From Tunturibacter psychrotolerans (lineage in GTDB: Bacteria; Acidobacteriota; Terriglobia; Terriglobales; Acidobacteriaceae): DNA of 64,000 nucleotides. The DNA is taken from NCBI RefSeq assembly GCF_040359615.1, contig NZ_CP132942.1, forward strand, positions 4,960,001-5,024,000. Direction: 5' to 3'. The translations under genes and the position numbers were made by a program. Shown here one piece after another: positions 1-64,000 of the stretch. The notes beneath the pieces were generated by a model. That model was not told the DNA's origin. It did no database searches and worked only from the letters and a program-made list of their open reading frames with translations. Positions within the stretch are counted from its first letter, which is position 1. Each line of letters starts with the position of its first letter.

Positions 1-384
1 ACGCTCGAAGACAAACTGGGAACCTCCATCACGGCGATGTCGTTACCCGGGGGCAGGTCGAATCAGCGTATCCTGGCCGCCTGCCGAGAATCCGGCTATA
101 CGCAGGTCTTCACGTCGGTCCCGAAAGGAGAGCCTCAACCAGCAGGGCCGACCGTTGGTCGCCTCAATGTTCGCGGCGACATGACGATCGAGTGGATCTC
201 AAAGCTCCTGCAACCTGAGAGTGGTATTTTATCCGGTCTTCAGCGGCAACATCAGATCAAAGCCACCGCAAAAACTCTGCTGGGCGACCGGCTCTACGAA
301 AAACTCTGGGCTCTTCTCAATCGACACGAGCCCGCCACCGACGCAGGAGAAGCTGCAGCCTATGAAGATCCTGCACATCATTAG
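1..384 (+). CDS. Polysaccharide deacetylase family protein, C-terminal part (cut by window start)
   Basis: The reading frame is open from base 1, so the N-terminus lies outside the window; 127 codons remain before the TAG. The segment LPGGRSNQRILAACRESGY followed by VFTSVP is typical of the last part of carbohydrate esterase 4 (NodB-type) deacetylases in exopolysaccharide loci, which remove N-acetyl groups from sugar polymers. The catalytic Asp/His residues would lie upstream and cannot be checked. The gene overlaps the following glycosyltransferase by 23 bp, suggesting translational coupling in one operon. The family call rests on a short C-terminal match, so an unrelated TIM-barrel hydrolase is possible. 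Confidence 0.7.
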   Translation, partial: TLEDKLGTSITAMSLPGGRSNQRILAACRESGYTQVFTSVPKGEPQPAGPTVGRLNVRGDMTIEWISKLLQPESGILSGLQRQHQIKATAKTLLGDRLYEKLWALLNRHEPATDAGEAAAYEDPAHH

Positions 385-1528
385 TAGCGGCGGAATGTAC
401 GGTGCAGAGGCCGTGATCCTGAACATGTCGCGCACGCTGAACGAGAACTCGCACTCGAGCATTCTCGGCGTTTTTTCGAACTCCGCAAATCCGAATCTGC
501 AGCTTCACGAGGTCGCGACCGCCCAGGGCATCGAGTCCCATCTGATCTCCTGCGCCGGACAGATCGACCGCACCGTACCTTCGAGCATTCGAGAACTTGT
601 TGCTCGTGCGAATGCTGACGTCGTCCACGCCCATGGCTACAAGGCAGATATCTACTGCTACTTCGCCTTGCGCGGATCGAGCCTTCCGCTCGTCTCCACC
701 TGCCACACCTGGTACGACAACGATCTGACGGTCTCCCTCTACGGAGCGGCGGACCGCTTCATATTGCGAAACTACGGAGCTGTAGTAGCGGTTTCGGAAG
801 ATGTAAGACATCGCCTCCTGAAAGCGGGAGTCCGCAAAGAAAAAATCCACATCGTTCGGAATGGCATTGACCTGCGCCCCTTCGACAACGCCGCTCCTTC
901 GCTGCGTGAGATCTCCTCACCAGATAATGCTCCTATTGTCGGACTCATCGGCAGGTTAGCCACAGAGAAGGGCGTCGACATCTTTCTTCGAGCTGCTGCA
1001 CGCGTCCTGGCAGACCTCCCGGCCACGAAGTTTGTAGTAATCGGCGAGGGGCCGGACCGCGAACAACTTGAGTTACTCATCGATGAGTTGCAAACTCGAA
1101 ATAACGTCTTCATGCTGGGACGTCGAGACGACATGCCGAGCGTCTACGCCTCGCTCGACATCATGGTTTCGGCCTCTCGCCACGAGGGACTGCCGATGGC
1201 TATTCTCGAGGGCATGGCAAGTGGCCGTCCCGTCATCGCAACAGCGGTGGGCGCGGTGCCAGACGTAATTGTGGATGGCCACACCGGAGTGCTCGTTCCC
1301 TCTGAGAATGTCGAGGCTTTGGCTGCAAAGATCGTGACCCTTCTGAACAACGCAGCGCAACGAGAAAATCTGGGAGCCGCTGCAAAGAGACTAATCGAAG
1401 AAGAGTTTTCTGCAGAGCGGATGACAACGGACTATCTTCACATCTACGAACAGGCAATCGCGGCAAAAAAGCAACAAGCGTCCGCTCACTCAATCTCTTC
1501 CGCAATCTCACAAGGAAAGACAAAGTGA
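362..1528 (+). CDS. GT4-family glycosyltransferase
   Basis: A 388-aa GT-B fold glycosyltransferase. The start at 362 (MKILHIISSGGMYGAE) is preferred over the upstream ATG at 221 because it gives the classical N-terminal beta-strand plus glycine-rich loop of GT4 enzymes. The C-terminal Rossmann half contains VGLIGRLATEKGVDIFLRA and the sugar-nucleotide-binding EX7E region HEGLPMAILEGMASGRPVIA, followed by VGAVPDVI. Such enzymes move a sugar from a nucleotide donor to a lipid-linked glycan at the cytoplasmic face of the membrane. It overlaps the deacetylase upstream and its TGA overlaps the GTG of the next glycosyltransferase, so the three genes form an operon. Donor and acceptor cannot be read from the sequence. 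Confidence 0.9.
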   Translation: MKILHIISSGGMYGAEAVILNMSRTLNENSHSSILGVFSNSANPNLQLHEVATAQGIESHLISCAGQIDRTVPSSIRELVARANADVVHAHGYKADIYCYFALRGSSLPLVSTCHTWYDNDLTVSLYGAADRFILRNYGAVVAVSEDVRHRLLKAGVRKEKIHIVRNGIDLRPFDNAAPSLREISSPDNAPIVGLIGRLATEKGVDIFLRAAARVLADLPATKFVVIGEGPDREQLELLIDELQTRNNVFMLGRRDDMPSVYASLDIMVSASRHEGLPMAILEGMASGRPVIATAVGAVPDVIVDGHTGVLVPSENVEALAAKIVTLLNNAAQRENLGAAAKRLIEEEFSAERMTTDYLHIYEQAIAAKKQQASAHSISSAISQGKTK

Positions 1529-2718
1529 ACGAAGACACACGGCAGCCAACAGTCTTCATGATGGATCTCTGGGCCACCGTCCCTTACTACACGGCCTATC
1601 TCTCGAGGGCGCTCCTCGCCAAAAGCGTCAACGTGACCGTCGGGTCCATCTCCTACTATCTCGACCCCGAATGTTTCTCGAGCCGAGGCATCAAGCTCGA
1701 CCCCGGGCTCATGGACGTAGTCGGCAGGTTTCGGTTACCCCGCTTGCCACGCCGAGTTTTCAAGCTCCTCGAGTCATTGCTCAATCTGGCCGCACTATCG
1801 ATACGCTTCGCCATCTCCCCGCCCGACATCGTTCACGTACAGTTCCTCACCATGTTGACCCAGCGCCTGCCGTTCGATCTCTGGTTCGTCCGCCTTTGCC
1901 AACGGCGCGGCTCGAAGATCGTGCTAACTGTTCACGATCTTTTGCCACACAACACAGGCCAAAGCCACAAGCGGATCTTCCACGATCTTTATCAAATGGT
2001 CGATCGCATCATCTGCCACTCCGACACCGTCAGAGAGAGGCTCGCGGAGGAGTTCGCCGTGCCGGAGGAAAAGGTCTCCGTGATTGCTCATGGTCCCTTC
2101 TTCTACGATCTGCCAGTAACTGCCGAGCAGATTTTGCAAAGTTTCGCGCTCGACCCGCGAAAGCTCCTCGTACTGTGGCAGGGCATCATCTCTCCCTACA
2201 AAGGAATTGATCTTCTGCTGGACGCCTGGCAACGGGTTGAAGCAACCACCGAGCAACCGCACCTCCTGATCGCGGGCACAGGTTCCCCTCAGTTGCTCGA
2301 ACAGATTCGCGAACAAATTCGCCGCCTGAACCTGCAACGCGTCCAGCTTCATCCTCGCTTCATCTCCGCAGAAGAGCTCGTCGCACTCTACCGCGCAGCG
2401 GAGATCGTGGTTTATCCCTATCGTGCAATCACGACGAGCGGTGCTCTTGCGACTGGCCTGGCTCTATGCAAAACCATCGTCGCGAGCGACCTCCCAGTCT
2501 TTCGTGAACTGCTCACGGACAAAGAAAATGCATTACTGGTCGACCCTCAAGACTCGCTCGCACTCGCCAACGCACTCACCGAGTTGTCGAAGGACGCTCC
2601 TCTAAGGGCACAACTTGCCAATAATGTGCGAAGCATGAACTTTGGAGAGGAATCATGGCTGTCAATTGCGGCGAAAACAATTGAGTGTTACAAATTCGTT
2701 CAGCGTGGCCAGCTGTGA
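1525..2718 (+). CDS. GT4-family glycosyltransferase
   Basis: A 397-aa glycosyltransferase starting at a GTG inside a GTGA overlap with the gene before it, the usual sign of coupled translation. The N-terminal half has VFMMDLWATVPYYTAYLSRAL and, further on, LTVHDLLPHNTGQ. The C-terminal half has LLVLWQGIISPYKGIDLLLDAW (donor domain start) and a region around YPYRAITTSGALATGLAL in the position of the donor-binding loop. The canonical E-x7-E motif is weaker than in its neighbour. Role: transfer of one sugar in assembly of the exopolysaccharide repeat unit in the cytoplasm. Linkage and sugar are unknown. Confidence 0.88.
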   Translation: MNEDTRQPTVFMMDLWATVPYYTAYLSRALLAKSVNVTVGSISYYLDPECFSSRGIKLDPGLMDVVGRFRLPRLPRRVFKLLESLLNLAALSIRFAISPPDIVHVQFLTMLTQRLPFDLWFVRLCQRRGSKIVLTVHDLLPHNTGQSHKRIFHDLYQMVDRIICHSDTVRERLAEEFAVPEEKVSVIAHGPFFYDLPVTAEQILQSFALDPRKLLVLWQGIISPYKGIDLLLDAWQRVEATTEQPHLLIAGTGSPQLLEQIREQIRRLNLQRVQLHPRFISAEELVALYRAAEIVVYPYRAITTSGALATGLALCKTIVASDLPVFRELLTDKENALLVDPQDSLALANALTELSKDAPLRAQLANNVRSMNFGEESWLSIAAKTIECYKFVQRGQL

Positions 2719-3295
2719 TATAAGAATTAAGTACCTCTTCTGAAGCGTTCGTTCTTAAGTCGTCGCTCTTTCTATCTGCCGGTTCTGATGTGTTAGGTGA
2801 TTCGCTCTCTTTCAAGAGCAATCTCTCTCTCAGGCGGGCAAGATAATTCGTTATAGAGCTTACAAATCCGAATCCTCTTCGTTCCCAAACTCCATGCATC
2901 GTGCTGGACCTGGTCCGTTGTCCCGAAGATATTCGCGGACGCTGCGACGGTTGCCTGGTCGAGCTCCGGATCGTGTGTACAACCAACGTGGGATAGTTCT
3001 ATCGGCCGAAGTAGCTTGTACTGCAGGGGTGAGTTACTATAGTAATTAATCCCTTGATCCCCCATCTTGTGATTTCCTGTTCCATTTGCGAATTCACTGC
3101 ATGTAACACAAGCTGGACATGCAGATGAGGACCTTTGCCTCGCGATACATGAAGTGGGCCCCGGTTTCCGTTACAGGGTAACTGTAGTAACCATTTCCAA
3201 ACAAAATATTCGTCCGGATGTCTGGGTCCCGCGTTAGTTTCGGCTCAGGCAGCGTGATTTGACTAACCAATTTCTCTTTTTGTACGGAGCTTATT
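2719..3295. other. Intergenic leader region of the first He_PIG/beta-helix gene
   Basis: 577 bp without a convincing gene; short ORFs on either strand have no ribosome site or recognisable domain. It holds a palindromic TTACTATAGTAA (3033-3044) and the conserved element at 3176-3198 that recurs upstream of the gene at 11920. Promoters are not obvious by eye. Confidence 0.6.
3176..3198 (+). promoter_or_regulatory. Candidate operator/leader element shared with 11799-11821
   Basis: GGGTAACTGTAGTAACCA followed by TTTCC. Nearly the same 23 bp occurs at 11799-11821 (GGGTAGCTGTAGTAACCA then CTTTC), and in both places the first base lies 120-121 bp before the TTG start of a paralogous secreted protein. 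The flanking sequences differ, so the conservation is local. The core is an imperfect inverted repeat (GGTAAC/GTAACC). It could be a repressor/activator site or part of a leader RNA; no known regulon is assigned. Confidence 0.45.
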
Positions 3296-5968
3296 TTGCG
3301 AAAAATATTCAGTACCCTTGTAGCGAGCATCACCCTTGCGCTTATTTTTTCTTGTCTGGATGCGGCCTCGCCGTCACAGACCGCGAACGCCGCCACGGCA
3401 CTTGCCATCACCGGCACATCGGTACCGCAAGCGACTCTTGGAAAGGCCTATACCACTACTCTCAAAGCAACTGGCGGCACTTCGCCGTACCAGTGGAGAC
3501 TCGTTTCCGGAACTCACGTCCCAGGATTGTCTCTCGGTGAGAGCACAGGCCAAATTCATGGAACACCAGCGGAAGGAGGATCATTCACAGCTACCTACTC
3601 CGTTACGGATGCATCCAAGCCCGCTCAGGTAAAGACTGTCCAACTGACCGTCGTGGTTGCAACTCCAGCTCTAGCGTTTGCCACCACATCCTTACGTGCA
3701 GCCACGCAAGGCACAAAATATGCGACAACGTTGCAGGCGACTGGAGGCACCCCTTCCTACGGTTTTTCGATCTCCTCCGGCAAGTTGCCCGCGGGAATCA
3801 CCATGTCATCTGCCGGTGTAGTCTCCGGCACGCCCACGGCCTCAGGGACATTTCCCGTCACGGTCGCAGTCAAGGACTCCTCTAGCCCAAATCTCACCAA
3901 GTCCGAGTCGCTCTCGCTGGTTGTGACAGCAGGCAAGACAACCACCTCTGCACTCGCGATCACCTCGGCCACGCTCGCCGCCGGTACCGATGGCGCGGCC
4001 TATTCGTCGCAGTTGAAAGCGAGCGGAGGCACCCCAGCCTACACCTGGTCGATCACCTCCGGTAAGCTGCCTGCGGGACTCACTCTGGCTGCAACCACCG
4101 GCGTGATCTCCGGTACTCCCTCGATCACCGGCACCTCCAGCTTCACCGCAGCCGTTACCGACAACAGCAACCCGGACCAGATCAAGTCCGCCGCGACTTC
4201 GATTACCGTTGCAGTGTCAACATCACAGAAGCCCGGCCCTGGTACGACGTGGTACATCCGCGCCGACGGTGGGAGCAACACGCAGTGCACGGGCAAGACG
4301 AACGCTGCTTATCCCGGTTCGGGGTCAGGTCAAGCGTGCGCCTTCAATCATCCCTACCAGATGCTGAACTCCTCTGGCGGCTGGGCGAACATGGCGGGCG
4401 GCGACACCATCCAGTTTGCCGACTCTTCCTCTGCCGCCCACACCTACTACATGGGCGAGCAGAATGCGGGAGTGGGCTCCGACTGGAGCTCCACGCTTGG
4501 CGGTATCTGCCCTGCACCCAATACCGGCGGCGGTGCTGGAACCAGTTGCATCCTTCCTGCTCCTCCCTCGGGAACAGCCGCACAGCACACCCGCATCCTC
4601 GGCCAGAATGCCGGTAGCTGCCACGACTCCGCGCACACCCACCTGGTCAATCCGACCGTACTCAGCGGAATCAATAACGCCTTCGCGGTTCTCGATACCC
4701 GCGCAACCGACTACGTAGACATCTCCTGCATCGAGATCACCCAGCCCGACACCTGCACCAATACCGCGGGTGCAGGACAGTGTGGATCCAATGCGAACTA
4801 CGTCCACTACGGCGGTCTTATCTTGAACTATGGCGCGGGGAGCCAAGGCCCCTCCAACCTCACCCTCAACGATGTGGCGGTGGTTGGCATAGCTGGAAGC
4901 GGCATCCTCGGCAGCGAGCTCAACAAATCCAGCAGCGATGTCTTCTCCGCGACCGATGTCTATGTGATCGGCAACGGAGCCGCAGGCTGGAATGGTGATA
5001 GCGGAGGTTGCGGCACCTCCTGCGAGACCGTTGGGACCATGAATATCTCCTACGCGACGATCGACTGGAATGGCTGCGTCGCCGTCGAGCCTTACGACAT
5101 GACCAAACCCGACACGCAGAACGCCTTCAACTACTGCTATGGACAGAGTGACGGAGGATACGGCGACGGATTCGTCCAGATCGCCGCAGGCAACATGAGC
5201 CTCAATGTGGATCACAGTCATTTCCGCTGGAATACGCAGGACGGCTTCGACGGGCTCCATCTCAGTGACGACGTGAAGACCTCTCCCGCGATCCACATCT
5301 CAACATCCTGGTCGGAGGGCAACGCCGGTGCAACCTTCAAGATCGGCGCCGGAGCCTCCTCGACCGCCATCAATAACGTGTCCATCAGCAACTGCCGGAT
5401 TCTGACCACCGCCTCCGCGTTCCCCCTCAACCCCTCGGGCTGGACCCTGGACGGAGCAGATTCCTGCCGGGCAGCCGGGGATGAATGGTCCTTCCAGGAG
5501 AACAATGGCACTGTCATCACGATGGAGAACAACACGTCGGTTGGCTACGGCACGACCATGTATGACGTCGGCTGTGCTGCGCTCGCACCGAACTGCTTCT
5601 CCAACGGAGCGACATTTGTTTTCAAAAACAACATCAGCAAGGGCTATGCGGATCCCGGCAATGGAAACAGGCTCGCTTCCGGGTTCTACTTCGGGATGGG
5701 CAATCCTTTCGCCAACGCCGGGTCGGCAGCCGATCACAACCTGTGGAGCACGATGGACCAAGGATGCCCGGACAGCACGATTGGCATTGAGAAGATCTAC
5801 ACCTGCGCCGATCCCGGTCTGGCGAGCGAGTCCAACATCAACGCCATCAATCCCAACCTCACCTCCTCCAGCCCCGCCGTCGGCTCCGGAATCGCCATCT
5901 CCGGAATCACCACCGACTTCAACGGAACCACTAGACCCAACCCGCCAGCTATAGGCGCCACGGAATAA
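3296..5968 (+). CDS. Secreted He_PIG Ig-like repeat protein with C-terminal parallel beta-helix domain
   Basis: An 890-aa exported protein starting at TTG with ACGGAG 7 bp upstream. Residues 1-35 look like a signal peptide (MRKIF then hydrophobic ITLALIFSC, a weak lipobox). Three He_PIG Ig-like domains follow (about 37-310), each with GGTSPYQW/GGTPAYTW and LPAGxxxxxxxGxISGTP. From about residue 318 (GPGTTWYIRADGG) to the end is a Cys- and Gly-rich region with repeated Asn/Gly turns, best read as a right-handed parallel beta-helix (pectate-lyase-like) that may bind or cut polysaccharide. That C-terminal part is nearly identical to the one at 15550-17277 and related to the protein at 6130. No catalytic residues are assigned. 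Likely a cell-surface or matrix protein of the exopolysaccharide locus. A strong terminator follows. Confidence 0.75.
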   Translation: MRKIFSTLVASITLALIFSCLDAASPSQTANAATALAITGTSVPQATLGKAYTTTLKATGGTSPYQWRLVSGTHVPGLSLGESTGQIHGTPAEGGSFTATYSVTDASKPAQVKTVQLTVVVATPALAFATTSLRAATQGTKYATTLQATGGTPSYGFSISSGKLPAGITMSSAGVVSGTPTASGTFPVTVAVKDSSSPNLTKSESLSLVVTAGKTTTSALAITSATLAAGTDGAAYSSQLKASGGTPAYTWSITSGKLPAGLTLAATTGVISGTPSITGTSSFTAAVTDNSNPDQIKSAATSITVAVSTSQKPGPGTTWYIRADGGSNTQCTGKTNAAYPGSGSGQACAFNHPYQMLNSSGGWANMAGGDTIQFADSSSAAHTYYMGEQNAGVGSDWSSTLGGICPAPNTGGGAGTSCILPAPPSGTAAQHTRILGQNAGSCHDSAHTHLVNPTVLSGINNAFAVLDTRATDYVDISCIEITQPDTCTNTAGAGQCGSNANYVHYGGLILNYGAGSQGPSNLTLNDVAVVGIAGSGILGSELNKSSSDVFSATDVYVIGNGAAGWNGDSGGCGTSCETVGTMNISYATIDWNGCVAVEPYDMTKPDTQNAFNYCYGQSDGGYGDGFVQIAAGNMSLNVDHSHFRWNTQDGFDGLHLSDDVKTSPAIHISTSWSEGNAGATFKIGAGASSTAINNVSISNCRILTTASAFPLNPSGWTLDGADSCRAAGDEWSFQENNGTVITMENNTSVGYGTTMYDVGCAALAPNCFSNGATFVFKNNISKGYADPGNGNRLASGFYFGMGNPFANAGSAADHNLWSTMDQGCPDSTIGIEKIYTCADPGLASESNINAINPNLTSSSPAVGSGIAISGITTDFNGTTRPNPPAIGATE

Positions 5969-6016
5969 ACAAAACCACAAACCAACCAGCCGGCCGCGTG
6001 ACTCCACGCGGCCGGC
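4237..6016 (+). repeat. 1.78-kb duplicated segment, copy 1 (beta-helix domain plus terminator)
   Basis: DNA from about 4237 through the terminator hairpin is nearly identical to 15546-17319. Long exact stretches are shared (for example around 5101-5240 and 16412-16550) and even the terminator stem GCCGGCCGCGTG is conserved. This indicates recent segmental duplication or gene conversion. Confidence 0.85.
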
Positions 6017-6022
6017 TTTTTT
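5988..6022 (+). terminator. Rho-independent terminator after the first beta-helix gene
   Basis: Perfect 12-bp stem GCCGGCCGCGTG / CACGCGGCCGGC with an ACTC loop, followed by six T residues. It sits 20 bp after the stop codon. Confidence 0.92.
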
Positions 6023-6129
6023 GCGTCTCGTTAAATGCACTTGCTCACTTCTATCAGCGCTCGCGACGACCTCGAATCCCGACCGTCTATACTGGCAACT
6101 CTCCCAGAGTCCGTCGGAGACTGGAGCTT

Positions 6130-7914
6130 ATGAACGTTCGCATTTGTCTCAAGGTGCTTTGCGTACTCATTGCGGGATGCGTCTCCTTGCCGCTTTATGG
6201 CACAACCTGGTATGTGCGGCCTGATGGAGGTACTCGATACTCCACCAATGTTACGAACGGTCAATGCGATGGAAAGGCCGATGCCGCGCCGTCTGGCGGA
6301 AAAGCTAACCAGCACTGCGCGTTCAAGGACGTTCGTATGCTATGGCAGGATGGCAGCTACGCCACAGGTACGAAATTTCCCAACTGGGGGTGGGTCATCG
6401 CTGGAGGCGATACAGTAATTCTCCGCGGTTCGATCGGGACAGGTGTTTCCTATAGGGTCGGGTGGGATCATGCCTCATGGTCTTGTGAGAAGAACACGTG
6501 TTGGGGTATTGCGGGAGACCCCTACGCCTCCGGAGCACCTCCGCCGCCATCGGGCACTGCCGCGCAGCACACCCGTATTCTCGGCGAGAACTATGCTTCG
6601 TGCCGAAGCCCTTCGGCCAAGACACAGCTTCACGGCGGCTGGGCAACCACCAACGTTCTCGACCTCTCCGGCACATCGTATGTTGATGTCGCTTGTCTAG
6701 ACATTACAGACTTCTCGGCTTGCGGCCGAGCCTCGCAGAAACTTGGCTGCGATTCGAGTCAGGACTTCGCGCAGGTCGGAATCCGGCTCAGCAACAAGAC
6801 GACAAACCTCACCCTTACTGACCTTCATATTCATGGTCTCGCTGGCTCAGGAATCGCTGGCCCTACCGGAGATGGCGTCGTCATGGATTACATCGACATC
6901 TTAGGCAACGCCAGTGCTGGTTGGAACGCAGACGCGAACGACGGAATCACCGGCAAAGGTAGCCTGCTGGTGCAACACTACGACATCAGTTGGAACGGTT
7001 GCGCCGAGGAATACCCCATTGTGCATCCGTTGCCCTATGGAGACTGCACCGATCAGGACCATGGCGGATATGGCGATGGCTTCGGAACGGCCACAAAAGA
7101 TAGTGACCCTCCCGGCTGGCAAGTGCACTTCGATAAGGGAACTGCCAGCTACAACACGCAGGACGGATTGGACGCGCTCCATATCGGCGGAGCTGGATCC
7201 AGCATGACCGTTACGGACAGCCTCGCTTTCAGCAACATGGGACAGCAGCTTAAAGTAGGTGGCGCGACGGCGACATTGATCGGCAACTACATCGTCGGTA
7301 ACTGCGACGCTATGTCGCATGCGATCCCAGGCACGCCTCCCGCATACAACGCCAAATTGGGCCTGTTTTGCCGCGCGGGCGATACCGCTATCGACATCAC
7401 CATGCCGGAAGATCGGCCTGCGATCTTCCAACGCAACATTATCTACTCCAATAACCACGTTGCTTTGGAGGTCGAGTATGCGGGAGATCCCTCGCCCAAG
7501 GCCGCTATCAAATATGACGACAACATCTTTATCGGTTTCCCCAACTCGGAAGGGAACAACCCGTCGCCGATTTACAGCAACTCCGACCTCAAGATGTTGA
7601 CCAATCCGGGAGCTAGCTTCAGCAACAATGTCACCTTCCGCCCAAAAAGCGATTGGAAGTGTCCTGCGACCCGGCTGCATGAGACCGGTGGAAGCTGTAG
7701 TGACCCGCACTTGAAGGATGAAACCTGGCACCCGTACGGCTACGGGGATGCTTCACCTAAAGCAGTAGACAAGAGCTCTTCGCAGCCTGCATCTGAAACT
7801 CCTAACGCAACCTCGCATGCTTCTACGGTGATGAAGTCCCTGGGAGCTGTAGTGGTCGTGACAGGCGTGTGGCAGGCATGGCGATCCCTGCGTGGACGAG
7901 CAACGAAGGCCTAG
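6130..7914 (+). CDS. Secreted parallel beta-helix protein with C-terminal membrane tail
   Basis: 594 aa from ATG 6130, chosen because GGAG lies 4 bp upstream and the start gives a signal peptide (MNVRICLKVLCVLIAGCVSLPLYG); the frame is open further up, into the preceding terminator, but that part is not protein-like. After the signal peptide comes TTWYVRPDGG, then SGTAAQHTRILGEN and repeated Asn/Gly turns like the beta-helix part of the 3296 and 11920 proteins, but without He_PIG domains. Residues about 565-583 (VMKSLGAVVVVTGVWQAW) form a hydrophobic segment followed by RSLRGRATKA, a single membrane anchor with a basic tail, which the two larger paralogues lack. Probably a surface or periplasmic polysaccharide-binding or -processing protein; enzymatic activity is unproven. 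Confidence 0.72.
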   Translation: MNVRICLKVLCVLIAGCVSLPLYGTTWYVRPDGGTRYSTNVTNGQCDGKADAAPSGGKANQHCAFKDVRMLWQDGSYATGTKFPNWGWVIAGGDTVILRGSIGTGVSYRVGWDHASWSCEKNTCWGIAGDPYASGAPPPPSGTAAQHTRILGENYASCRSPSAKTQLHGGWATTNVLDLSGTSYVDVACLDITDFSACGRASQKLGCDSSQDFAQVGIRLSNKTTNLTLTDLHIHGLAGSGIAGPTGDGVVMDYIDILGNASAGWNADANDGITGKGSLLVQHYDISWNGCAEEYPIVHPLPYGDCTDQDHGGYGDGFGTATKDSDPPGWQVHFDKGTASYNTQDGLDALHIGGAGSSMTVTDSLAFSNMGQQLKVGGATATLIGNYIVGNCDAMSHAIPGTPPAYNAKLGLFCRAGDTAIDITMPEDRPAIFQRNIIYSNNHVALEVEYAGDPSPKAAIKYDDNIFIGFPNSEGNNPSPIYSNSDLKMLTNPGASFSNNVTFRPKSDWKCPATRLHETGGSCSDPHLKDETWHPYGYGDASPKAVDKSSSQPASETPNATSHASTVMKSLGAVVVVTGVWQAWRSLRGRATKA

Positions 7915-8828
7915 CCGAACCTGGGGCGCCCAATCAGATTTAAGAGCAGTGACCCTGCGGTTCTGGGATTATCTATGTCTAAGGGATAGAGGGCTACAGC
8001 TCGCAAGGAACTCATCAGGGCCGCCCATGGCCGCCTCTGCCGCTTCAACGCTTCTGCTCGCTGTTTGTAAACACGTGCCAACGAGATCTGGCGCTCGCGC
8101 AATCCACAACCTTGCTCGCCGTAGTGCTTCCGAATGAACGCTAACTGCGCCCTCGTGACTCGGTCGGGATCGCTCGACATAGAGCCCGCAGACACCCGGT
8201 AGTAGGCGATGACCTTGGGGATGAACGCAACTTCATGTCGCAACGCGATACGAAGGCAAAGATCGCGATCTTCTATCGTTTTCATCGCCGGATCAAAGGC
8301 ACCGACCTCGTCGATGCATCGCCTTCGGAACGTAACAGAGGGGCACGGAAGTTCAACCTTGCGCATGTAAATGTGCGGGGCGATGTGTCCTTCGGAGTAT
8401 TTTGGATTTCCCCAAAACGTCCCTGCGGGCCGACCTTCTGCGTCGATGTTTGTCACCGCGCCGTAAGCAAGACCAGCCTCCGGTCGCTCAGCAAGGATCT
8501 TCAACGATTCGGCCAGGCGGCAAGGCAACCACACATCATCTGCATCGAGCAGAGCAACGAACTCGCCGACTGAGGCGCGAACAGCAGTATTTCTCGCCCC
8601 TGGCTGTCCTTGATTTTCCTGTTTGATGTACTTCATCTTGGACCCAAGACGGAGAAGGAAGGGAGCGATCACCTCCTCAGTGTTATCGGTACTACCGTCG
8701 TCCACGAGCCAAATCTGCCAATCCTCGAACGTCTGCGACATGACACTCTCAATAGCAAACGGCAGGTAATGAGCAGCATTGAACGCGGGGATAATAACGT
8801 CGACCTTAGCCATCTTGCGTACTTTCAC
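7911..8828 (-). CDS. GT2-family glycosyltransferase
   Basis: 305 aa (GTG start at 8828; an ATG at 8813, giving MAKVDVIIPAFNAA, is equally possible). The GT-A hallmarks are in order: VDVIIPAFNAAHYL, VDDGSTDNTEE, GQPGARNTAV, and the metal-binding LLDADDVW. A later ED pair (TIEDRDLCLRIALRHE) fits the catalytic-base region. It is a cytoplasmic inverting transferase adding a sugar to a lipid-linked glycan. It lies 3 bp after the methyltransferase gene on the same strand, so the two are co-transcribed. Its stop overlaps the end of the convergent beta-helix gene by 4 bp. Confidence 0.9.
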   Translation of the reverse strand: MKVRKMAKVDVIIPAFNAAHYLPFAIESVMSQTFEDWQIWLVDDGSTDNTEEVIAPFLLRLGSKMKYIKQENQGQPGARNTAVRASVGEFVALLDADDVWLPCRLAESLKILAERPEAGLAYGAVTNIDAEGRPAGTFWGNPKYSEGHIAPHIYMRKVELPCPSVTFRRRCIDEVGAFDPAMKTIEDRDLCLRIALRHEVAFIPKVIAYYRVSAGSMSSDPDRVTRAQLAFIRKHYGEQGCGLRERQISLARVYKQRAEALKRQRRPWAALMSSLRAVALYPLDIDNPRTAGSLLLNLIGRPRFG

Positions 8829-8831
8829 ACC

Positions 8832-9824
8832 TTAAGAATCTTTTGGAATTGTCGACGTGCGAACACCGCGAACTATGACAAATACGCCCGTCACAAGTAA
8901 GTCTTCGTCACTGTAGTCAGAGAAATCTTTTAATAGCCGCGGCCGAATCGCTTGAACCATGTCCAGGTGTCGTTGGTTGTAGTGCGTCCCCGGGACCAGG
9001 CTGTCAACATGTGGCGCAATCTCGCTCTCTCCGATTATGTGCGTGAGGTAGCAACGCGAATCATGAAAATCGCGAGCGGCCAGTTCGCGATAGGTGGGTC
9101 GTCGTAGGCGATTCAGAGTTGGGTCGGGACGTGAGATCAGATTCCAAAGGTTGTCGGAGATAGTCAGGAAATAGAGTGGATGAATTTCGCCGAAGAGATT
9201 GTGGTTTCGGAAATCCACCTTGTGCCACATCTCGCCGTTCAAGCGGAGACACGTGACCATATTCTTCCAACCCCGCTTGAGGTCTCCCAGATGCTCCAAC
9301 ACGGCACGAGAGATAATAATGTCGTAACTTCTAGCTTCAAGAGGCGTCGCAACCGCGTCTATCGGCACGTCATAGCGGCTGATGAGACGGTCACCCCCGA
9401 CGGTGGCAGTTCCATCAGATTGAAGCGTTACGACGTCGTGAACGCGCTCCCGTTCCGCAGCGCTGAGACCATCATAAATCGAACGGTAAATGTGTGAGTT
9501 GTGTTCGGCATCGAAATTTGGTGCGAATCCGTCGATACAAGTTACCGTACGCGCGCCGCGTGCCAATAAAAGAAGAGCGACTCCGAGATTGTCTCCCGGA
9601 CCAATTTCAAGAACGTCCTTCCCATTCAATCGCTCTGGGTCGCCATCCGCTCCGTAGGTGATGTAATCGGCTACCACTCGGCGAGCATAGTTGGCAGCGT
9701 CTTCGACTGACATGCTCAGGCCTGTCGACCCTGAAAGATGCCCACGCAGCTTCAGCCGATTCAGAACTTGACCCTTTGTGTAATTGAGCCCGGCCAGTAT
9801 CGGTGAGCGATCAATGAACGACAT
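8832..9824 (-). CDS. Class I SAM-dependent methyltransferase
   Basis: 330 aa, ATG at 9824 with GGAG 9 bp upstream. Motif I is DVLEIGPGDNLGVALLLLARG (residues about 71-91), followed by the acidic loop VTCIDGF; motif IV region is YDIIISRAVLEHLGDLKRGW. This pattern is typical of small-molecule or sugar methyltransferases found in glycan clusters. It is paired with the GT2 gene just downstream, so methylation of a sugar residue in the same polymer is a reasonable inference, not shown by the sequence. Confidence 0.85.
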   Translation of the reverse strand: MSFIDRSPILAGLNYTKGQVLNRLKLRGHLSGSTGLSMSVEDAANYARRVVADYITYGADGDPERLNGKDVLEIGPGDNLGVALLLLARGARTVTCIDGFAPNFDAEHNSHIYRSIYDGLSAAERERVHDVVTLQSDGTATVGGDRLISRYDVPIDAVATPLEARSYDIIISRAVLEHLGDLKRGWKNMVTCLRLNGEMWHKVDFRNHNLFGEIHPLYFLTISDNLWNLISRPDPTLNRLRRPTYRELAARDFHDSRCYLTHIIGESEIAPHVDSLVPGTHYNQRHLDMVQAIRPRLLKDFSDYSDEDLLVTGVFVIVRGVRTSTIPKDS

Positions 9825-10172
9825 CGTTTAATCTCCAATCAGACCCTTGAGCCGCCAAGTGTGAACGCGATACCCACTTGACTCCTGCATAGTTCAGGAC
9901 AACCTCGAACACTTTCAGTCCCCATGATCGTGGCCCATCGCAACCAACTATCATTTCGGTTCTGATCCCCACTCGCTGCGTGTCACTACTGGAAGAAAAG
10001 AAGGGGCCCACATCGTCATATTACTTAAACTAATGACTCGTGAACAACATGATATGCCTCTTCGGTATGACGAACCACATCACACAGAAGCAGCATTGTT
10101 TCATGTGCTATTCTGCTGCTCAATAAGTCAGAGAAAACTATTTCAACTGCATAAAAGAGATGAGAAAGTCCC
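9825..10172. other. Divergent intergenic region, no gene seen
   Basis: 348 bp between the divergent methyltransferase and GT87 genes. The only ORF on the minus strand (66 codons, 9811-10011) overlaps the methyltransferase start and shows no protein character. Promoters for both sides must lie here but I cannot pinpoint them. Confidence 0.5.
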
Positions 10173-11348
10173 ATGCGCAACGCCTTGAAGCTGGATAGGA
10201 TGCAAGGCGCTGTCCTTGTCCTCTTGAGCATCGCTGCGCTCGTCTCGCTTTTCACGGGAATCCGTCACGCCATCGAGTACCGCTGCCACGATCTCCAGTG
10301 GATGGGGGTTCGCTTGGTTGGACAAGGGATTGATCCGTGGCAAGAGGAACTCGCGCATTTCCCTCATCACTACGATCACTTCGTCACACCCAACTATCTT
10401 CACTCACTCTATCTCCTCCTGTTCCCCTTCGGTCTTCTTAGCTTCGATTCTGCTGAGATTGTTTGGACGACAACCACGGTCGTCTTGTCGATCATTTGCA
10501 TGCTCATGCTTCAATCGCTCTTCAAACTGAGCCGCTTCCACACCCTGTTGGCGCTCTGCCTGCTCTGGATGAGTTCTCCCTTCCGCGTCACGCTGGAGGT
10601 CGGCCAAATGTCATTCTTTGAACTGTTCTTCCTGACCGGCGCGTTTCTCGCTACTTCGACCGCGCTTGGCGGCTTGTCGTTTGGTGTCAGCTTGGCGAAA
10701 TACAGCTTCTCGCCTGCGGCCGTCATGCTCTTTCTCTTCCGTGGTCGGCTGCGTTTTCTTCTTTATGCTGCCGCTGTTCCTCTCGTTGGGCTGGTTGGCG
10801 TCTGGCTGCTCGTCAAGACGCCGTTTCTCAAACTTGCGCTCGAACCGCTTGCCGTCTCCTCTTCTCCCACCGCGGTCAGCCCAGGTTTCGCGGACTTGAT
10901 GACCCTGCTTGAGCAAACTCTCAAATCCCATGTCCCTCACGCACGTCAGATTGCCTATGCGATCGGACTCTTCGGTAGCGCGGCCTATGCTCTCTTGTTG
11001 AGCCGATTCCGCCTTTCGCGCTCTGCCGAGTTTACGCTCATTTCAATTGCCAGCCTCTTCTTCGTCAAGCATCTAGTCTACGATTACGTATTCCTGGTTG
11101 TCTTGCTCTGCTTCGCCCTTACCCAGGAGAGCAGAAAGATTAAAGGAATCCTCCTCGGCGGGGTGCTGACCTTCTGGTTCCTTCTCCCTCTTCTCGATCG
11201 TAGTTCTCTGCACGATACCAACACTTATCTTGCAACTAACTGCTGCCTGCTCGCACTACTCCTAATCTTCACAACCTACCTTGTCACAAGAGCCGCGTGT
11301 GTTCCTTCCCCGGTGCCGTCGACAGAAAAACTGAAGACAGGTTCCTAG
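10173..11348 (+). CDS. GT87-like (DUF2029) integral membrane glycosyltransferase
   Basis: 391 aa with about ten hydrophobic membrane segments, the first at residues 11-28. After it comes a short periplasmic loop with the acidic/aromatic stretch VGQGIDPWQEELAHFPHHYD, matching the pattern of polyprenyl-phosphate-mannose-type mannosyltransferases of family GT87 where an early acidic residue is catalytic. Such enzymes use polyprenyl-linked sugars on the outer face of the membrane. ATG 10173 is used; the preceding AGAAAGTCCC is a modest ribosome site. It stands alone between a divergent operon and a 570-bp gap. Family assignment is by pattern and moderately sure. Confidence 0.65.
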   Translation: MRNALKLDRMQGAVLVLLSIAALVSLFTGIRHAIEYRCHDLQWMGVRLVGQGIDPWQEELAHFPHHYDHFVTPNYLHSLYLLLFPFGLLSFDSAEIVWTTTTVVLSIICMLMLQSLFKLSRFHTLLALCLLWMSSPFRVTLEVGQMSFFELFFLTGAFLATSTALGGLSFGVSLAKYSFSPAAVMLFLFRGRLRFLLYAAAVPLVGLVGVWLLVKTPFLKLALEPLAVSSSPTAVSPGFADLMTLLEQTLKSHVPHARQIAYAIGLFGSAAYALLLSRFRLSRSAEFTLISIASLFFVKHLVYDYVFLVVLLCFALTQESRKIKGILLGGVLTFWFLLPLLDRSSLHDTNTYLATNCCLLALLLIFTTYLVTRAACVPSPVPSTEKLKTGS

Positions 11349-11919
11349 ATCCTCGCTTTCCCCCACTTTCTCATTCCAGACCACTCGTTGACGCAAAACT
11401 CTTCGACAGGCCTGTGCGAATTCATTTCGACTCGCAAGCGTTGAGGATCTGCTTGTTTCTCCAGAACGCTCACGAGCTATTTCTTGGAATCCACGAATCA
11501 CCTTTGAAATAAGTAACTTCAGCAGTCACAAACCGCAGGGCCTCTGGCCCGGATCGATCGTGTCCGAAAAAGAAACACCTCGATAAGCTGCCTTTATCTC
11601 TCGTACTACTTCTGTGGTATGTCCCGGACGCGGTCGTTCTTTGATACTTGTCACGAATTACTTTGGTTTGTCTCCAACCAAACTAGTACCTCTGATTCGC
11701 CTGCCACATTGTTCCTCTCTCTGCATAGGCGTTCTGCGCCTAAAGCCGAGACAATTTTGCCTTAATCACACGCAAGTGGCACTCCAGCATCCCCTATTGG
11801 GTAGCTGTAGTAACCACTTTCTCACTGTAGTTTTCAGTTGATGCGACGACCTCGAGTAATTTTTACAAACTCTAAGTCGTTCCAGTGTCGATAAGTCTTG
11901 AAGTAGATCGAGGTGCGAA
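11349..11919. other. Intergenic leader region of the giant He_PIG gene
   Basis: 571 bp with no supportable gene. It contains the conserved element at 11799-11821. A second ACTGTAG lies at 11825-11831, directly after it. No clear terminator after the GT87 gene. Confidence 0.55.
11799..11821 (+). promoter_or_regulatory. Candidate operator/leader element shared with 3176-3198
   Basis: GGGTAGCTGTAGTAACCA plus CTTTC, two or three substitutions from the copy at 3176. It starts 121 bp before the TTG start of the 11920 gene, against 120 bp for the other copy. The equal spacing argues for function rather than chance. Confidence 0.45.
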
Positions 11920-14900
11920 TTGGCGAAACTCTCTCGGGCGATTGCGGCAACCGCAAGCCTCGCGCTTCTACATTTTTGTCTCGGCTGTGGCTCCGGCTTG
12001 GTTCAGGTAGAGGCCACACCCGCTATCAATCAGGTCATCCCCCAAACCATCGCCGCAGGTTCAAAAAACCTGACCATCAAGGTCTCGGGAACAAATTTCA
12101 CGAGCGACAGCGTCATCCTCTGGAATGGGACTGCAATCGCAACATCCGTCGTTGACTCAAACACTCTCTCGAGCCCTCTTGCGAGCAACATCGTCGCAAC
12201 ACCCTCCACGGTTCAGTTGCAGGTCCAGAACACCAATACGAAAGCTTCTTCAAGCTCCGTGCCCGTCGTAATCACGACGCCCGCGAACGGTGCTTCCGTC
12301 TCTCCCCTGTCGCTCTTGACGACATCTCTACCCCAGTCCACTCAAGGTACCGCTTATAGTGTCGCGTTGGCCGCGAGCGGAGGCACTCCCGCATATAGCT
12401 GGATGGTTACAGGAGGACAGTTACCCTCTGGACTTAGCCTGTCCGCGACGACAGGAGTTATCTCCGGCGCACCCACTTCGAACGGAATTTTTTCTTTCAC
12501 TATCACAGTGACCGACTCCAGTTCCCCAGCACAAACGGCAGCAATGCAGTTCGGCTTGACCGTTCCACCTCCTGTCTCGACGCCGCCCCCTCCGACCGTC
12601 CCCACACCGTTACAAATCACGCCTTCACTCCCCGCGGGCGTAGTTGGCTCAATTTACTCCGGTTCGCTGCAAGTAAGTGGGGGTACGGCGCCTTACACCT
12701 GGTCATCGAGCGCATTGCCCGAAGGACTGAGTCTCGGAAGCAACGGTGTCGTCTCCGGAGATCCAACCTCGAGCGGCAGCACTTCTGTAACCTTCACGGT
12801 TTCAGATTCCTCCATTCCCGCGCAGACTGACTCTGTTGCGCTACCTTTGTCGATCGCGCCCTCATTCCTAACGATCAGCTCCGTCAAGTTGCCTTCCGGC
12901 ACGGATGGTTCAGCCTACACCGCCGCACTCAGTGCCACCGGAGGAACCGCTCCCTACGCCTGGTCTGTCTCCGGATTGCCCGCAGGACTCAGCCTCAGCA
13001 GCAACGGCATCATCTCTGGAACCCCAACCGCAACCGGCAACTTCTCCCTCGCCGTCACCGTCGCCGATAGCCAGAACCCTGCCAAGACCGCATCGGCCAT
13101 CCTTCCACTTTCGGTAAGCTCGACGATCGCGCCTCTCACCATCACCTCCACCGCAGTCGGACCCGGAACCTCCAACCAACCCTACACGTCCGCACTCAGC
13201 GCTACTGGAGGGAATGGCCCCTACACATGGTCCGTCTCTGGGCTGCCTGCAGGACTTAGCCTCGGCGGCAACGGAGTCATCTCTGGGACCCCAACCGCGA
13301 CCGGCAACTTCTCCCTTGCCGTCATCGTCACCGATAGCCAGAGCCCAGCCAAGACCGCATCGGCCAACCTCCCACTCTCGGTGACCGCGACCATCGCGCC
13401 TCTCACCATCACCTCCACCGCAGTCGCAGGCGCCATCTCCAACCAGCCCTACGGCGCCACACTCAGCGCCACCGGAGGAACCGCTCCCTACACCTGGTCC
13501 GTCTCCGGATTGCCCGCAGGACTCATCCTCGGCAGCAACGGCGTCATCTCAGGAACCCCAACCGCAACTGGCAATTTCTCTCTCGCCGTCACCGTCACCG
13601 ATAGTCAGAGCCCAGCCAAGACCGCATCGGTCAACCTCCCACTCTCGGTAACCGCGGCCATCGCGCCTCTCACCATCACCTCCACCGCAGTCGCAGGCGC
13701 CACCTCCAATCAGCCCTACAGCACCACGCTCAGCGCTACCGGAGGAACCGCCCCTTACATCTGGTCCGTCTCCGGGTTGCCCGCGGGACTCAGCCTCAGC
13801 AGTAACGGCATCATCTCAGGGACCCCAACCGCAACTGGCAACTTCTCTCTCGCCGTCACCGTCACCGATAGCCAGAGCCCTGCCAAGACCGCGTCGGCCA
13901 GCCTCCCACTCTCAGTAACTGCGGCCATCGCGCCTCTCACCATAACCTCCGCTACACTCGCAGGCGCAACTTCCAGCAAGCCCTACAGCACCACGCTCAG
14001 CGCTATCGGAGGAACTGCCCCCTACACCTGGTCCGTTAGCGGATTGCCCGCAGGACTCAGCCTCGGCGGCAACGGAGTCATCTCGGGAACCCCAACCACA
14101 ACGGGCAATTTCTCCCTCGCCGTCACCGTCACCGATAGTCAGAGTCCAGCCAAGACCGCATCGGCCAGCCTCCCTCTCTCGGTAACCGCGGCCATCGCGC
14201 CTCTCACCATCACCTCCACCGCAGTCGCAGGCGCCACCTCCAACCAGCCCTACAGCACCACGCTCAGCGCTACCGGAGGAACCGCCCCCTACACCTGGTC
14301 CGTCACTGGGTTGCCCACGGGACTCAGCCTCGGCGGCAATGGAGTCATCTCGGGAACCCCCACCGCAACGGGCAATTTCTCCCTCGCCGTCACTGTCACC
14401 GATAGTCAGAGTCCAGCCAAGACCGCATCGGCCAGCCTCCCTCTCTCGGTAACCGCGACCATCGCGCCTCTCACCATCACCTCCACCGCAGTCGCAGGCG
14501 CCACCTCCAACCAGCCCTACAGCACCACGCTCAGCGCGACCGGCGGAACCGCACCCTACACATGGTCCGTCTCTGGGCTGCCTGCTGGACTCAGCCTCGG
14601 CGGCAACGGCGTCATCGCTGGAACCCCAACCGCAGCCGGCAACTTCTCCCTCGCCGTCACCGTCACCGACAGCCAGAGCCCTGCCAAAACCGCATCGGCC
14701 AGCCTCCCTCTCTCAGTAACCGCGGCCATCGCGCCTCTCACCATCACCTCCACCGCAGTCGCAGGCGCCACCTCCAACCAGCCCTACAGCGCCACACTCA
14801 GCGCTACCGGAGGAACCGCCCCCTACACCTGGTCCATCACCGGGTTGCCCGCAGGACTCAGCCTCGGCGGCAACGGAGTCATCTCGGGAACCCCCACCGC

Positions 14901-17277
14901 AACCGGAAATTTCTCCCTCACCGTCACTGTCACCGATAGTCAGAGTCCAGCCAAGACCGCATCGGCCAACCTCCCTCTCTCGGTAACCGCGGCCATCGCG
15001 CCTCTCACCATCACCTCCACCGCAGTCGCAGGCGCCACCTCCAACCAGTCCTACAGTGCCACACTCAGCGCGACTGGCGGAACCGCTCCCTACACCTGGT
15101 CCGTCTCTGGGTTGCCGACAGGACTCAGCCTCAGCAGCAATGGCGTCATCTCTGGAACCCCAACCACAACCGGCAACTTCTCCCTCGCAGTCACCGTCAC
15201 CGATAGTCAGAGCCCAGCGAAGACCGCGTCCGCCACAATACCACTGGTCGTTACCGTTCCCCCACTCACAATCACTTCATCAACTCTGCCCTCAGGCACC
15301 GATGGCACAGCCTATTCGGGCACTCTGCAGGCAAGCGGAGGAACTCCTGCCTACACCTGGTCGATCAGTACTGGCAGCCTGCCCGCCGGACTCACGCTAG
15401 CGGCTACTACCGGCGTGATCTCTGGTACGCCCTCAGTCACTGGCACGACAAGCTTCACCGCAACCGTAAGCGACAACGGCAATCCCGTCCAGACGAAGTC
15501 AGTCTCGGTCTCGATCACGTTAAGTGCAGCACAGCCACCCCCTGGCCCCGGCACGACGTGGTATATCCGCGCCGATGGTGGCACCAACACGCAGTGCACG
15601 GGCAAAACCAACGCGGCGTATCCTGGGTCTGGCACGGGCCAAGCCTGCGCCTTCAACCATCCCTATCAGATGCTGAATTACTCTGGCGGCTGGGCGAACA
15701 TGGCGGGCGGCGACACCATCCAGTTTGCCGACTCTTCCTCTGCCGCCCACACCTACTACATGGGCGAGCAGAATGCGGGCGTGGGAACAGACTGGCACAC
15801 GCAGCTCGGGGGACTCTGTGCTGCGGCGAATGTCGGTGGGGGCGCCGGTTCAAGCTGCATCCTTCCTGCTCCTCCCTCGGGAACAGCCGCACAGCACACC
15901 CGCATCCTCGGCCAGAATGCCGGTAGCTGCCACGACTCCGCGCACACCCACCTGGTCAATCCGACCGTACTCAGCGGTATAGATAACGCCTTCGCGGTTC
16001 TCGATACCCGCGGAACGAACTACGTAGACATCTCCTGCATCGAGATCACCCAGCCCGACACCTGCACCAATACCGTGGGTGCAGGACAGTGTGGATCCAA
16101 TGCGAACTACGTCCACTACGGCGGTCTCATTCTCAACTACGGGACGGATCAAGGTCCGTCCAACCTGACCCTCCAGGATGTCGCGGTGGTTGGTATTGCG
16201 GGAAGCGGCATTCTCGGAAGCCATCTCAACAAATCCAGCAGCGATGTCTTCTCCGCGACCGATGTCTATGTCATCGGCAACGGAGGAGCTGGCTGGAATG
16301 GAGACGGCGGAGGTTGCGGCACCTCCTGCGAGACCGTTGGGACCATGAATATCTCGTACGCGACGATCGACTGGAATGGCTGCGTCGCCGTCGAGCCTTA
16401 CGATATGACCAAGCCCGACACGCAGAACGCCTTCAACTACTGCTACGGACAGAGTGACGGAGGCTACGGCGACGGATTCGTCCAGATCGCCGCAGGCAAC
16501 ATGAGCCTCAATGTGGATCACAGCTACTTCCGCTGGAATACGCAGGACGGCTTCGACGGGCTCCATCTCAGTGACGACGTGAAGACCGCTCCGGCGATTC
16601 ACATCTCAACATCCTGGTCGGAGGGCAATGCCGGTGCAACCTTCAAGATCGGAGCCGGAGCCTCCTCGACCGCCATCAATAACGTGTCCATCAGCAACTG
16701 CCGGGTTCTGACCATCTCCTCCGCGTTCCCCCTCAACCCCTCAGGCTGGACCCTGGACGGAGCAGATTCCTGCCGGGCCGCCGGTGATGAATGGTCTTTC
16801 CAAGAGAACAACGGCACTGTCATCACGATGGAGAACAATACGTCCGTTGGCTACGGCACGACCATGTACGACGTCGGCTGTGCTGCGCTCGCACCGAACT
16901 GCTTCTCCAACGGAGCGACATTTATCTTCAAAAACAACATCAGCAAGGGATATCCCGATCCCGGCAACGGAAACAGGCTCGCTTCGGGGTTTTACTTCGG
17001 GATGGGCAATCCTTTCGCCAACGCCGGGTCGGTAGCCGACCACAACCTGTGGAGCACGATGGATGAAGGATGCCCGGACAGCACGATTGGCATTGAGAAG
17101 ATCTACACCTGCGCCGATCCCGGTCTGGTGGCAGAGTCTGACATCAACCACATCAATCCCAATCTCACCTCTTCCAGCCCCGCCATCAACTCCGGTATCG
17201 CCATCTCCGGAATCACCACCGACTTCAACGGAACCACCAGACCCAACCCGCCAGCCATCGGCGCCATGGAACCATAA
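11920..17277 (+). CDS. Giant secreted He_PIG repeat protein with C-terminal parallel beta-helix domain
   Basis: 1785 aa, TTG start with GAGGTG 5 bp upstream. Residues 1-24 form a signal sequence ending in LGCGSG (imperfect lipobox). Residues about 35-110 resemble an IPT/TIG domain (SGTNFTSDSVILWNG). Twelve He_PIG Ig-like domains follow (about 130-1200): three diverged, eight nearly identical 89-aa units encoded by 267-bp tandem DNA repeats, and one like the last He_PIG of the 3296 protein. A Pro-rich linker (PPPVSTPPPPTVPTP) separates the first two. The last ~575 aa, from GPGTTWYIRADGG, nearly match the C-terminus of the 3296 protein. A surface adhesin or matrix protein with the beta-helix held out on an Ig stalk is the most natural reading. 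Repeat number could vary between strains. Confidence 0.78.
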   Translation: MAKLSRAIAATASLALLHFCLGCGSGLVQVEATPAINQVIPQTIAAGSKNLTIKVSGTNFTSDSVILWNGTAIATSVVDSNTLSSPLASNIVATPSTVQLQVQNTNTKASSSSVPVVITTPANGASVSPLSLLTTSLPQSTQGTAYSVALAASGGTPAYSWMVTGGQLPSGLSLSATTGVISGAPTSNGIFSFTITVTDSSSPAQTAAMQFGLTVPPPVSTPPPPTVPTPLQITPSLPAGVVGSIYSGSLQVSGGTAPYTWSSSALPEGLSLGSNGVVSGDPTSSGSTSVTFTVSDSSIPAQTDSVALPLSIAPSFLTISSVKLPSGTDGSAYTAALSATGGTAPYAWSVSGLPAGLSLSSNGIISGTPTATGNFSLAVTVADSQNPAKTASAILPLSVSSTIAPLTITSTAVGPGTSNQPYTSALSATGGNGPYTWSVSGLPAGLSLGGNGVISGTPTATGNFSLAVIVTDSQSPAKTASANLPLSVTATIAPLTITSTAVAGAISNQPYGATLSATGGTAPYTWSVSGLPAGLILGSNGVISGTPTATGNFSLAVTVTDSQSPAKTASVNLPLSVTAAIAPLTITSTAVAGATSNQPYSTTLSATGGTAPYIWSVSGLPAGLSLSSNGIISGTPTATGNFSLAVTVTDSQSPAKTASASLPLSVTAAIAPLTITSATLAGATSSKPYSTTLSAIGGTAPYTWSVSGLPAGLSLGGNGVISGTPTTTGNFSLAVTVTDSQSPAKTASASLPLSVTAAIAPLTITSTAVAGATSNQPYSTTLSATGGTAPYTWSVTGLPTGLSLGGNGVISGTPTATGNFSLAVTVTDSQSPAKTASASLPLSVTATIAPLTITSTAVAGATSNQPYSTTLSATGGTAPYTWSVSGLPAGLSLGGNGVIAGTPTAAGNFSLAVTVTDSQSPAKTASASLPLSVTAAIAPLTITSTAVAGATSNQPYSATLSATGGTAPYTWSITGLPAGLSLGGNGVISGTPTATGNFSLTVTVTDSQSPAKTASANLPLSVTAAIAPLTITSTAVAGATSNQSYSATLSATGGTAPYTWSVSGLPTGLSLSSNGVISGTPTTTGNFSLAVTVTDSQSPAKTASATIPLVVTVPPLTITSSTLPSGTDGTAYSGTLQASGGTPAYTWSISTGSLPAGLTLAATTGVISGTPSVTGTTSFTATVSDNGNPVQTKSVSVSITLSAAQPPPGPGTTWYIRADGGTNTQCTGKTNAAYPGSGTGQACAFNHPYQMLNYSGGWANMAGGDTIQFADSSSAAHTYYMGEQNAGVGTDWHTQLGGLCAAANVGGGAGSSCILPAPPSGTAAQHTRILGQNAGSCHDSAHTHLVNPTVLSGIDNAFAVLDTRGTNYVDISCIEITQPDTCTNTVGAGQCGSNANYVHYGGLILNYGTDQGPSNLTLQDVAVVGIAGSGILGSHLNKSSSDVFSATDVYVIGNGGAGWNGDGGGCGTSCETVGTMNISYATIDWNGCVAVEPYDMTKPDTQNAFNYCYGQSDGGYGDGFVQIAAGNMSLNVDHSYFRWNTQDGFDGLHLSDDVKTAPAIHISTSWSEGNAGATFKIGAGASSTAINNVSISNCRVLTISSAFPLNPSGWTLDGADSCRAAGDEWSFQENNGTVITMENNTSVGYGTTMYDVGCAALAPNCFSNGATFIFKNNISKGYPDPGNGNRLASGFYFGMGNPFANAGSVADHNLWSTMDEGCPDSTIGIEKIYTCADPGLVAESDINHINPNLTSSSPAINSGIAISGITTDFNGTTRPNPPAIGAMEP
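13129..15264 (+). repeat. Eight tandem 267-bp repeats within the He_PIG gene
   Basis: GCGCCTCTCACC recurs at 13129, 13396, 13663, 13930, 14197, 14464, 14731 and 14998, a strict 267-bp period. Each unit encodes one 89-aa He_PIG domain; a diverged unit of similar length precedes. The near identity implies recent expansion by unequal recombination or slippage. Confidence 0.93.
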
Positions 17278-17319
17278 ACAGACCCTGAATCCAGCCGGCC
17301 GCGTGACTCCACGCGGCCG
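15546..17319 (+). repeat. 1.78-kb duplicated segment, copy 2
   Basis: Partner of 4237-6016, covering the beta-helix domain and the terminator stem. Differences are mostly silent, with one in-frame codon lost and one gained. Confidence 0.85.
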
Positions 17320-17325
17320 CCTCCT
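17294..17325 (+). terminator. Terminator-like hairpin, degraded copy
   Basis: Stem CGGCCGCGTG / CACGCGGCCG (17296-17305 / 17310-17319) with an ACTC loop, the same hairpin as at 5989, but followed by CCTCCTTTT instead of an unbroken T run. Termination is probably weaker. Confidence 0.7.
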
Positions 17326-17514
17326 TTTGCGCACTCTAAGGCAGGTATCTGAGAGGGACTGTCGAGAAAGTTTCGACCTCACTGCGGTGCTGAGTAGGAG
17401 GCCGTTCGAAACGACACCATCTGCCGACCGATGCGTTCCTTCAAAATGCACCGCAATCGATAGCACCGGGCGCGATCATTAAGCTGGGAAACGGAGCGCC
17501 GGCTGCTAAACGAT

Positions 17515-18882
17515 CTAGCAACGAACGATCTTGTCCGACTTGATCCCCTTCGTCGCATTCCGCGAGTCCACCACCAGCCGCGACTTGCTCACAATATCCT
17601 TGTAGTCGTAATCCGTATGGTCGGTCATGATCAGCACGCAGTCATACTGCCCCAGGTCATCGAGCGGCGTACACGTCATATTCAGGTTGTAGTGCCGTCC
17701 CCTGCCCACAGTCGGGAAGTAAGGATCGTTGTACTGCACCTCCGCCCCCTGCTCCCGCAACAGCTCAATCACAGTCAGCGAAGGCGACTCCCGCAGATCA
17801 TCGATGTCCTTCTTATAAGCCATCCCGAGCATCAGAATCCGTGCCCCATTCACAGCCTTTTTATTCTGGTTCAAGCCCTTCGCAACATACTGCACCACAT
17901 GCGCAGGCATCGCCTCATTCACCTCGCCCGCCAGTTCGATGAAGCGAGTATTGAAGTCGTACTCCTTCGCCTTCCAGCTCAGATAGAACGGGTCGATCGG
18001 AATGCAGTGTCCACCCAGCCCTGGCCCGGGATAGAACGGATGAAACCCGAACGGCTTCGTCGCCGCAGCGTCGATCACCTCCCAGATATCCATCCCCATC
18101 TTCAGCGCCAGCACCTTCAACTCATTCACCAGCGCGATATTCACGCAGCGATAGATGTTCTCGAGCAGCTTGGTCATCTCAGCCGCGCGCGTCGACGACA
18201 CCCGCACCGAGCGAGTAAAGATGCCCTCATACATCACCGCCGCAAGTTCGGTCGCAATCTCTTCATGACCGCCCACGACCTTCGGAATATCGTGTCGCGC
18301 CACAGTCGTATTGCCCGGATCTTCGCGCTCCGGCGAGAACGCAACATAAAACACTCCCTGCTCAGCGGCCGTCCCCTTGCTCTGCACCTTCAGCCCATTG
18401 CGGTTCCCCGCCTCGAGGATCGGGATCATCAGATCCTCTGTCGTCCCCGGATAGGTCGTGCTCTCGAGCACCACCAGCTGCCCTTCCTGCAACCAGGGAG
18501 CGGCCGCCTTCGCCGTATTCTCCACATAGCTCAGGTCCGGCTCGCGATGCTCCGTCAACGGTGTCGGCACGCACATGATGATGGCGTCCTGATCCGAAAG
18601 CCCGGCAAAGTCCGCCGTAGCCTTGAAGCCCTGCGTGCGCGCGCTTTGAATCTCCTCCGCGGGAATTCTAAAGATATAGGACCGCCCAGCCTCGAGATCT
18701 GTAACCTTTTTGGTATCAATATCAAATCCCGTCACCTTGAAACCCGCCTCCGCCAGCAGCAGAGACAGCGGCAACCCCACGTACCCGAGCCCGATCACTC
18801 CGATCTTCGCGGTACGGTTCTCCAGACGCGTCATACGCACTTGTGCAATCTTCGGTAAAGCAACCTGACTCAATGTCGACAT
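17515..18882 (-). CDS. wbpA: UDP-N-acetyl-hexosamine 6-dehydrogenase (nucleotide sugar dehydrogenase, WbpA-type)
   Basis: 455 aa from ATG 18882 (MSTLSQVALPK); an upstream TTG at 18936 is in frame but lacks a ribosome site. The NAD-binding motif is KIGVIGLGYVGLPLSLLLAEAG, and the catalytic cysteine lies in GLGGHCIPIDPFYLSWK. FSPEREDPGN and ATKPFGFHPFYPGPG are typical of the UDP-GlcNAc dehydrogenase branch rather than UDP-glucose dehydrogenase. The enzyme oxidises C6 of UDP-GlcNAc in two NAD+ steps to UDP-GlcNAcA. The divergent 4-epimerase would turn UDP-GlcNAc or UDP-GlcNAcA into the galacto form. The symbol is by family; substrate needs a biochemical test. Confidence 0.85.
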   Translation of the reverse strand: MSTLSQVALPKIAQVRMTRLENRTAKIGVIGLGYVGLPLSLLLAEAGFKVTGFDIDTKKVTDLEAGRSYIFRIPAEEIQSARTQGFKATADFAGLSDQDAIIMCVPTPLTEHREPDLSYVENTAKAAAPWLQEGQLVVLESTTYPGTTEDLMIPILEAGNRNGLKVQSKGTAAEQGVFYVAFSPEREDPGNTTVARHDIPKVVGGHEEIATELAAVMYEGIFTRSVRVSSTRAAEMTKLLENIYRCVNIALVNELKVLALKMGMDIWEVIDAAATKPFGFHPFYPGPGLGGHCIPIDPFYLSWKAKEYDFNTRFIELAGEVNEAMPAHVVQYVAKGLNQNKKAVNGARILMLGMAYKKDIDDLRESPSLTVIELLREQGAEVQYNDPYFPTVGRGRHYNLNMTCTPLDDLGQYDCVLIMTDHTDYDYKDIVSKSRLVVDSRNATKGIKSDKIVRC

Positions 18883-19273
18883 AGTCTCGATTATCGCATC
18901 CACCCTTCTGTGCCTCCATCTTTCGAAACTCGACAAAAACGATCGAATTCCCGAGAAATTATTCTGTCAGCCAACTACATCATCTTCGACACCCAAACCG
19001 AGTGGAACAATACTGCATTTCCTTCGAAGAGGGCCCAAAAGTCCGTTGTTATTTTTTAGCCCATCTCTCTGCAAACTGATCAGCCCTCTTCCGTCGTCTG
19101 CGTCGCACAAAAGTCGCATTGACTTGCATCTTCCTGGTCGCCAAACTTAAATCATGTGTTCAGTCCGCGACCTGCACTCGCTTTCATCCTGCGAACCCTG
19201 ATAATAAGAGAAGCTTCCCAGGCGCGACACATTATGGAAGATTCCCAGCACGGTACGTCTGGGCGGAGGAAAG
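18883..19273. other. Divergent promoter region between wbpA and wbpP homologues
   Basis: 391 bp. A candidate promoter for the epimerase is TTGCAT (19124-19129) with a 17-bp spacer to TTAAAT (19147-19152), about 120 bp before the start codon. No gene seen. Confidence 0.4.
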
Positions 19274-20245
19274 ATGGCCCGATATCTCATCACCGGAATT
19301 GCAGGATTCATCGGCTCGTCCCTGGCGCACACGCTCGTCAAACAGGGACACGACGTACGCGGCATCGACAATCTCTCCACCGGAGATCTCGACAACCTGG
19401 CAGACATTCGCCGCTCCATCGACTTCCAGGAGATGGACCTCCAGGACGCAGCCGGCATGAAATCCGCCTGCGAGGGCATCGACTACATCCTCCATCAGGG
19501 AGCCCTCGCCTCGGTTCCGCGCTCCGTCAAAGATCCCCTTACCTCGCACGAATCCAACATCAACGGAACCCTGAACCTCCTCATCGCAGCGCGCGACGCC
19601 AAGGTTCGCCGCATCGTCTACGCGGCTTCGTCGTCGGCCTACGGCGACCAGCCCACCCAGCCCAAGCAGGAAGACATGCTCCCGCGGCCGCTCTCACCCT
19701 ATGCCGTCCAGAAGCTCACCTGCGAGTACTACATCCAGTCCTTCTATCGCGCCTACGGGCTCGAAGGCGTCTGCCTGCGCTACTTCAACATCTTCGGCCC
19801 CCGTCAGGCTGCCGACTCGCCCTACTCCGGCGTCATCGCCCAGTTCACCTTCAAGATGATGGAGGGCATCACTCCCACCATCTTCGGCGATGGCCTCACC
19901 AGCCGCGACTTCAACTACATCGACAACGCCGTCAGCGCCAACCTCCTCGCCTGCATCGCGCCCAGCGAAGTAGCCACAGGCCGCGTCTTCAACGTCGGAA
20001 CCGGAAAGAGCCACACCCTCAACGAGGTCTACGCCGCCATTGCCGGCCAACTCGGCTTCACGGCCAAGCCGCTCTATGGCCCCCCAAGAGCAGGCGACAT
20101 TCAGCACTCTCTCGCCGACATTACCCGCGCCACGCAGGAGCTTTCCTACCAACCCAAGGCCCACTTCCACGAAGGCCTCAAGAAGACCGTTGCCTGGTAC
20201 CTGGAAGAAAAACAGAAAAAGGAAGTGACGGCGCTCAAGGCCTGA
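19274..20245 (+). CDS. wbpP: UDP-N-acetylglucosamine 4-epimerase (extended SDR, WbpP-type)
   Basis: 323 aa, ATG 19274 with GGAGGAAAG upstream. N-terminal dinucleotide motif LITGIAGFIGSSLAHTL, D-loop GIDNLSTG, catalytic Ser in YAASSSAYGD and the YxxxK pair in SPYAVQKLTCEYY. GLEGVCLRYFNIFGPRQ and FGDGLTSRDFNYIDNAV are typical of group 3 (GlcNAc-type) epimerases. It interconverts UDP-GlcNAc and UDP-GalNAc, or their uronic acids, by transient C4 oxidation. With the divergent dehydrogenase it can feed UDP-GalNAcA into exopolysaccharide synthesis; GlmS at 42782 supplies the amino-sugar precursor. Confidence 0.85.
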   Translation: MARYLITGIAGFIGSSLAHTLVKQGHDVRGIDNLSTGDLDNLADIRRSIDFQEMDLQDAAGMKSACEGIDYILHQGALASVPRSVKDPLTSHESNINGTLNLLIAARDAKVRRIVYAASSSAYGDQPTQPKQEDMLPRPLSPYAVQKLTCEYYIQSFYRAYGLEGVCLRYFNIFGPRQAADSPYSGVIAQFTFKMMEGITPTIFGDGLTSRDFNYIDNAVSANLLACIAPSEVATGRVFNVGTGKSHTLNEVYAAIAGQLGFTAKPLYGPPRAGDIQHSLADITRATQELSYQPKAHFHEGLKKTVAWYLEEKQKKEVTALKA

Positions 20246-20575
20246 CAAACCGGCGCCTACCGGACGATCCGGCTGTAATCGAATCTGCACATTAATGATT
20301 CGCCGATGGCCCATCCTTCCGGATCAGCTGCCAACTTATCGTCAAACCTATTTCAGATCAGCAATTTAGGAGAGGAAACTGACACCGGCGGCAGTTTTGC
20401 ATTTTTGACTCTGCCCAAAAATGACACATTTTCCATTCTGCATGTCGAAGGTCCACGATCATCTTTCGCATCTCAATCAAGGGTCAGGCTATGCCCCTAT
20501 CGCGCTCGGAAAATTCCTTGCGCAAAGTGTCAAATCAAAAGACGATGTTTCGGGTCCATGAGGTAAAAGAAAAGA
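20246..20575. other. Intergenic region, no gene seen
   Basis: 330 bp. There is a CCGG-rich imperfect hairpin just after the epimerase stop (20251-20276) without a T run, and nothing else I can support. Confidence 0.5.
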
Positions 20576-21460
20576 ATGCATGTTTCAACTCCGGTCGCAG
20601 CATCGCCTGCTCACACCTCGGCCAGAATCGCCCGGCGCATCGCCCTCTCCGGATCTTTCCTTCTGCTTCTCTTCACAGCTTCCGCCTTCGCCTTCAGCGC
20701 ACCTCTCACCGGAACCCCGCTGAACGATGGCTACTACGCCCTCTATAATCTCGACTTCGACGCCGCCCACGCGCACTTCGGCCAATGGATGACCGCCCAC
20801 CCCGACGACTGCCTGGGTTCAGCCTCCGACGCCGCCGCCTACATCTTCACGGAGTTCAACATCCTCGGCGTTCTCGACATCGAGCTATTCGCTGACGACA
20901 ACCGCTTCACCTCCCGCACCCGTCCCCCGATCGACCCCGTTCTCAAAAAGGGCTTCAACGACCGCATCGACCAGTCCAACCGCCTCGCCGACGCAGCCCT
21001 CCAGCACAACCCCAATGACTCCAACGCGCTCTACTGCAAAGCCGTCACCTCCGGCATGCAGGCCGACTGGGCCTCTCTCATCGACCGTCACGAGTACGGC
21101 GCCTTCAAATACAGCGAACTGGCCAGCAAATACGCCAAGCAGGCCCTCGCAATCAACCCCACACTCTACGACGCCAATCTGGCCGTCGGCATCGAGAACT
21201 ACATGCTCAGTCTCAAGGCCGCTCCCATCCGCTGGTTTCTCGGCATGGCCGGCGCCGGCACCAACAAAGCAGAAGGCGTCCGCCTGCTCAAACTCACCGC
21301 CGAGCAGGGCCACTACCTAGCACCCTTCGCTCGCCTCATGCTGGCGGTCGGAGAGCTTCGCGACGGACGCACCCAGTCCGGCAAACAGATCCTCATCGGC
21401 CTCTCCCAGGAGTTCCCCAAGAACACCCTCTACCAGCGCCAGATAGCCCGCCTTCACTAG
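20576..21460 (+). CDS. Secreted TPR-like protein of unknown function
   Basis: 294 aa with a long N-region and a hydrophobic segment at 25-42 (ALSGSFLLLLFTASAFAF), so exported or membrane-tethered. The rest is alpha-helical with TPR-like units: YALYNLDFDAAHAHFGQWMTAHPDD near the start, SNRLADAALQHNPNDSNALYCKAV, KYAKQALAINPTLYDANLAVG and FARLMLAVGELRDGRTQSGKQIL. I recognise a family of conserved acidobacterial tetratricopeptide proteins but no defined function. TPR units normally scaffold protein complexes in the periplasm. ATG at 20576 follows AGGTAAAAGA. Confidence 0.7.
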   Translation: MHVSTPVAASPAHTSARIARRIALSGSFLLLLFTASAFAFSAPLTGTPLNDGYYALYNLDFDAAHAHFGQWMTAHPDDCLGSASDAAAYIFTEFNILGVLDIELFADDNRFTSRTRPPIDPVLKKGFNDRIDQSNRLADAALQHNPNDSNALYCKAVTSGMQADWASLIDRHEYGAFKYSELASKYAKQALAINPTLYDANLAVGIENYMLSLKAAPIRWFLGMAGAGTNKAEGVRLLKLTAEQGHYLAPFARLMLAVGELRDGRTQSGKQILIGLSQEFPKNTLYQRQIARLH

Positions 21461-21631
21461 CCTCCGCGCCCTCCGCCTATTGAAATTCAACACTGAACCT
21501 CGTTCAGCGTGTACCTTTAACCCATCTCGCAATCCCACGTCTCCCGACACCGCCTGAGGCGTGCTACTCAATCGTGCACCATTACCAATGCAGTTCAATT
21601 CAAAAAGTCACCACAAAGGGTTCTCATCAGC

Positions 21632-22708
21632 ATGCGTATTGCATCCGTCGGCACCGCCTATCCACCTCATCGCTACTCCCAGGCACAAATCTCAGAAGCA
21701 CTTACGGCGCGCTGGCAAGACCGCATGGAGGAGCCTCGCCTCATCAACCGGCTCTTCGTCAACTGCGGGGTCGACTTCCGCAATCTCGTCTTCCCCCTCG
21801 ACGTCTATGAGAACCTCTCCGGATTCGGCCCCACCAACGATGCCTGGATCGTAGCGGCCGTCGAACTCGGCGAAAAAGCCATCGACACCGCCCTCGCCCG
21901 CGTAGGCCTCACCCCAGCCGACATCTCCGCCATCTTCTTCGCCTCGGTCACCGGCATCGCCAGTCCCACCATCGACGCGCGCCTCATCAACCGCATGCCC
22001 TTCCCCACCAGCATCAAGCGCACGCCCATCTTCGGTCTCGGCTGCGTCGCCGGTGCCGCCGGCATCTCCCGTGCCTCCGACTACGTCCGCGCCTTCCCCA
22101 ACCAGTACGCTCTGCTCCTCTCCGTCGAGCTCTGCTCCCTCACCTGGCAGGACAACGACCAGTCCATCGCCAACCTCATCTCCTGCGGCCTCTTCGGCGA
22201 CGGCGCCGCCGCCGTCGTCATCGCAGGCTCCGAGACCGCACTCGCCAAGCGCACCTGCGCCACCTGCATCTCCGGCCCCAAGATCCTCGACACGCGCTCG
22301 ACCTTCTACCGACACACCGAGCACATCATGGGCTGGGACATCGGTGACATGGGCTTCAAGATCGTCCTCTCTCCCGACGTCCCCAAGGTCGTCAACGAGC
22401 ATCTCCGCGGCAACGTTGAGTCCTTCCTCACCGACAATGGCCTGACCCTCGGCGACATTTCGAGCTACATCTTCCACTCCGGCGGCCCCAAGGTCCTCGA
22501 AGCCATGGAGAACACCCTCGGCCTCCCAGACAACGCCCTCGAGCCCTCCTGGCGCAGCCTCCGCGAGGTCGGCAATCTCTCCGCCGCCTCTGTCCTCGCC
22601 GTCCTCGAAGACGTCCTCGTCAACGCCCCTGGCAAGCCTGGCACCTACAGCATCCTCGCCGCGATGGGCCCAGCCTTCTGTTCGGAGCTCGTTCTCTTGC
22701 AGTGGTAG
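21632..22708 (+). CDS. Type III polyketide synthase (chalcone/stilbene synthase family)
   Basis: 358 aa, close to the usual length. The thiolase-fold catalytic triad is visible: Cys138 in FGLGCVAGAAG, His282 in FHSGGPKVLE and Asn315 in VGNLSAASVL. Such homodimeric enzymes extend an acyl-CoA starter with malonyl-CoA and cyclise it to pyrones, resorcinols or tetrahydroxynaphthalene without a carrier protein. The start MRIASVGTAYPPHRYSQ is conserved for the bacterial branch. A strong terminator follows, so it is its own unit, but an FAD oxidoreductase and an ACP lie next on the same strand, a common companion set. Product cannot be predicted from sequence by eye. Confidence 0.9.
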   Translation: MRIASVGTAYPPHRYSQAQISEALTARWQDRMEEPRLINRLFVNCGVDFRNLVFPLDVYENLSGFGPTNDAWIVAAVELGEKAIDTALARVGLTPADISAIFFASVTGIASPTIDARLINRMPFPTSIKRTPIFGLGCVAGAAGISRASDYVRAFPNQYALLLSVELCSLTWQDNDQSIANLISCGLFGDGAAAVVIAGSETALAKRTCATCISGPKILDTRSTFYRHTEHIMGWDIGDMGFKIVLSPDVPKVVNEHLRGNVESFLTDNGLTLGDISSYIFHSGGPKVLEAMENTLGLPDNALEPSWRSLREVGNLSAASVLAVLEDVLVNAPGKPGTYSILAAMGPAFCSELVLLQW

Positions 22709-22737
22709 CGCCGACTCAAGCCTCCTTCAAAACACAC

Positions 22738-22775
22738 CGGCTGAATCCGCAAGAGGATTCAGCCGTTTCTCTTTT
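22738..22775 (+). terminator. Rho-independent terminator after the type III PKS gene
   Basis: 11-bp perfect stem CGGCTGAATCC / GGATTCAGCCG, loop GCAAGA, followed by TTTCTCTTTT. Confidence 0.9.
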
Positions 22776-22906
22776 CACGTCACAGAACAAACGGACTCTG
22801 ACCGAGCACCACCGGTCACACTCTCGTCTCATTTTCGTAATTTGGTTGTAAGCCCCTTATCTTCTTCATTCCAGCGACGTCCTATCTTCAGAGGATCCGC
22901 TTTTCC

Positions 22907-24049
22907 ATGCCATCTAGCACCCCAGCCGCGCAACCAGACGTCCTCATCGCGGGCGCAGGTCCCGCCGGTCTCGCCGCTGCCATCGCCTCCGCGCGCAAGG
23001 GTCTTCACGTCGAAGTTATCGACGCCATGCAGCCCCCCATCGACAAGGCCTGCGGCGAAGGTCTCATGCCCGACGCCATTCGCTCTCTCGGCCATCTCGG
23101 CTTCAATCTCAACCTCGATCTCCGCAACGTCGAAAGCCATCTCCTCCGCGGCCTTCGCTTTCTCAACCAACAACCCGCCGCCGCCGAAGCCATCTTCCCC
23201 GGCAGCCCCGGCCGAGGCATCCGCCGCACCGTCCTCCATCAGCTTCTGCTCGACCGTGCCCTCGCTCTCGGCGTCCGCTTCCACTGGGAGAACTCCGTCC
23301 AAAGCATCGAGCCCACCTCCACCGGCCACCTCCTCCGCACCAATCGCCAAACACTCCGCGGCCGCTATCTCATCGGTGCCGACGGCCACCACTCCCGCAT
23401 CGCGACCTGGGCCGGCCTCACCCAAGCCACCATCCACTCCCGCCGCATCGGTCTCCGCCAGCACTTCACCATCGCCCCCTGGACCAACTTCGTCGAAGTC
23501 TATTGGAGCAATCACGGCCAGGCCTACGTCACCCCAACCTCCGCCAATGAGGTCTGCGTCGCCTTCGTCTCAAACAAAAAATTCCCCACCGTCGACCAGG
23601 CTCTAGCCTACTTCCCCGCTCTTCAACGCCAGTTAGCCTCAGCAACCCTCAGCGGCGCTCCTCGCGGATCGATCACGCTCGGCCGCACTCTCCGCCGCGT
23701 CACAACAAACAACATCGCCCTCATCGGCGACGCCTCCGGATCGGTCGACGCCATCACCGGCTCCGGCCTCGGCCTCTGCTTCCATCAGGCGATTGCGCTC
23801 GCCAACTCTCTCCACACCGAAAACCTCGCCGCCTACCAATACGCTCACCGCCACATCCAGCGCCCGTCCCGCATCATCTCCCGCTGCCTGCTCCTCATCG
23901 ACCGCTTCCCCCACCTCCGCGCCCTCACCCTCAGCGCCTTCCAGCGACGCCCTCTTCTCCTCGAATATCTCCTCCATCTCCACATCGGTCATCGACCTTG
24001 CCCTTTTGGTGTATTGACGAATGGCTTGCAACCGGATTACACCTGCTGA
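22907..24049 (+). CDS. FAD-dependent oxidoreductase of the geranylgeranyl-reductase / aromatic hydroxylase type
   Basis: 380 aa. The FAD-binding GxGxxG is in VLIAGAGPAGLAAAIASARKG (12-32), the second FAD contact in LIGDASGSVDAITGSGLGL. KACGEGLMPDAIRSL matches the substrate-side loop of the group. Proteins of this branch often sit beside type III PKS genes and oxidise or reduce the polyketide product or its lipid tail; that link is contextual. No ribosome site stronger than TTTTCC is present, so the start is by homology (MPSSTPAAQPDVLIAG). Cytoplasmic, monomeric or dimeric. Confidence 0.82.
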   Translation: MPSSTPAAQPDVLIAGAGPAGLAAAIASARKGLHVEVIDAMQPPIDKACGEGLMPDAIRSLGHLGFNLNLDLRNVESHLLRGLRFLNQQPAAAEAIFPGSPGRGIRRTVLHQLLLDRALALGVRFHWENSVQSIEPTSTGHLLRTNRQTLRGRYLIGADGHHSRIATWAGLTQATIHSRRIGLRQHFTIAPWTNFVEVYWSNHGQAYVTPTSANEVCVAFVSNKKFPTVDQALAYFPALQRQLASATLSGAPRGSITLGRTLRRVTTNNIALIGDASGSVDAITGSGLGLCFHQAIALANSLHTENLAAYQYAHRHIQRPSRIISRCLLLIDRFPHLRALTLSAFQRRPLLLEYLLHLHIGHRPCPFGVLTNGLQPDYTC

Positions 24050-24140
24050 CAAGCTGAGGTTAATCAGGGGTAGCCACATAACCTTTACAGCGGCCCTTGC
24101 ATCCCTGTAAGTTGGGGCTATCCCAGGACGCCGGAGCAAC

Positions 24141-24401
24141 ATGAACGACATCGCTACACGCTGCATCGACATCATCGCCAAATCAAAGAGCATTCCTGCG
24201 GACACCATCTCCCTGGCCAGCACCTTCGACGAGCTCAACATCGACTCCCTCGACAAGATCAACATCTCCTTCGAGGTCGAAGAAGCCTTCAACATCGAGA
24301 TCCCCGACGAAGCCCTCAGCACTCTCCGCACCGTAGGCGACATGGTCGAAGGCGTAACAAAGCTCACCGCCACCACCCCCTCCACCATCACCACCCACTA
24401 G
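24141..24401 (+). CDS. Acyl carrier protein
   Basis: 86 aa four-helix carrier protein; CCGGAG lies 5 bp before the ATG. The phosphopantetheine attachment serine is Ser36 in ELNIDSLDKI, and helix III has FNIEIPDEALSTLRTVGDMV. The Thr-rich tail TKLTATTPSTITTH is unlike the housekeeping AcpP, suggesting a dedicated carrier for a secondary or special lipid pathway. Likely partners are the two FabF-type ketosynthases in this region (27092 and 31428) and perhaps the oxidoreductase 90 bp upstream. Confidence 0.88.
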   Translation: MNDIATRCIDIIAKSKSIPADTISLASTFDELNIDSLDKINISFEVEEAFNIEIPDEALSTLRTVGDMVEGVTKLTATTPSTITTH

Positions 24402-24718
24402 CAACGCCTTTGAAGTTGCTTTTGCCTTTGCATTTCTAGTTGTCATCCCCTCAGGGGATCTGTTGTTTCCGTCCTCCTCACCCAAAAGCTCGTCATCTCG
24501 ACCGACGTCGCACGGCCTCATCGTGCGACGCAGCGGAGAGACCCCCGCATTTTGCTTTTCGGTTGCGTTTGTCTTTCTTGGTCATCATTCCCGAAGGGAA
24601 TCTGTTGTTTCACCTTCATTCACTGAAAAATTTCATCATCTGAATTTGATCCCTCAACAGCGTCCAAACGGCCACCCAATGCCGGCCGGTCCCAACCATC
24701 CGTGTATCATTCGCTCGT
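24402..24718. repeat. REP-like repeat cluster
   Basis: 317 bp without a gene. Two related palindromic units: 24442-24469 (GTCATCCCCTCAGGGGATCT then GTTGTTTC) and 24581-24611 (GTCATCATTCCCGAAGGGAA then TCTGTTGTTTC). Between them is an 8-bp stem CGTCGCAC / GTGCGACG (24506-24513 / 24523-24530). The structure fits repetitive extragenic palindromes; they may also act as weak terminators for the ACP gene. Confidence 0.7.
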
Positions 24719-26119
24719 ATGTACGCAGGTGACGCTCAGCTGACCGCCAGCCAGGTCCTACGGACCTTTCATCGAGACGAGCTCTACCTCTTCCTCGGCG
24801 CGGCGTGCACCACGTTCGGACTCATCTCGGTGGTATTCGCCTTTCTTACTCGCAAGTTCGACGCCATGGTCTTCTGGCTTGGCCTCTTCGCCATTCTCTA
24901 TGGTCAGCGCATGTGGCTCGACCTGGGCTTGCTCCGCCTCATGATCCCGCCTTCGGACTTCTTCAACAATCTCCACGATGCCATCAAATACCTGGTACCC
25001 ATTCCCGCTTTCTTCTACTTCGATGCCGCAGGATTTCTTCCTCGTCTCTCAGGACGCAGGATCGCACTCGCTCTCTCGATTCCCTTCCTGTGCCTCTTCG
25101 CAGGCACATTCTGGTTTGGCAACAGGATCTCCTTTGAGCTGATCAACCACCTCATCGTCATCCTTACCCTCGTCGTCTTGATCATTCAGGCTGTAGCCCG
25201 AAGGCAGACTGACCGCGACTACATTTTGGTGCGCCGAGGCATCCTGGTCTTTGCCGCCTTCGCCATCTTCGAAAACATCGCTGGAGCCTTCGGACACTTT
25301 CCCAACGGAGAACCGCTCGCCTTCACCTTCTTCCTCGGAACGCTCGGCTACGTGGCCGCAAAGCGCAGCCTTCATCGCGATCAACAGTTCAACGACCTCC
25401 AAAAAGAACTGGAGATCGCTCGCCGCATCCAGACCTCGATCCTCCCGTCGCCCTACCCTCAATCCGCTCACTTCCAGGTAGCCGCCCGCTACGTCCCCAT
25501 GACTGCCGTAGCAGGAGACTTCTACGACTTCCTCATCAGCAGCGAAACCGAAGCCGGTCTCCTCATCGCCGACGTCTCCGGTCACGGTGTCCCCGCTGCG
25601 CTCATCGCCTCCATGGTCAAACTCGCCGCCACCTCGCAACGCGCCAACGCCTCCGATCCCGCCCAACTTCTCACCGGAATGAACTCCGTCCTCTGCGGCA
25701 ACACGCAGGACCAGTTCGTCACCGCCGCCTACGTCTACCTCGACGCCGCGACCTCCACCCTGCGCTACTCTGCCGCCGCGCACCCACCCATGCTCTTGCT
25801 GCGCGCGGGAAACGTCGTCGAAGTCGTCGAAAACGGGCTCATGCTCGCAGCTTTCTCCTTCGCCACCTACGCCACGGTCGCGCACCCACTCGAACCCGGC
25901 GATCGCCTCCTCCTCTACACCGACGGCATCCTCGAAGCCGCCAACGCTCAAGGCGAAGAGTTCGGGTCGACCCGCCTTCACGCCCTCCTCAGAGACGTCG
26001 CCCATCTCAGCGCCGAAGACTCAGCCGACAGGATCATCTCCTCGCTGGAACAGTGGTCCTCCAACTCCCAGAATGACGACCTGACCCTCCTCATCTGCGA
26101 CTACCAAAGTGTCGGATAA
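24719..26119 (+). CDS. Membrane-bound SpoIIE/RsbU-type serine phosphatase
   Basis: 466 aa. The N-terminal ~215 residues hold six to seven membrane segments (FLGAACTTFGLISVVFAFL, MVFWLGLFAILYG, and others) with a 7TM-sensor look. A short linker helix QFNDLQKELEIARRIQTSILP leads into the PPM-type phosphatase domain with metal-binding VAGDFYDF, DVSGHGVPAALIASMVK and the end motif NDDLTLLIC. Such proteins dephosphorylate anti-sigma-factor antagonists in partner-switching systems, controlled by the sensor. No antagonist or anti-sigma gene is adjacent here. The start lacks a clear ribosome site. Confidence 0.87.
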   Translation: MYAGDAQLTASQVLRTFHRDELYLFLGAACTTFGLISVVFAFLTRKFDAMVFWLGLFAILYGQRMWLDLGLLRLMIPPSDFFNNLHDAIKYLVPIPAFFYFDAAGFLPRLSGRRIALALSIPFLCLFAGTFWFGNRISFELINHLIVILTLVVLIIQAVARRQTDRDYILVRRGILVFAAFAIFENIAGAFGHFPNGEPLAFTFFLGTLGYVAAKRSLHRDQQFNDLQKELEIARRIQTSILPSPYPQSAHFQVAARYVPMTAVAGDFYDFLISSETEAGLLIADVSGHGVPAALIASMVKLAATSQRANASDPAQLLTGMNSVLCGNTQDQFVTAAYVYLDAATSTLRYSAAAHPPMLLLRAGNVVEVVENGLMLAAFSFATYATVAHPLEPGDRLLLYTDGILEAANAQGEEFGSTRLHALLRDVAHLSAEDSADRIISSLEQWSSNSQNDDLTLLICDYQSVG

Positions 26120-26202
26120 GGAACTCAGCTCACTCCTTATTAGGGGGTACAGCTCACGCCCAGCTGCTGGACCAATCGGGGTTTTGTCCTGGAACCAAGT
26201 AC

Positions 26203-26685
26203 TCAAGGGACGGCTTGACGATCTTCGGAATAGTGCACATGCACCAGGCGCCAGCTGCCGGATTCTTTGCGGTAGACTTGGGTTTCGACGCCGCGCGTGG
26301 TTACAGCTGATTCGTCTTTGCGCATAGTCGCGTGAAAAACCCAGTGAAATTCGGCCCACGCAGCATCGCCGGTCACGTGAATTTCCACCCTGTTTGTCAG
26401 AAGATCGCGGGTCGAAAACATGCCGCCCATTACGTTCTGAAAGACATGCTGCTCGATAGCGTCTAAGCCGTGTTCCTCGCCCAATGGATAGATAAATGAA
26501 ACCTCTGGCGAATGAGACCAGATTTGTGAGAGTAACTGCAGATCAACCGTATCGACAGCTTTGGTGTACTGGTTAATGAGCCTGTGGATAGCCTCAACAT
26601 CTGTCGCAGGGCCAGTGTCGGTTTGCGCGACAGCACAAGAGGAGATAAGGCACAAAACAGCGGCAAACAGAATGCGGGTCAGCAT
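26203..26685 (-). CDS. Secreted NTF2-like (SnoaL/DUF4440) protein
   Basis: 160 aa from ATG 26685, chosen because CGGAG lies 7 bp upstream and the start begins a clean signal peptide (MLTRILFAAVLCLISSCAVAQ, possible cleavage after AQ). The remainder is a cone-shaped NTF2 fold: AIHRLINQYTKAVDTVDLQLLSQIW, then FSTRDLLTNRVEIHV and the C-terminal strand GSWRLVHVHYSED. Family members bind or isomerise small molecules, or only bind proteins; no catalytic residues are evident. It is alone, convergent with the phosphatase gene. Confidence 0.75.
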   Translation of the reverse strand: MLTRILFAAVLCLISSCAVAQTDTGPATDVEAIHRLINQYTKAVDTVDLQLLSQIWSHSPEVSFIYPLGEEHGLDAIEQHVFQNVMGGMFSTRDLLTNRVEIHVTGDAAWAEFHWVFHATMRKDESAVTTRGVETQVYRKESGSWRLVHVHYSEDRQAVP

Positions 26686-27091
26686 GGATGCTCCGAACGA
26701 TACCACGCGTTGAAGCCCTGACCAATCGATCTCGTGATGTAGATTGCCGAACTTGCGGGTTCAAATTCTTGTCAAGCCCCAAACCACCAAATCCCCGCGC
26801 CAATCCAGCACAAACGCATTGCGCATGAGTTTCGCTCACCCAGCTATAATGAAATCAGACCGACAAAGGCCCCTGCCACCAACAGGGGCTTTACTTATTC
26901 AGCGCCCTAACCCATTTAGATGGAATATTTTGCAGGTAACCCCTTTAGATGCAATATTTTACAGGCACACACCACCCGCAAACTCATCAAAACAAGTAAC
27001 TTAGCTACAAAATACCCCCCAGGGGGAGGGGGGAGGGGTAAGCTAGTCCTCCAGGAATCTACAATCACCAGAGCACCATCAGGGAGAAGAA
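26686..27091. other. Intergenic region with orphan hairpin, direct repeats and G-rich tract
   Basis: About 400 bp without protein genes. In order: TATAAT at 26845-26850; a 7-bp stem GCCCCTG / CAGGGGC (26869-26875 / 26883-26889) followed by TTTA; two 29-bp direct repeats (see next entry); then CCCCCC and a run GGGGGAGGGGGGAGGGG (27022-27038) about 54 bp before the ketosynthase start. Confidence 0.6.
26911..26968 (+). repeat. Two tandem 29-bp direct repeats
   Basis: TTTAGATGGAATATTTTGCA then GG at 26915, and TTTAGATGCAATATTTTACA then GG at 26944, a spacing of exactly 29 bp with two substitutions in the core. Confidence 0.75.
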
Positions 27092-28327
27092 GTGAATCGT
27101 GTCGTAATCACCGGCCTCGGATGTATCACCCCGATCGGCAACACCGTAGCAGAGTTCCGCACCTCGCTCTTCGCGGGAGCGACCGGCATCGCCCCCTTCC
27201 CTCCCTACCCCGAAGCCCCAGCCCGCGAAGCTCATGACAAGACCCAGGGCCTCCGCTTCACCCAGACCGCCGCCGTAAAAAACTTCGACGCCAGCCAGCA
27301 CCTCGACTCAGGCGTCATCACCGCTACCGACCGCACCGTGCACTTCGCCGTCGTGGCCGCCCGTCAGGCCGCCGCAGAGTCCCAACTAACCAACCACTAC
27401 GCACCAGACAAGATTGCCATCGTCGTAGGCTGTGCCTGCGGTGGCCGCCAGGCCGAAGAGACTGAGACCAACAAGCTCTACACCCGTGACGCACGAGTCC
27501 ATCCCCTCACCGTCGTCCGCACCATGGCCTCCGCCGGCGCCAGCAATATTTCCATCGACCAGAAGATCACCGGCCCATCCCTCAACATCTCCACCGCCTG
27601 CGCTTCCGGAGCCCACGCCATCGGCCTCGCCTTCCAGATGATCCGCTCCGGCATGATCGACGCCGCCATCACCGGAGGCCACGAAGCACCCCTCACCTTC
27701 GGCTTCCTCAGAGCCTGGGATTCCATGCGCGTCGTCTCCCCCACCCAGTGCCGCCCCTTCTCCGCCGACCGCGACGGCATGACCCTCGGCGAAGGCGCCG
27801 CCATGTTCACTCTCGAATCCCTCGACTCCGCCCGCGCGCGCAACGCCCACATCTATGCCGAGATCGTCGGCACCGGCTCCACCGCCGACGCCAGCCACGT
27901 CACCCAGCCTCACCCCGACGGCGCTGCCGCCGCCATGCGCAACGCACTCCGGGACGCCAACGCCTCGCCCGACGAGGTCGGCTACATCAGTGCCCACGGC
28001 ACCGGCACCCAGGTCAACGACACCACCGAAGCAGCCGCCATCTATCAAGTCTTCGGTCCCAACGCCGCGAAGATCCCCGTCAGCTCCACCAAATCCCTCC
28101 ACGGCCACTCCATCGGAGCCAGCGGCGCCCTCGAAGCCCTCGCCACCGTTCTCGCCCTTGAAGAAAATCGCCTCCCAGCCAACGCCGGCGTCACCGAAAT
28201 CGATCCCGCCATCAAACTGGACATCATCCTGGGCTCCCCCCGCGCCACCACTTCTACACTCGCGCTCTCAAACTCCCTCGCCTTCGGAGGCCTCAACGCC
28301 GTCCTGGCCTTCCGCCCCGCCGAGTAA
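27092..28327 (+). CDS. Beta-ketoacyl-ACP synthase, FabF-type
   Basis: 411 aa, GTG start with GGGAGAAGA upstream. Complete thiolase catalytic set: Cys170 in STACASGAHAIG, His302 in YISAHGTGTQVND and His339 in KSLHGHSIGASG. It condenses malonyl-ACP with an acyl-ACP by decarboxylative Claisen reaction in the cytoplasm. A second FabF-type gene lies at 31428, and a special ACP at 24141, so at least one of the two synthases probably serves a specialised lipid or polyketide rather than housekeeping fatty-acid synthesis. This copy is the more divergent one (CACGGRQAEETETNKLY insertion-like segment before the active site). Confidence 0.88.
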   Translation: MNRVVITGLGCITPIGNTVAEFRTSLFAGATGIAPFPPYPEAPAREAHDKTQGLRFTQTAAVKNFDASQHLDSGVITATDRTVHFAVVAARQAAAESQLTNHYAPDKIAIVVGCACGGRQAEETETNKLYTRDARVHPLTVVRTMASAGASNISIDQKITGPSLNISTACASGAHAIGLAFQMIRSGMIDAAITGGHEAPLTFGFLRAWDSMRVVSPTQCRPFSADRDGMTLGEGAAMFTLESLDSARARNAHIYAEIVGTGSTADASHVTQPHPDGAAAAMRNALRDANASPDEVGYISAHGTGTQVNDTTEAAAIYQVFGPNAAKIPVSSTKSLHGHSIGASGALEALATVLALEENRLPANAGVTEIDPAIKLDIILGSPRATTSTLALSNSLAFGGLNAVLAFRPAE

Positions 28328-28359
28328 TACCTTCGCACCCACGCCGCATTACAAAAAGC

Positions 28360-29907
28360 TCAACTACCTTGCTGTGGCGCCGGCTTCGACTCAATTAATG
28401 CTGCCGCACTCAACGAACTCGCCACCGAAAGTCCCACCGCAATCCACAACACCACCCCATACGCTCCAACGAACGATTCACCGATCAGCCGCTGCACCCG
28501 CACATCTTCGCTCCGCGCAGCCGCCAGCTTCGCCCTCTGAGCTTCCACCGCCTGGCGCTCCGCCGCACGCAGTCCCAACCCATCCAGCCCCCGCTCCAGC
28601 CGTCCATAAAAGACAGTCGAAAACACCAGCCCCATCGCCGCAATCGCCAGCAATCCTGCCACGCGAGACACCGCATTATTGATCCCCGAAGCCACACCCG
28701 CCCGGCTCTGATCGATCGAATTCATCACCGTGGTCGTCAGCGGCGCAACACTCACGGCCATCCCCAACCCCAGCACAATCACAGCCGGAAACACCGTCAC
28801 CCAGTAAGACCCACCCACCCCAACCCGATGAAGCAGGCCAAACCCCACGCCAGCAATCAACGGCCCAACAATCAGCGGCATCCTGGCACCATACTTCGCA
28901 ACCAACCCACCCGACCACCGAGACAACAAGAACACCAGCAAAATCAACGGAAGCAATGCCCCGCCAGCCTCCGTAGCCGAATAGTGCTGAACCTGTATCA
29001 GATTCAACGGCAAAAAGAAAAGCACCCCACTCAGTGCACCATACAAAAACAAAGTCATCAGATTCGCACCGCTGAACGTCCGCGACCGAAACAAACCCAG
29101 CGGCAACATTGGCGCCTCAGATCGCGACTCCACCGCAAAGAACAGCGCAAGCGCCGCCACGCCAATAACGCCAGCACCCAGCGCACGCCCGCTACCCCGC
29201 CCAGCCTCGATCAGGCCAAATATAATCCCGCACAGTCCCACGGTAGCCAGCACCGCACCCCACCCGTCAAGCCTCTGGACCATCTTCTCGTCGCGACTCT
29301 CCGGCACCCGCGCCAAAGAAATCAACACCACTAAACCAGCCAACGGTAGGTTGATAAAGAACGCCCACCGCCACGAGAGATGATCGATCAACCACCCGCC
29401 CAGCACCGGCCCCACCGCCATCGTTATCGCCGTAAACCCAGACCACGTCCCTATGGCTCGCCCGCGCTCCTCTTCGCAGAACGACGAGCTGATCAACGCC
29501 AGACTCCCCGGCACAAGCAATGCCCCACCTACTCCCTGTAGACCCCGGGCCACAATCAATGCACGGATGTCAGAAGCAAATCCACACCACGCCGAGGCCC
29601 CTGCAAACAGCACGACTCCGACCACGAAAATCTTCCGCCGCCCGTACAGATCACCCAGCGATCCCCCCACCAGCAATAGCGCCGCCAGAAACAAAGCATA
29701 GGCCTCGACCACCCATTGCACATCGGTCACAGTAGCGTTCAAAGACCGCTGTAAAGCCGATAGAGCAACGTTCACTACTGTCCCGTCGATAAAGACCATA
29801 CTCGAACCAAGAATCGTAGCGGTAAGAACCCATACCCCTCGCCGCGTCTGGCCCGGTGCACCGGGCACACTACGCATCACGCCTTCTTCACAAGGCAAAT
29901 TCGGCAT
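28360..29907 (-). CDS. MFS drug/metabolite exporter, DHA2 (14-TM) family
   Basis: 515 aa with about 14 membrane segments. The hallmark start VLTATILGSSMVFIDGTVVNVAL, motif A GGSLGDLYGRRKIF between TM2 and TM3, and motif C region LALISSSF are characteristic of the EmrB/QacA subfamily, proton-coupled exporters in the inner membrane. It sits 32 bp from the convergent ketosynthase gene, so it could export a product of the type III PKS/ketosynthase genes, but general drug efflux is as likely. Transcribed divergently from the outer-membrane protein gene. Confidence 0.9.
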   Translation of the reverse strand: MPNLPCEEGVMRSVPGAPGQTRRGVWVLTATILGSSMVFIDGTVVNVALSALQRSLNATVTDVQWVVEAYALFLAALLLVGGSLGDLYGRRKIFVVGVVLFAGASAWCGFASDIRALIVARGLQGVGGALLVPGSLALISSSFCEEERGRAIGTWSGFTAITMAVGPVLGGWLIDHLSWRWAFFINLPLAGLVVLISLARVPESRDEKMVQRLDGWGAVLATVGLCGIIFGLIEAGRGSGRALGAGVIGVAALALFFAVESRSEAPMLPLGLFRSRTFSGANLMTLFLYGALSGVLFFLPLNLIQVQHYSATEAGGALLPLILLVFLLSRWSGGLVAKYGARMPLIVGPLIAGVGFGLLHRVGVGGSYWVTVFPAVIVLGLGMAVSVAPLTTTVMNSIDQSRAGVASGINNAVSRVAGLLAIAAMGLVFSTVFYGRLERGLDGLGLRAAERQAVEAQRAKLAAARSEDVRVQRLIGESFVGAYGVVLWIAVGLSVASSLSAAALIESKPAPQQGS

Positions 29908-30056
29908 TGTTCTTCACCGCCGCCGATGATACCAGTAACAATGTCCGGGGCGCCGATGCGAATCTCCCCGTAAATCTCACTGCCGGCGGCCTCTCGCTGA
30001 TCCTCGTCCAAAGTCTGTTACTTGTGCAGCACCGAGACTTACAGCTACCGTTAATC

Positions 30057-30569
30057 ATGAACTGCAAGAAGATACTCCTCCCCCTCATTCTGCTCACAGC
30101 TCTCACTCCGAGCCTCAACGCGCAAGCAAAACTCGCGATCTACGGAACGGTGGGCGGCGAGAAGACCGAAGTCGCAAACGAAGGCTGGACCACCGCCGGA
30201 ACCTTTGGCCTCTACTACGGAATCTTCAAGGCAGGACCCATCGCGATCTCCGTCGACGCCCGCGGAGATCTCTCCGACAATATCAATAGCGGCCTCTTCG
30301 GCCCACGCGTCGCACTTCACCTTCCCCTGTTTCCCCTCAAACCTTACGTCGAAATCCTTGGCGGGTTCTCCTCCTACAGCAGCACAAACAACGGCGCGAA
30401 AGACACCACTAGCGCGAACTACCGCTGGGTAGGCGGCGTCGACACCACCATCCTCCCTCACCTCGACTGGCGCATTGCTGACTACAGCTATAGCCCCGCC
30501 GGTATCTCCCAACAAGGCGTCACTCGCCATCCGCAAAGCCTCACCACCGGCCTCGTCATCCGCTTCTAG
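30057..30569 (+). CDS. Small outer-membrane beta-barrel protein
   Basis: 170 aa from ATG 30057, which starts a signal peptide (MNCKKILLPLILLTALTPSLNAQA); the frame is open further upstream but overlaps the divergent MFS gene. Alternating hydrophobic strands (LAIYGTVGGEK, GTFGLYYGIF, VALHLPLFPLKPYVEILGGF, YRWVGGVDTTI) end in the C-terminal aromatic GLVIRF, a BamA-type insertion signal. It resembles eight-stranded OmpA/OmpW-like barrels common in acidobacteria. Function unknown. No strong ribosome site visible. Confidence 0.65.
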   Translation: MNCKKILLPLILLTALTPSLNAQAKLAIYGTVGGEKTEVANEGWTTAGTFGLYYGIFKAGPIAISVDARGDLSDNINSGLFGPRVALHLPLFPLKPYVEILGGFSSYSSTNNGAKDTTSANYRWVGGVDTTILPHLDWRIADYSYSPAGISQQGVTRHPQSLTTGLVIRF

Positions 30570-30606
30570 CCATAATCGGAGATCGTCGCGATACCATACC
30601 CGATAG

Positions 30607-31425
30607 ATGATCTCCGTTCTCATCCTCACCCGCAACGAGCAGCGCGATCTTCCCGACTGCCTCGCCTCTGTCTCCTGGTCCGATGACATCCACGTCTTCG
30701 ATTCCCACTCCACCGACAACACCGTGGAGATCGCCAAAGCTGCCGGCGCCCAGGTCCACACTCGTACCTTCGACGACTACGCCACTCACCGTAACGCTGC
30801 CCTCACCAGCATCAAGTTCAAGCACCCCTGGGTCTTCCTCCCTGACGCCGACGAGCGCCCCACCGCAGATCTATCCCGCGAGATGCAGCAGATCGCTCTT
30901 GCCGCACCCGATCAGACCGCAGCGTTTCGTGTGCGCCGCCGCGACTTCCTCTTCGACACCTGGCTCCAGCACGCCCAGATCTCGCCTTTCTACATCCGCC
31001 TCGTCCGCCCCGAGCGCGCACGCTACACCCGCGCCATCAACGAGGTCCTCGAGATCAACGGCCCCGTCGCCCAACTGAGCTATCCGCTCGATCACTTCCC
31101 ATTCTCCAAAGGCATCGCTCGTTGGGTCGAGAAGCACAATCTCTACTCAACCATGGAAGCCGAGTTAATCGTCCGCAATCAGGGCCTGCAAGACCCATCT
31201 CTCGTCACAGCCCTCCGCGACCCTGACTTCCACACCCGCCGCCTCCACCAGAAGGCCATCTTCTACCGCCTTCCCGGTCGGCCTCTCATCAAGTGGCTCT
31301 ACATGGTCTTCCTTCGCGGCGCCATCCTCGACGGTGCCGCCGGCCTAACTTACGCCACCCTGCAGGCCTTCTACGAGTACCTCATCGTCCTCAAGACCAA
31401 AGAGCTTCGTCGCGGCGGCGCATGA
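30607..31425 (+). CDS. GT2-family glycosyltransferase (WaaE/KdtX-like)
   Basis: 272 aa. Opens with SVLILTRNEQRDLPDCLASV, then VFDSHSTDNTVEIAKAAGA and the DxD-like FLPDADERPT. The spacing and the later FPFSKGIARWVEKHNLYSTMEAE match the lipopolysaccharide core beta-1,4-glucosyltransferase group WaaE. It acts in the cytoplasm on a lipid-linked sugar acceptor. Its stop lies 2 bp from the stop of the convergent fabF gene. Acceptor identity is inferred from family only. Confidence 0.85.
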   Translation: MISVLILTRNEQRDLPDCLASVSWSDDIHVFDSHSTDNTVEIAKAAGAQVHTRTFDDYATHRNAALTSIKFKHPWVFLPDADERPTADLSREMQQIALAAPDQTAAFRVRRRDFLFDTWLQHAQISPFYIRLVRPERARYTRAINEVLEINGPVAQLSYPLDHFPFSKGIARWVEKHNLYSTMEAELIVRNQGLQDPSLVTALRDPDFHTRRLHQKAIFYRLPGRPLIKWLYMVFLRGAILDGAAGLTYATLQAFYEYLIVLKTKELRRGGA

Positions 31426-31427
31426 GT

Positions 31428-32693
31428 TCACACATCAGGATGATGTACCCGGAAGATCAACGAAGCATTCGTTCCACCAAAACCGAACGAGTTCGACATC
31501 GCATACTCCATCGGAGCACTGATTGCTCGATCCCTCACCAGTCCAAACTGACACACCTCATCGAGATCTTCGATGTTCGTTGTCGGCGGAGCGATCTGGT
31601 CTCGTAAAGCCAACACGGTAATCCCTGCCTCAAGGCTGCCCGCCCCACCCAGCAGATGTCCCGTCATCGACTTCGTGGAACTCACCAGAAGGTCCTTCGC
31701 GTGATCGCCAAACGTCTCCCCGATCGCACTCGCCTCCGCTCTGTCTCCCAGCGGAGTCGACGTAGCGTGTGCATTCAGATACTGAATCGCACTCGGCTCG
31801 AGACCAGCGTCCTTGAGCGCCAACTGCATCACCCGGCGAACTCCACGCCCATCCTCCGGCGGAGCATTCGTATGAAACGCATCCGAGTTCGCCGCATACC
31901 CCACGATCTCGGCCAGTATGGTGGCTCCCCGCTTCAGCGCGTGCTCTCGCTCCTCAAGTACAAGAATTCCCGCGCCCTCTCCCACAACAAACCCGTCGCG
32001 CCCGCGATCCCAGGGCCGCGAAGCCCGCGCAGGATCATCATTTCGTGTCGACAGAGCCCGCATCGCGCTAAACCCTCCTACCGACAGCGGAGTAACAGCT
32101 GCTTCGCTCCCGCCGCAGATCATCGCATCCGCATCGCCCCGTTGAATAATTCGAAACGCCTCGCCCACTCCATGCGCTCCCGTCGTGCACGCAGTCGCAC
32201 AAGTTATATTCGGCCCCGTCGCTCCATACCGTATCGAGATCTGTCCGGCCGCCAGATTTGCGATCGTCGCCGTAATAAAGAACGGCGAGATCCTATCCGG
32301 CCCGCTGCTCTCAAGTTTCGTATGCTCGCGCTCGATCACCTCAAATGCGCCAATCCCACTCCCTACATACACGCCGACGCGCTCCGCATCTTCCGCAGAC
32401 ATATCCAACCTCGACTGCTCCATCGCGAACTGCGCCGCCGCCATCGCAAACTGGATGAAGCGTCCCATCTTCTTCACATCCTTGCGATCGACGAAGTTCT
32501 CTGGCGCAAAACCCTTAACCTCTCCAGCAAACTGGCAGCTGTACTTCTCTGCATCAAAGAGTGAAATCCTGTCGATTCCGGAATCTCCCCGCTGCAACGC
32601 GACCCAGCTCTCCTCAGTGCCAATTCCCACCGGGCTCACTAGTCCAACCCCCGTCACGACGACGCGAAACTGTTCTCTCATCTTCGAAGCCAC
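31428..32693 (-). CDS. fabF: Beta-ketoacyl-ACP synthase II (FabF)
   Basis: 421 aa if GTG 32693 is used (GAGGG 6 bp upstream); ATG 32681 gives MREQFRVVVTGVGLVSPVG and a longer frame runs to 32720. Textbook FabF: VVVTGVGLVSPVGIG, active-site Cys in TCATACTTGAHG, His in LNAHATSTPLGD and His in KSMTGHLLGGAGSLEA, C-terminal NSFGFGGTNASLIF. It elongates acyl-ACP in type II fatty-acid synthesis. It looks like the canonical of the two synthases here, but it is not in a fab operon, so a special role is possible. Confidence 0.92.
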   Translation of the reverse strand: MASKMREQFRVVVTGVGLVSPVGIGTEESWVALQRGDSGIDRISLFDAEKYSCQFAGEVKGFAPENFVDRKDVKKMGRFIQFAMAAAQFAMEQSRLDMSAEDAERVGVYVGSGIGAFEVIEREHTKLESSGPDRISPFFITATIANLAAGQISIRYGATGPNITCATACTTGAHGVGEAFRIIQRGDADAMICGGSEAAVTPLSVGGFSAMRALSTRNDDPARASRPWDRGRDGFVVGEGAGILVLEEREHALKRGATILAEIVGYAANSDAFHTNAPPEDGRGVRRVMQLALKDAGLEPSAIQYLNAHATSTPLGDRAEASAIGETFGDHAKDLLVSSTKSMTGHLLGGAGSLEAGITVLALRDQIAPPTTNIEDLDEVCQFGLVRDRAISAPMEYAMSNSFGFGGTNASLIFRVHHPDV

Positions 32694-33176
32694 GTAATTC
32701 CCTCGTTTTGCCGCACTCACTTGTCGTCACAAAATCACCCGCAGTCGATGAAACCCGCCCTGCGAATATTCGGCTTACATGATAATCATAATTTATTTTC
32801 GTAGAGTAGCGTTACTACGCCGGCGGCCAGATCGCTCAGCCAACTCCCTGGCTTCAGCACACGATGAGATTCGTTCGGACCTCTCGAAGTTACAAATCTC
32901 CTGACTGAATCGCTAATCCAAACCCCTCAAATCCACTCAATCTCATTGCGTGATATCTCAAAAAAATTCTTGCAATATTCTCGAAATCCATTTAGGGTTG
33001 GCTCACTCTTTCTTAATTTGCCGTTTTCGCCACACTTCTAGCAGCCGTTTGGCCCTTGGAACATAGTGACGTACTCGCAGCATCCCGCTGCGACGCAGGC
33101 TTGTTGTTTAAAACGACCTCAAAAAAAATCGCTCCAAAGCGATCAGGGAGATTCTTTGTCTTTTTCGGAGGTTCAA
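32694..33176. other. Divergent intergenic region upstream of fabF and the TonB-type receptor
   Basis: 483 bp, AT-richer than its surroundings, no gene. It contains ATGATAATCATAAT at 32779-32792 and an inverted repeat GTAGCGTTACTAC at about 32806-32818. A possible weak promoter for the receptor is TTGCAA (32970-32975), 17-bp spacer, TAGGGT. Confidence 0.45.
32779..32792. promoter_or_regulatory. Possible metal-regulator (Fur-like) half-palindrome
   Basis: ATGATAATCATAAT resembles part of the Fur consensus GATAATGATAATCATTATC. It lies 86 bp before the fabF start and about 385 bp before the TonB-type receptor. Only a resemblance by eye. Confidence 0.2.
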
Positions 33177-36100
33177 ATGCATAGGTCGTCAGTAAGACCC
33201 TTACAGGCTGTGCTCTACAGTCTCGCCGCCATTCTGCTAACCATCCTGGGATCATCCGTTGCAAACGCACAAACCTTCCGCGGCGGTATCAATGGAACCG
33301 TAACTGACCGCACAGGGGCCGCCATCGCCAATGCAACCGTCGTCGCCGTTCAAACCGACACGGACATCAAGCACACAACCACAAGCTCAAGCGGCGGAGA
33401 ATTTCTCTTCCAGGATCTTCCCCTCGGCAGCTACAGCGTCACGGTTAGCTTCTCCGGCTTCCAAACCGTCAAGACCGACAAGATCTCCGTACAAGCCGGA
33501 GTTATTTTCACTCTTCCCGTCTCTCTTCCACTATCGAGTTCGGCCACAACGGTAGAAGTTGATGCAGCTGCCGTTGCCCTCGATACAACGACCACCACAC
33601 AGACGACCGTATTGGACGCCAAGGTAGTGTCAGACCTTCCACTCAACGGGCGCGACTTTACCCAGATGATCTCCCTTACCCCGGGCTATGCCGGGTACAG
33701 CGGCGGCGGCTTCGGCTCACTCAACGGAACACGCGCCAACCAGATGAACTGGCAGATTGACGGCGTCGACAATAACGACCTCTGGCACAACATTCCTGCC
33801 GTCAACCAGGGCGGCGTCTCCGGCATCGCCGGTATCATTCTCCCACTCGATGCGGTCGATCAATTCTCCGCACAGACTCAGTCCGGTCCCGAAGGCGGCC
33901 GTAACCCAGGCGGCACCGTGAACCTCACCTTGCGTTCCGGCACCAACCAGCTTCACGGCACCGCTTACTACTTCAATCGCAACGAACTCTTCGGAGCCAA
34001 GAGCCCCTTCTCTCCGACCAAGCAGAAAGTTCGCAACTATAACACTGGCTTCTCTGTAGGCGGACCATTCCTCAAAGACAAGCTATTCGGTTTCGCTACC
34101 TTTGAACATCAACGCTTTGTCATCGGCCAATCTGGAACCGCAACCGAGCCCTCCGTAGGTTGGCAGGCTCAGGCCGCGGCAGTCCTTGCCCAGAATGGGC
34201 TTGCGGTAAACCCGCTCATGGTAAACGTCCTCAACAGACTATGGGGAACCAGCACCCTCGCCCAAGATACCGTAGGTACAGTTAACAACTTCCATTCCAG
34301 TGACCCAGAGTTCGGGTACAGTTGGAACGGTCTCGGAAAGGTCGACTATCGCCTCAGCGACAAGGACAACCTAAGCGCCCACTGGTTTGTCGGTCAAGGC
34401 AGTCAGGTTGCGCCTGTTGGCTCCCAGCTCCTCGATTATTACGAAGTCGCACCAATACACGTACAGAACATCGCCATCGTCTACAACCGCGTGATCTCCT
34501 CCAGCATCTCCAACCAGATCCTCGCCGGAGTCAACTACTTCAATCAGGTCTTCAACGACAACGAGACCGGCCAGGATGTTCAAAGCCTTGGCTTCATCAC
34601 CGGCGCCATCTTCCCGAACGCTCCAAACATTACGATTGGCAGGCCCGCGACCACAGGTGGCGGCACAACTGCCGCAAGCAGCAACTTCGATCCCGTCGGC
34701 CTCACACCTCCTGAGGGTCGCAACGACATCACTGGCCACCTCACCGATCAACTCTCCTGGACCAAAGGCAAGCACCAGATGCGCTTCGGTGGAGAGTATC
34801 GTCAGGCTCAACTCGACGAGTTTTATCATCGCCATGCCACAGGCTCTTTCACCTTCGACGGAACTCAAACCACAGCGGTCGCTACTGCCAGAAACGGAGG
34901 CGTTGCACCAACGCCCAGTCCCGACGGTCTGGACGGATATCGCTACTCTCTCGCGGACTTTCTCGCCGGAACAACATCGGCCGCCAACATTACCATCGGA
35001 GATCCAGAGCGTCAGGTCTTCGTAAACACTTGGTTCCTCAACGCCGGGGATTCGTGGCAACTCTCGCCAAAGCTGAACGTTAACTACGGCATTCGATACG
35101 ACTACGAAGGCCCGCTTCATAACTCGTACCAGGATATGTCGGTCTTCCGTCCAGGACTGACCGCCACCAACGGTCTCGCCTTCCAGGGGGCCGAGATCGA
35201 CTCTCTTTACTCCAAGTACTACAAGAACTTCAGCCCCCGCGTCGGCTTCAGCTACGCTCTCGACTCCAACACCGTCATCCGTGCCGGCTACGGATGGTAC
35301 GCTGACACTCCAAACCTGAACCCCTTCCTCGACAACCGTCCCGGTAATGCCGCTCCAAACGGCGTTGAGGGTAATCCAGGCGGTCCAGCCCCTGTCTACT
35401 CAGTCGCGGCTGCTAATGGAGGATCGAACACCACCATCGTGCAGGGCGTTCCAATCTTTCCCTCCTCAGTCGGATATCCCTGTGCGGCAACCTCACCCTG
35501 CGGCGTCTTCTCTGTAAACCCCAACTTTCGGCCGTCCTATAACGAAAACTACAGTTTCAATATTGAGCACACTCTGGCCCCCAGCGTAATCTTCCAGCTA
35601 GGCTACGTCGGATCGTCAGCACGTCATCTCCTTAGCCTTCTCGACATCAACCAGGCAGTACCTGGCGTCTACAATGCCGATATTGACCGCCAAGTAACGC
35701 GCCCCTTCTACAACCTCTATCCGCAATACGGCAACATCAACCAGATCGAAAGCATCGGAACCGCAAATTACAACTCGCTTCAGGCACAAATCCGTATCAC
35801 CAACTGGCATCACTTCTCAACACAAACCATCTACACCTGGTCTCACGCTCTTGACGAAGTCACCGCTTACCGCGGCGCACTCCCTCAGGACAGCACCAAC
35901 TTCAAAGGGGACTATGGCAACTCAGACTTCGATACACGGAATACCTTCGTCAGCTTCGTGAGCTACGAAGTTCCTGGATCGCAGCATCTGAAGGGCCTCA
36001 CAGGCGGCTGGCAGGTCAACAGCCTGCTTACCTTCCACGGGGGCCAGCCGTTCACCGTTCACTCCTCAGGTGACATCAGCGGAACCAATGAAGGCAACGA

Positions 36101-36476
36101 TCGCGCAGTTCAAATTGCTCCGGCACACGCGGGCTATCAAGGCCAGTCAACCACCGCGAACTGGATCGACCTCAGCGCGTTCCAAAATGCTGCTCTAGGC
36201 ACCTTCGGCACCGTTCACCGCAACTCCTTCTACGCCCCCGGATATAGTGATGTCGATCTCTCCGTCTTCAAAAACACGAGGATTGGCGAGCGACTTACCA
36301 TCCAGTTGCGCGCGGAGATGTTCAACCTCTTCAACCGTAACAACTTCGCTCCGCCTTCCCCTGCAGTTGGGGGCAGCTCGCAACTCAGCGACACCATCGG
36401 CGATTTCAACGGAGCACCTGGTATCGGAGCCGGCGAAGCCTTCAACACTCAATTCGGTGGAAAGATCATTTTCTAA
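33177..36476 (+). CDS. TonB-dependent-receptor-like outer-membrane protein with carboxypeptidase regulatory domain
   Basis: 1099 aa from ATG 33177, supported by CGGAGG 6 bp upstream and a signal peptide ending SSVANAQT. Residues about 35-115 form a CarboxypepD_reg beta-sandwich (GGINGTVTDRTGAAIANATV, then LPLGSYSVTVSFSGFQ). A plug-like domain follows with LPLNGRDFTQMISLTPGYAG and NQMNWQIDGVDNND. The long C-terminal part is a beta-barrel ending FNTQFGGKIIF with a terminal aromatic. This architecture is the large acidobacterial Oar-like family, which may take up or attach to polymers. No TonB box is visible at the N-terminus. Regulation unknown; a bidirectional terminator closes the gene. Confidence 0.9.
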   Translation: MHRSSVRPLQAVLYSLAAILLTILGSSVANAQTFRGGINGTVTDRTGAAIANATVVAVQTDTDIKHTTTSSSGGEFLFQDLPLGSYSVTVSFSGFQTVKTDKISVQAGVIFTLPVSLPLSSSATTVEVDAAAVALDTTTTTQTTVLDAKVVSDLPLNGRDFTQMISLTPGYAGYSGGGFGSLNGTRANQMNWQIDGVDNNDLWHNIPAVNQGGVSGIAGIILPLDAVDQFSAQTQSGPEGGRNPGGTVNLTLRSGTNQLHGTAYYFNRNELFGAKSPFSPTKQKVRNYNTGFSVGGPFLKDKLFGFATFEHQRFVIGQSGTATEPSVGWQAQAAAVLAQNGLAVNPLMVNVLNRLWGTSTLAQDTVGTVNNFHSSDPEFGYSWNGLGKVDYRLSDKDNLSAHWFVGQGSQVAPVGSQLLDYYEVAPIHVQNIAIVYNRVISSSISNQILAGVNYFNQVFNDNETGQDVQSLGFITGAIFPNAPNITIGRPATTGGGTTAASSNFDPVGLTPPEGRNDITGHLTDQLSWTKGKHQMRFGGEYRQAQLDEFYHRHATGSFTFDGTQTTAVATARNGGVAPTPSPDGLDGYRYSLADFLAGTTSAANITIGDPERQVFVNTWFLNAGDSWQLSPKLNVNYGIRYDYEGPLHNSYQDMSVFRPGLTATNGLAFQGAEIDSLYSKYYKNFSPRVGFSYALDSNTVIRAGYGWYADTPNLNPFLDNRPGNAAPNGVEGNPGGPAPVYSVAAANGGSNTTIVQGVPIFPSSVGYPCAATSPCGVFSVNPNFRPSYNENYSFNIEHTLAPSVIFQLGYVGSSARHLLSLLDINQAVPGVYNADIDRQVTRPFYNLYPQYGNINQIESIGTANYNSLQAQIRITNWHHFSTQTIYTWSHALDEVTAYRGALPQDSTNFKGDYGNSDFDTRNTFVSFVSYEVPGSQHLKGLTGGWQVNSLLTFHGGQPFTVHSSGDISGTNEGNDRAVQIAPAHAGYQGQSTTANWIDLSAFQNAALGTFGTVHRNSFYAPGYSDVDLSVFKNTRIGERLTIQLRAEMFNLFNRNNFAPPSPAVGGSSQLSDTIGDFNGAPGIGAGEAFNTQFGGKIIF

Positions 36477-36490
36477 CCCAAACCGGCAGC

Positions 36491-36531
36491 AAAAAGCCCC
36501 ATCCGCAGAACATTGCAGGATGGGGCTTTTT
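36491..36531. terminator. Bidirectional Rho-independent terminator
   Basis: 14-bp stem AAAAAGCCCCATCC / GGATGGGGCTTTTT with a 13-nt loop. It serves both the receptor gene (+) and the convergent phosphoketolase gene (-). Confidence 0.93.
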
Positions 36532-36550
36532 CATGTCCGGCTATTGCCAT

Positions 36551-38968
36551 CTACAGAGGCCATCTCCACTCACGAATCTCCTTACTGTCGATGCCGTTCT
36601 CATGCGCATAGTTCACCGCTTCAATAATCTGCCCCTTCAACCACTCCTTCGTATGCGCCGCCGTCAACTGTAGCCGCGGCACTCGATCGATCACATCAAT
36701 AGCCAGATCGAATCGATCGATCTGATTCAAGATTGCGAGCTCAAGCGGAGTGTTGATATTCCCCTTCTCCTTGTACCCACGCACATGAAAGTTTTTGTGG
36801 TTGGTCCGCTTGTACGTCAATTTATGGACCAACGAAGCATACGCATGAAAATTAAAGATCACCGGCTTATTCTTCGTAAACAGGCCATCGAACTCCCTCT
36901 CCGAAAGCCCATGCGGATGCTCGGTATCCGGCATCAACCGGAACAGATCCACAACATTCACAAACCGAATCTTCACATCCGAACAGTGCTCTCGCAGAAT
37001 CGCCACAGCCGCCAACGCTTCCTCTGTCGGGATATCTCCCGCGCAAGCCATCACTACGTCTGGCTCATCTCCTGCATCGTTACTCGCGAAATCCCATATG
37101 CCGATTCCCTTCGTGCAATGCTTTATCGCATTATCCATATTGAGATATTGCATATGCGGCGCTTTATCCGCGACGATCACATTCACGTAGTTCGAGCTGC
37201 GCAGACAATGATCCCCCACGCTTAACAAACAGTTAGCATCAGGCGGCAGATAGATTCTAGTAATCTCTGGGCTCTTATTTGTCACAACGTCCAGAAATCC
37301 CGGATCCTGGTGCGTAAATCCGTTATGGTCCTGCCGCCACACCAGCGAAGTAATCAGCAAGTTGATCGACGAAATCGGAGCCCTCCACCTCAACTCCAGC
37401 TTGCTCTTCTCCAACCACTTCGCATGCTGGTTGAACATCGAATCGATGATGTGCACAAACGATTCATACGACGAGAAGAATCCATGCCGCCCCGTCAGCA
37501 CATAGCCTTCGAACCATCCCTCGAGCGTGTGCTCGCTCAAAATCTCCATCACGCGGCCATCGCGTGCGAGATCTCCGCCATCCGCATCCTCTGGCAGCAG
37601 CTTCGCCATCCACGTCTTTCCGCTGGCCTCATAAATAGCCTGCAGCTTATTTGAAGCCGTCTCATCCGGCCCGAAGACGCGAAAGCTCGTCATATTCATC
37701 TTCATCGCATCGCGCAAAAAGTGTGCCAGCACATCAGTCGGCGAAACCTCGATCTGCCCAGGTTTCTCCACCTTCACCGCGTAGTCCCGAAAATCCGGCA
37801 GCTCCATAGGCTTCCGTAGCAAACCCCCATTCGCATGTGGATTCGCAGTAATCCTCCGCTTTCCTACCGGCGCCATCTCTCTCAACTCAGCGATCAGCTT
37901 GCCCGATTCATCAAACAACTCCTCAGGCTTATAACTCTTCATCCACTTCTCAACCAGCTTCAAGTGTTTCGGATTCGTCACCGGATCCAAAATCGGCATC
38001 TGGTGCGCTCGCCACGATCCCTCCAGCTTGTGTCCATCAATCTCCTTCGGGCAAGTCCATCCCTTGGGCGAGCGCAGAACAATCATCGGCCACCGCGGCC
38101 GCTCCGGCTCTGTTCCCTTAGGAGCACTCCGCGCCTTTTTCTGAATCGCGCGAATCTCCTTCACGCAATCCTCCATCACTCCAGCCATCAGCTGATGCAT
38201 CGTCGCCGGATCATCTCCTTCGACAACATGCGGCTCCCAGCCAAATCCCTTGAACATCCACTCCAGTTCTTCAGGCGTAATACGCGCCAACACCGTAGGA
38301 TTAGCTATTTTGTAACCATTTAGGTGCAGTATTGGCAGTACCGCACCATCCCGCACCGGATTCAGAAACTTATTCGAGTGCCACGAGGTCGCCAGCGGCC
38401 CAGTCTCCGCCTCTCCGTCCCCAACGACCACAGTCACAATCAGGTCGGGGTTATCAAAAGCGGCACCAAACCCATGCGACAAGCTGTATCCCAACTCTCC
38501 GCCTTCGTGAATCGATCCCGGCGTCTCCGGCGTACAGTGACTACCAATCCCACCCGGAAACGAAAACTGCTTGAAGAACTTCAGCATTCCCGCAACGTCT
38601 TCGCTCTTATCCGGATATACCTCCGAATAAACGCCCTCCAGGTAACTGTTCGACAGTGTCGCCGGTGCCCCATGCCCCGGCCCTGACAGATAAATCAAAT
38701 CCAAATCGTACTTCTTTATCAGACGATTTAAATGCACCCACACAAACGTCTGTCCCGGATCAGATCCCCAATGCCCTAGCAGCCGGTTCTTGATATGCTC
38801 TGCCTTCAACGGCTCCCGCAACAGCGGATTCGCCCGCAGATACAACATCCCAACACAAAGGTAGTTACACGCCCGCCAGTAAGCGTCCATCTTCTGTAGT
38901 TCACCAGCCGAAAGCGGCTTACCGCCCTGACCCTTATCCTTGGCCAATTCTTTAGACGTGCTGCTCAT
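36551..38968 (-). CDS. xfp: Phosphoketolase (xylulose-5-phosphate / fructose-6-phosphate)
   Basis: 805 aa, the usual length. The thiamine-diphosphate-binding segment is [20 protein letters not shown], followed by [18 protein letters not shown]. Phosphoketolase signatures [46 protein letters not shown] and the acidic [14 protein letters not shown] are all present. It splits xylulose-5-P (or fructose-6-P) with phosphate into acetyl-phosphate plus glyceraldehyde-3-P (or erythrose-4-P). It follows ackA on the same strand with 67 bp between, so the two form an operon that turns sugar phosphates into acetate with ATP gain. ATG 38968 has AAGGAGC close upstream. Confidence 0.96.
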
Positions 38969-39035
38969 AAAAAGCTCCTTGAATCGGAATTCACTAGGTT
39001 GGAAAGAGAAAAATAAATTTGTAACTTACATGGAA

Positions 39036-40235
39036 CTAATTGTTAGATCCCGCCAGCTCGTGTACGTGCATCGCTATCATCCAATCCTCTTTCGTCGGCA
39101 CAACAAGCACCGCCGTTATAGAGTCTGATGCACTTACGACCCGCGCGGCGTCGCTCCCGGCTTCGTTCAACTCAGAATTAATCGAGATCCCTAAGCCCCG
39201 CATTCCTGCAACAATCTCTTCCCTCGATCGGGCATCATGCTCCCCGATGCCACCCGCAAATACAACCGCATCAATCCCGCCCATCAATGCAGTAAAGCTG
39301 CCCAGCGCTTTCTTTACACTTCGAGTAAAGATCTCCGTGGCAAGCCGGGCCCGCGCATCGCCCTTGGCCGCAGCCTCGCGAACAGCCTTCATATCGTTCG
39401 GCAGCCCCGAGAGAGCCACCATCCCCGCGTCATGATTCAGCATCTTCTCCAGCGCGCCCACCTGATTGCCCGTCGTCTCTCGCAGCAGATAAAGCACCAG
39501 CCCCGGATCGAGATCTCCCGGCCGCGTCCCCATCACCACGCCGCCCGTTGGTGTCAGCCCCATCGTCGTATCGATCGAACATCCATCGACCAACGCCGTC
39601 ACGCTGCATCCACTCCCCAGGTGCGCAATCACCATTCGCTTCGGGAACGAAATCATCTCCTCCGCTCGCAGACTCTGCACAATCGACTCACAACTCAGGC
39701 CATGAAACCCATACCGACGAACTCCTCGCTCCCGATATTCCAGCGGAATCGGATACGTCGTAGCCTCCTCTGGCATCGTCTGGTGAAATACGGTATCGAA
39801 GCAAGCGTAGTGCGGCACACTCGGAAACTTCGCCATCGTATCTTTGATCACTTCAATCACCGCGGGATCATGCAGCGGCGCAAAAACCACCGCCTCCTCA
39901 AGATCCTTCAGCACCTCATCGGTGATCCTCTGATGTCGGTCCAGCTTCGCCCCCGGATGCACGACCCGATATCCAACCGCATCAACCCTCGGCAGATCTT
40001 TCTGACACACCGCCCCAACAACCAGCCCGATCGCCTGAAGCGGCGTCTTCGCCTCTACCTCGCTACGTCCACCGCTCAAATCCCGCCCACCCGCGTCGCG
40101 AAATTTGAAGGCCCCCTTCGTTCCGCCTATCCCGGTCACCTCTCCCTCAAACAATGACCGAGCCTCATCTTCCCCAGCCTCAAAAAGGGAGAACTTTATC
40201 GACGAAGATCCGCTGTTGATAACGAGTACGTGCAC
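39036..40235 (-). CDS. ackA: Acetate kinase
   Basis: 399 aa, standard length. MHVLVINSGSSSIKFSLFEAG is the family signature 1; YFDTVFHQTMP-like CFDTVFHQTMPEEA, RRYGFHGLSCESIV and HLGSGCSVTALVDG match the rest of the ASKHA-fold active site. It converts acetyl-phosphate and ADP to acetate and ATP in the cytoplasm (reversible). As the promoter-proximal gene of an ackA-xfp operon it removes the acetyl-phosphate made by phosphoketolase. No phosphotransacetylase gene is in the window. Confidence 0.95.
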   Translation of the reverse strand: MHVLVINSGSSSIKFSLFEAGEDEARSLFEGEVTGIGGTKGAFKFRDAGGRDLSGGRSEVEAKTPLQAIGLVVGAVCQKDLPRVDAVGYRVVHPGAKLDRHQRITDEVLKDLEEAVVFAPLHDPAVIEVIKDTMAKFPSVPHYACFDTVFHQTMPEEATTYPIPLEYRERGVRRYGFHGLSCESIVQSLRAEEMISFPKRMVIAHLGSGCSVTALVDGCSIDTTMGLTPTGGVVMGTRPGDLDPGLVLYLLRETTGNQVGALEKMLNHDAGMVALSGLPNDMKAVREAAAKGDARARLATEIFTRSVKKALGSFTALMGGIDAVVFAGGIGEHDARSREEIVAGMRGLGISINSELNEAGSDAARVVSASDSITAVLVVPTKEDWMIAMHVHELAGSNN

Positions 40236-40518
40236 AGCACCTCACTCTATTGCTACGGTACACTGGGAACCGCAACCACCCGTAAATTCCCCGTAAAACC
40301 TTATTCATCCTGTCGATCGCTTCTCAACCCCGCAACTGCAGCGAAGCCGCAGCGGTCAACGCCAGCACTAGCGACACCATCGCGGAGGCCAGGATCCACT
40401 GCCTTCATGTGCAACTTCGAGCGATCAGGCAATCAGCATGAATCGTTGCAAATCGTTGACAAGATACTGACAAAACAGCACAGTCCCGGACGTAGGGTTG
40501 GTATATCGGAGGTTCGGC
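40236..40518. other. Divergent intergenic region, no gene seen
   Basis: 283 bp between ackA and the leader ORF. No repeat or clear promoter recognised. Confidence 0.4.
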
Positions 40519-40557
40519 ATGATGCTCCTAACCCGACATGATGCCCCATCAATCTGA
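40519..40557 (+). CDS. Candidate 12-codon leader ORF coupled to the polymerase gene
   Basis: ATG ATG ... TGA encoding MMLLTRHDAPSI. The strong ribosome site CGGAGG (40507-40512) is spaced 6 bp from this ATG, whereas the long membrane-protein gene at 40557 has none of its own. The leader stop and the next start overlap as TGATG. This arrangement suits translational coupling or a leader peptide that sets expression of the polymerase. It is too short for coding statistics. Confidence 0.45.
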   Translation: MMLLTRHDAPSI

Positions 40558-41858
40558 TGGCACAGAGGATTTCATCACCAGATACCTTTGACGATGCCTC
40601 GCATCCAAGCCACCCTACGCTCACGTACAGAATCCTGTTCTTTCTTCTTCTTGCGGGCCCGCCGAAGTTTCGACTGCGAGACGCCACTGACTCGTTGTCG
40701 TACACGCTTGACTGGGTCATCCTGCTTCAGGTGATCGTCTGGGGAGTAGCAGGTTGCTGGTTATTCCTCGACACTTCGTATCAGACCAAACCCCAAGCAA
40801 CCGCTCAGTTCCGTCTTTCCAATCTACAGATACTAAGCATCATCCTGATTGGTCTCTTGGGAGTGTCCGTATTCTTCTCCGAGGCACCGGTTTTTTCAGC
40901 GTTCAAAGTGTATCAACTCGGCGTAATGGTCGCATTCATCATGCGTTTCACTGGCAGGTTTGGAATCGCAGAGACTCTGCATAACCTGTTCCTCGGATGC
41001 GGTATTTTGACGATTGCGGACATAGCGGCAGCATTTCTAATGCCTGACCTGGTCTTCGTCCAATCCGACTTTGAATCGACACGTTTCCGAGGCGACCTGA
41101 TTGCACAAACTGGCACCGTGTCCGTCATCGGCTTAATTCTATTGCTGACCATCAAGAGTGACTTGCCTCGAAAAAAATTCATCTTCTGGGCGATCATCTT
41201 TGGCGGTGTACTTGTCTTTTCCTTGACGCGTACAAGCTACTTAATATTGTTGGCATTCCTGATACTTGCCGTTCTCAGACGTCCACCAATCCCCGTGCTT
41301 CGAAAGACCGCTACGTTGGCTCTTTTAACTCTGCCTTTTATAGCTGACAGCCTCATTACAGCCTTGAATGCTCAACGCAAGATCGAGGATCTTTTGACCA
41401 TTAGCGGACGTCTCGAGCTCTGGACACACTTGATCGAAATTACTGTCGAAAAGGGACCGTGGTTAGGATTGGGGTACGTCGCCGTGTCCAGGATCTACGG
41501 GCCCGAGATCAATCCAGGGTTGGGCACCGCCCATTCGGCGTTTATCGAAATATATTCTGGTGGTGGCCTTGTGAGCCTGGTCGCCTTCCTGTTGATTTGG
41601 GCAGTTCTGGGTTGGGGAATATTCAAGTTGTATCTCAGCCGTCCCGGAAAAACTGGCTTCGCCGTCGTCGGATTATTCTGTGCCGCGCTCTTTCTCAATG
41701 CGGTCGGCGGAGAGCTCCAGGCTGAACCGGCAGGCTTCTGCTTTTGGTGTGTCGTCGCGGCAGCCGTATATCTCCCGTTTGAGAATCTGTCTCCAGTTGC
41801 TGCAACTCTCCGTTCTCCACTTCTAACAACGGACGCCCAACGACTTCAAGAATCGTAA
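40557..41858 (+). CDS. O-antigen polymerase/ligase-like membrane protein (Wzy/WaaL superfamily)
   Basis: 433 aa with about 11 membrane segments. A larger soluble loop late in the protein has SGRLELWTHLIEITVEKGPWLGLGYVA and GTAHSAFIEIYSGGGLVSLVAF, matching the Wzy_C pattern (GR...W, G.G, AH...) of exopolysaccharide polymerases and O-antigen ligases. It would join lipid-linked repeat units on the periplasmic side. It starts at an ATG overlapping the stop of a 12-codon leader and has no ribosome site of its own. The FkbM methyltransferase and glmS follow on the same strand. Confidence 0.8.
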   Translation: MAQRISSPDTFDDASHPSHPTLTYRILFFLLLAGPPKFRLRDATDSLSYTLDWVILLQVIVWGVAGCWLFLDTSYQTKPQATAQFRLSNLQILSIILIGLLGVSVFFSEAPVFSAFKVYQLGVMVAFIMRFTGRFGIAETLHNLFLGCGILTIADIAAAFLMPDLVFVQSDFESTRFRGDLIAQTGTVSVIGLILLLTIKSDLPRKKFIFWAIIFGGVLVFSLTRTSYLILLAFLILAVLRRPPIPVLRKTATLALLTLPFIADSLITALNAQRKIEDLLTISGRLELWTHLIEITVEKGPWLGLGYVAVSRIYGPEINPGLGTAHSAFIEIYSGGGLVSLVAFLLIWAVLGWGIFKLYLSRPGKTGFAVVGLFCAALFLNAVGGELQAEPAGFCFWCVVAAAVYLPFENLSPVAATLRSPLLTTDAQRLQES

Positions 41859-41941
41859 GGAGTCATCCATATTTCAAAACATTCCGCGCTTTCGCCAACC
41901 TATCCGGCCCGTCGAGACAGTAATCCCATAGGAGTCCGCAG

Positions 41942-42772
41942 TTGTTCAACTTTCGCAACCGCCCTCCTCGAGACAACAACATGACGCACTCCATAAGACA
42001 CTCCATCCGCTCCGTAGTTGAAGCCACCGGCCATCAGATTCGGAAGACTGACGTCTACAGCTCACAAAAACTCCGCTATCGCCGCCTCTTCTCTCTTCTC
42101 AACCTCAACCTCATACTCGACGTAGGCGCCAACGCCGGCCAATTCGCGCAGCTCTGCCGCACCGTCGACTACCGCGGCAAAATCCTCTCCTTCGAACCGA
42201 GCAGCACCGCATATCAAAAACTCCAAACGGCCGCCGCATCCGATCCCCTCTGGACAGTAGCCGGCATCGCCCTCGGTGCCACCACCGGCGAAACCGAGAT
42301 CAACGTCTCTGCCGACTCCTTCTGCAGCTCCCTCCTCCCCATGCTCGACTCGCACCTCTCCGCCGCGCCACGCTCCGGCTATCTCCACAAAGAAAAAGTC
42401 CTCATCCGCCGCCTCGACGACGTCCTCCCTCCCCCCGCATTCAAAAGCCGCACTCTCCTCAAACTCGACGTACAGGGATTCGAGCTTCAGGTCCTCACCG
42501 GAGCTCCCAGAATCCTCTCGCAGGCCCTCGCCGTGCAGCTGGAGATGTCCCTCCTCCCCCTCTACCAGGGCGAAACCCTCATGCCCGAGATGTCCGCTGC
42601 CATGTCCGACCACGGCTTCAATCTCTGGGACCTCGAGCCCTCTTTCCGCGACCCCACCACTGGCAGGCTCCTCCAGGTCGACGCCATCTTCGTCCGCAAG
42701 TCAGCCCTCGCAGAACACCTCCCCCAAAAGTCCCAGCCCTTCCCTGAGGCAGAATCGGTCGTCGCCATCTAA
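41942..42772 (+). CDS. FkbM-family methyltransferase
   Basis: 276 aa from TTG 41942, chosen because TAGGAG ends 7 bp upstream; an ATG at 41981 (MTHSIRHSIRSVVEATG) is the alternative. SAM-binding LILDVGANAGQFAQLCR, acidic SFEPSSTAYQKL, and motif LLKLDVQGFELQVLTGA are the FkbM fingerprint. These enzymes O-methylate sugars or polyketides; in polysaccharide loci they usually methylate glycan residues. It ends 9 bp before glmS, suggesting one transcript. Confidence 0.88.
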   Translation: MFNFRNRPPRDNNMTHSIRHSIRSVVEATGHQIRKTDVYSSQKLRYRRLFSLLNLNLILDVGANAGQFAQLCRTVDYRGKILSFEPSSTAYQKLQTAAASDPLWTVAGIALGATTGETEINVSADSFCSSLLPMLDSHLSAAPRSGYLHKEKVLIRRLDDVLPPPAFKSRTLLKLDVQGFELQVLTGAPRILSQALAVQLEMSLLPLYQGETLMPEMSAAMSDHGFNLWDLEPSFRDPTTGRLLQVDAIFVRKSALAEHLPQKSQPFPEAESVVAI

Positions 42773-42781
42773 ACTCATTCC

Positions 42782-44737
42782 ATGTGTGGAATCGTTGGAT
42801 ACATCGGCCCTCAGTCTGTCGTCCCCGTCATCATTGAAGGCCTTCGCCGCCTCGAGTACCGCGGGTACGACTCCGCCGGCATCGCCGTAGCCGGAGGCCC
42901 CACCGGCCTCGCCCTCCGCCGCGCCCCCGGCAAGCTCCGCAACCTCGAAACCGTCATCCACGACTCCCCCATCGACGGCTCCTTCGGCATCGGCCATACC
43001 CGCTGGGCCACCCACGGCCGCCCCACCGAAGAGAACGCCCATCCGCACCGCGACGGCTCCGGCACCCTCGTCGTCGTCCACAACGGCATCGTCGAAAACT
43101 ATCTCTCCCTCAAGAGCGCCCTCATCGCCAAAGGCCACAAGTTCGTCTCTGAAACCGACACTGAGATCATCGCCCACCTCATCGAGGACGAGCTAAACCT
43201 CGCCGCCGGCAAAAACCCAAATCCCACCGTCGCCGCGCCCGACGCCAACACCTCCGAAGCCGTCCTCACCCTCCCCCTCAACGGCTCCGCCCCCACCATC
43301 CCCCTCGAAGAAGCCGTCCGCCGCGCCGTCAAGCGCATCACCGGAGCCTTCGCCATCGGTGTCCTCTCCGCGCACGAGCCCAACAAGCTCGTCGCCGCCC
43401 GCATGGGCCCGCCTGCCGTCATCGGTATCGGCGACGGCGAGTTCTTCCTCGCCTCCGACGTCCCCGGCATCCTCCACCACACCCGCAACATCCACTTCCT
43501 CGCCGACGGCGAACTAGCCGTCCTCACCAAAGAAGGCGTGCACCTAACCGATTTCGACGCACAGCCGATCCCACTAAAAATCCAGCGCATCACCTGGGAC
43601 CCCATCCAGGCCGAAAAGGCCGGCTACAAGCACTTCATGCTCAAAGAAATTAACGAGCAGCCCCGCGCCATCCGCGACACCACCCTCGGCCGCGTCTCCC
43701 TCGACACCGGAAAAGTCCACCTCACCGAGATGCACTTCTCCGACGCCGACTTCAAAAACGCCAGCCAGATCACCATCGCCGCCTGCGGAACCTCCTGGCA
43801 CGCTGGCCTCGCCGGCAAGTTCATGATCGAGCGCCTCGCCCGCCTCCCCGTCGAAGTCGATTACGCCAGCGAGTACCGCTACCGCGACCCCATCGCCGAC
43901 CCTCACGCCATCGGCCTCCTCATCACCCAGTCCGGCGAAACCGCCGACACCCTCGCCGCCCAGGCCGAGCTCGCCGCCAAAGGCAGCAAAACCCTCGCCA
44001 TCTGCAACGTCGTCGGCGCCGCCATCACCCGCAAAGCCCAGGGCACCCTCACCACCAACGCCGGCCCCGAGATCGGCGTCGCCTCCACCAAGGCCTTCAC
44101 CGCCCAGCTCACCGCCCTCTTCGTCCTCGCCCTCCATCTCGCCCAGGTACGCGGCACCATCTCCGACGCCGAATCCCTCCACCTCGTCAACGAGCTCAGC
44201 AAACTCCCCGGAAAAGTCGAAGACGTTCTACGCGCAGTCGACGACCAGTGCCACCAGCTCGCCAAATCCTTCCACACCGCCAACGACTTCCTCTTCCTCG
44301 GCCGCGGCATCCACTACCCCATCGCCCTCGAAGGCGCCCTCAAGCTCAAGGAGATCTCCTACATCCACGCCGAAGGCTACCCCGCCGGCGAGATGAAGCA
44401 CGGCCCCAACGCCCTCATCGACGAGACCCTCCCCGTCGTCTGCATCGCCACCAAGGACCCCACCGATCCCTCGAGCGTCCTCAAGTACGAAAAAACCCTC
44501 AGCAACATACAAGAGGTCACCGCCCGCAGCGGCCGCGTTATCGCCATCGCCATCGAAGGCGACGAAGAGATCAAGCACCTGGTAGAGCACACCATCCAAA
44601 TCCCCCAGGCCCCCGAACTCCTCCTACCCGTCTTAGAAGTAGTTCCCCTCCAACTCCTCGCCTACCACATAGCCGTCCGCCGAGGCTGCGACGTAGACCA
44701 ACCCAGAAACTTAGCCAAGAGCGTCACCGTGGAGTAA
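42782..44737 (+). CDS. glmS: Glutamine-fructose-6-phosphate aminotransferase (isomerizing)
   Basis: 651 aa. Cys2 of MCGIVGYIG is the glutaminase nucleophile after Met removal; [18 protein letters not shown] and the two SIS domains ([55 protein letters not shown]) are present, ending [13 protein letters not shown]. It makes glucosamine-6-P from fructose-6-P and glutamine, the first step to UDP-GlcNAc for wall and exopolysaccharide. Compared with the usual ~610 aa there are about 40 extra residues at 138-178 (Pro/Ala-rich, [20 protein letters not shown]) in the glutaminase domain. Confidence 0.96.
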
Positions 44738-44868
44738 CGAGTAAAGTCTTCATTGTTCGTTCGAATTTTTTGTGCACATTTTGTAAACTCACCAGTAAAA
44801 TCACATTCGATTCATCATGAAGATCGGAGATTATGATGGCGGGTGGCCCATACATAAAATCAAGCCAC

Positions 44869-44945
44869 AACCTCGGGTGCCCCATTCATGCAGTCTCACC
44901 GCATGAGTGGGCATTCGTGCGAAAGCACGAACCGCTCTCCTCCCC
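44869..44945 (+). repeat. 77-bp REP block, copy 1 (upstream of RAYT)
   Basis: Identical over 77 bp to 45464-45540. It contains two hairpins: CCCATTCATGC / GCATGAGTGGG, and TTCGTGC-GAAA-GCACGAA with a GNRA-type loop. It lies 19 bp before the transposase start. Confidence 0.92.
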
Positions 44946-44964
44946 CCCACGCTAAAATCCAAAG

Positions 44965-45465
44965 ATGCCTCGAGGCCTCGAACGTCGCCAGAATACCGGC
45001 CAACTCCACTTCATCACCTTCAGTTGTCACCACCGTCTCCCCTATCTCCAGAACCCCGACCCCAAACACATCCTCGAACAAGTCATCGAACGAACCCGTA
45101 GCGCTCACAACCTCATCATCTACGCCTACGTCCTCATGCCCGAGCACGTTCATCTTCTCCTCAGCGAACCCGAAGACCGAATCCTCTCCTCCACCATCCG
45201 AGTTCTCAAAGGACAATCCTCAAAGCTCCTCAAAGGCTCCCGCGATCATTTCTGGCAGCCCCGTTACTACGACTTCAACGTCTTCACCACCGCAAAGTTC
45301 GTAGAGAAGGTCCGTTACATTCACCGCAACCCCGTCAGCCGCGGCCTCGCCACCAAACCCGAAGATTATCCGTGGAGCAGCTTCACCCACTACGCTGCCA
45401 ACACTCCCACTCCAATCAAAATTGATCGCGGGTGGACTACCACCAAGACAGATGGCCAGATCTAA
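44965..45465 (+). mobile_element. REP-associated tyrosine transposase (RAYT, IS200-like Y1)
   Basis: 166-aa Y1 HUH transposase. The HUH motif is MPEHVHLLLSEPE, and the catalytic tyrosine is probably in FVEKVRYIHRNPVSRGL. KPEDYPWSSFTHYA is the typical RAYT end. RAYTs are single-copy host-domesticated relatives of IS200 that cut and spread REP palindromes. Consistent with that, the gene is flanked by two identical 77-bp REP blocks. The start is ATG 44965 (MPRGLERRQNTGQLHFITFSC); no further mobile genes are attached. Confidence 0.92.
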
Positions 45466-45540
45466 CCTCGGGTGCCCCATTCATGCAGTCTCACCGCATG
45501 AGTGGGCATTCGTGCGAAAGCACGAACCGCTCTCCTCCCC
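45464..45540 (+). repeat. 77-bp REP block, copy 2 (downstream of RAYT)
   Basis: Exact copy of 44869-44945, starting at the stop codon of the RAYT gene. Homology with the first copy continues past it to GCTAAAATCCAA and the first codons of a second RAYT. Confidence 0.92.
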
Positions 45541-45558
45541 TACCGCTAAAATCCAACC

Positions 45559-45590
45559 ATGCCCTTAGGCTTAGAACGCGAGCCGAAGCT
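45559..45590 (+). pseudogene. 5' remnant of a second RAYT gene
   Basis: After REP copy 2 the sequence reads ATG then PLGLER, matching MPRGLER of the intact RAYT with its upstream spacer, then similarity stops. The rest of this copy is missing here; its 3' end is at 46157. Confidence 0.7.
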
Positions 45591-45671
45591 CCGGCGAAAG
45601 CCTATAATGCCATCCTCAACGATGAGTGTGCTCCACAAGTCAGTGGATTATGGTTCTTAAGGAGATACCGC

Positions 45672-46100
45672 ATGAAAGCAGCAAGCACAGTAGCACTTGC
45701 CCTCGTTCTCGCCGTGTCCCCGATTCATGCGAAGGATAAATTTGCTCCGCTCCCAGCCAGCGTGTTAGCTGCAAAAACTGTATACATCGACAATCAAACG
45801 GGCCACGCACAGATTACAGACCGAGCCTACGATGAACTAACGAAGTGGGGGCGATTCCAAATCGTGAAGGACGCAAAGGGCGCCGATTTGGTCCTTCGGT
45901 TCACAGCAAACACCAAAGGCAGACCCACCCCACCAGGCAATGATATAGACATATCACCTACCCCGGTCGTTTTCTCTGTTCGCGACCAAAATGATAATGA
46001 ACTCTTATCTATATCTAAGGATCAGCCGCTTCATAGTCAAACGCGCCTGGATATTGATGAACTAAAAAAGCGAATTGAACAACAAGAAAAAGGCAACTAG
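45672..46100 (+). CDS. Small secreted protein, unknown function
   Basis: 142 aa from ATG 45672, with an ideal AAGGAG 7 bp upstream and a signal peptide MKAASTVALALVLAVSPIHA. The mature part has ASVLAAKTVYIDNQTGHAQITDRAYDELTKWGRFQIVKDAKGADLVLRF, the strand/helix order of small periplasmic proteins of the DUF4136/LpoB-like kind, but I cannot name the family. The base composition is AT-richer than its neighbours and it lies between the two ends of a broken RAYT copy, both signs that it was carried in or that the RAYT moved around it. Confidence 0.75.
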   Translation: MKAASTVALALVLAVSPIHAKDKFAPLPASVLAAKTVYIDNQTGHAQITDRAYDELTKWGRFQIVKDAKGADLVLRFTANTKGRPTPPGNDIDISPTPVVFSVRDQNDNELLSISKDQPLHSQTRLDIDELKKRIEQQEKGN

Positions 46101-46156
46101 GCTTTGGCGGGTGGCCCACCCTCCCGCTTCCAACCACACACAAAAGCTCGGGTGCC

Positions 46157-46321
46157 CACCGCAACCCGGTCACCACCCGCGGCCTCGTCACGAAACCCGA
46201 AGACTACCGCTGGAGCAGCTTCAACCACTACGCCACCGGAGAATCAAGCCCCATCGAAATCGAGTCTCAATGGACTGCGAGCCTTCGCGAACGATCTAAA
46301 CTCCTAAGCCACCCAGAATGA
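46157..46321 (+). pseudogene. 3' remnant of a RAYT gene
   Basis: Reads HRNPVTTRGLVTKPEDYRWS then SFNHYATGES to a TGA, clearly homologous to the end of the 44965 transposase (HRNPVSRGLATKPEDYPWSS). It is directly preceded by a REP piece CTCGGGTGCCC, so a deletion fused REP DNA to the gene's end. Confidence 0.88.
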
Positions 46322-46578
46322 ACCGCACTCCCAAAACGGGAAGCACCCGAAAATAAATCTCAAAAATCTGGCGCATTTTTTCACCCCGAAAAAGTGACTG
46401 CCAAAACACCACGTTCACCACGCATTCCACCACGTTCTCACCATCAAAAAACCACCTCAAAACATCTCTTTTTCACAAAATCCCCTGAAAAACACCACAA
46501 CTCCCCACCACAAAAAAAATCTCCATCCCAGAGAAGTTTTCGAAGGGGGGTGGCCCATCCTAAAAATCCCAGTTCCAA

Positions 46579-46655
46579 CTAGGGCGTGTTCACCCTAGCG
46601 AAGGGCTTCGACGATGAGGGCGAAGTTGAGGAATCCGAGGAAGACCAGACAATCA
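46579..46655 (-). mobile_element. Remnant of an IS5-family-like element (transposase C-terminus and one end)
   Basis: On the minus strand about 46650-46593 reads VFLGFLNFALIVEALR and a stop, like the last helix of IS5-family transposases (FLAFIHFALI...LR). Directly after it is the inverted-repeat-like end GTGAACACGCCC abutting CTAG, a common IS5 target. Only this end is preserved. Confidence 0.5.
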
Positions 46656-46724
46656 ACTTCCAGGGTTTCACTCGGTCAGAAGACTAACTAAACGGAAGGC
46701 TACCCCTAATGGGGATAAAAGGGC

Positions 46725-46750
46725 GATGCACTCATTGAGTGATAAGGCGA
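46725..46750 (+). repeat. 26-bp direct repeat, left copy, bordering the Cys-rich/MauE module
   Basis: Exactly repeated at 50685-50710. It contains the inverted repeat CACTCA-T-TGAGTG followed by ATAAGGCGA. The two copies bracket 3.9 kb with two divergent genes. Confidence 0.9.
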
Positions 46751-46963
46751 GCATCACTTAACTAGTTTCGCCTGGTGAACTTACACACAACCTGCTTTCG
46801 GCAAATTGCCATGCGAGCCGGCCTAGAGATGATCACGTCAGCATGCAGGCCATTGGTGGTAGCTCGCCAATGAACATTTGGGTATCCGCTTACTTGTACT
46901 TCCGCTCAAGCGGTATGCCGACGCTTCGTTGGAGATCCTCCACCCATTCGCGTGGTTCCTGAA

Positions 46964-48691
46964 TCAGTGCACGCATTGGTACGGCGCGAAGCACCCCGTC
47001 TCTTCTCCGATCGTGCAGCAGGTGGTCCCTGGCGGGCAGCACTTGCCGAGGCAGCAGGTCTGCGTTACCGGGCAGCATATCGTTTCGAAGGCTCCCCTGA
47101 CGTAGGTCCGGCATGGCGCGAGTTCCCCAGAGCATGGCACACAAACGCCCTTCGCCGGATCGGTGCATTGCTGCCCCTCGGGACAGCAACGCTGTCCGCA
47201 GATCCTATCCTGAGGGCAGCACCCGGCGCCGGTGCAGAGGTCACCCGCCCCGCAGCATTGAGTTCTGATTCCGCTTCCGAACCCAGTCGCGAACGTCTCC
47301 CAAGTCTGGCAGCAAAGATTGAAGGGTGGACAGCATACGTGCCCGCACATGTGCGCGGGCCACTCGCAGCATTGGCCGTTGCGGCAGACCCCGGTGCAGC
47401 AGACAGCGTTGTCTCCCTCGCCGCAGAGCTGATTAGGAGAGCAGCACTGTCCGTGCATGCACACCTCGTTAGGCCCACAACAGAACTCGCCGCAAGCCGG
47501 CCCGTGATCGCGTGGGCAGCACAGCCCCGACGACGGATCGACGCACACTTCTCCAGGGGGACAGCACTGTGGAGTTCCCCACTCGTCGGGACAATAGTCT
47601 CCGGCGCCAGCGGGACAACACACTCCCTGTGAGTGGCTCGCGCACTTGGTTCCGGAGGGGCAACAAAAATCGCCGCATGCCGGCCCGCTTCCCACCGCAC
47701 AACAGAGATCGCTCCCAGGGTCGGCGCATACCTGTCCCTCCGGACAGCAACGACCGCCGCAACAGAGCCTGCCGCCATCGCAGCACTCCGCCGTCCCGCC
47801 TCTCTGGCATCGCACCGGGCAGCACTTTCCCGGCGGATTGTCACAGACAGCGAGACAATCCGCGTCGTCGGAGAGGCACATCGCTCCGAGCACTCCGAAG
47901 CAGACCCCATAGAAAAATCCGCATGCGCTCGCTTCACTAGCCGCCTCCGCAATACAGGTGGTCTGCTTCTTACCGCATTCGTCCTCGCAATCGCTGCAAC
48001 CTGGAAACGACGCCGGCACATAGTCGAGCATCTGGTCGAGCACCTGCTGTTCGGGAAAAAGAAAGCAGTCCAGCATCTCCCGCGAGGCCCGCTGGGAGAT
48101 CTCCCGAATCTCCTCCCGTGTACGCCCGTCCAGCAATATCTGCGGGAGTCTTATCTCTGCGGCAAGACCCAGAGCATCCAGCACTGCCGCCGAATCCTCC
48201 AGGTGCTTTCCGTGAAGCAACCGTTTCGCCCTGGGGTCCAACGCGAAGGAGTGGCCATCCTCGAGCGTTGTCTCAGCTTTTTCACCACGGACTGTAACCT
48301 GCATGTGGGGAGCGCCCTGCACCTCGTGGCCGAACTCCACCCAGAGCTTCGACGCCTCACCAGGCATCGACGCCGTCTTCACCTGGAGGAGCCTTTCTCC
48401 ATCCCTGCGAATCGTAGTCGATGCAGAGGTCGCACCGGTCTTCAGATCTCTGGAAGAGAGGACGTCATAGGTGAGATAGTGGCCCGACGAGGTCGCGGCT
48501 TGCGCGGAAAAGGTCTGGCTCAGCAGATCTTTCTCGCGCCACATGGTGCACGGGCCACGCTGCGCCACGCGTGCTTTTTCTCTTGAGGGCCGCGCGGGTC
48601 GCGCACGCACCACCTTCGCAACCGAAGGTGTTCCTCTGAAGTATTCCAAGCGTCCTATGCTCTTCGAAAGTCCGTCGAACCAGTGTGCCAT
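46964..48691 (-). CDS. Very cysteine-rich repeat protein (granulin/Stig1-like CC repeats), unknown function
   Basis: 575 aa, ATG 48691 with CGGAG 7 bp upstream. Residues 1-50 are basic and contain no ordinary signal peptide. About 50-230 is a cysteine-poor domain (DLLSQTFSAQ, YLTYDVLSSRDL, LWVEFGHEVQGAPHMQVTV). From PGCSDCEDECGKKQTTC to the C-terminus there are, by hand count, about 70 of the 74 cysteines with 22 CC doublets, arranged as CCPxGxxC / CGxxCC units (GGRCCPEGQVC, FCCPSGTKC, QCCPPGEVC, KCCPPGTTCC). The pattern resembles granulin or Stig1-type knots; it is not a [4Fe-4S] ferredoxin spacing. A hydrophobic patch GFFYGVCFGVLGAMC sits at the junction. The divergent neighbour is a MauE-thioredoxin fusion, so I infer that it is an exported, heavily disulfide-bonded protein. 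Confidence 0.8.
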   Translation of the reverse strand: MAHWFDGLSKSIGRLEYFRGTPSVAKVVRARPARPSREKARVAQRGPCTMWREKDLLSQTFSAQAATSSGHYLTYDVLSSRDLKTGATSASTTIRRDGERLLQVKTASMPGEASKLWVEFGHEVQGAPHMQVTVRGEKAETTLEDGHSFALDPRAKRLLHGKHLEDSAAVLDALGLAAEIRLPQILLDGRTREEIREISQRASREMLDCFLFPEQQVLDQMLDYVPASFPGCSDCEDECGKKQTTCIAEAASEASACGFFYGVCFGVLGAMCLSDDADCLAVCDNPPGKCCPVRCQRGGTAECCDGGRLCCGGRCCPEGQVCADPGSDLCCAVGSGPACGDFCCPSGTKCASHSQGVCCPAGAGDYCPDEWGTPQCCPPGEVCVDPSSGLCCPRDHGPACGEFCCGPNEVCMHGQCCSPNQLCGEGDNAVCCTGVCRNGQCCEWPAHMCGHVCCPPFNLCCQTWETFATGFGSGIRTQCCGAGDLCTGAGCCPQDRICGQRCCPEGQQCTDPAKGVCVPCSGELAPCRTYVRGAFETICCPVTQTCCLGKCCPPGTTCCTIGEETGCFAPYQCVH

Positions 48692-48904
48692 TGGAACACT
48701 CCGATCGTGGAACGTTGAATGGTCGTAAGCGTTCGGTTGCCGTGTATACTACGCCAGCCATCGAATCGGACGCAACAAACTGCCTGCGCCAACGCGAAGC
48801 ATTTCTTGCCTGCACGCTCACGACCGTGGCGGAACTGTCCCTATCGTTGGCCCCGGCCGAGGTTACATTCACCGCCTCTTGATGGATGGCGAGGAGAGTA
48901 GCGA
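48692..48904. promoter_or_regulatory. Divergent promoter region of the Cys-rich / MauE-thioredoxin pair
   Basis: 213 bp between the two start codons. TATACT at 48745-48750 is a possible -10 for the rightward gene, though no good -35 is seen at 17 bp. Confidence 0.35.
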
Positions 48905-50470
48905 ATGGGCGCCTTGCTCTTGATTTGCAGACTGTTTCTCGCTCTCGTCTTCCTGATTGCGGGAGTTGCAAAGTTTGTCAGCAGACAATCCACCCGGGAG
49001 ATGCTCGAAGACTTCGGCTTGCCCGACTCTCTCGTCCCTGTGTCGATCATCCTGCTGCCTCTGTCCGAGTTGTGCGTCGCCGTCGCCCTGTTCATCACTC
49101 CTTCGGCACGGTCCGGGGGCGTGGCCGCTCTGACCCTTCTAGGCGCCTTCTGTGTCGGCATAGGGGTCAATCTCCATTTCGGCCGCCGTCCTAGTTGCCA
49201 GTGCTTTGGCCAGCTGGGCTCCTCTCCCGTCAGCCGCTACACTATCTTCCGAAACCTTCTGCTCATGGCGTTGGCCGGCGTCGTCCTGTGGCGGCCCTCC
49301 GCTTATACTGCGCTCGCCTTACCGATTCAGCAGGCCGCCCTGCTGCTCGCGGTTTTCGGAATCTGCCTCGGCCTTTTCATTGTCTTCCTTCTTTTCCAAC
49401 TCACTGCGCAGAATGGCCGTATCTTGCTCGCGTTCGAAGAACTCTCCTCACGCCAGCCTGGCACCGCTCTCAGCGGCGCAGCAACTTCCCGAGCCATCAA
49501 CACGGGAGTAGGCCTACCCATCGGGTCGCGCGCCCCGAACTTTCAGCTTGCTGAACTCTCCGGCCGCCTTCGGACGCTTGCCGATCTTCTTCACGGTGGT
49601 TCCCCACTGCTGCTTACTTTTGTCGATCCCGGCTGCGGGCCCTGCCATGCGCTGTTGCCCTCGCTCGTGCGATGGCAGCACGAAGATCCCCGGCTGAGGT
49701 TCATCCTCATCTCCAGAGGCACCGCAGAGGAGAACCTCGAGAAGGTAGCCAACGCCCGCAACATCCCCGTCCTTCTTCAGGTTGACCGCGAAGTTCAGCA
49801 GGTCTACGAGGCCCTTGGCACTCCGAGCATGCTCCACGTTGCACCCGACGGCTCCATTGGCAGCGGAGTCGCCCAAGGTAGCGAACAGATCGGCGCCCTC
49901 GTCTCAGCACTGCGTTCTATGCCAAGCCCTGGCACTGCATCCGTGGCGCTTACACCACAAAGACTCACCACTCAAAGTTCACCCACTAACAGCGTGCCGC
50001 AGCCGGATTCTGGCCGAGTCCGCGCCTCTAATCACATCCCCGCCTCCAACCGCCCAAAGGTGATCCTGCAGCCCGGCGTTCCGCTCCCAGGTGAGCTTGC
50101 GCTCAAGCTAAATGAAGCTGGGGCCGACCTCGTCTCCTACCGGGGCAAATCTCTCTTGCTGCTCTTCTGGAGTTCTGCCTGCGGCTTCTGCCAAACCATG
50201 CTCCCCGACTTGAGACAGTGGGAGGCGACCCGCTCCCCCGGCGATCCCGAGTTGATTGTCATAGAGAGCGCCGCAGCGCCGCCCAGCAATGGAAATGAGC
50301 TCCACTTTCCCAGCATCTACGATGCCTCCTTTGAGCTGGGGCGCGCCTTTTCCATCGGCGGGACCCCCTCCGCGGTGCTGCTCTCATCTGACGGTACCGT
50401 AGCTGGCGAAATCGCCGTCGGCAGGAGCGCCATAATGAACCTGGTTTCGCGGCTCCAAGTCGCTGAATAG
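48905..50470 (+). CDS. MauE-type membrane protein fused to two thioredoxin-fold domains
   Basis: 521 aa, ATG 48905 with GAGGAG 8 bp upstream. Residues 1-165 have four to five membrane segments in the MauE/DoxX pattern (ICRLFLALVFLIAGVAKF; SIILLPLSELCVAVALFI) and the MauE signature CQCFG (Cys98, Cys100) before RNLLLMALAGVVLW. About 203-340 is a TlpA/Trx domain with Cys244-Gly-Pro-Cys247 and a cis-Pro at GTPSM (307). After a 45-residue Ser/Thr/Pro linker, 384-521 is a second Trx domain with Cys426-Gly-Phe-Cys429 and cis-Pro in GGTPSA (488). MauE is needed with MauD for the six disulfides of methylamine dehydrogenase small subunit. Here one chain could relay electrons from two periplasmic Trx domains to the membrane, serving the divergent Cys-rich protein. 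No mau genes are nearby. Confidence 0.85.
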   Translation: MGALLLICRLFLALVFLIAGVAKFVSRQSTREMLEDFGLPDSLVPVSIILLPLSELCVAVALFITPSARSGGVAALTLLGAFCVGIGVNLHFGRRPSCQCFGQLGSSPVSRYTIFRNLLLMALAGVVLWRPSAYTALALPIQQAALLLAVFGICLGLFIVFLLFQLTAQNGRILLAFEELSSRQPGTALSGAATSRAINTGVGLPIGSRAPNFQLAELSGRLRTLADLLHGGSPLLLTFVDPGCGPCHALLPSLVRWQHEDPRLRFILISRGTAEENLEKVANARNIPVLLQVDREVQQVYEALGTPSMLHVAPDGSIGSGVAQGSEQIGALVSALRSMPSPGTASVALTPQRLTTQSSPTNSVPQPDSGRVRASNHIPASNRPKVILQPGVPLPGELALKLNEAGADLVSYRGKSLLLLFWSSACGFCQTMLPDLRQWEATRSPGDPELIVIESAAAPPSNGNELHFPSIYDASFELGRAFSIGGTPSAVLLSSDGTVAGEIAVGRSAIMNLVSRLQVAE

Positions 50471-50684
50471 ACCTTACTGCGCTTCGGCGGGTTACCGTGG
50501 CCTTCTGCAGTGCTGCATGAGGCACTCGACGTGCATTCTTGACTGGTCTGTCGCGCGTTGAGACGGTCCCTTGACACCATTGGGCCCGGCTCCGCGCGGG
50601 ATGAAATGCGCGCCCCCCTCAGGGGCGGATCCGCGTAGCCCAAGTCGGTTGCTCCCGGTGAATCTCGGCGATTGGTAACAGTCT

Positions 50685-50710
50685 GATGCACTCATTGAGT
50701 GATAAGGCGA
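50685..50710 (+). repeat. 26-bp direct repeat, right copy
   Basis: Exact match to 46725-46750 in the same orientation. A related CCACTCATCGAGG follows 5 bp later. The 50471-50750 gap otherwise has a GC hairpin CGCCCC-CCTCA-GGGGCG near 50612 without a T run. Confidence 0.9.
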
Positions 50711-50750
50711 TTTACCACTCATCGAGGCTAGATGTTTGACTTGGCCAAAC

Positions 50751-51245
50751 TCAATCAACCCTGTAAGCGACCCCGTTGATCGCGCCGCCGTCGACCACCA
50801 GGATGAATTTCCGGCCCTGGTTCACCACGATGAAGTGGTAGCCAAGCGGAGGAAAGCCGGGCGCAACGTCGATCGAGGCCGATCCGGTGCAATCCGGATT
50901 GACGTTGTAGGTGCCGGTGCTCGGTCTCCACTCCTCGATGGGAGGCTGGCCGTTGAGAACGACGTGGTCGATCTCTGTGAGGGTGCCGTCTCCCCGAAAG
51001 TGAGCGAGAACTAGGGTCCGCAAGATGGCATCATTCACATCCGTCCTGTTGCCCTCAATCTGAATTCCATAGTCGCCAGTCAGTGTGCGGTTTGAACACT
51101 TTTTGTGCTGCCCTTCGTTGCGATCATCGAGGGCGCTTGAATGGTTTAACTGGCCAAGAGCAAAAGTGGCCGATGCCATGATGATGCCAACTGCAAATTT
51201 CCGTGTGATAGTGCTCAGTGGGGCTAAAGTCGAATTGTTTTTCAT
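50751..51245 (-). CDS. Small secreted protein, unknown function
   Basis: 164 aa from ATG 51245, where AAGGAGGG stands 5 bp upstream; the frame is open further but that start lies inside the divergent regulator gene. Signal peptide about residues 14-35 (TRKFAVGIIMASATFALGQ). The mature protein begins with CSNRTLTGDYGIQIEG and contains LVLAHFRGDGTLTEIDHVVLNGQ and GTYNVNPDCTGSASIDV, a beta-rich pattern seen in many acidobacterial secreted proteins of about 150 aa. Two cysteines could pair. Divergent from the winged-helix/PD40 gene with 139 bp between, so it may be that regulator's target. Confidence 0.75.
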   Translation of the reverse strand: MKNNSTLAPLSTITRKFAVGIIMASATFALGQLNHSSALDDRNEGQHKKCSNRTLTGDYGIQIEGNRTDVNDAILRTLVLAHFRGDGTLTEIDHVVLNGQPPIEEWRPSTGTYNVNPDCTGSASIDVAPGFPPLGYHFIVVNQGRKFILVVDGGAINGVAYRVD

Positions 51246-51384
51246 AGACCCTCCTTGGGAATGTGAGCCGCAACGCAACGACAGGGAGACTTTGCAGTAG
51301 ATCAGAGGAAGAAGTCCTGACAGAAGTGTGAAAATTAGTTGATAGAATTTTGAGGCCCGAGTTCTTGTAGGTATCTCTATATCC

Positions 51385-53646
51385 GTGAAGTACATCTATG
51401 AATTCGGCGACTTCCGCATGGATCCTGCTGAGCAGCTTCTGCTACGGCATGGGCGGCCGGTAGTCTTGACTCCGAAGGTCTTTGAGGCGCTGCTGATCCT
51501 GGTTCAGAGCGACGGCCGGCTGATTGAAAAAGATAGCTTCATCAGGCAACTCTGGCCTGAAGTCTTTGTTGAGGAAGTCACCCTTGCGCAGAATATTTCT
51601 CAATTAAGGAAGGCCCTTGGGGACGGGAAAAACGGAACTTCGATCATCCAGACAGTGCACAAACGCGGGTATCGATTTACGCCTGCGGTAAGAAAAATTG
51701 TCTGCGATACTTCAAGGCTGTCGGATATCGCAAATGAAGAACAAGCCGGCGTCGTTCTCGCCGAGAATCAATCGGCAGCTGCAGACCACCCTCCCGCGGG
51801 TCTGAGCCATTCCCAGGCCGCACTGACGGCAAGGGAAACACCTCCCATTCCTCAGGTGCTCGATATACCGGAAAGTTCCAGGCAACGCGGCTTCCACATC
51901 CTGGGTACTATCGTGTGCGTTGTAATCATAGTTTTTGTCGCAGGGTGGATTTTGCGCGCCAGAAATCATCGCAGCGAACATGTCTCTAGAACATCGGCCC
52001 GAATGCAGATGGTTCCGATCCTCAGTCTTCCGGGGAGAGTCAGTGATCCGGCCCTTTCTCCGAACGCGGAAGAGATTGCGTTCACGTGGGATGGGGAGAA
52101 CGCAGTGCGCGGGGATGTGTATGTCCACTTGATCGGGGGCGAAAAACCACTGCGTTTGACTCACACTGAGAGCGGCTTCACATGCTGTGCAAGCTGGTCG
52201 CCAAACGGACATCAGATAGCGTTTGGCCGTTGCGATGACAGTGGAGGAGCGGTCTTTGTTGTTCCGGCGTTGGGCGGTGCGGAGCGCAGAGTTACTAGCG
52301 TGGCTTGCATCTACGGGAATGCCGGTTGGCCCATTTGGACCGCAGACGGCAAGTCGCTGGTAATCGCTGACCACTGTGCGCCGGAGGGTGCGATCGGCAT
52401 CGTTCTCTTCTCACTGGCAACCGGCGAGAAACAGTGCCTGTCTCATCCGGAGACGGGGGACCGTGGCGACCGGAGTCCGGTATTGTCTCCTGACGGAAAC
52501 ACGATTGCGTTTATCCGTATGCACTCCAGGACTGTGAATGAAATCTGTACCATCCCTTTGAAGGGAGGCACCACTCGTGTCGTCACGCCGGATGGAGGAA
52601 GTTTCTGGGCGCTGATGTGGTCTTCCGACGGAAAGCGCATTATCTTCCGGTCACCGAGGCAGGGTATCAATCGAATCTGGAAAGTGTCCCTCGACGGCGG
52701 CCCCGTGACAGCCGAGCACGTCTACCCGGAAGTTGGCTCGCAATCCCACGATGGCAGGCGACTCGCATATATTCAAAGTCCGGGAACCTGGCCGACAGAA
52801 GCTGTGCGCGTTACGCTATCTCGGACTGGTGAACGAGTTCTCGGAGTGCAAGCACTTTTCGCTTCGGGGAGCACCAGTTCGGCTCTTCAACCCTCACCCG
52901 ACGATCGAGAGCTGGTATTCGAGTCGGACTTGGCGCAGGACGCAGGCTGGACGATGGAAATCTGGAAAAGCAGATCGGACGGAAGCGATCCGCTGCAGCT
53001 AACTAACTTTCATGGTCATGCCGGAACTCCACGCTGGTCGCCGGATGGTAAGTCGATAGCGTTCGACTATCGGCCGGGATTGAGAAGCCATATCTATGTG
53101 ATGGATTCGATGGGCCGCAATCCGCACATGGTAAGCTCTGATCGATTTGAGCAGCAGGCTCCAAGCTGGTCGCGTGACGGCAAGTCGATCTACTTTACGG
53201 CTAACAATACGGGAGACTGGCAGGTCTGGCGACAGGACCTCGCGTCGGGAGAAGAAACGCAAATCACTCATCAAGGGGGCTATTCGGCGTTCGAGTCCAA
53301 TGACGGCAAGAAGCTCTATTATTCAAGACTCGAAGGCGGAGGCATCTGGACTGTGCCGGTGAATGGAGGCGCAGAGGAACAGATCACGGATGCTCTGCAT
53401 CATGGCTACTGGGGCCACTTTTCGGTGGTCGATTCCGGAATTTACTTTCTGGACGCAGATGCAGAGCCGGGTCCAACGATAATGTTCTATGACTTCCACA
53501 AACGTCGCACTACACCCGTGCTCACGCTTAAGGAAAATCCCCTTCCGTGGACGGCAAGTCTGGCGGCGTCACGCAATGGGCTTACACTCTACTTTGTGCA
53601 GTACAAGCTGACTAGCTCCATCGCCCTGGCCGAAAACTTTCAGTGA
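51385..53646 (+). CDS. Winged-helix (OmpR/CadC-type) regulator with transmembrane segment and PD40 beta-propeller
   Basis: 753 aa, GTG start. Residues 1-98 are a C-terminal-output-type winged helix (VVLTPKVFEALLILVQSDGRLIEKDSFIRQLW, NISQLRKALGD, TVHKRGYRF). One membrane helix at about 170-190 (ILGTIVCVVIIVFVAGWIL). The rest is a TolB-like propeller of PD40 units: LSPNAEEIAFTWDGE, WSPNGHQIAFGR, LSPDGNTIAFIR, WSPDGKSIAFDY, WSRDGKSIYFTAN. It resembles CadC in binding DNA from the membrane while sensing periplasmic state, a design very common in acidobacteria. The divergent secreted-protein gene is the likely target; the ligand is unknown. Confidence 0.9.
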   Translation: MKYIYEFGDFRMDPAEQLLLRHGRPVVLTPKVFEALLILVQSDGRLIEKDSFIRQLWPEVFVEEVTLAQNISQLRKALGDGKNGTSIIQTVHKRGYRFTPAVRKIVCDTSRLSDIANEEQAGVVLAENQSAAADHPPAGLSHSQAALTARETPPIPQVLDIPESSRQRGFHILGTIVCVVIIVFVAGWILRARNHRSEHVSRTSARMQMVPILSLPGRVSDPALSPNAEEIAFTWDGENAVRGDVYVHLIGGEKPLRLTHTESGFTCCASWSPNGHQIAFGRCDDSGGAVFVVPALGGAERRVTSVACIYGNAGWPIWTADGKSLVIADHCAPEGAIGIVLFSLATGEKQCLSHPETGDRGDRSPVLSPDGNTIAFIRMHSRTVNEICTIPLKGGTTRVVTPDGGSFWALMWSSDGKRIIFRSPRQGINRIWKVSLDGGPVTAEHVYPEVGSQSHDGRRLAYIQSPGTWPTEAVRVTLSRTGERVLGVQALFASGSTSSALQPSPDDRELVFESDLAQDAGWTMEIWKSRSDGSDPLQLTNFHGHAGTPRWSPDGKSIAFDYRPGLRSHIYVMDSMGRNPHMVSSDRFEQQAPSWSRDGKSIYFTANNTGDWQVWRQDLASGEETQITHQGGYSAFESNDGKKLYYSRLEGGGIWTVPVNGGAEEQITDALHHGYWGHFSVVDSGIYFLDADAEPGPTIMFYDFHKRRTTPVLTLKENPLPWTASLAASRNGLTLYFVQYKLTSSIALAENFQ

Positions 53647-53885
53647 GATGTCACTGACTAGTGAATTAAGCCCTTAGCTCCCAAGCTGACCTCCTTCAAA
53701 ACTCATACGACTAGCTGTTCAAACCCTGAAAGATTGGCGCCCAGCTTTACCCTGTCATTTTCTCTATTCCAGTCGTCGGAATCAAGCTGCCGCGCTGGCT
53801 GGGCTGATTGCTCCCTTGATTGAACTAGTGAGGAACGCACGAATGTTTACTGATTTCCCGTGGGCGACTTTTCACTTGGACGAAA

Positions 53886-53905
53886 AGTCGGCTTCTCGGA
53901 CAAGT
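53886..53905 (+). repeat. 20-bp repeat, exact copy at 63306-63325
   Basis: AGTCGGCTTCTCGGACAAGT, present identically 9.4 kb downstream in the same orientation. Confidence 0.85.
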
Positions 53906-53915
53906 GGCGTCCCGT

Positions 53916-53945
53916 AGTTCCTTGAAAACGGGGTTATGAGAAACT
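53916..53945 (-). repeat. 30-bp dispersed element, copy A (most diverged)
   Basis: Starts AGTTCC and ends AAACT on the plus strand with AAAA at the same place as in the copy at 63172. Ends conserved, centre diverged. Confidence 0.4.
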
Positions 53946-54082
53946 TCGACCTTGAACTTGCCGCAAAGCTGACTAGAAAGGATGCTTCCTGCTCTGGCAG
54001 AAGAGTGTTCGTCTCTCTTGATCCACTCATGATCCATCGCAATGGTCTGCCGATTTCGACTGTGTACAGGAAGGAAGACCCT

Positions 54083-54376
54083 ATGGCTATCTCCATCTCC
54101 GACTTGGCCACGGCTCAGCCCGTTGCGTCCCCATCAACCCCCGATCTAGCCTCGAAGCCCACAGGGAACTCCGAGGACAGCGTCAAGGTGTCGCAGGATG
54201 CCCAGATCCAACTTCTCGCGCAGCAGGGCCAGAGTCCTTCGGAGATCGCGCAAAATTTGGGTATCGCGGCGATCACCGTCGCGGCGTACTTGGGTGAAGT
54301 TCCCGTTCCGTCGCCCCCTGCCCCCGAGCCTCAAAACGGCCCGTCACCGGCAGCTTCGATACCGGCGATGAGCTGA
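54083..54376 (+). CDS. Small protein with HTH-like segment
   Basis: 97 aa from ATG 54083 with AAGGAAG 6 bp upstream. The middle, SQDAQIQLLAQQGQSPSEIAQNLGIAAITVAAYLG, has the spacing of a helix-turn-helix (LuxR/sigma-4-like), flanked by Pro/Ser-rich low-complexity ends (EVPVPSPPAPEPQNGPSP). Possibly a small DNA-binding or FlbT-type accessory protein; I cannot name it. It stands alone in a degenerate region. Confidence 0.55.
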   Translation: MAISISDLATAQPVASPSTPDLASKPTGNSEDSVKVSQDAQIQLLAQQGQSPSEIAQNLGIAAITVAAYLGEVPVPSPPAPEPQNGPSPAASIPAMS

Positions 54377-54458
54377 CCACTAATCATTCGACAGCTTCCA
54401 ACTTTGTCGGCGGAGAACGCTGAAGGGTTACGAATCCATCTCCGCCGACCAACCTCCT

Positions 54459-54488
54459 AGTTTCCGAAAACGTAACATTTCGCGCATT
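54459..54488 (-). repeat. 30-bp dispersed element, copy B
   Basis: Minus-strand reading ends TTTTCGGAAACT. Matches copy D at about two-thirds of positions, with both ends conserved. Confidence 0.6.
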
Positions 54489-54609
54489 ACGGAAGTCGGC
54501 GCAGTCCGAGTATTTCCACACTGAATTGGCATCCCGTGGTCGAAACAGAGGCCAATACGATAGAACGATCTTGGTCTTGCTTCTATTCGCCCCAAATCTG
54601 ACATTGAAC

Positions 54610-55497
54610 TCAATAGGTCGTTGTCTGTCTAAGAACAATGCGGGCGAATTGGTCAATGCTCGTGAGCTTGATTCCAAACTCTTGCTGGATCGACGTCATG
54701 TTGATCGCGTCACCAGATGAGTAGGCTAACATCAGGGCGGCGAAGCTCTTCTGCATCGAATCCGTTGCTCCCTCAAACTGTGTGCGTAGCGCCTCCTCCG
54801 GGATGTGCTCGAGCTTGAACGGCTTGCCACCAATCTCTTCGAAACGGGCAACAACATCGAGTGGGCTCAGCGCTGCGGGCCCGCCAAATTCGATAGTCCT
54901 GCGCTCTGCTGCCGGATGCCGCAGAGCAAGAACGCACATTTCGGCAACGTCCAGGAGCGAGACCCAACTCACGGGGCTGGTCCCGGGTCCATAGATGCGA
55001 GCCGAAGCATTCAAGTAATCGAATCCGAGCGCCGGGCTCAGCCATACTTCCATGAACCAACTAGCCTGGATCGTAGTAAAGTTCAGGTCCGTGATCGCAT
55101 GCTCCACGTGCGCTTTTGCGTCTGCCAGCGGGGAGGAGATACCGGCCGGAGGCCGAAAAGAGACAAAAATGAACCGACTGATACCAGCTGATTTTGCCGC
55201 TTCCACGAGGTGCAGTTGTCCCGTGTCATCGACCGACTCAATCGAGTCACCTGCCTGCCGGGAGAGGGTCGAGGACGCAGTCGAGATGACAGCATTCACA
55301 CCGCGACAGGCGCCAGCTAGCGAGTCGGGATCTTTGAGGTCGCCCACGAATACTTCCGTACCCCATTCCCGGAGAAGTGCCACCTTTTCTGCCGAACTTG
55401 TCGTGCGAATCAGCGCTCTAACCTTTTCGCCTCGTCTCGATAGTCTTTGGCAAATCTCGATCCCCACCATGCCGGTGGCACCAACAACGAGAATCAT
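54610..55497 (-). CDS. NmrA-like NAD(P)-binding SDR protein
   Basis: 295 aa from ATG 55497, chosen for GGGAGAA 6 bp upstream and because MILVVGATGMVGIEICQRL opens the Rossmann fold. GATGMVG is the NmrA-type dinucleotide motif; GDLKDPDSLAGACRGVNAVIST and FIFVSFRPPAG follow the atypical SDR pattern without the Tyr-Lys catalytic pair. Such proteins act as NADPH sensors or as reductases of small molecules (isoflavone reductase, quinone reductase types). No operon partner. Probably intact, unlike much of its surroundings. Confidence 0.82.
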   Translation of the reverse strand: MILVVGATGMVGIEICQRLSRRGEKVRALIRTTSSAEKVALLREWGTEVFVGDLKDPDSLAGACRGVNAVISTASSTLSRQAGDSIESVDDTGQLHLVEAAKSAGISRFIFVSFRPPAGISSPLADAKAHVEHAITDLNFTTIQASWFMEVWLSPALGFDYLNASARIYGPGTSPVSWVSLLDVAEMCVLALRHPAAERRTIEFGGPAALSPLDVVARFEEIGGKPFKLEHIPEEALRTQFEGATDSMQKSFAALMLAYSSGDAINMTSIQQEFGIKLTSIDQFARIVLRQTTTY

Positions 55498-55662
55498 GTC
55501 AGTTCTCCCATGAACAGAGCCTACGCCGGTTTCTTCACTCGAGTGTGGAAATATGAGCGGTCGGCGCGTCGTGGATGAATCCAAAAGTTGGTCGTCTCTC
55601 TTTCTTCATAAAAGTTCCCTTGAAAGGGAGTTGTCGGCAACTTTTATTTTCCAAAGCTTCCG

Positions 55663-55692
55663 AACTGCCACAAACGTGACTTTGCGGGAACT
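55663..55692 (+). repeat. 30-bp dispersed element, copy C
   Basis: AACTGCCACAAACGTGACTT then TGCGGGAACT. Shares GTGACTTT.CGG.AACT with copy D. A near-palindrome AGTTGTCGGCAACT lies just upstream (55629-55642). Confidence 0.65.
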
Positions 55693-55716
55693 ACAGGGTT
55701 ACTTCCAGTTTGCCTG

Positions 55717-56088
55717 TCAACCGCCAGTTATCTGCAAAAAACTCAAGCGAGGAGACAATTCTTCAACAGTTGATGTTAGTTGAGGAACAGTTTCAGTTAT
55801 CAGGTCTGGACCGACGGGCCGACCGAGTAGATAGCCTTGAAGAGAAGTGCAGCCCAAACGAGTGCGTAACTCTTGTTGCACAGAAGTCACGACTCCTTCT
55901 GCCACAATATTGAGATTGAGCGAGCGGCCAAGCGCGACGATGGCAGAAATAATTGCCACATCTTCAGTGCCTCTCGCCAGGTCGCGAACAAATCCGCGGT
56001 CGATTTTGAACTCGCTGGCCGGAAACCTCTTCAAGTGCAGGAGAGTCGAATAGCCTGTACCGAAATCGTCGATTCGTGGCAGCCTTCT
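55717..56088 (-). pseudogene. C-terminal fragment of an EAL-domain c-di-GMP phosphodiesterase
   Basis: Reads RIDDFGTGYSTLLHLKRFPA, then SEFKIDRGFVRDL, IVALGRSLNLNIVAEGV and LQGYLLGRPV, the second half of an EAL domain (DDFGTGYS, KID, AEGVE and QGYxxGRP motifs). There is no EAL motif or upstream half: the frame meets a stop near 56095 and the sequence changes to the unrelated adhesin fragment. A non-functional remnant. Confidence 0.88.
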
Positions 56089-56630
56089 CGCTCACCAGTT
56101 CAGCAGTCAACATCACCTCGCCCGGAGCAACCGGGACTTCGACCATCACCCTCACGCCCAGCGGCGGTTTTACCGGTACTGTGGCGCTCTCATGTACTGT
56201 CGCCGGTCTTGCGGCGGCGATCGATCCACCCACCTGCGCAGTTCCCACACCAGTCGCGATAATCACGGGAGCGGGGGCGGTGACGGCGACGCTCACCGTC
56301 TATACGACGGGTACTGGCGCGTCTGCCCCAACTGGGCACGTTGCGAAGCTCGACAAACCGCTGAAGCGAATTTCCACCGTTGGCGGCAGCGTTTCCATGT
56401 CGTTGCTGCTTCTCTTCGGAATCCCGGCTCGCCGTCGTCGATGGAAGACGCTGCTTTCCGTGTTGCTCTTTGCCTCCATCGCGGGAGCCGTCATCGGATG
56501 CGGCGGCGCGACGAACGCAGCGACGACGCCCGCCAACCCCGGTACCACCCTCGGCGCCTATACCGTCACAGTGACCGGTACGAGCGGAGCTACCGTGCAG
56601 TCTACCTCGGTTACTGTCGGAGTGAACTGA
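56076..56630 (+). pseudogene. C-terminal fragment of a large secreted Ig-like repeat protein
   Basis: 184 codons that begin in the middle of an Ig-like domain (FSLTSSAVNITSPGATGTST, then ITLTPSGGFTGTVALSC). It continues to a hydrophobic stretch, RRRRW, a second hydrophobic stretch ending VIGCGG, and a final strand AYTVTVTGTSG. The same tail plan ends the 992-aa protein at 60117. There is no signal peptide or ribosome site at the 5' side, where it abuts the EAL fragment, so it is a truncated gene. Confidence 0.75.
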
Positions 56631-56639
56631 GCGACGCAT

Positions 56640-57250
56640 GGAAGGGTCCGGATCTAGACCAACTCCAGGCACAGTCGCAGAGCGAGAGCTTTTCCATCTG
56701 TGCCTGTGCCAGGAGTCCCTTTGCTAGCCGGTCTCTACGCCTTAATTCGCCAAACCTCTTGGCTTTCAGGACTTCGACATTGCAAAACAGAAGAAAACTT
56801 CGACCCGGCGAGCGTTCATCCCGAGTACGCGATGTATCTGTCCACGCGGGATATGGCCCGCCTGGGCCTACTCATGCTGGACTGCGGTCAGTGAGGTGGG
56901 AAGACGATCATCTCCTGCGACTGGGCGCGCTACAGTACCTATCGCCATACGCCGTTCCGCGACGTCAACCCCACCGGCTTCCGCAACTACGGCGAGCCGG
57001 AGCGCTGGGGCTACGGTCTGCTCTGGTGAGTATGGGACCAGAATATTTCGTCGGCGAGACCTTTATAGGGTTCATGCAGGGCGCGTACACCGCCGCCGGA
57101 ACGGGCGGGACTTACATCACCGTCCTGCCTGCGCTGGGCATGGTGATCGTGCATCAGGTGGATATTGACAAGGACTACAAGGCGAACGTCTCACCTTCGA
57201 GCTACATGTCGATGCTGGCGAACTCTTGGTGCGGCGACGACTGCAAGTAG
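56640..57250 (+). pseudogene. Degenerate beta-lactamase-fold serine hydrolase
   Basis: Pieces of one protein in different frames: GFQDFDIAKQKK (about 56761), then HPEYAMYLSTRDMARLGLLM ending at an in-frame TGA (56892), continuing in the same frame as GGKTIISCDWARYSTYRHTP and WGYGLLW to a second stop (57027), then after a frameshift FMQGAYTAAGTGGTYITVLP and VIVHQVDIDKDYKAN to 57250. This order matches the C-terminal half of class C beta-lactamase-like hydrolases. The SxxK half is missing. At least one frameshift and two stops make it inactive. Confidence 0.85.
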
Positions 57251-57291
57251 CCTCCGACAACATGGTTAGCTCACGAGTGGACACAGATCGA

Positions 57292-57321
57292 AGTTGCCGA
57301 TAATGTGACTTTCCGGAAACT
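57292..57321 (+). repeat. 30-bp dispersed element, copy D
   Basis: AGTTGCCGATAATGTGACTT then TCCGGAAACT. It is inverted relative to copy E at 63172, which has the same AGTTGCCGATA end; the pair brackets 5.9 kb. Confidence 0.7.
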
Positions 57322-57442
57322 GATAATGCAGCGAGGCCCTATCTGCTTTCTGCCTCCCGTGAACTCTGCCGTCCGATTCCGTCATAGACCTCGGCTCGAT
57401 GATCTGCAGCGATCACCAGGTAAGCCGGTCTTATGCAGGGTC

Positions 57443-57814
57443 TTACTCACTGAACGGGATTCCAAACGTGAGCAGGGCCGTTGATGGTGGTCGATGTTGT
57501 GAGCCGATAATCTTCGGCTCCTTCCCCATGGCTTTCCAGATGGAAAACGCCACATCATTCATATAAAGAAGGCGCACCTGATCACTGGTTTCGCCTCTCT
57601 GGCTGTAGATGCTCAGGGTTGTCAGTAGTTTCGTCTGGTTTGACTCAGTGATGAAATAGCTCATGCTTATGGCAGGCGCATTCTGAATATCTCGTACCTC
57701 GCTTTCACTTTGCACGATGATTCGGTAGTTCAAAGTATCGGCAGAGTGCAACGCTTCAAGCCGAAAGAAGACGTCATTCGAGGTATCACCGGATGGAGAT
57801 CGAGTATCTTCCAT
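57443..57814 (-). CDS. Hypothetical protein
   Basis: 123 aa. ATG 57814 is preceded by an excellent AGAGGAGGAAT, which is why I accept the gene. No signal peptide, membrane helix or known motif. Composition is mixed alpha/beta with the segments FFRLEALHSADTLNYRIIVQ, TLSIYSQRGETSDQVRLLYM and DVAFSIWKAMGKEPKI. I do not recognise the family. It lies alone in the degenerate region. Confidence 0.55.
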   Translation of the reverse strand: MEDTRSPSGDTSNDVFFRLEALHSADTLNYRIIVQSESEVRDIQNAPAISMSYFITESNQTKLLTTLSIYSQRGETSDQVRLLYMNDVAFSIWKAMGKEPKIIGSQHRPPSTALLTFGIPFSE

Positions 57815-58133
57815 ATTCCTCCTCTAGTAGAGCTGCCGCGCCACGGGAAAATGCGGCACGTCATTGGCTGGCATTATTCGCAATCGAGAAGCCGGAGTAC
57901 CTTTGCCAACAATTTACTCAGCGAATTAGATCTAACGCGAACCAGGATAAGGTGCGGTCGAGAGGATGAAACTCCGCCTCGGTAAACTCGATCGAAGTAC
58001 AGAATGGGCACCCTTTAGGAGAACCTAGCAATCTGCGAAGTCCAGCTGACCAGCTAAGCGCAGTGAGTTCGTTGCGATGACTCCATACTGAATCTAGGTT
58101 AGCTGAATGATGCTCATCTGGAACAAACGCTTG
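57815..58133. other. Intergenic region, nothing recognised
   Basis: 319 bp. Short ORFs only, without ribosome sites. Confidence 0.4.
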
Positions 58134-58340
58134 CTACGACGACGCAAGAATGGGATTCACAGGTAGCGAAAACTCATCGCCACCAGCTATTCGTGCAAGG
58201 ACATCGTTGATGGTGTCTGTGGTGTTTTTCGCGGCGATGTGAAGGCGGCGAGTTGCCTTTGAGGTTGTCTGGCATAGCTTGTACTTGTTATCGACTGTTT
58301 CCCTGGCGCGAAAGATAAGTTCTGAGCGCACGTTTACCTC
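58134..58340 (-). CDS. Possible small hypothetical protein
   Basis: The frame is open from 58466 to 58134, but the first part overlaps the zinc-ribbon gene and has no start signal. A GTG near 58340 would give about 68 aa (VEVNVRSELIFRARETVDNK and on to GGDEFSLPVNPILASS), helical and basic. Coding status is uncertain. Confidence 0.3.
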   Translation of the reverse strand, partial: EVNVRSELIFRARETVDNKYKLCQTTSKATRRLHIAAKNTTDTINDVLARIAGGDEFSLPVNPILASS

Positions 58341-58426
58341 CACGTTCTTTGCGGCGTTCGGAGCAGGGTCTGCTGAGTTCGCGGGTGAAATGCAGGTTCT
58401 TCTTCGTAGCGCGCAAGCGAAGAAGG

Positions 58427-58600
58427 CTAGTCGATCCGAACCAAGCGCCCATTTAGTGAGAGGCAAACATGGGTACCTTCGGCTGGCCGTAAGTCTTCCT
58501 CTTCGCGGCTTTCTACCACCGTTTTATAACATTCTGGGCAGATTGACTGCCACATGCCGTCAGGGTTGAAGCGGTGGGAAAATTTGATATCTACCATCAT
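58427..58600 (-). CDS. Small zinc-ribbon-like protein (57 aa)
   Basis: Short gene, ATG ATG at 58600/58597 after AGGCGGTG, ending TAG at 58427. It reads MMVDIKFSHRFNPDGMWQSI then CPECYKTVVESREEEDLRPA and EGTHVCLSLNGRLVRID. CPEC plus a later HVC form a CxxC...HxC metal site. I know similar short proteins (RFNxDGxxxSICPxCFxTV) from acidobacterial genomes, without a known function. Likely cytoplasmic and zinc-binding. It precedes the doubtful ORF at 58134 on the same strand. Confidence 0.6.
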   Translation of the reverse strand: MMVDIKFSHRFNPDGMWQSICPECYKTVVESREEEDLRPAEGTHVCLSLNGRLVRID

Positions 58601-59046
58601 CACCGCCTAATGCGGTTCATTTCAGAAAAATGGACAAAGCTGGGTTAGTTAGCGCGGCATCCGACCGCGATCATCTTGGGCCTCTCTAGGTGAGGCTTAA
58701 GCGTAGTCCTATATGGATGCATTGTCTATCAGCATAGACAGCCTTCGGGTGCAGAGAGGAGAGTTTGAATGCGCTCGTCGCTTCGCACTTCCGAATAGAC
58801 ATGGCGGCGCCATCGAACCTTGCTCCCGCGACATAGTTAACGGCCATAGTAAAAGCATTCGGATGGCAAAATTCGGATTTGGAATTGAAATCGGTGCTCC
58901 AGCGATCTCCTCAACGAGGTCTGGAGTTTAATTCAAGACGCTCGCCGAGACAGCGGCCACCGATGTCGGACTGACTCGCTGCCACTAGCAGATTCGGGTG
59001 CCGAATTCTGCGGGATGTCTTGGGGAACGAACCGGAGAGCAGGTTG
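58601..59046. other. Intergenic region, nothing recognised
   Basis: 446 bp in degenerate DNA. A 72-codon frame at 58713 (+) has no ribosome site or protein-like pattern. Confidence 0.4.
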
Positions 59047-59247
59047 TCATCGAGAAACATTTGTACAGAGCACTCCCAGAGCCGGATTTGGAAGCCTCAG
59101 AACAAAACTTGTTCTCCCAGGCCGCGACTCTTCGAGATACACGTCGCCTCCATGTTCTCGCGCGATGCACTCTGCGATCGTCAAGCCTAGATGGTCGGCA
59201 ACTCTTACCTTGGGATTACTTCCTGTTTGCCCGTCACCCGGGAGCAA
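59047..59247 (-). pseudogene. C-terminal fragment of a histidine kinase ATPase domain
   Basis: Reads HLGLTIAECIAREHGGDVYL and ESRPGRTSFVLRLP, the G2-box and last strands of a HATPase_c domain (GLGLxIxxxIxxxHGGxI...G.G..F.F.LP). DHLGLT replaces the usual GxGLGL. No dimerisation domain or N/G1 boxes are found upstream, so this is a remnant. Confidence 0.7.
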
Positions 59248-59301
59248 TGGACCAACTCTAGGAACGAACCATTGATCGGCCTATGATTTATGTGAAAGCC
59301 T

Positions 59302-59748
59302 ATGGACCTTGCGAAACACACTATCCAAGCAATCGAGCGACTCCACTCAGCGTGGATCGACCTTGAAGTGGCTGGGGAAGCACAAGGCTTACTGGCTTAC
59401 TGCGCTGAGGGTATTGAATTACGTCCTCCGGACGGCCCGTCGGTGTATGGCCGCGATGCGGTTCTCGCGTACTTAGTAGAGGGAAATGCTCAGATTCACT
59501 CGATCGAGATATCCGATCGCCGCCTTTGTGGATCAAGCGAGAGGGTGTCTCTCACGGCGAACTATAGAACTACGTTTTCCCTGGCGGGAGACCCCGCTCC
59601 CAGGCAGGCGGCGGGAAGCCACAGATGGGAATTGCGGAAGCAAGCTGGTCGATGGCTAGTCTTTCTCTTGAGCTGGTCATCATCGGCAACGACCGATCAA
59701 CCTGAGCGCCAGACACCTTCTCCACGTGGTCCAGGCTCAACCGAGTGA
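59302..59748 (+). CDS. NTF2-like (SnoaL/DUF4440) protein
   Basis: 148 aa. IERLHSAWIDLEVAGEAQGL is the N-terminal helix pair, GIELRPPDGPSVYGRDAVLAYL the typical SnoaL-like strand-helix turn (P..G..GreaI..y), and SHRWELRKQAGRWLVFLLSW the closing strands. No signal peptide, so cytoplasmic. Family members are hydroxylases, isomerases or binding proteins; no catalytic set can be named. Ribosome site weak. Ser/Pro-rich C-terminal tail. Confidence 0.72.
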   Translation: MDLAKHTIQAIERLHSAWIDLEVAGEAQGLLAYCAEGIELRPPDGPSVYGRDAVLAYLVEGNAQIHSIEISDRRLCGSSERVSLTANYRTTFSLAGDPAPRQAAGSHRWELRKQAGRWLVFLLSWSSSATTDQPERQTPSPRGPGSTE

Positions 59749-60116
59749 AATAGTCACAACCAATGCGCTTATCTTGACTTGATTGAGCATCAACTTGCGC
59801 ATCGCCGGGAATCCTTCCCTAATCCGATAACGTCCGGAGTGCCTTGGCGATTATCGTGGCATACCGCCTTCGTGTTATAGGCGTTATCTGCTGGCGGCCT
59901 TACCTTCCTGATTGATTACAAATGGCATAATGCTCAACGTTTGGGGATCAATCATGGAAATATCTGCCTATCGTCTTCTTGACAGCTCCGGCCGCACTCT
60001 TCCATTTAACCTCTTACAGCCGCTTTAGCTCCTATCCACTTTCCATTGCATTGGCTGGCGCCTCTGTCCGTGCTTCTGGATAACCTTCCGCAGATGTTCC
60101 GGAGACTTCCTCGTTC
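59749..60116. other. Intergenic region upstream of the FG-GAP gene
   Basis: 368 bp without a gene. TTGATT/CATAAT-like sequence around 59912-59932 could be a promoter but the spacing is poor. Confidence 0.4.
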
Positions 60117-63095
60117 ATGTTCTCAAGGTCCAGTTATTGCTGCCCGCGATCTTTGTCTTTTCACCGATCTTCTTATCTGAAGGTTGTCGCCCTTTGGATT
60201 GCGGCGATCGGGCTTTTCTTCTGCGAAGGCTCGCAGCCGCTGTTCGCCGGCGTGCCGACGACAACCACACTGGGAGTGACATCAGGTGGAAACACGGTGA
60301 ACACCGTATCTTCCGGAAGCCTGATAACGTTGACCGCGACGGTGCTGGCCGGGAGCGCAGCCGTCACTACCGGGCAAGTGAACTTCTGCGACGCGTCAGC
60401 GCCGTATTGCACGGACATTCACATCCTTGGAACGGCTCAGTTGTCCACCGCCGGAACAGCAACACTGAACTTCGTCCCCGGCATTGGCAGCCACAGCTAT
60501 AAATCTGTCTTCCAGGGAACGAGCAGCGATGCGGCAAGCTCTTCGAGCGTGTCATCGCTGACGGTCACGGGATCAGGAAGCTATCCGACTATAACGTCGA
60601 TCGTGGAGACGGGCATCGCGGGCAACTATACGCTGGCCGCGACATTGTCAGGCAACGAGGGCATCGTGCCGACCGGCACGGTATCTTTTCTCGACACGAA
60701 TAACACGAACTTTGTGTTGGCGACAGCGTTGCTGGGCACAGGACAAAGTGTTCATGCGCTGGGATTTCTGAACTCCTCAAATCCCGGGACGAATCCCAAT
60801 CCCCAATCCGTCGCAGTGGCGGACTTCAACGGTGATGGCAAAGCCGACCTGGCGATTTCGGTTTATAGCATCTTCAGTTCACGAAGTGTAGTGAGCATAT
60901 TGCTGGGCAATGGCGATGGAACCTTCACAACTGCTCCGGCTGTACCGGTGACAGGCATGAATGCCGGTTCCATCGTGGCTGGGGATTTCAATGGAGACGG
61001 CAAACCAGACTTCGTCATAACGCTCCCCGACAACAATGCACTCTTGGTCATGCTTGGTAACGGAGATGGAACCTTCACTCAGGGGCAGAAGATAACAGAC
61101 GCCGACATACCCTTTTTCGTTACGACTGGAGATTTTAACGCGGACGGTAAGGCCGATCTGGCCGTGGCAAACCCGAGTGGCCGCAATGTGACAGTACTTT
61201 TGGGAAACGGAGATGGTACGTTTACCACTGTGTCGACCCCGGCCTTGAGCGGCGTTCCTGTTTCCATCGCGGTGGGGGACTTCAACGGGGACGGCAACGC
61301 CGACTTGGCAGTGGCAGACGAGGAAAGCAACACGGTGACAGTCTTGCTTGGCAAAGGCGATGGAACCTTCACCGAGACAGCGTCATCGCCGGCAACAGGC
61401 AGCGACCCGCTATCTATCGTAACCGGGGATTTCAACGGGGACGGCAATGCCGACCTGGCGGTGGCAAACGGGGACAATGACTCGGTAACGATATTGCTTG
61501 GTGTTGGGGACGGCACATTTACACCGGGTGCTGCGATGCCAGCCACCGGCTCCCTACCTTATTCCGTTGCAGTGGGAGATTTCAACGGAGACGGCAAGGC
61601 AGATCTGGCGACCTCGAACGTCGGCAGCAACACGGCGACGGTATTCCTTGGAAACGGGGATGGTACATTTACGATGGCAGCGAGTCCACCTGCGGGCAGC
61701 GATCCATTGTTCGCTGCGGTGGGAGACTTTAATGGCGACGGCTTCGCAGATCTGGTGGCGATAAATAACAATACCAACTCGGCTACCGTGCTGCTGTCGC
61801 AGTTGACAGAGATGGCCACGGCGACAGTCAGTGGAGTCTCACCCCTGGGCACTGGACCCCATGCTGTGGTTGCAAGCTATCCGGGCGACGTCAACTACAG
61901 CGCCAGCGTATCTGGCACAACCACGCTAACCGCTCAGACGGCTATGACCACCCTGTCTCTCACTGCGAATCCAACCAACGCCACCTATGGGGGCCAGGTT
62001 GTTTTGACCGCGATCGTCAGCCCGCCGCTGGTGCAGGGTTTAAATGCAACTGGAACGATTACGTTTTATAGCGGCAGCACGAGTCTGGGAACTGCGACAC
62101 TCTCGAGCGGAGTAGCTACCCTGAATGTGACCTCCTTGGCTGTAGGAGCCGACAGCATCACAGCTTCGTACGCCGGTGACACAAACTTCGCCGGTGCCAC
62201 ATCCTCCAGCATTCGTGTGACAATCACCGCGCCGCTGCCAGCTTCGACGACTTTGTCACTCAGCGCGAATCCAACCAACGCCGCACCTGGGGGGCAGGTT
62301 ATTTTAACTGCAACCCTAAGCCCGTCCCGAGTACAGGGTCTCAGCGCAACTGGGGCGGTTACCTTTTACAACGGCAGCACGAGTCTAGGAACTGCGACTC
62401 TCTCGAGCGGAGCAGCCACCCTGAATGTGACCTCCCTGCCTGTAGGAGCCGACAGCATCACAGCTTCGTACGCCGGTGACGCAAACTTCGCCAGCGCCAC
62501 ATCCTCCAGTACGAACGTGACCGTCATTGCGCCCATTGCGCCCATTGCGCGGGACTTTTCGATCGCGATCAATCCATCTGCCCTTACCGTCGGACAAGGG
62601 AGCACAGGCAATGTCGTTCTTACCATTGCTCCAACTGGCGGGTTCAACCAACAGGTACAGTTCAGCTGCTCCGGACTCCCGGCTGACTCCTTATGCACCT
62701 TCAGCCCCGCTACCGTCACTCCAAACGGAGCCGCTGTCGTCTCAACTCTAACCATAAGCACCAATGTCCAGACATCGTCACTTGCTATGCCGCGCAACTC
62801 TTGGCTGTCCGCCGTCATGTTCTTTGTTCCGGGCGGATTCGCAAGTGCCTTGGGGTGTGTAGGTCTCCGCCGAAGAAAGCTAAGCCGACGCAGGCGGATT
62901 GGCATCAACTTATTTCTTGTCCTCAGCGTGCTCACGATGGGGATCGCCACGGGCTGCGGATCGAGCAGCAAGGGAAATCAAAAAGTCGGCGCTACAACCT
63001 ATTCCGGAACCAGTACGGTAAGCGTGGCAGCTTCCACATCGGCGGGATCATCCCACAGCACGAGCTTAAATCTAACAATCACGAGTACGAATTAA
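60117..63095 (+). CDS. Secreted FG-GAP/VCBS and Ig-like repeat protein with C-terminal membrane tail
   Basis: 992 aa. Hydrophobic signal region at 22-45 (LKVVALWIAAIGLFFCEG). Two Ig-like domains (about 45-220), then seven FG-GAP repeats (VAVADFNGDGKADLAISV ... LLGNGDGTFT), whose DFNGDGxAD loops bind calcium and build an integrin-like beta-propeller. Next, three Big_3-like Ig units (TTLSLTANPTNATYGGQVVL, GTITFYSGSTSLGTATLSSG), two of them near-identical, and a BACON-like domain. The end is a hydrophobic segment, basic LRRRKLSRRRR, a second hydrophobic segment and ATGCGSSSKG, then a final beta strand. Likely a surface adhesin. ATG 60117 lacks a clear ribosome site; the true start could be slightly different. 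Confidence 0.78.
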   Translation: MFSRSSYCCPRSLSFHRSSYLKVVALWIAAIGLFFCEGSQPLFAGVPTTTTLGVTSGGNTVNTVSSGSLITLTATVLAGSAAVTTGQVNFCDASAPYCTDIHILGTAQLSTAGTATLNFVPGIGSHSYKSVFQGTSSDAASSSSVSSLTVTGSGSYPTITSIVETGIAGNYTLAATLSGNEGIVPTGTVSFLDTNNTNFVLATALLGTGQSVHALGFLNSSNPGTNPNPQSVAVADFNGDGKADLAISVYSIFSSRSVVSILLGNGDGTFTTAPAVPVTGMNAGSIVAGDFNGDGKPDFVITLPDNNALLVMLGNGDGTFTQGQKITDADIPFFVTTGDFNADGKADLAVANPSGRNVTVLLGNGDGTFTTVSTPALSGVPVSIAVGDFNGDGNADLAVADEESNTVTVLLGKGDGTFTETASSPATGSDPLSIVTGDFNGDGNADLAVANGDNDSVTILLGVGDGTFTPGAAMPATGSLPYSVAVGDFNGDGKADLATSNVGSNTATVFLGNGDGTFTMAASPPAGSDPLFAAVGDFNGDGFADLVAINNNTNSATVLLSQLTEMATATVSGVSPLGTGPHAVVASYPGDVNYSASVSGTTTLTAQTAMTTLSLTANPTNATYGGQVVLTAIVSPPLVQGLNATGTITFYSGSTSLGTATLSSGVATLNVTSLAVGADSITASYAGDTNFAGATSSSIRVTITAPLPASTTLSLSANPTNAAPGGQVILTATLSPSRVQGLSATGAVTFYNGSTSLGTATLSSGAATLNVTSLPVGADSITASYAGDANFASATSSSTNVTVIAPIAPIARDFSIAINPSALTVGQGSTGNVVLTIAPTGGFNQQVQFSCSGLPADSLCTFSPATVTPNGAAVVSTLTISTNVQTSSLAMPRNSWLSAVMFFVPGGFASALGCVGLRRRKLSRRRRIGINLFLVLSVLTMGIATGCGSSSKGNQKVGATTYSGTSTVSVAASTSAGSSHSTSLNLTITSTN

Positions 63096-63171
63096 AGGCC
63101 CATACCCGTTGCCGATGATTTCCTAACGACCTCAGGTATTCACGCTTTCAAGAGGACCGCGCTCATTCCGA

Positions 63172-63201
63172 AGTTCCCGAAAAGTTGACCTATCGGCAAC
63201 T
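63172..63201 (-). repeat. 30-bp dispersed element, copy E
   Basis: Minus-strand reading AGTTGCCGATAGGTCAACTT then TTCGGGAACT; the first 11 bp are identical to copy D. Confidence 0.7.
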
Positions 63202-63305
63202 ATAGTTCTCAGTTGTCGATAACAGGGCTAAGCACTCAAGAAGCGCCACGTTTCAGGATTCCGGACGGAATTGTCGGCAGACCGGAAGTTATTCAGTGGC
63301 CGAAT

Positions 63306-63325
63306 AGTCGGCTTCTCGGACAAGT
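63306..63325 (+). repeat. 20-bp repeat, exact copy of 53886-53905
   Basis: AGTCGGCTTCTCGGACAAGT; flanks differ from the other copy. Confidence 0.85.
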
Positions 63326-63478
63326 AACCCTCGGCGATAAGCTGTTAAGAACGAGATTTCTGACAAGATCAATTCGCAACTAATGCGAAACTGCCTGCGG
63401 TTTATGGTTCGCCAAGGATTTAGTACTGATATGCCGCCTGGTAGACAGCTACTGCTCCCTGGAAGAAGATTGGCCGAG

Positions 63479-64000
63479 TCACAAAGGCTTGGCGCGGTTC
63501 GAAATCTTGCCGTCATGTGAGCGCGAAACGCGTTTCACCGAGAACTTAGCCTTGTCCAGGCGATCTGCCATGGGTGGAAAGGCAGGCGTAGGCCCCGTCC
63601 AGAGCAACTCATCAACAGTTTCGAAGAGCTGAAGGTCAGTCCGAAGCGTAGCAAGGTCTCGGAAGAGAAAGGCCAGATCCCGCTTACTGTTGAAAGTTTC
63701 GGAGAGGCTTTTCAGGTTGGAGATGTTCACCTGCCAATCCTGTGCGTTAAGTGGGATGGCTTCCAGTCTGCCAAAACGCAATAGGACGGCTGAAGCAGAC
63801 TTTGCACCCCATCCTGGCAGCCCCGGATAGCCGTCTGCTGTGTCACCAACCAAGGCAAGGTAGTCCGGAATGGAGCTTGGTTTGACTCCGAACTTCTCTA
63901 TGACTCCCTGTTCATCCCGCTCGAGACGTCTGCGTCGGTCAAGCTGCACAACTCGCGTTCCCTGAACGCACTGAGCGAGATCTTTATCCGGGGTACTAAT
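63479..64000 (-). CDS. 5'-3' exonuclease (polymerase I N-terminal-domain type), cut by window end
   Basis: The frame is open to base 64000, so the N-terminus lies beyond the window. At the edge it reads STPDKDLAQCV, the conserved STDKDxxQLV metal-site motif of FEN/5'-exonucleases, then VIEKFGVKPSSIPDYLALVG and DTADGYPGLPGWGAKSASAV, the helix-hairpin-helix (H3TH) region with DxxDGxPGxxGxGxKxA. It removes 5' flaps and RNA primers. The C-terminus (SRSHDGKISNRAKPL) ends without a polymerase domain, so it is a stand-alone exonuclease. Confidence 0.88.
   Translation of the reverse strand: MSTPDKDLAQCVQGTRVVQLDRRRRLERDEQGVIEKFGVKPSSIPDYLALVGDTADGYPGLPGWGAKSASAVLLRFGRLEAIPLNAQDWQVNISNLKSLSETFNSKRDLAFLFRDLATLRTDLQLFETVDELLWTGPTPAFPPMADRLDKAKFSVKRVSRSHDGKISNRAKPL

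Follow-up and report, generated by a model that had tools for sequence, protein, structure and literature searches.

A cysteine-rich protein of Tunturibacter psychrotolerans and a membrane redox protein encoded divergently from it probably form a dedicated pair, a thiol-disulfide enzyme and its client. Both genes lie in a 64,000-nt window, the whole stretch of DNA analysed (NZ_CP132942.1 of assembly GCF_040359615.1, positions 4,960,001-5,024,000, forward strand; GTDB lineage Bacteria; Acidobacteriota; Terriglobia; Terriglobales; Acidobacteriaceae). The region under study, positions 46725-50710 of the window, runs from one copy of a 26-bp repeat to the other. It holds the client gene on the minus strand (46964-48691) and the gene for a MauE-thioredoxin-thioredoxin fusion on the plus strand (48905-50470), with 213 bp between them (48692-48904). 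The divergent arrangement given in the preliminary description, with about 74 cysteines in the client, is thus confirmed.

The client ORF translates to 575 amino acids with 74 cysteines, arranged in 22 CC pairs, two CxxC motifs and no CxC motif, and Pfam and NCBIfam scans assigned it to no family. All client features lie on the minus strand. Residues 41-151 (48239-48571) are a predicted beta domain, residues 189-284 (47840-48127) are predicted helices with conserved cysteines in the alignment, and residues 290-570 (46982-47824) make up the CC-repeat region, predicted as short beta strands or hairpins; residues 290-575 hold 63 of the 74 cysteines. A profile of the N-terminal domain (residues 48-209) also matched loci L058, L075 and L088 and the decayed copy L057. 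Structure searches with the client found no significant match among solved structures, and a sub-profile of the helical region gave zero matches.

Residues 4-15 of the client (WFDGLSK...; 48647-48682) align with the first part of the FD...SRR leader found in its relatives (alignment A4), and the SRR motif and hydrophobic stretch of that leader are absent from the window's client. It has no RR leader, and its best 17-residue hydropathy is 0.23, as judged from hydropathy and pattern only rather than with a signal predictor. By the same kind of evidence, a twin-arginine motif and hydrophobic stretch stand at the N-terminus of relatives P0006, P0007, L058, L075 and L088, and an RR leader or other N-terminal hydrophobic stretch is found in 14 of 26 client relatives among those listed. 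We infer that the window's clade has lost the export signal.

The fusion enzyme (521 amino acids) matches Pfam MauE (2.4e-27), AhpC-TSA (6.3e-15) and Redoxin (9.7e-11), with AhpC-TSA and Redoxin each matched over two stretches, which agrees with the MauE and two thioredoxin domains described initially; VKOR and DsbB are absent among its Pfam matches. On the plus strand, the MauE domain (PF07291, 96.2 bits against a cut-off of 27) spans residues 2-130 (48908-49294) and carries, in its third loop, a CxC at residues 98-100 (49196-49204), both cysteines of which are invariant across 15 aligned homologues. A fifth transmembrane helix (TM5; residues 145-168, 49337-49408; hydropathy and charge analysis) is followed by QNGR. 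Motif and alignment place a CGPC active site in the first thioredoxin domain (residues 244-247, 49634-49645) and a CGFC active site in the second, ResA-like domain (residues 426-429, 50180-50191), and structure search found ResA/TlpA-type domains to be the closest solved folds. TM5 and the first thioredoxin domain align with a MauD, and the fusion scores 45.2 bits in the MauD equivalog model TIGR02661, below its cut-off of 188.6; this part is therefore a relative of MauD and not an equivalog.

The pairing recurs outside the window. The client profile matched 4 of 297 genomes of the phylum, and in all four a MauE/Trx sequence lies nearby on the same contig, one of them as a decayed copy; in G258 and G180 the match is limited to the CC-repeat part of the profile. 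Client homologues that are never near MauE/Trx genes, which the preliminary description named as grounds against the pairing, were thus not what we found, and co-occurrence as neighbours extends to 20 of 66 named loci, where a leader-bearing cysteine-rich ORF of the FD...RR type lies no more than 1.6 kb from a MauE/Trx relative. To compare near and far positions we counted ORFs with at least 8 cysteines and 4% cysteine after the leader around all 66 loci, MauE-only and Trx-only pieces included, and skipped ORFs overlapping the redox ORF by more than 200 bases. There were 19 matches in the 170.9 kb within 1.5 kb and two in the 503.2 kb beyond it, a roughly 28-fold lower signal per kb (binomial 5.7e-10, relatedness ignored). 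One of the two far matches, L102 at 1536 bp, is the twentieth locus; it has its ORF in common with the G180 locus and is apparently a duplicate of it. Identical lengths of the longest contig also place P0001 together with P0013 and P0002 together with P0015.

The strict neighbour test failed at 46 of the 66 loci, among which five encode one-chain proteins and eight were read by eye, with no control, as having a neighbour (L059, L076, L090, L092, L095, L098, L100 and L103); no leader is visible at L059 or L076 (because of the frame or the contig end), and the ORFs at L098 and L103 carry just 10 cysteines over about 300 amino acids. The other 33 include several on short contigs, and L117 (phospholipase-like, 20 cysteines, no RR leader) was left out of the counts. 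Within the acidobacterial family f21, a leader-bearing cysteine-rich ORF was found in none of 14 fetched loci, nor was one found at L038; a looser cysteine filter with no leader test picked up short cysteine-containing ORFs in several f21 loci, which we take to be out-of-frame. With no such partner seen at half of the 66 loci and at all 14 f21 loci, dedication is not universal.

In some loci the two parts are joined. A single chain runs from MauE through Trx and an RR motif to a cysteine-rich part at L104, L105, L109, L114 and the plasmid locus L141, and at L111 from Trx through a hydrophobic stretch to Stig1 repeats; Trx precedes both the RR motif and the cysteine-rich part in the one-chain proteins. 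The Caballeronia client L140 had no BLASTP match to the one-chain proteins at 1e-3. A decayed copy in the same genus also keeps client N-domain and Trx pieces together. Chance neighbourhood is rejected on the distance profile and the one-chain proteins. Cysteine-rich neighbours or fused parts at other loci include members of Stig1, Disintegrin and MXAN_6577-like families (L086, L111 and L119; L073 below cut-off), none of which the window's client matches in Pfam or NCBIfam. Comparison of these sequences suggests that pairing of such an enzyme with a cysteine-rich protein is widespread and little described, that many partners are marked for export, and that the window is one case.

Charge patterns and the one-chain proteins together suggest that the Trx domains face the cytoplasm and act before Tat-type export. 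In the best 120 of 558 homologues, lysines and arginines per sequence average 3.42, 0.13, 3.13 and 0.63 in loops 1-4 and 2.75 after TM5; 118 of these 120 have at least one in the 15 residues that follow TM5, and 85 have none in the 15 that precede it. Standalone ResA-like controls have such residues before the hydrophobic stretch in 7 of 7. The controls also have 0-3 after the stretch, and past TM5 the same 120 homologues have an excess of acidic over basic residues (4.94 versus 2.75 per sequence), so the charges do not all point one way. ResA/TlpA-type domains are usually extracytoplasmic. The same enzyme and client could instead work with periplasmic Trx domains, as in Dsb systems, the client being exported by an unrecognised route; we consider this doubtful. 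The acidic excess, the closest solved folds and the leaders or hydrophobic stretches of the listed client relatives speak for it, while the lysine and arginine pattern and the position of Trx ahead of the RR motif and cysteine-rich part in one-chain proteins speak against it; the client's missing export signal, judged by hydropathy, fits poorly with a periplasmic enzyme.

In the pair as we read it, client cysteines would exchange with the CGPC and CGFC domains, which would pass electrons to the MauE CxC, and this in turn would probably hand them to quinone, much as in DsbA/DsbB or VKOR-Trx. The CC-repeat region would be made, or proof-read, as a disulfide ladder. Folding would take place at the cytoplasmic face and precede export, as the FD...RR Tat-type leaders of many client relatives suggest. 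The preliminary description had cast the fusion as a disulfide oxidase or proof-reader of the client; this reading is partly supported, in that the pair recurs. An extracytoplasmic site of action is made doubtful by the charges and one-chain fusions. CGPC is typical of reducing thioredoxins, and this site leaves reduction or isomerisation possible.

The repeats that bracket the gene pair (46725-46750 and 50685-50710, both on the plus strand) are identical over 26 bp, as first described. No third site occurs in the 5.64-Mb genome with up to 3 mismatches allowed, nor for the 21-base core. It seems unlikely to us that they delimit a mobile cassette on which a recombinase acts in trans. The repeats are exact, unique in the genome and enclose just the two genes, and of the 62 genomes of the genus only two, its own included, contain a client match (profile A3), with a further remnant found in G155 by profile A1. 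Against movement, no recombinase was matched in the 12 scanned of 16 ORFs of at least 90 aa between the repeats (the remaining four being short and overlapping with the client or fusion gene), and no empty site was found; the right flank is equally patchy across the genus, with partial matches only, in 11 of 61 other genomes, and a repeat copy with up to 3 mismatches occurs in just one of those 61. GC content between the repeats (61.2%, versus 57.2% for the window and 64.8% for the glmS-like gene) is uninformative. A Y1 transposase is encoded 1.3 kb beyond the repeat-bounded element.

It is improbable that the client acts in the cytosol as a metallothionein-like metal binder or thiol buffer, kept reduced by the fusion, as its 74 thiols, the CGPC site and the lack of an export signal in the window's clade might suggest. 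Metallothionein motifs are CxC and CxxC clusters, unlike the client's CC pairs, its relatives aligned over the same cysteines bear export leaders, and clients elsewhere match Stig1 or Disintegrin, which are disulfide-rich extracellular folds. Least probable of all is a general disulfide enzyme that has no dedicated client and merely sits in a part of the genome where such genes abound: f21 fusions do occur clientless in housekeeping-like contexts (6 of the 14 loci were read), but the sharp distance dependence, the one-chain fusions and the decayed copy with both parts speak against it.

Among known systems, the mau and aau clusters are alike in having MauE followed by a MauD-type transmembrane helix and Trx domain and an adjacent disulfide-rich client with an FD...RR leader; AauA (LT969519), beside mauE-mauD, matches PF02975 at 2e-52 and has an FD...GRR leader. 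They differ in that the window's MauE and MauD-like parts are fused, with an extra ResA-like domain, and that its client is a 575-aa CC-repeat protein lacking PF02975, with no heavy-chain gene seen beside it. No mau structural genes were seen here, in keeping with the preliminary description, and the client lacks a Pfam match. A true mau cluster is rejected for the client on the missing PF02975 match; a PF02975 search of the source genome found no match, but its control likewise matched nowhere and it is no proof by itself. VKOR-Trx and DsbA/DsbB likewise join a redox-active membrane part to a Trx-type domain, whereas here the membrane part is of the MauE/DoxX type, with two Trx domains on the predicted cytoplasmic face. 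A RiPP arises from a short precursor peptide; the client, at 575 aa with predicted folded domains, does not fit. In the decRiPPter report, Streptomyces clusters pair MauE (once MauD) with nearby genes for proposed RiPP precursors of at least 8 cysteines (PMC7794033), whereas the proteins here are large, many with Tat-type leaders, from several phyla and with one-chain fusions. The initial view that no such system had been described was hence too strong, these clusters being a partial precedent. In one open-licence literature library we found no description of the enzyme/cysteine-rich-client pairing, decRiPPter alone appearing relevant.

The Tat pathway carries proteins that have already folded, and the cytoplasm of bacteria is as a rule a reducing compartment; to our knowledge, how disulfide-rich Tat cargo, methylamine dehydrogenase included, gains its disulfides is an open problem. 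We tentatively propose that MauE-MauD-type enzymes may be a widespread means of cytoplasm-facing oxidative folding ahead of Tat-type export, with enzyme, export signal and client at times joined in a single chain, and that the window's clade may have dropped export and retain a 74-cysteine disulfide protein within the cell. In that case, the methylamine dehydrogenase light chain may get its disulfides likewise. With a membrane enzyme that stands beside disulfide-rich cargo, and is in some cases fused to it, this question can be tested directly, and the pair could serve as a tool to produce disulfide-rich proteins. It also suggests a disulfide-handling role for unannotated cysteine-rich neighbours, whether Stig1-like, disintegrin-like or CC-repeat.

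The client, a cysteine-rich ORF on the reverse strand (window positions 46964-48691), encodes 575 amino acids with 74 cysteines and 22 CC doublets, and no Pfam or NCBIfam family matched it. The divergent forward-strand ORF (48905-50470; 521 amino acids) matches Pfam MauE at 96.2 bits against a cut-off of 27 and redoxin models in two stretches; NCBIfam ResA and MauD are among the matches to its first thioredoxin (Trx) region, both below cut-off. ORF lengths, cysteine counts, the MauE match and repeat positions thus bear out the preliminary description of two such genes between 26-bp direct repeats (46725-46750 and 50685-50710). The repeat has only two copies genome-wide with up to three mismatches allowed, and no recombinase was found in the 12 of 16 ORFs of at least 90 amino acids between the repeats in which it was sought. 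An IS200-like Y1 transposase (PF01797) lies at 44965-45465, a little downstream of a gene we take to be glmS-like (42782-44737), and the small proteins flanking the cassette (45672-46100 and 50751-51245) have no Pfam match.

The proposed co-occurrence of the two proteins as neighbours was followed over 66 named loci with MauE/Trx relatives, chiefly from Acidobacteriota, Chloroflexota and Actinomycetota, with one or few records labelled Nitrospira, Eremiobacterota, Gemmatimonadales or proteobacteria. An ORF was scored when it had an [FLIVWYM]D...RR leader, a hydrophobic stretch behind it and at least eight cysteines at 4%. Such an ORF lay within 1.6 kb of the MauE/Trx relative in 20 loci (17 on the same strand, 3 on the opposite), and matches fell steeply with distance, from 19 per 170.9 kb at 0-1.5 kb to 2 per 503.2 kb farther away, one of these two (L102, at 1536 bp) being included in the 20 loci. 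The binomial probability of this excess, uncorrected for relatedness of the loci, was 5.7e-10. Eight more loci, for which there is no control, have a neighbour by reading that the strict test missed: leader and many cysteines in L090, L092, L095 and L100, a cysteine-rich protein with no visible leader in L059 and L076, and a leader with 10 cysteines only in L098 and L103. No partner was seen in 33 of the 66, some of them on short contigs.

Neighbourhood also holds from the client's side: its profile matches 4 of 297 genomes of the phylum, all four with MauE/Trx sequence nearby. Besides the window with its own pair, these are G258, in which a full fusion lies 93 bp from a protein with 76 cysteines; G180, in which 1.5 kb separate a protein with 18 cysteines from a MauE-Trx ORF truncated at the contig end; and G155, of the window's genus, where a client N-domain piece continues into Trx 1 sequence and is followed by a distinct ORF for Trx 2. 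In G258 and G180 the CC-repeat part of the profile alone matches. The G155 copy, taken as it stands, reads as a decayed remnant. A closer client profile (A3) matches 2 of 62 genomes of the genus, the window's own included; the other is G331, seemingly identical in sequence to Edaphobacter record L075, given equal ORF length and match scores. Client relatives seem few (at least 11 proteins in a first search, at least 25 with a profile built from 14 sequences), and fusion relatives number at least 558. Matching lengths of the longest contig (13458 and 6847) pair client P0001 with fusion P0013, and P0002 with P0015; the window pair is 94% (client) and 86% (fusion) identical to P0001/P0013.

In 5 of the 66 loci (L104, L105, L109, L111, L114), and in a sixth on a plasmid (L141), the redox and cysteine-rich parts form a single chain. 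In all except L111, MauE is followed by Trx, an RR motif and a C-terminal region containing 14-15 cysteines, and such proteins occur in Streptomyces and Mycobacterium records; the stretch behind RR passes the hydropathy threshold of 1.5 in L105 alone and was judged by eye in L104, L109, L114 and L141. In L111 (7917-9293), an Eremiobacterota MAG, a Trx domain precedes a hydrophobic stretch scoring 1.82, above threshold, and six Stig1 matches; R-rich sequence stands ahead of the stretch and RR is absent. Stig1 recurs in L086, MXAN_6577-like matches are above cut-off in L086 and below it in L073, and a protein with seven Disintegrin stretches (L119, 5870-7822; Rubrobacteraceae MAG) adjoins a MauE ORF truncated at the contig end; the remaining clients of the loci examined have no family matches. 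This diversity of clients points to a single enzyme and leader type serving several cysteine-rich folds. Two further neighbours were seen: a protein immediately downstream of a fusion gene in which a PqqD domain precedes an SRR leader and a cysteine-rich tail (L039, 9400-10062), and a phospholipase-A2-like Geodermatophilus protein with 20 cysteines (PLA2G12 below cut-off) overlapping the MauE ORF start (L117, 7276-7971).

Dedication of the enzyme to a client is not universal, since no leader-bearing cysteine-rich ORF was found in the 14 fetched loci of one acidobacterial family, f21 (L040, L042-L053, L055), or in L038. In 5 of 6 f21 loci read, the fusion sits between a GTPase gene and genes that by their look we take to be tgt, yajC and secD.

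The N-termini of 26 listed client relatives were sorted by pattern and hydropathy only. An RR leader was found in 7 by pattern and 2 by eye (P0139, P0140), another N-terminal hydrophobic stretch in 5, and 3 seem truncated; by hydropathy only, 9 have no N-terminal signal (P0001-P0005, P0008, P0009, P0011, P0147), as in the window client. Members of the window's close clade retain FD close to the N-terminus and GPC farther on (GQC in P0001), and in the alignment they lack the SRR-hydrophobic part present in L058. That the window client is 94% identical to P0001 suggests maintenance of the form without a signal. P0008, P0009 and P0147 share another start motif (GFxAEAxLY...YR), without a hydrophobic signal.

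Charges were counted in the best 120 of at least 558 fusion homologues. K/R per sequence averaged 3.42 in loop 1 and 3.13 in loop 3, the loop with the CxC of MauE, and 0.13 and 0.63 in loops 2 and 4; the average behind the fifth transmembrane helix (TM5) was 2.75. The 15 residues ahead of TM5 hold no K/R in 85 of 120, and the 15 behind hold at least one in 118 of 120; all 7 of 7 standalone ResA-like proteins from the phylum carry K/R ahead of their hydrophobic stretch. By the positive-inside rule, this pattern predicts a cytoplasmic location for the CxC as well as both Trx domains. However, acidic residues exceed basic ones after TM5 (4.94 vs 2.75 per sequence), and the ResA controls, too, hold 0-3 K/R behind their stretch. 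The one-chain proteins L104, L105, L109, L114 and L141, with the Trx domain ahead of the RR motif and 14-15 cysteines after it, agree with the predicted cytoplasmic face.

Plasmid record LT969519 has the gene order aauB-mauE-mauD-aauA. Because the MauD of this plasmid can be aligned to the fusion over TM5 and Trx 1, we read the fusion as MauE plus a MauD-like and one more ResA-like domain; ResA entries match both Trx regions by sequence. AauA of this record (PF02975, 2e-52) starts MSKFFDRL, with TGRRSFLAKAG farther along, resembling the clients' FD...RR leaders but with longer spacing. It is a single example; MauA of Paracoccus likewise has a leader.

Structure prediction, suggested for both proteins, gave a client model (mean pLDDT 77.9, pTM 0.51; residues 1-39 unconfident) in which residues 41-151 form a beta domain and 189-284 helices, with short strands across the CC region; it has no significant match among solved structures. 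The fusion model was moderate (71.8, pTM 0.34); Foldseek recognised the Trx fold, ResA being among the best matches (1su9, E 3e-9). Beside the observed parts, pairing, one-chain fusions and leaders, we infer a membrane side, a direction of electron flow, an acceptor and a client disulfide state: client thiols would exchange with the CGPC and CGFC of the Trx domains, these would pass electrons to the CxC of MauE, and the CxC, by analogy with DsbB/VKOR, where quinone is the last acceptor, might hand them on to quinone.

The decRiPPter study (PMC7794033) describes mauE in three candidate families, accompanied by mauD in one of them; for every one of the three, the predicted precursor has eight or more cysteines. 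The study refers to van der Palen 1997 for MauE/MauD, and nothing else relevant was found in the open-licence library searched. The enzyme-client pair is real and recurrent and varies this known MauE/MauD maturation theme; its interest lies in the wider spread of the pair and in the predicted cytoplasmic face.
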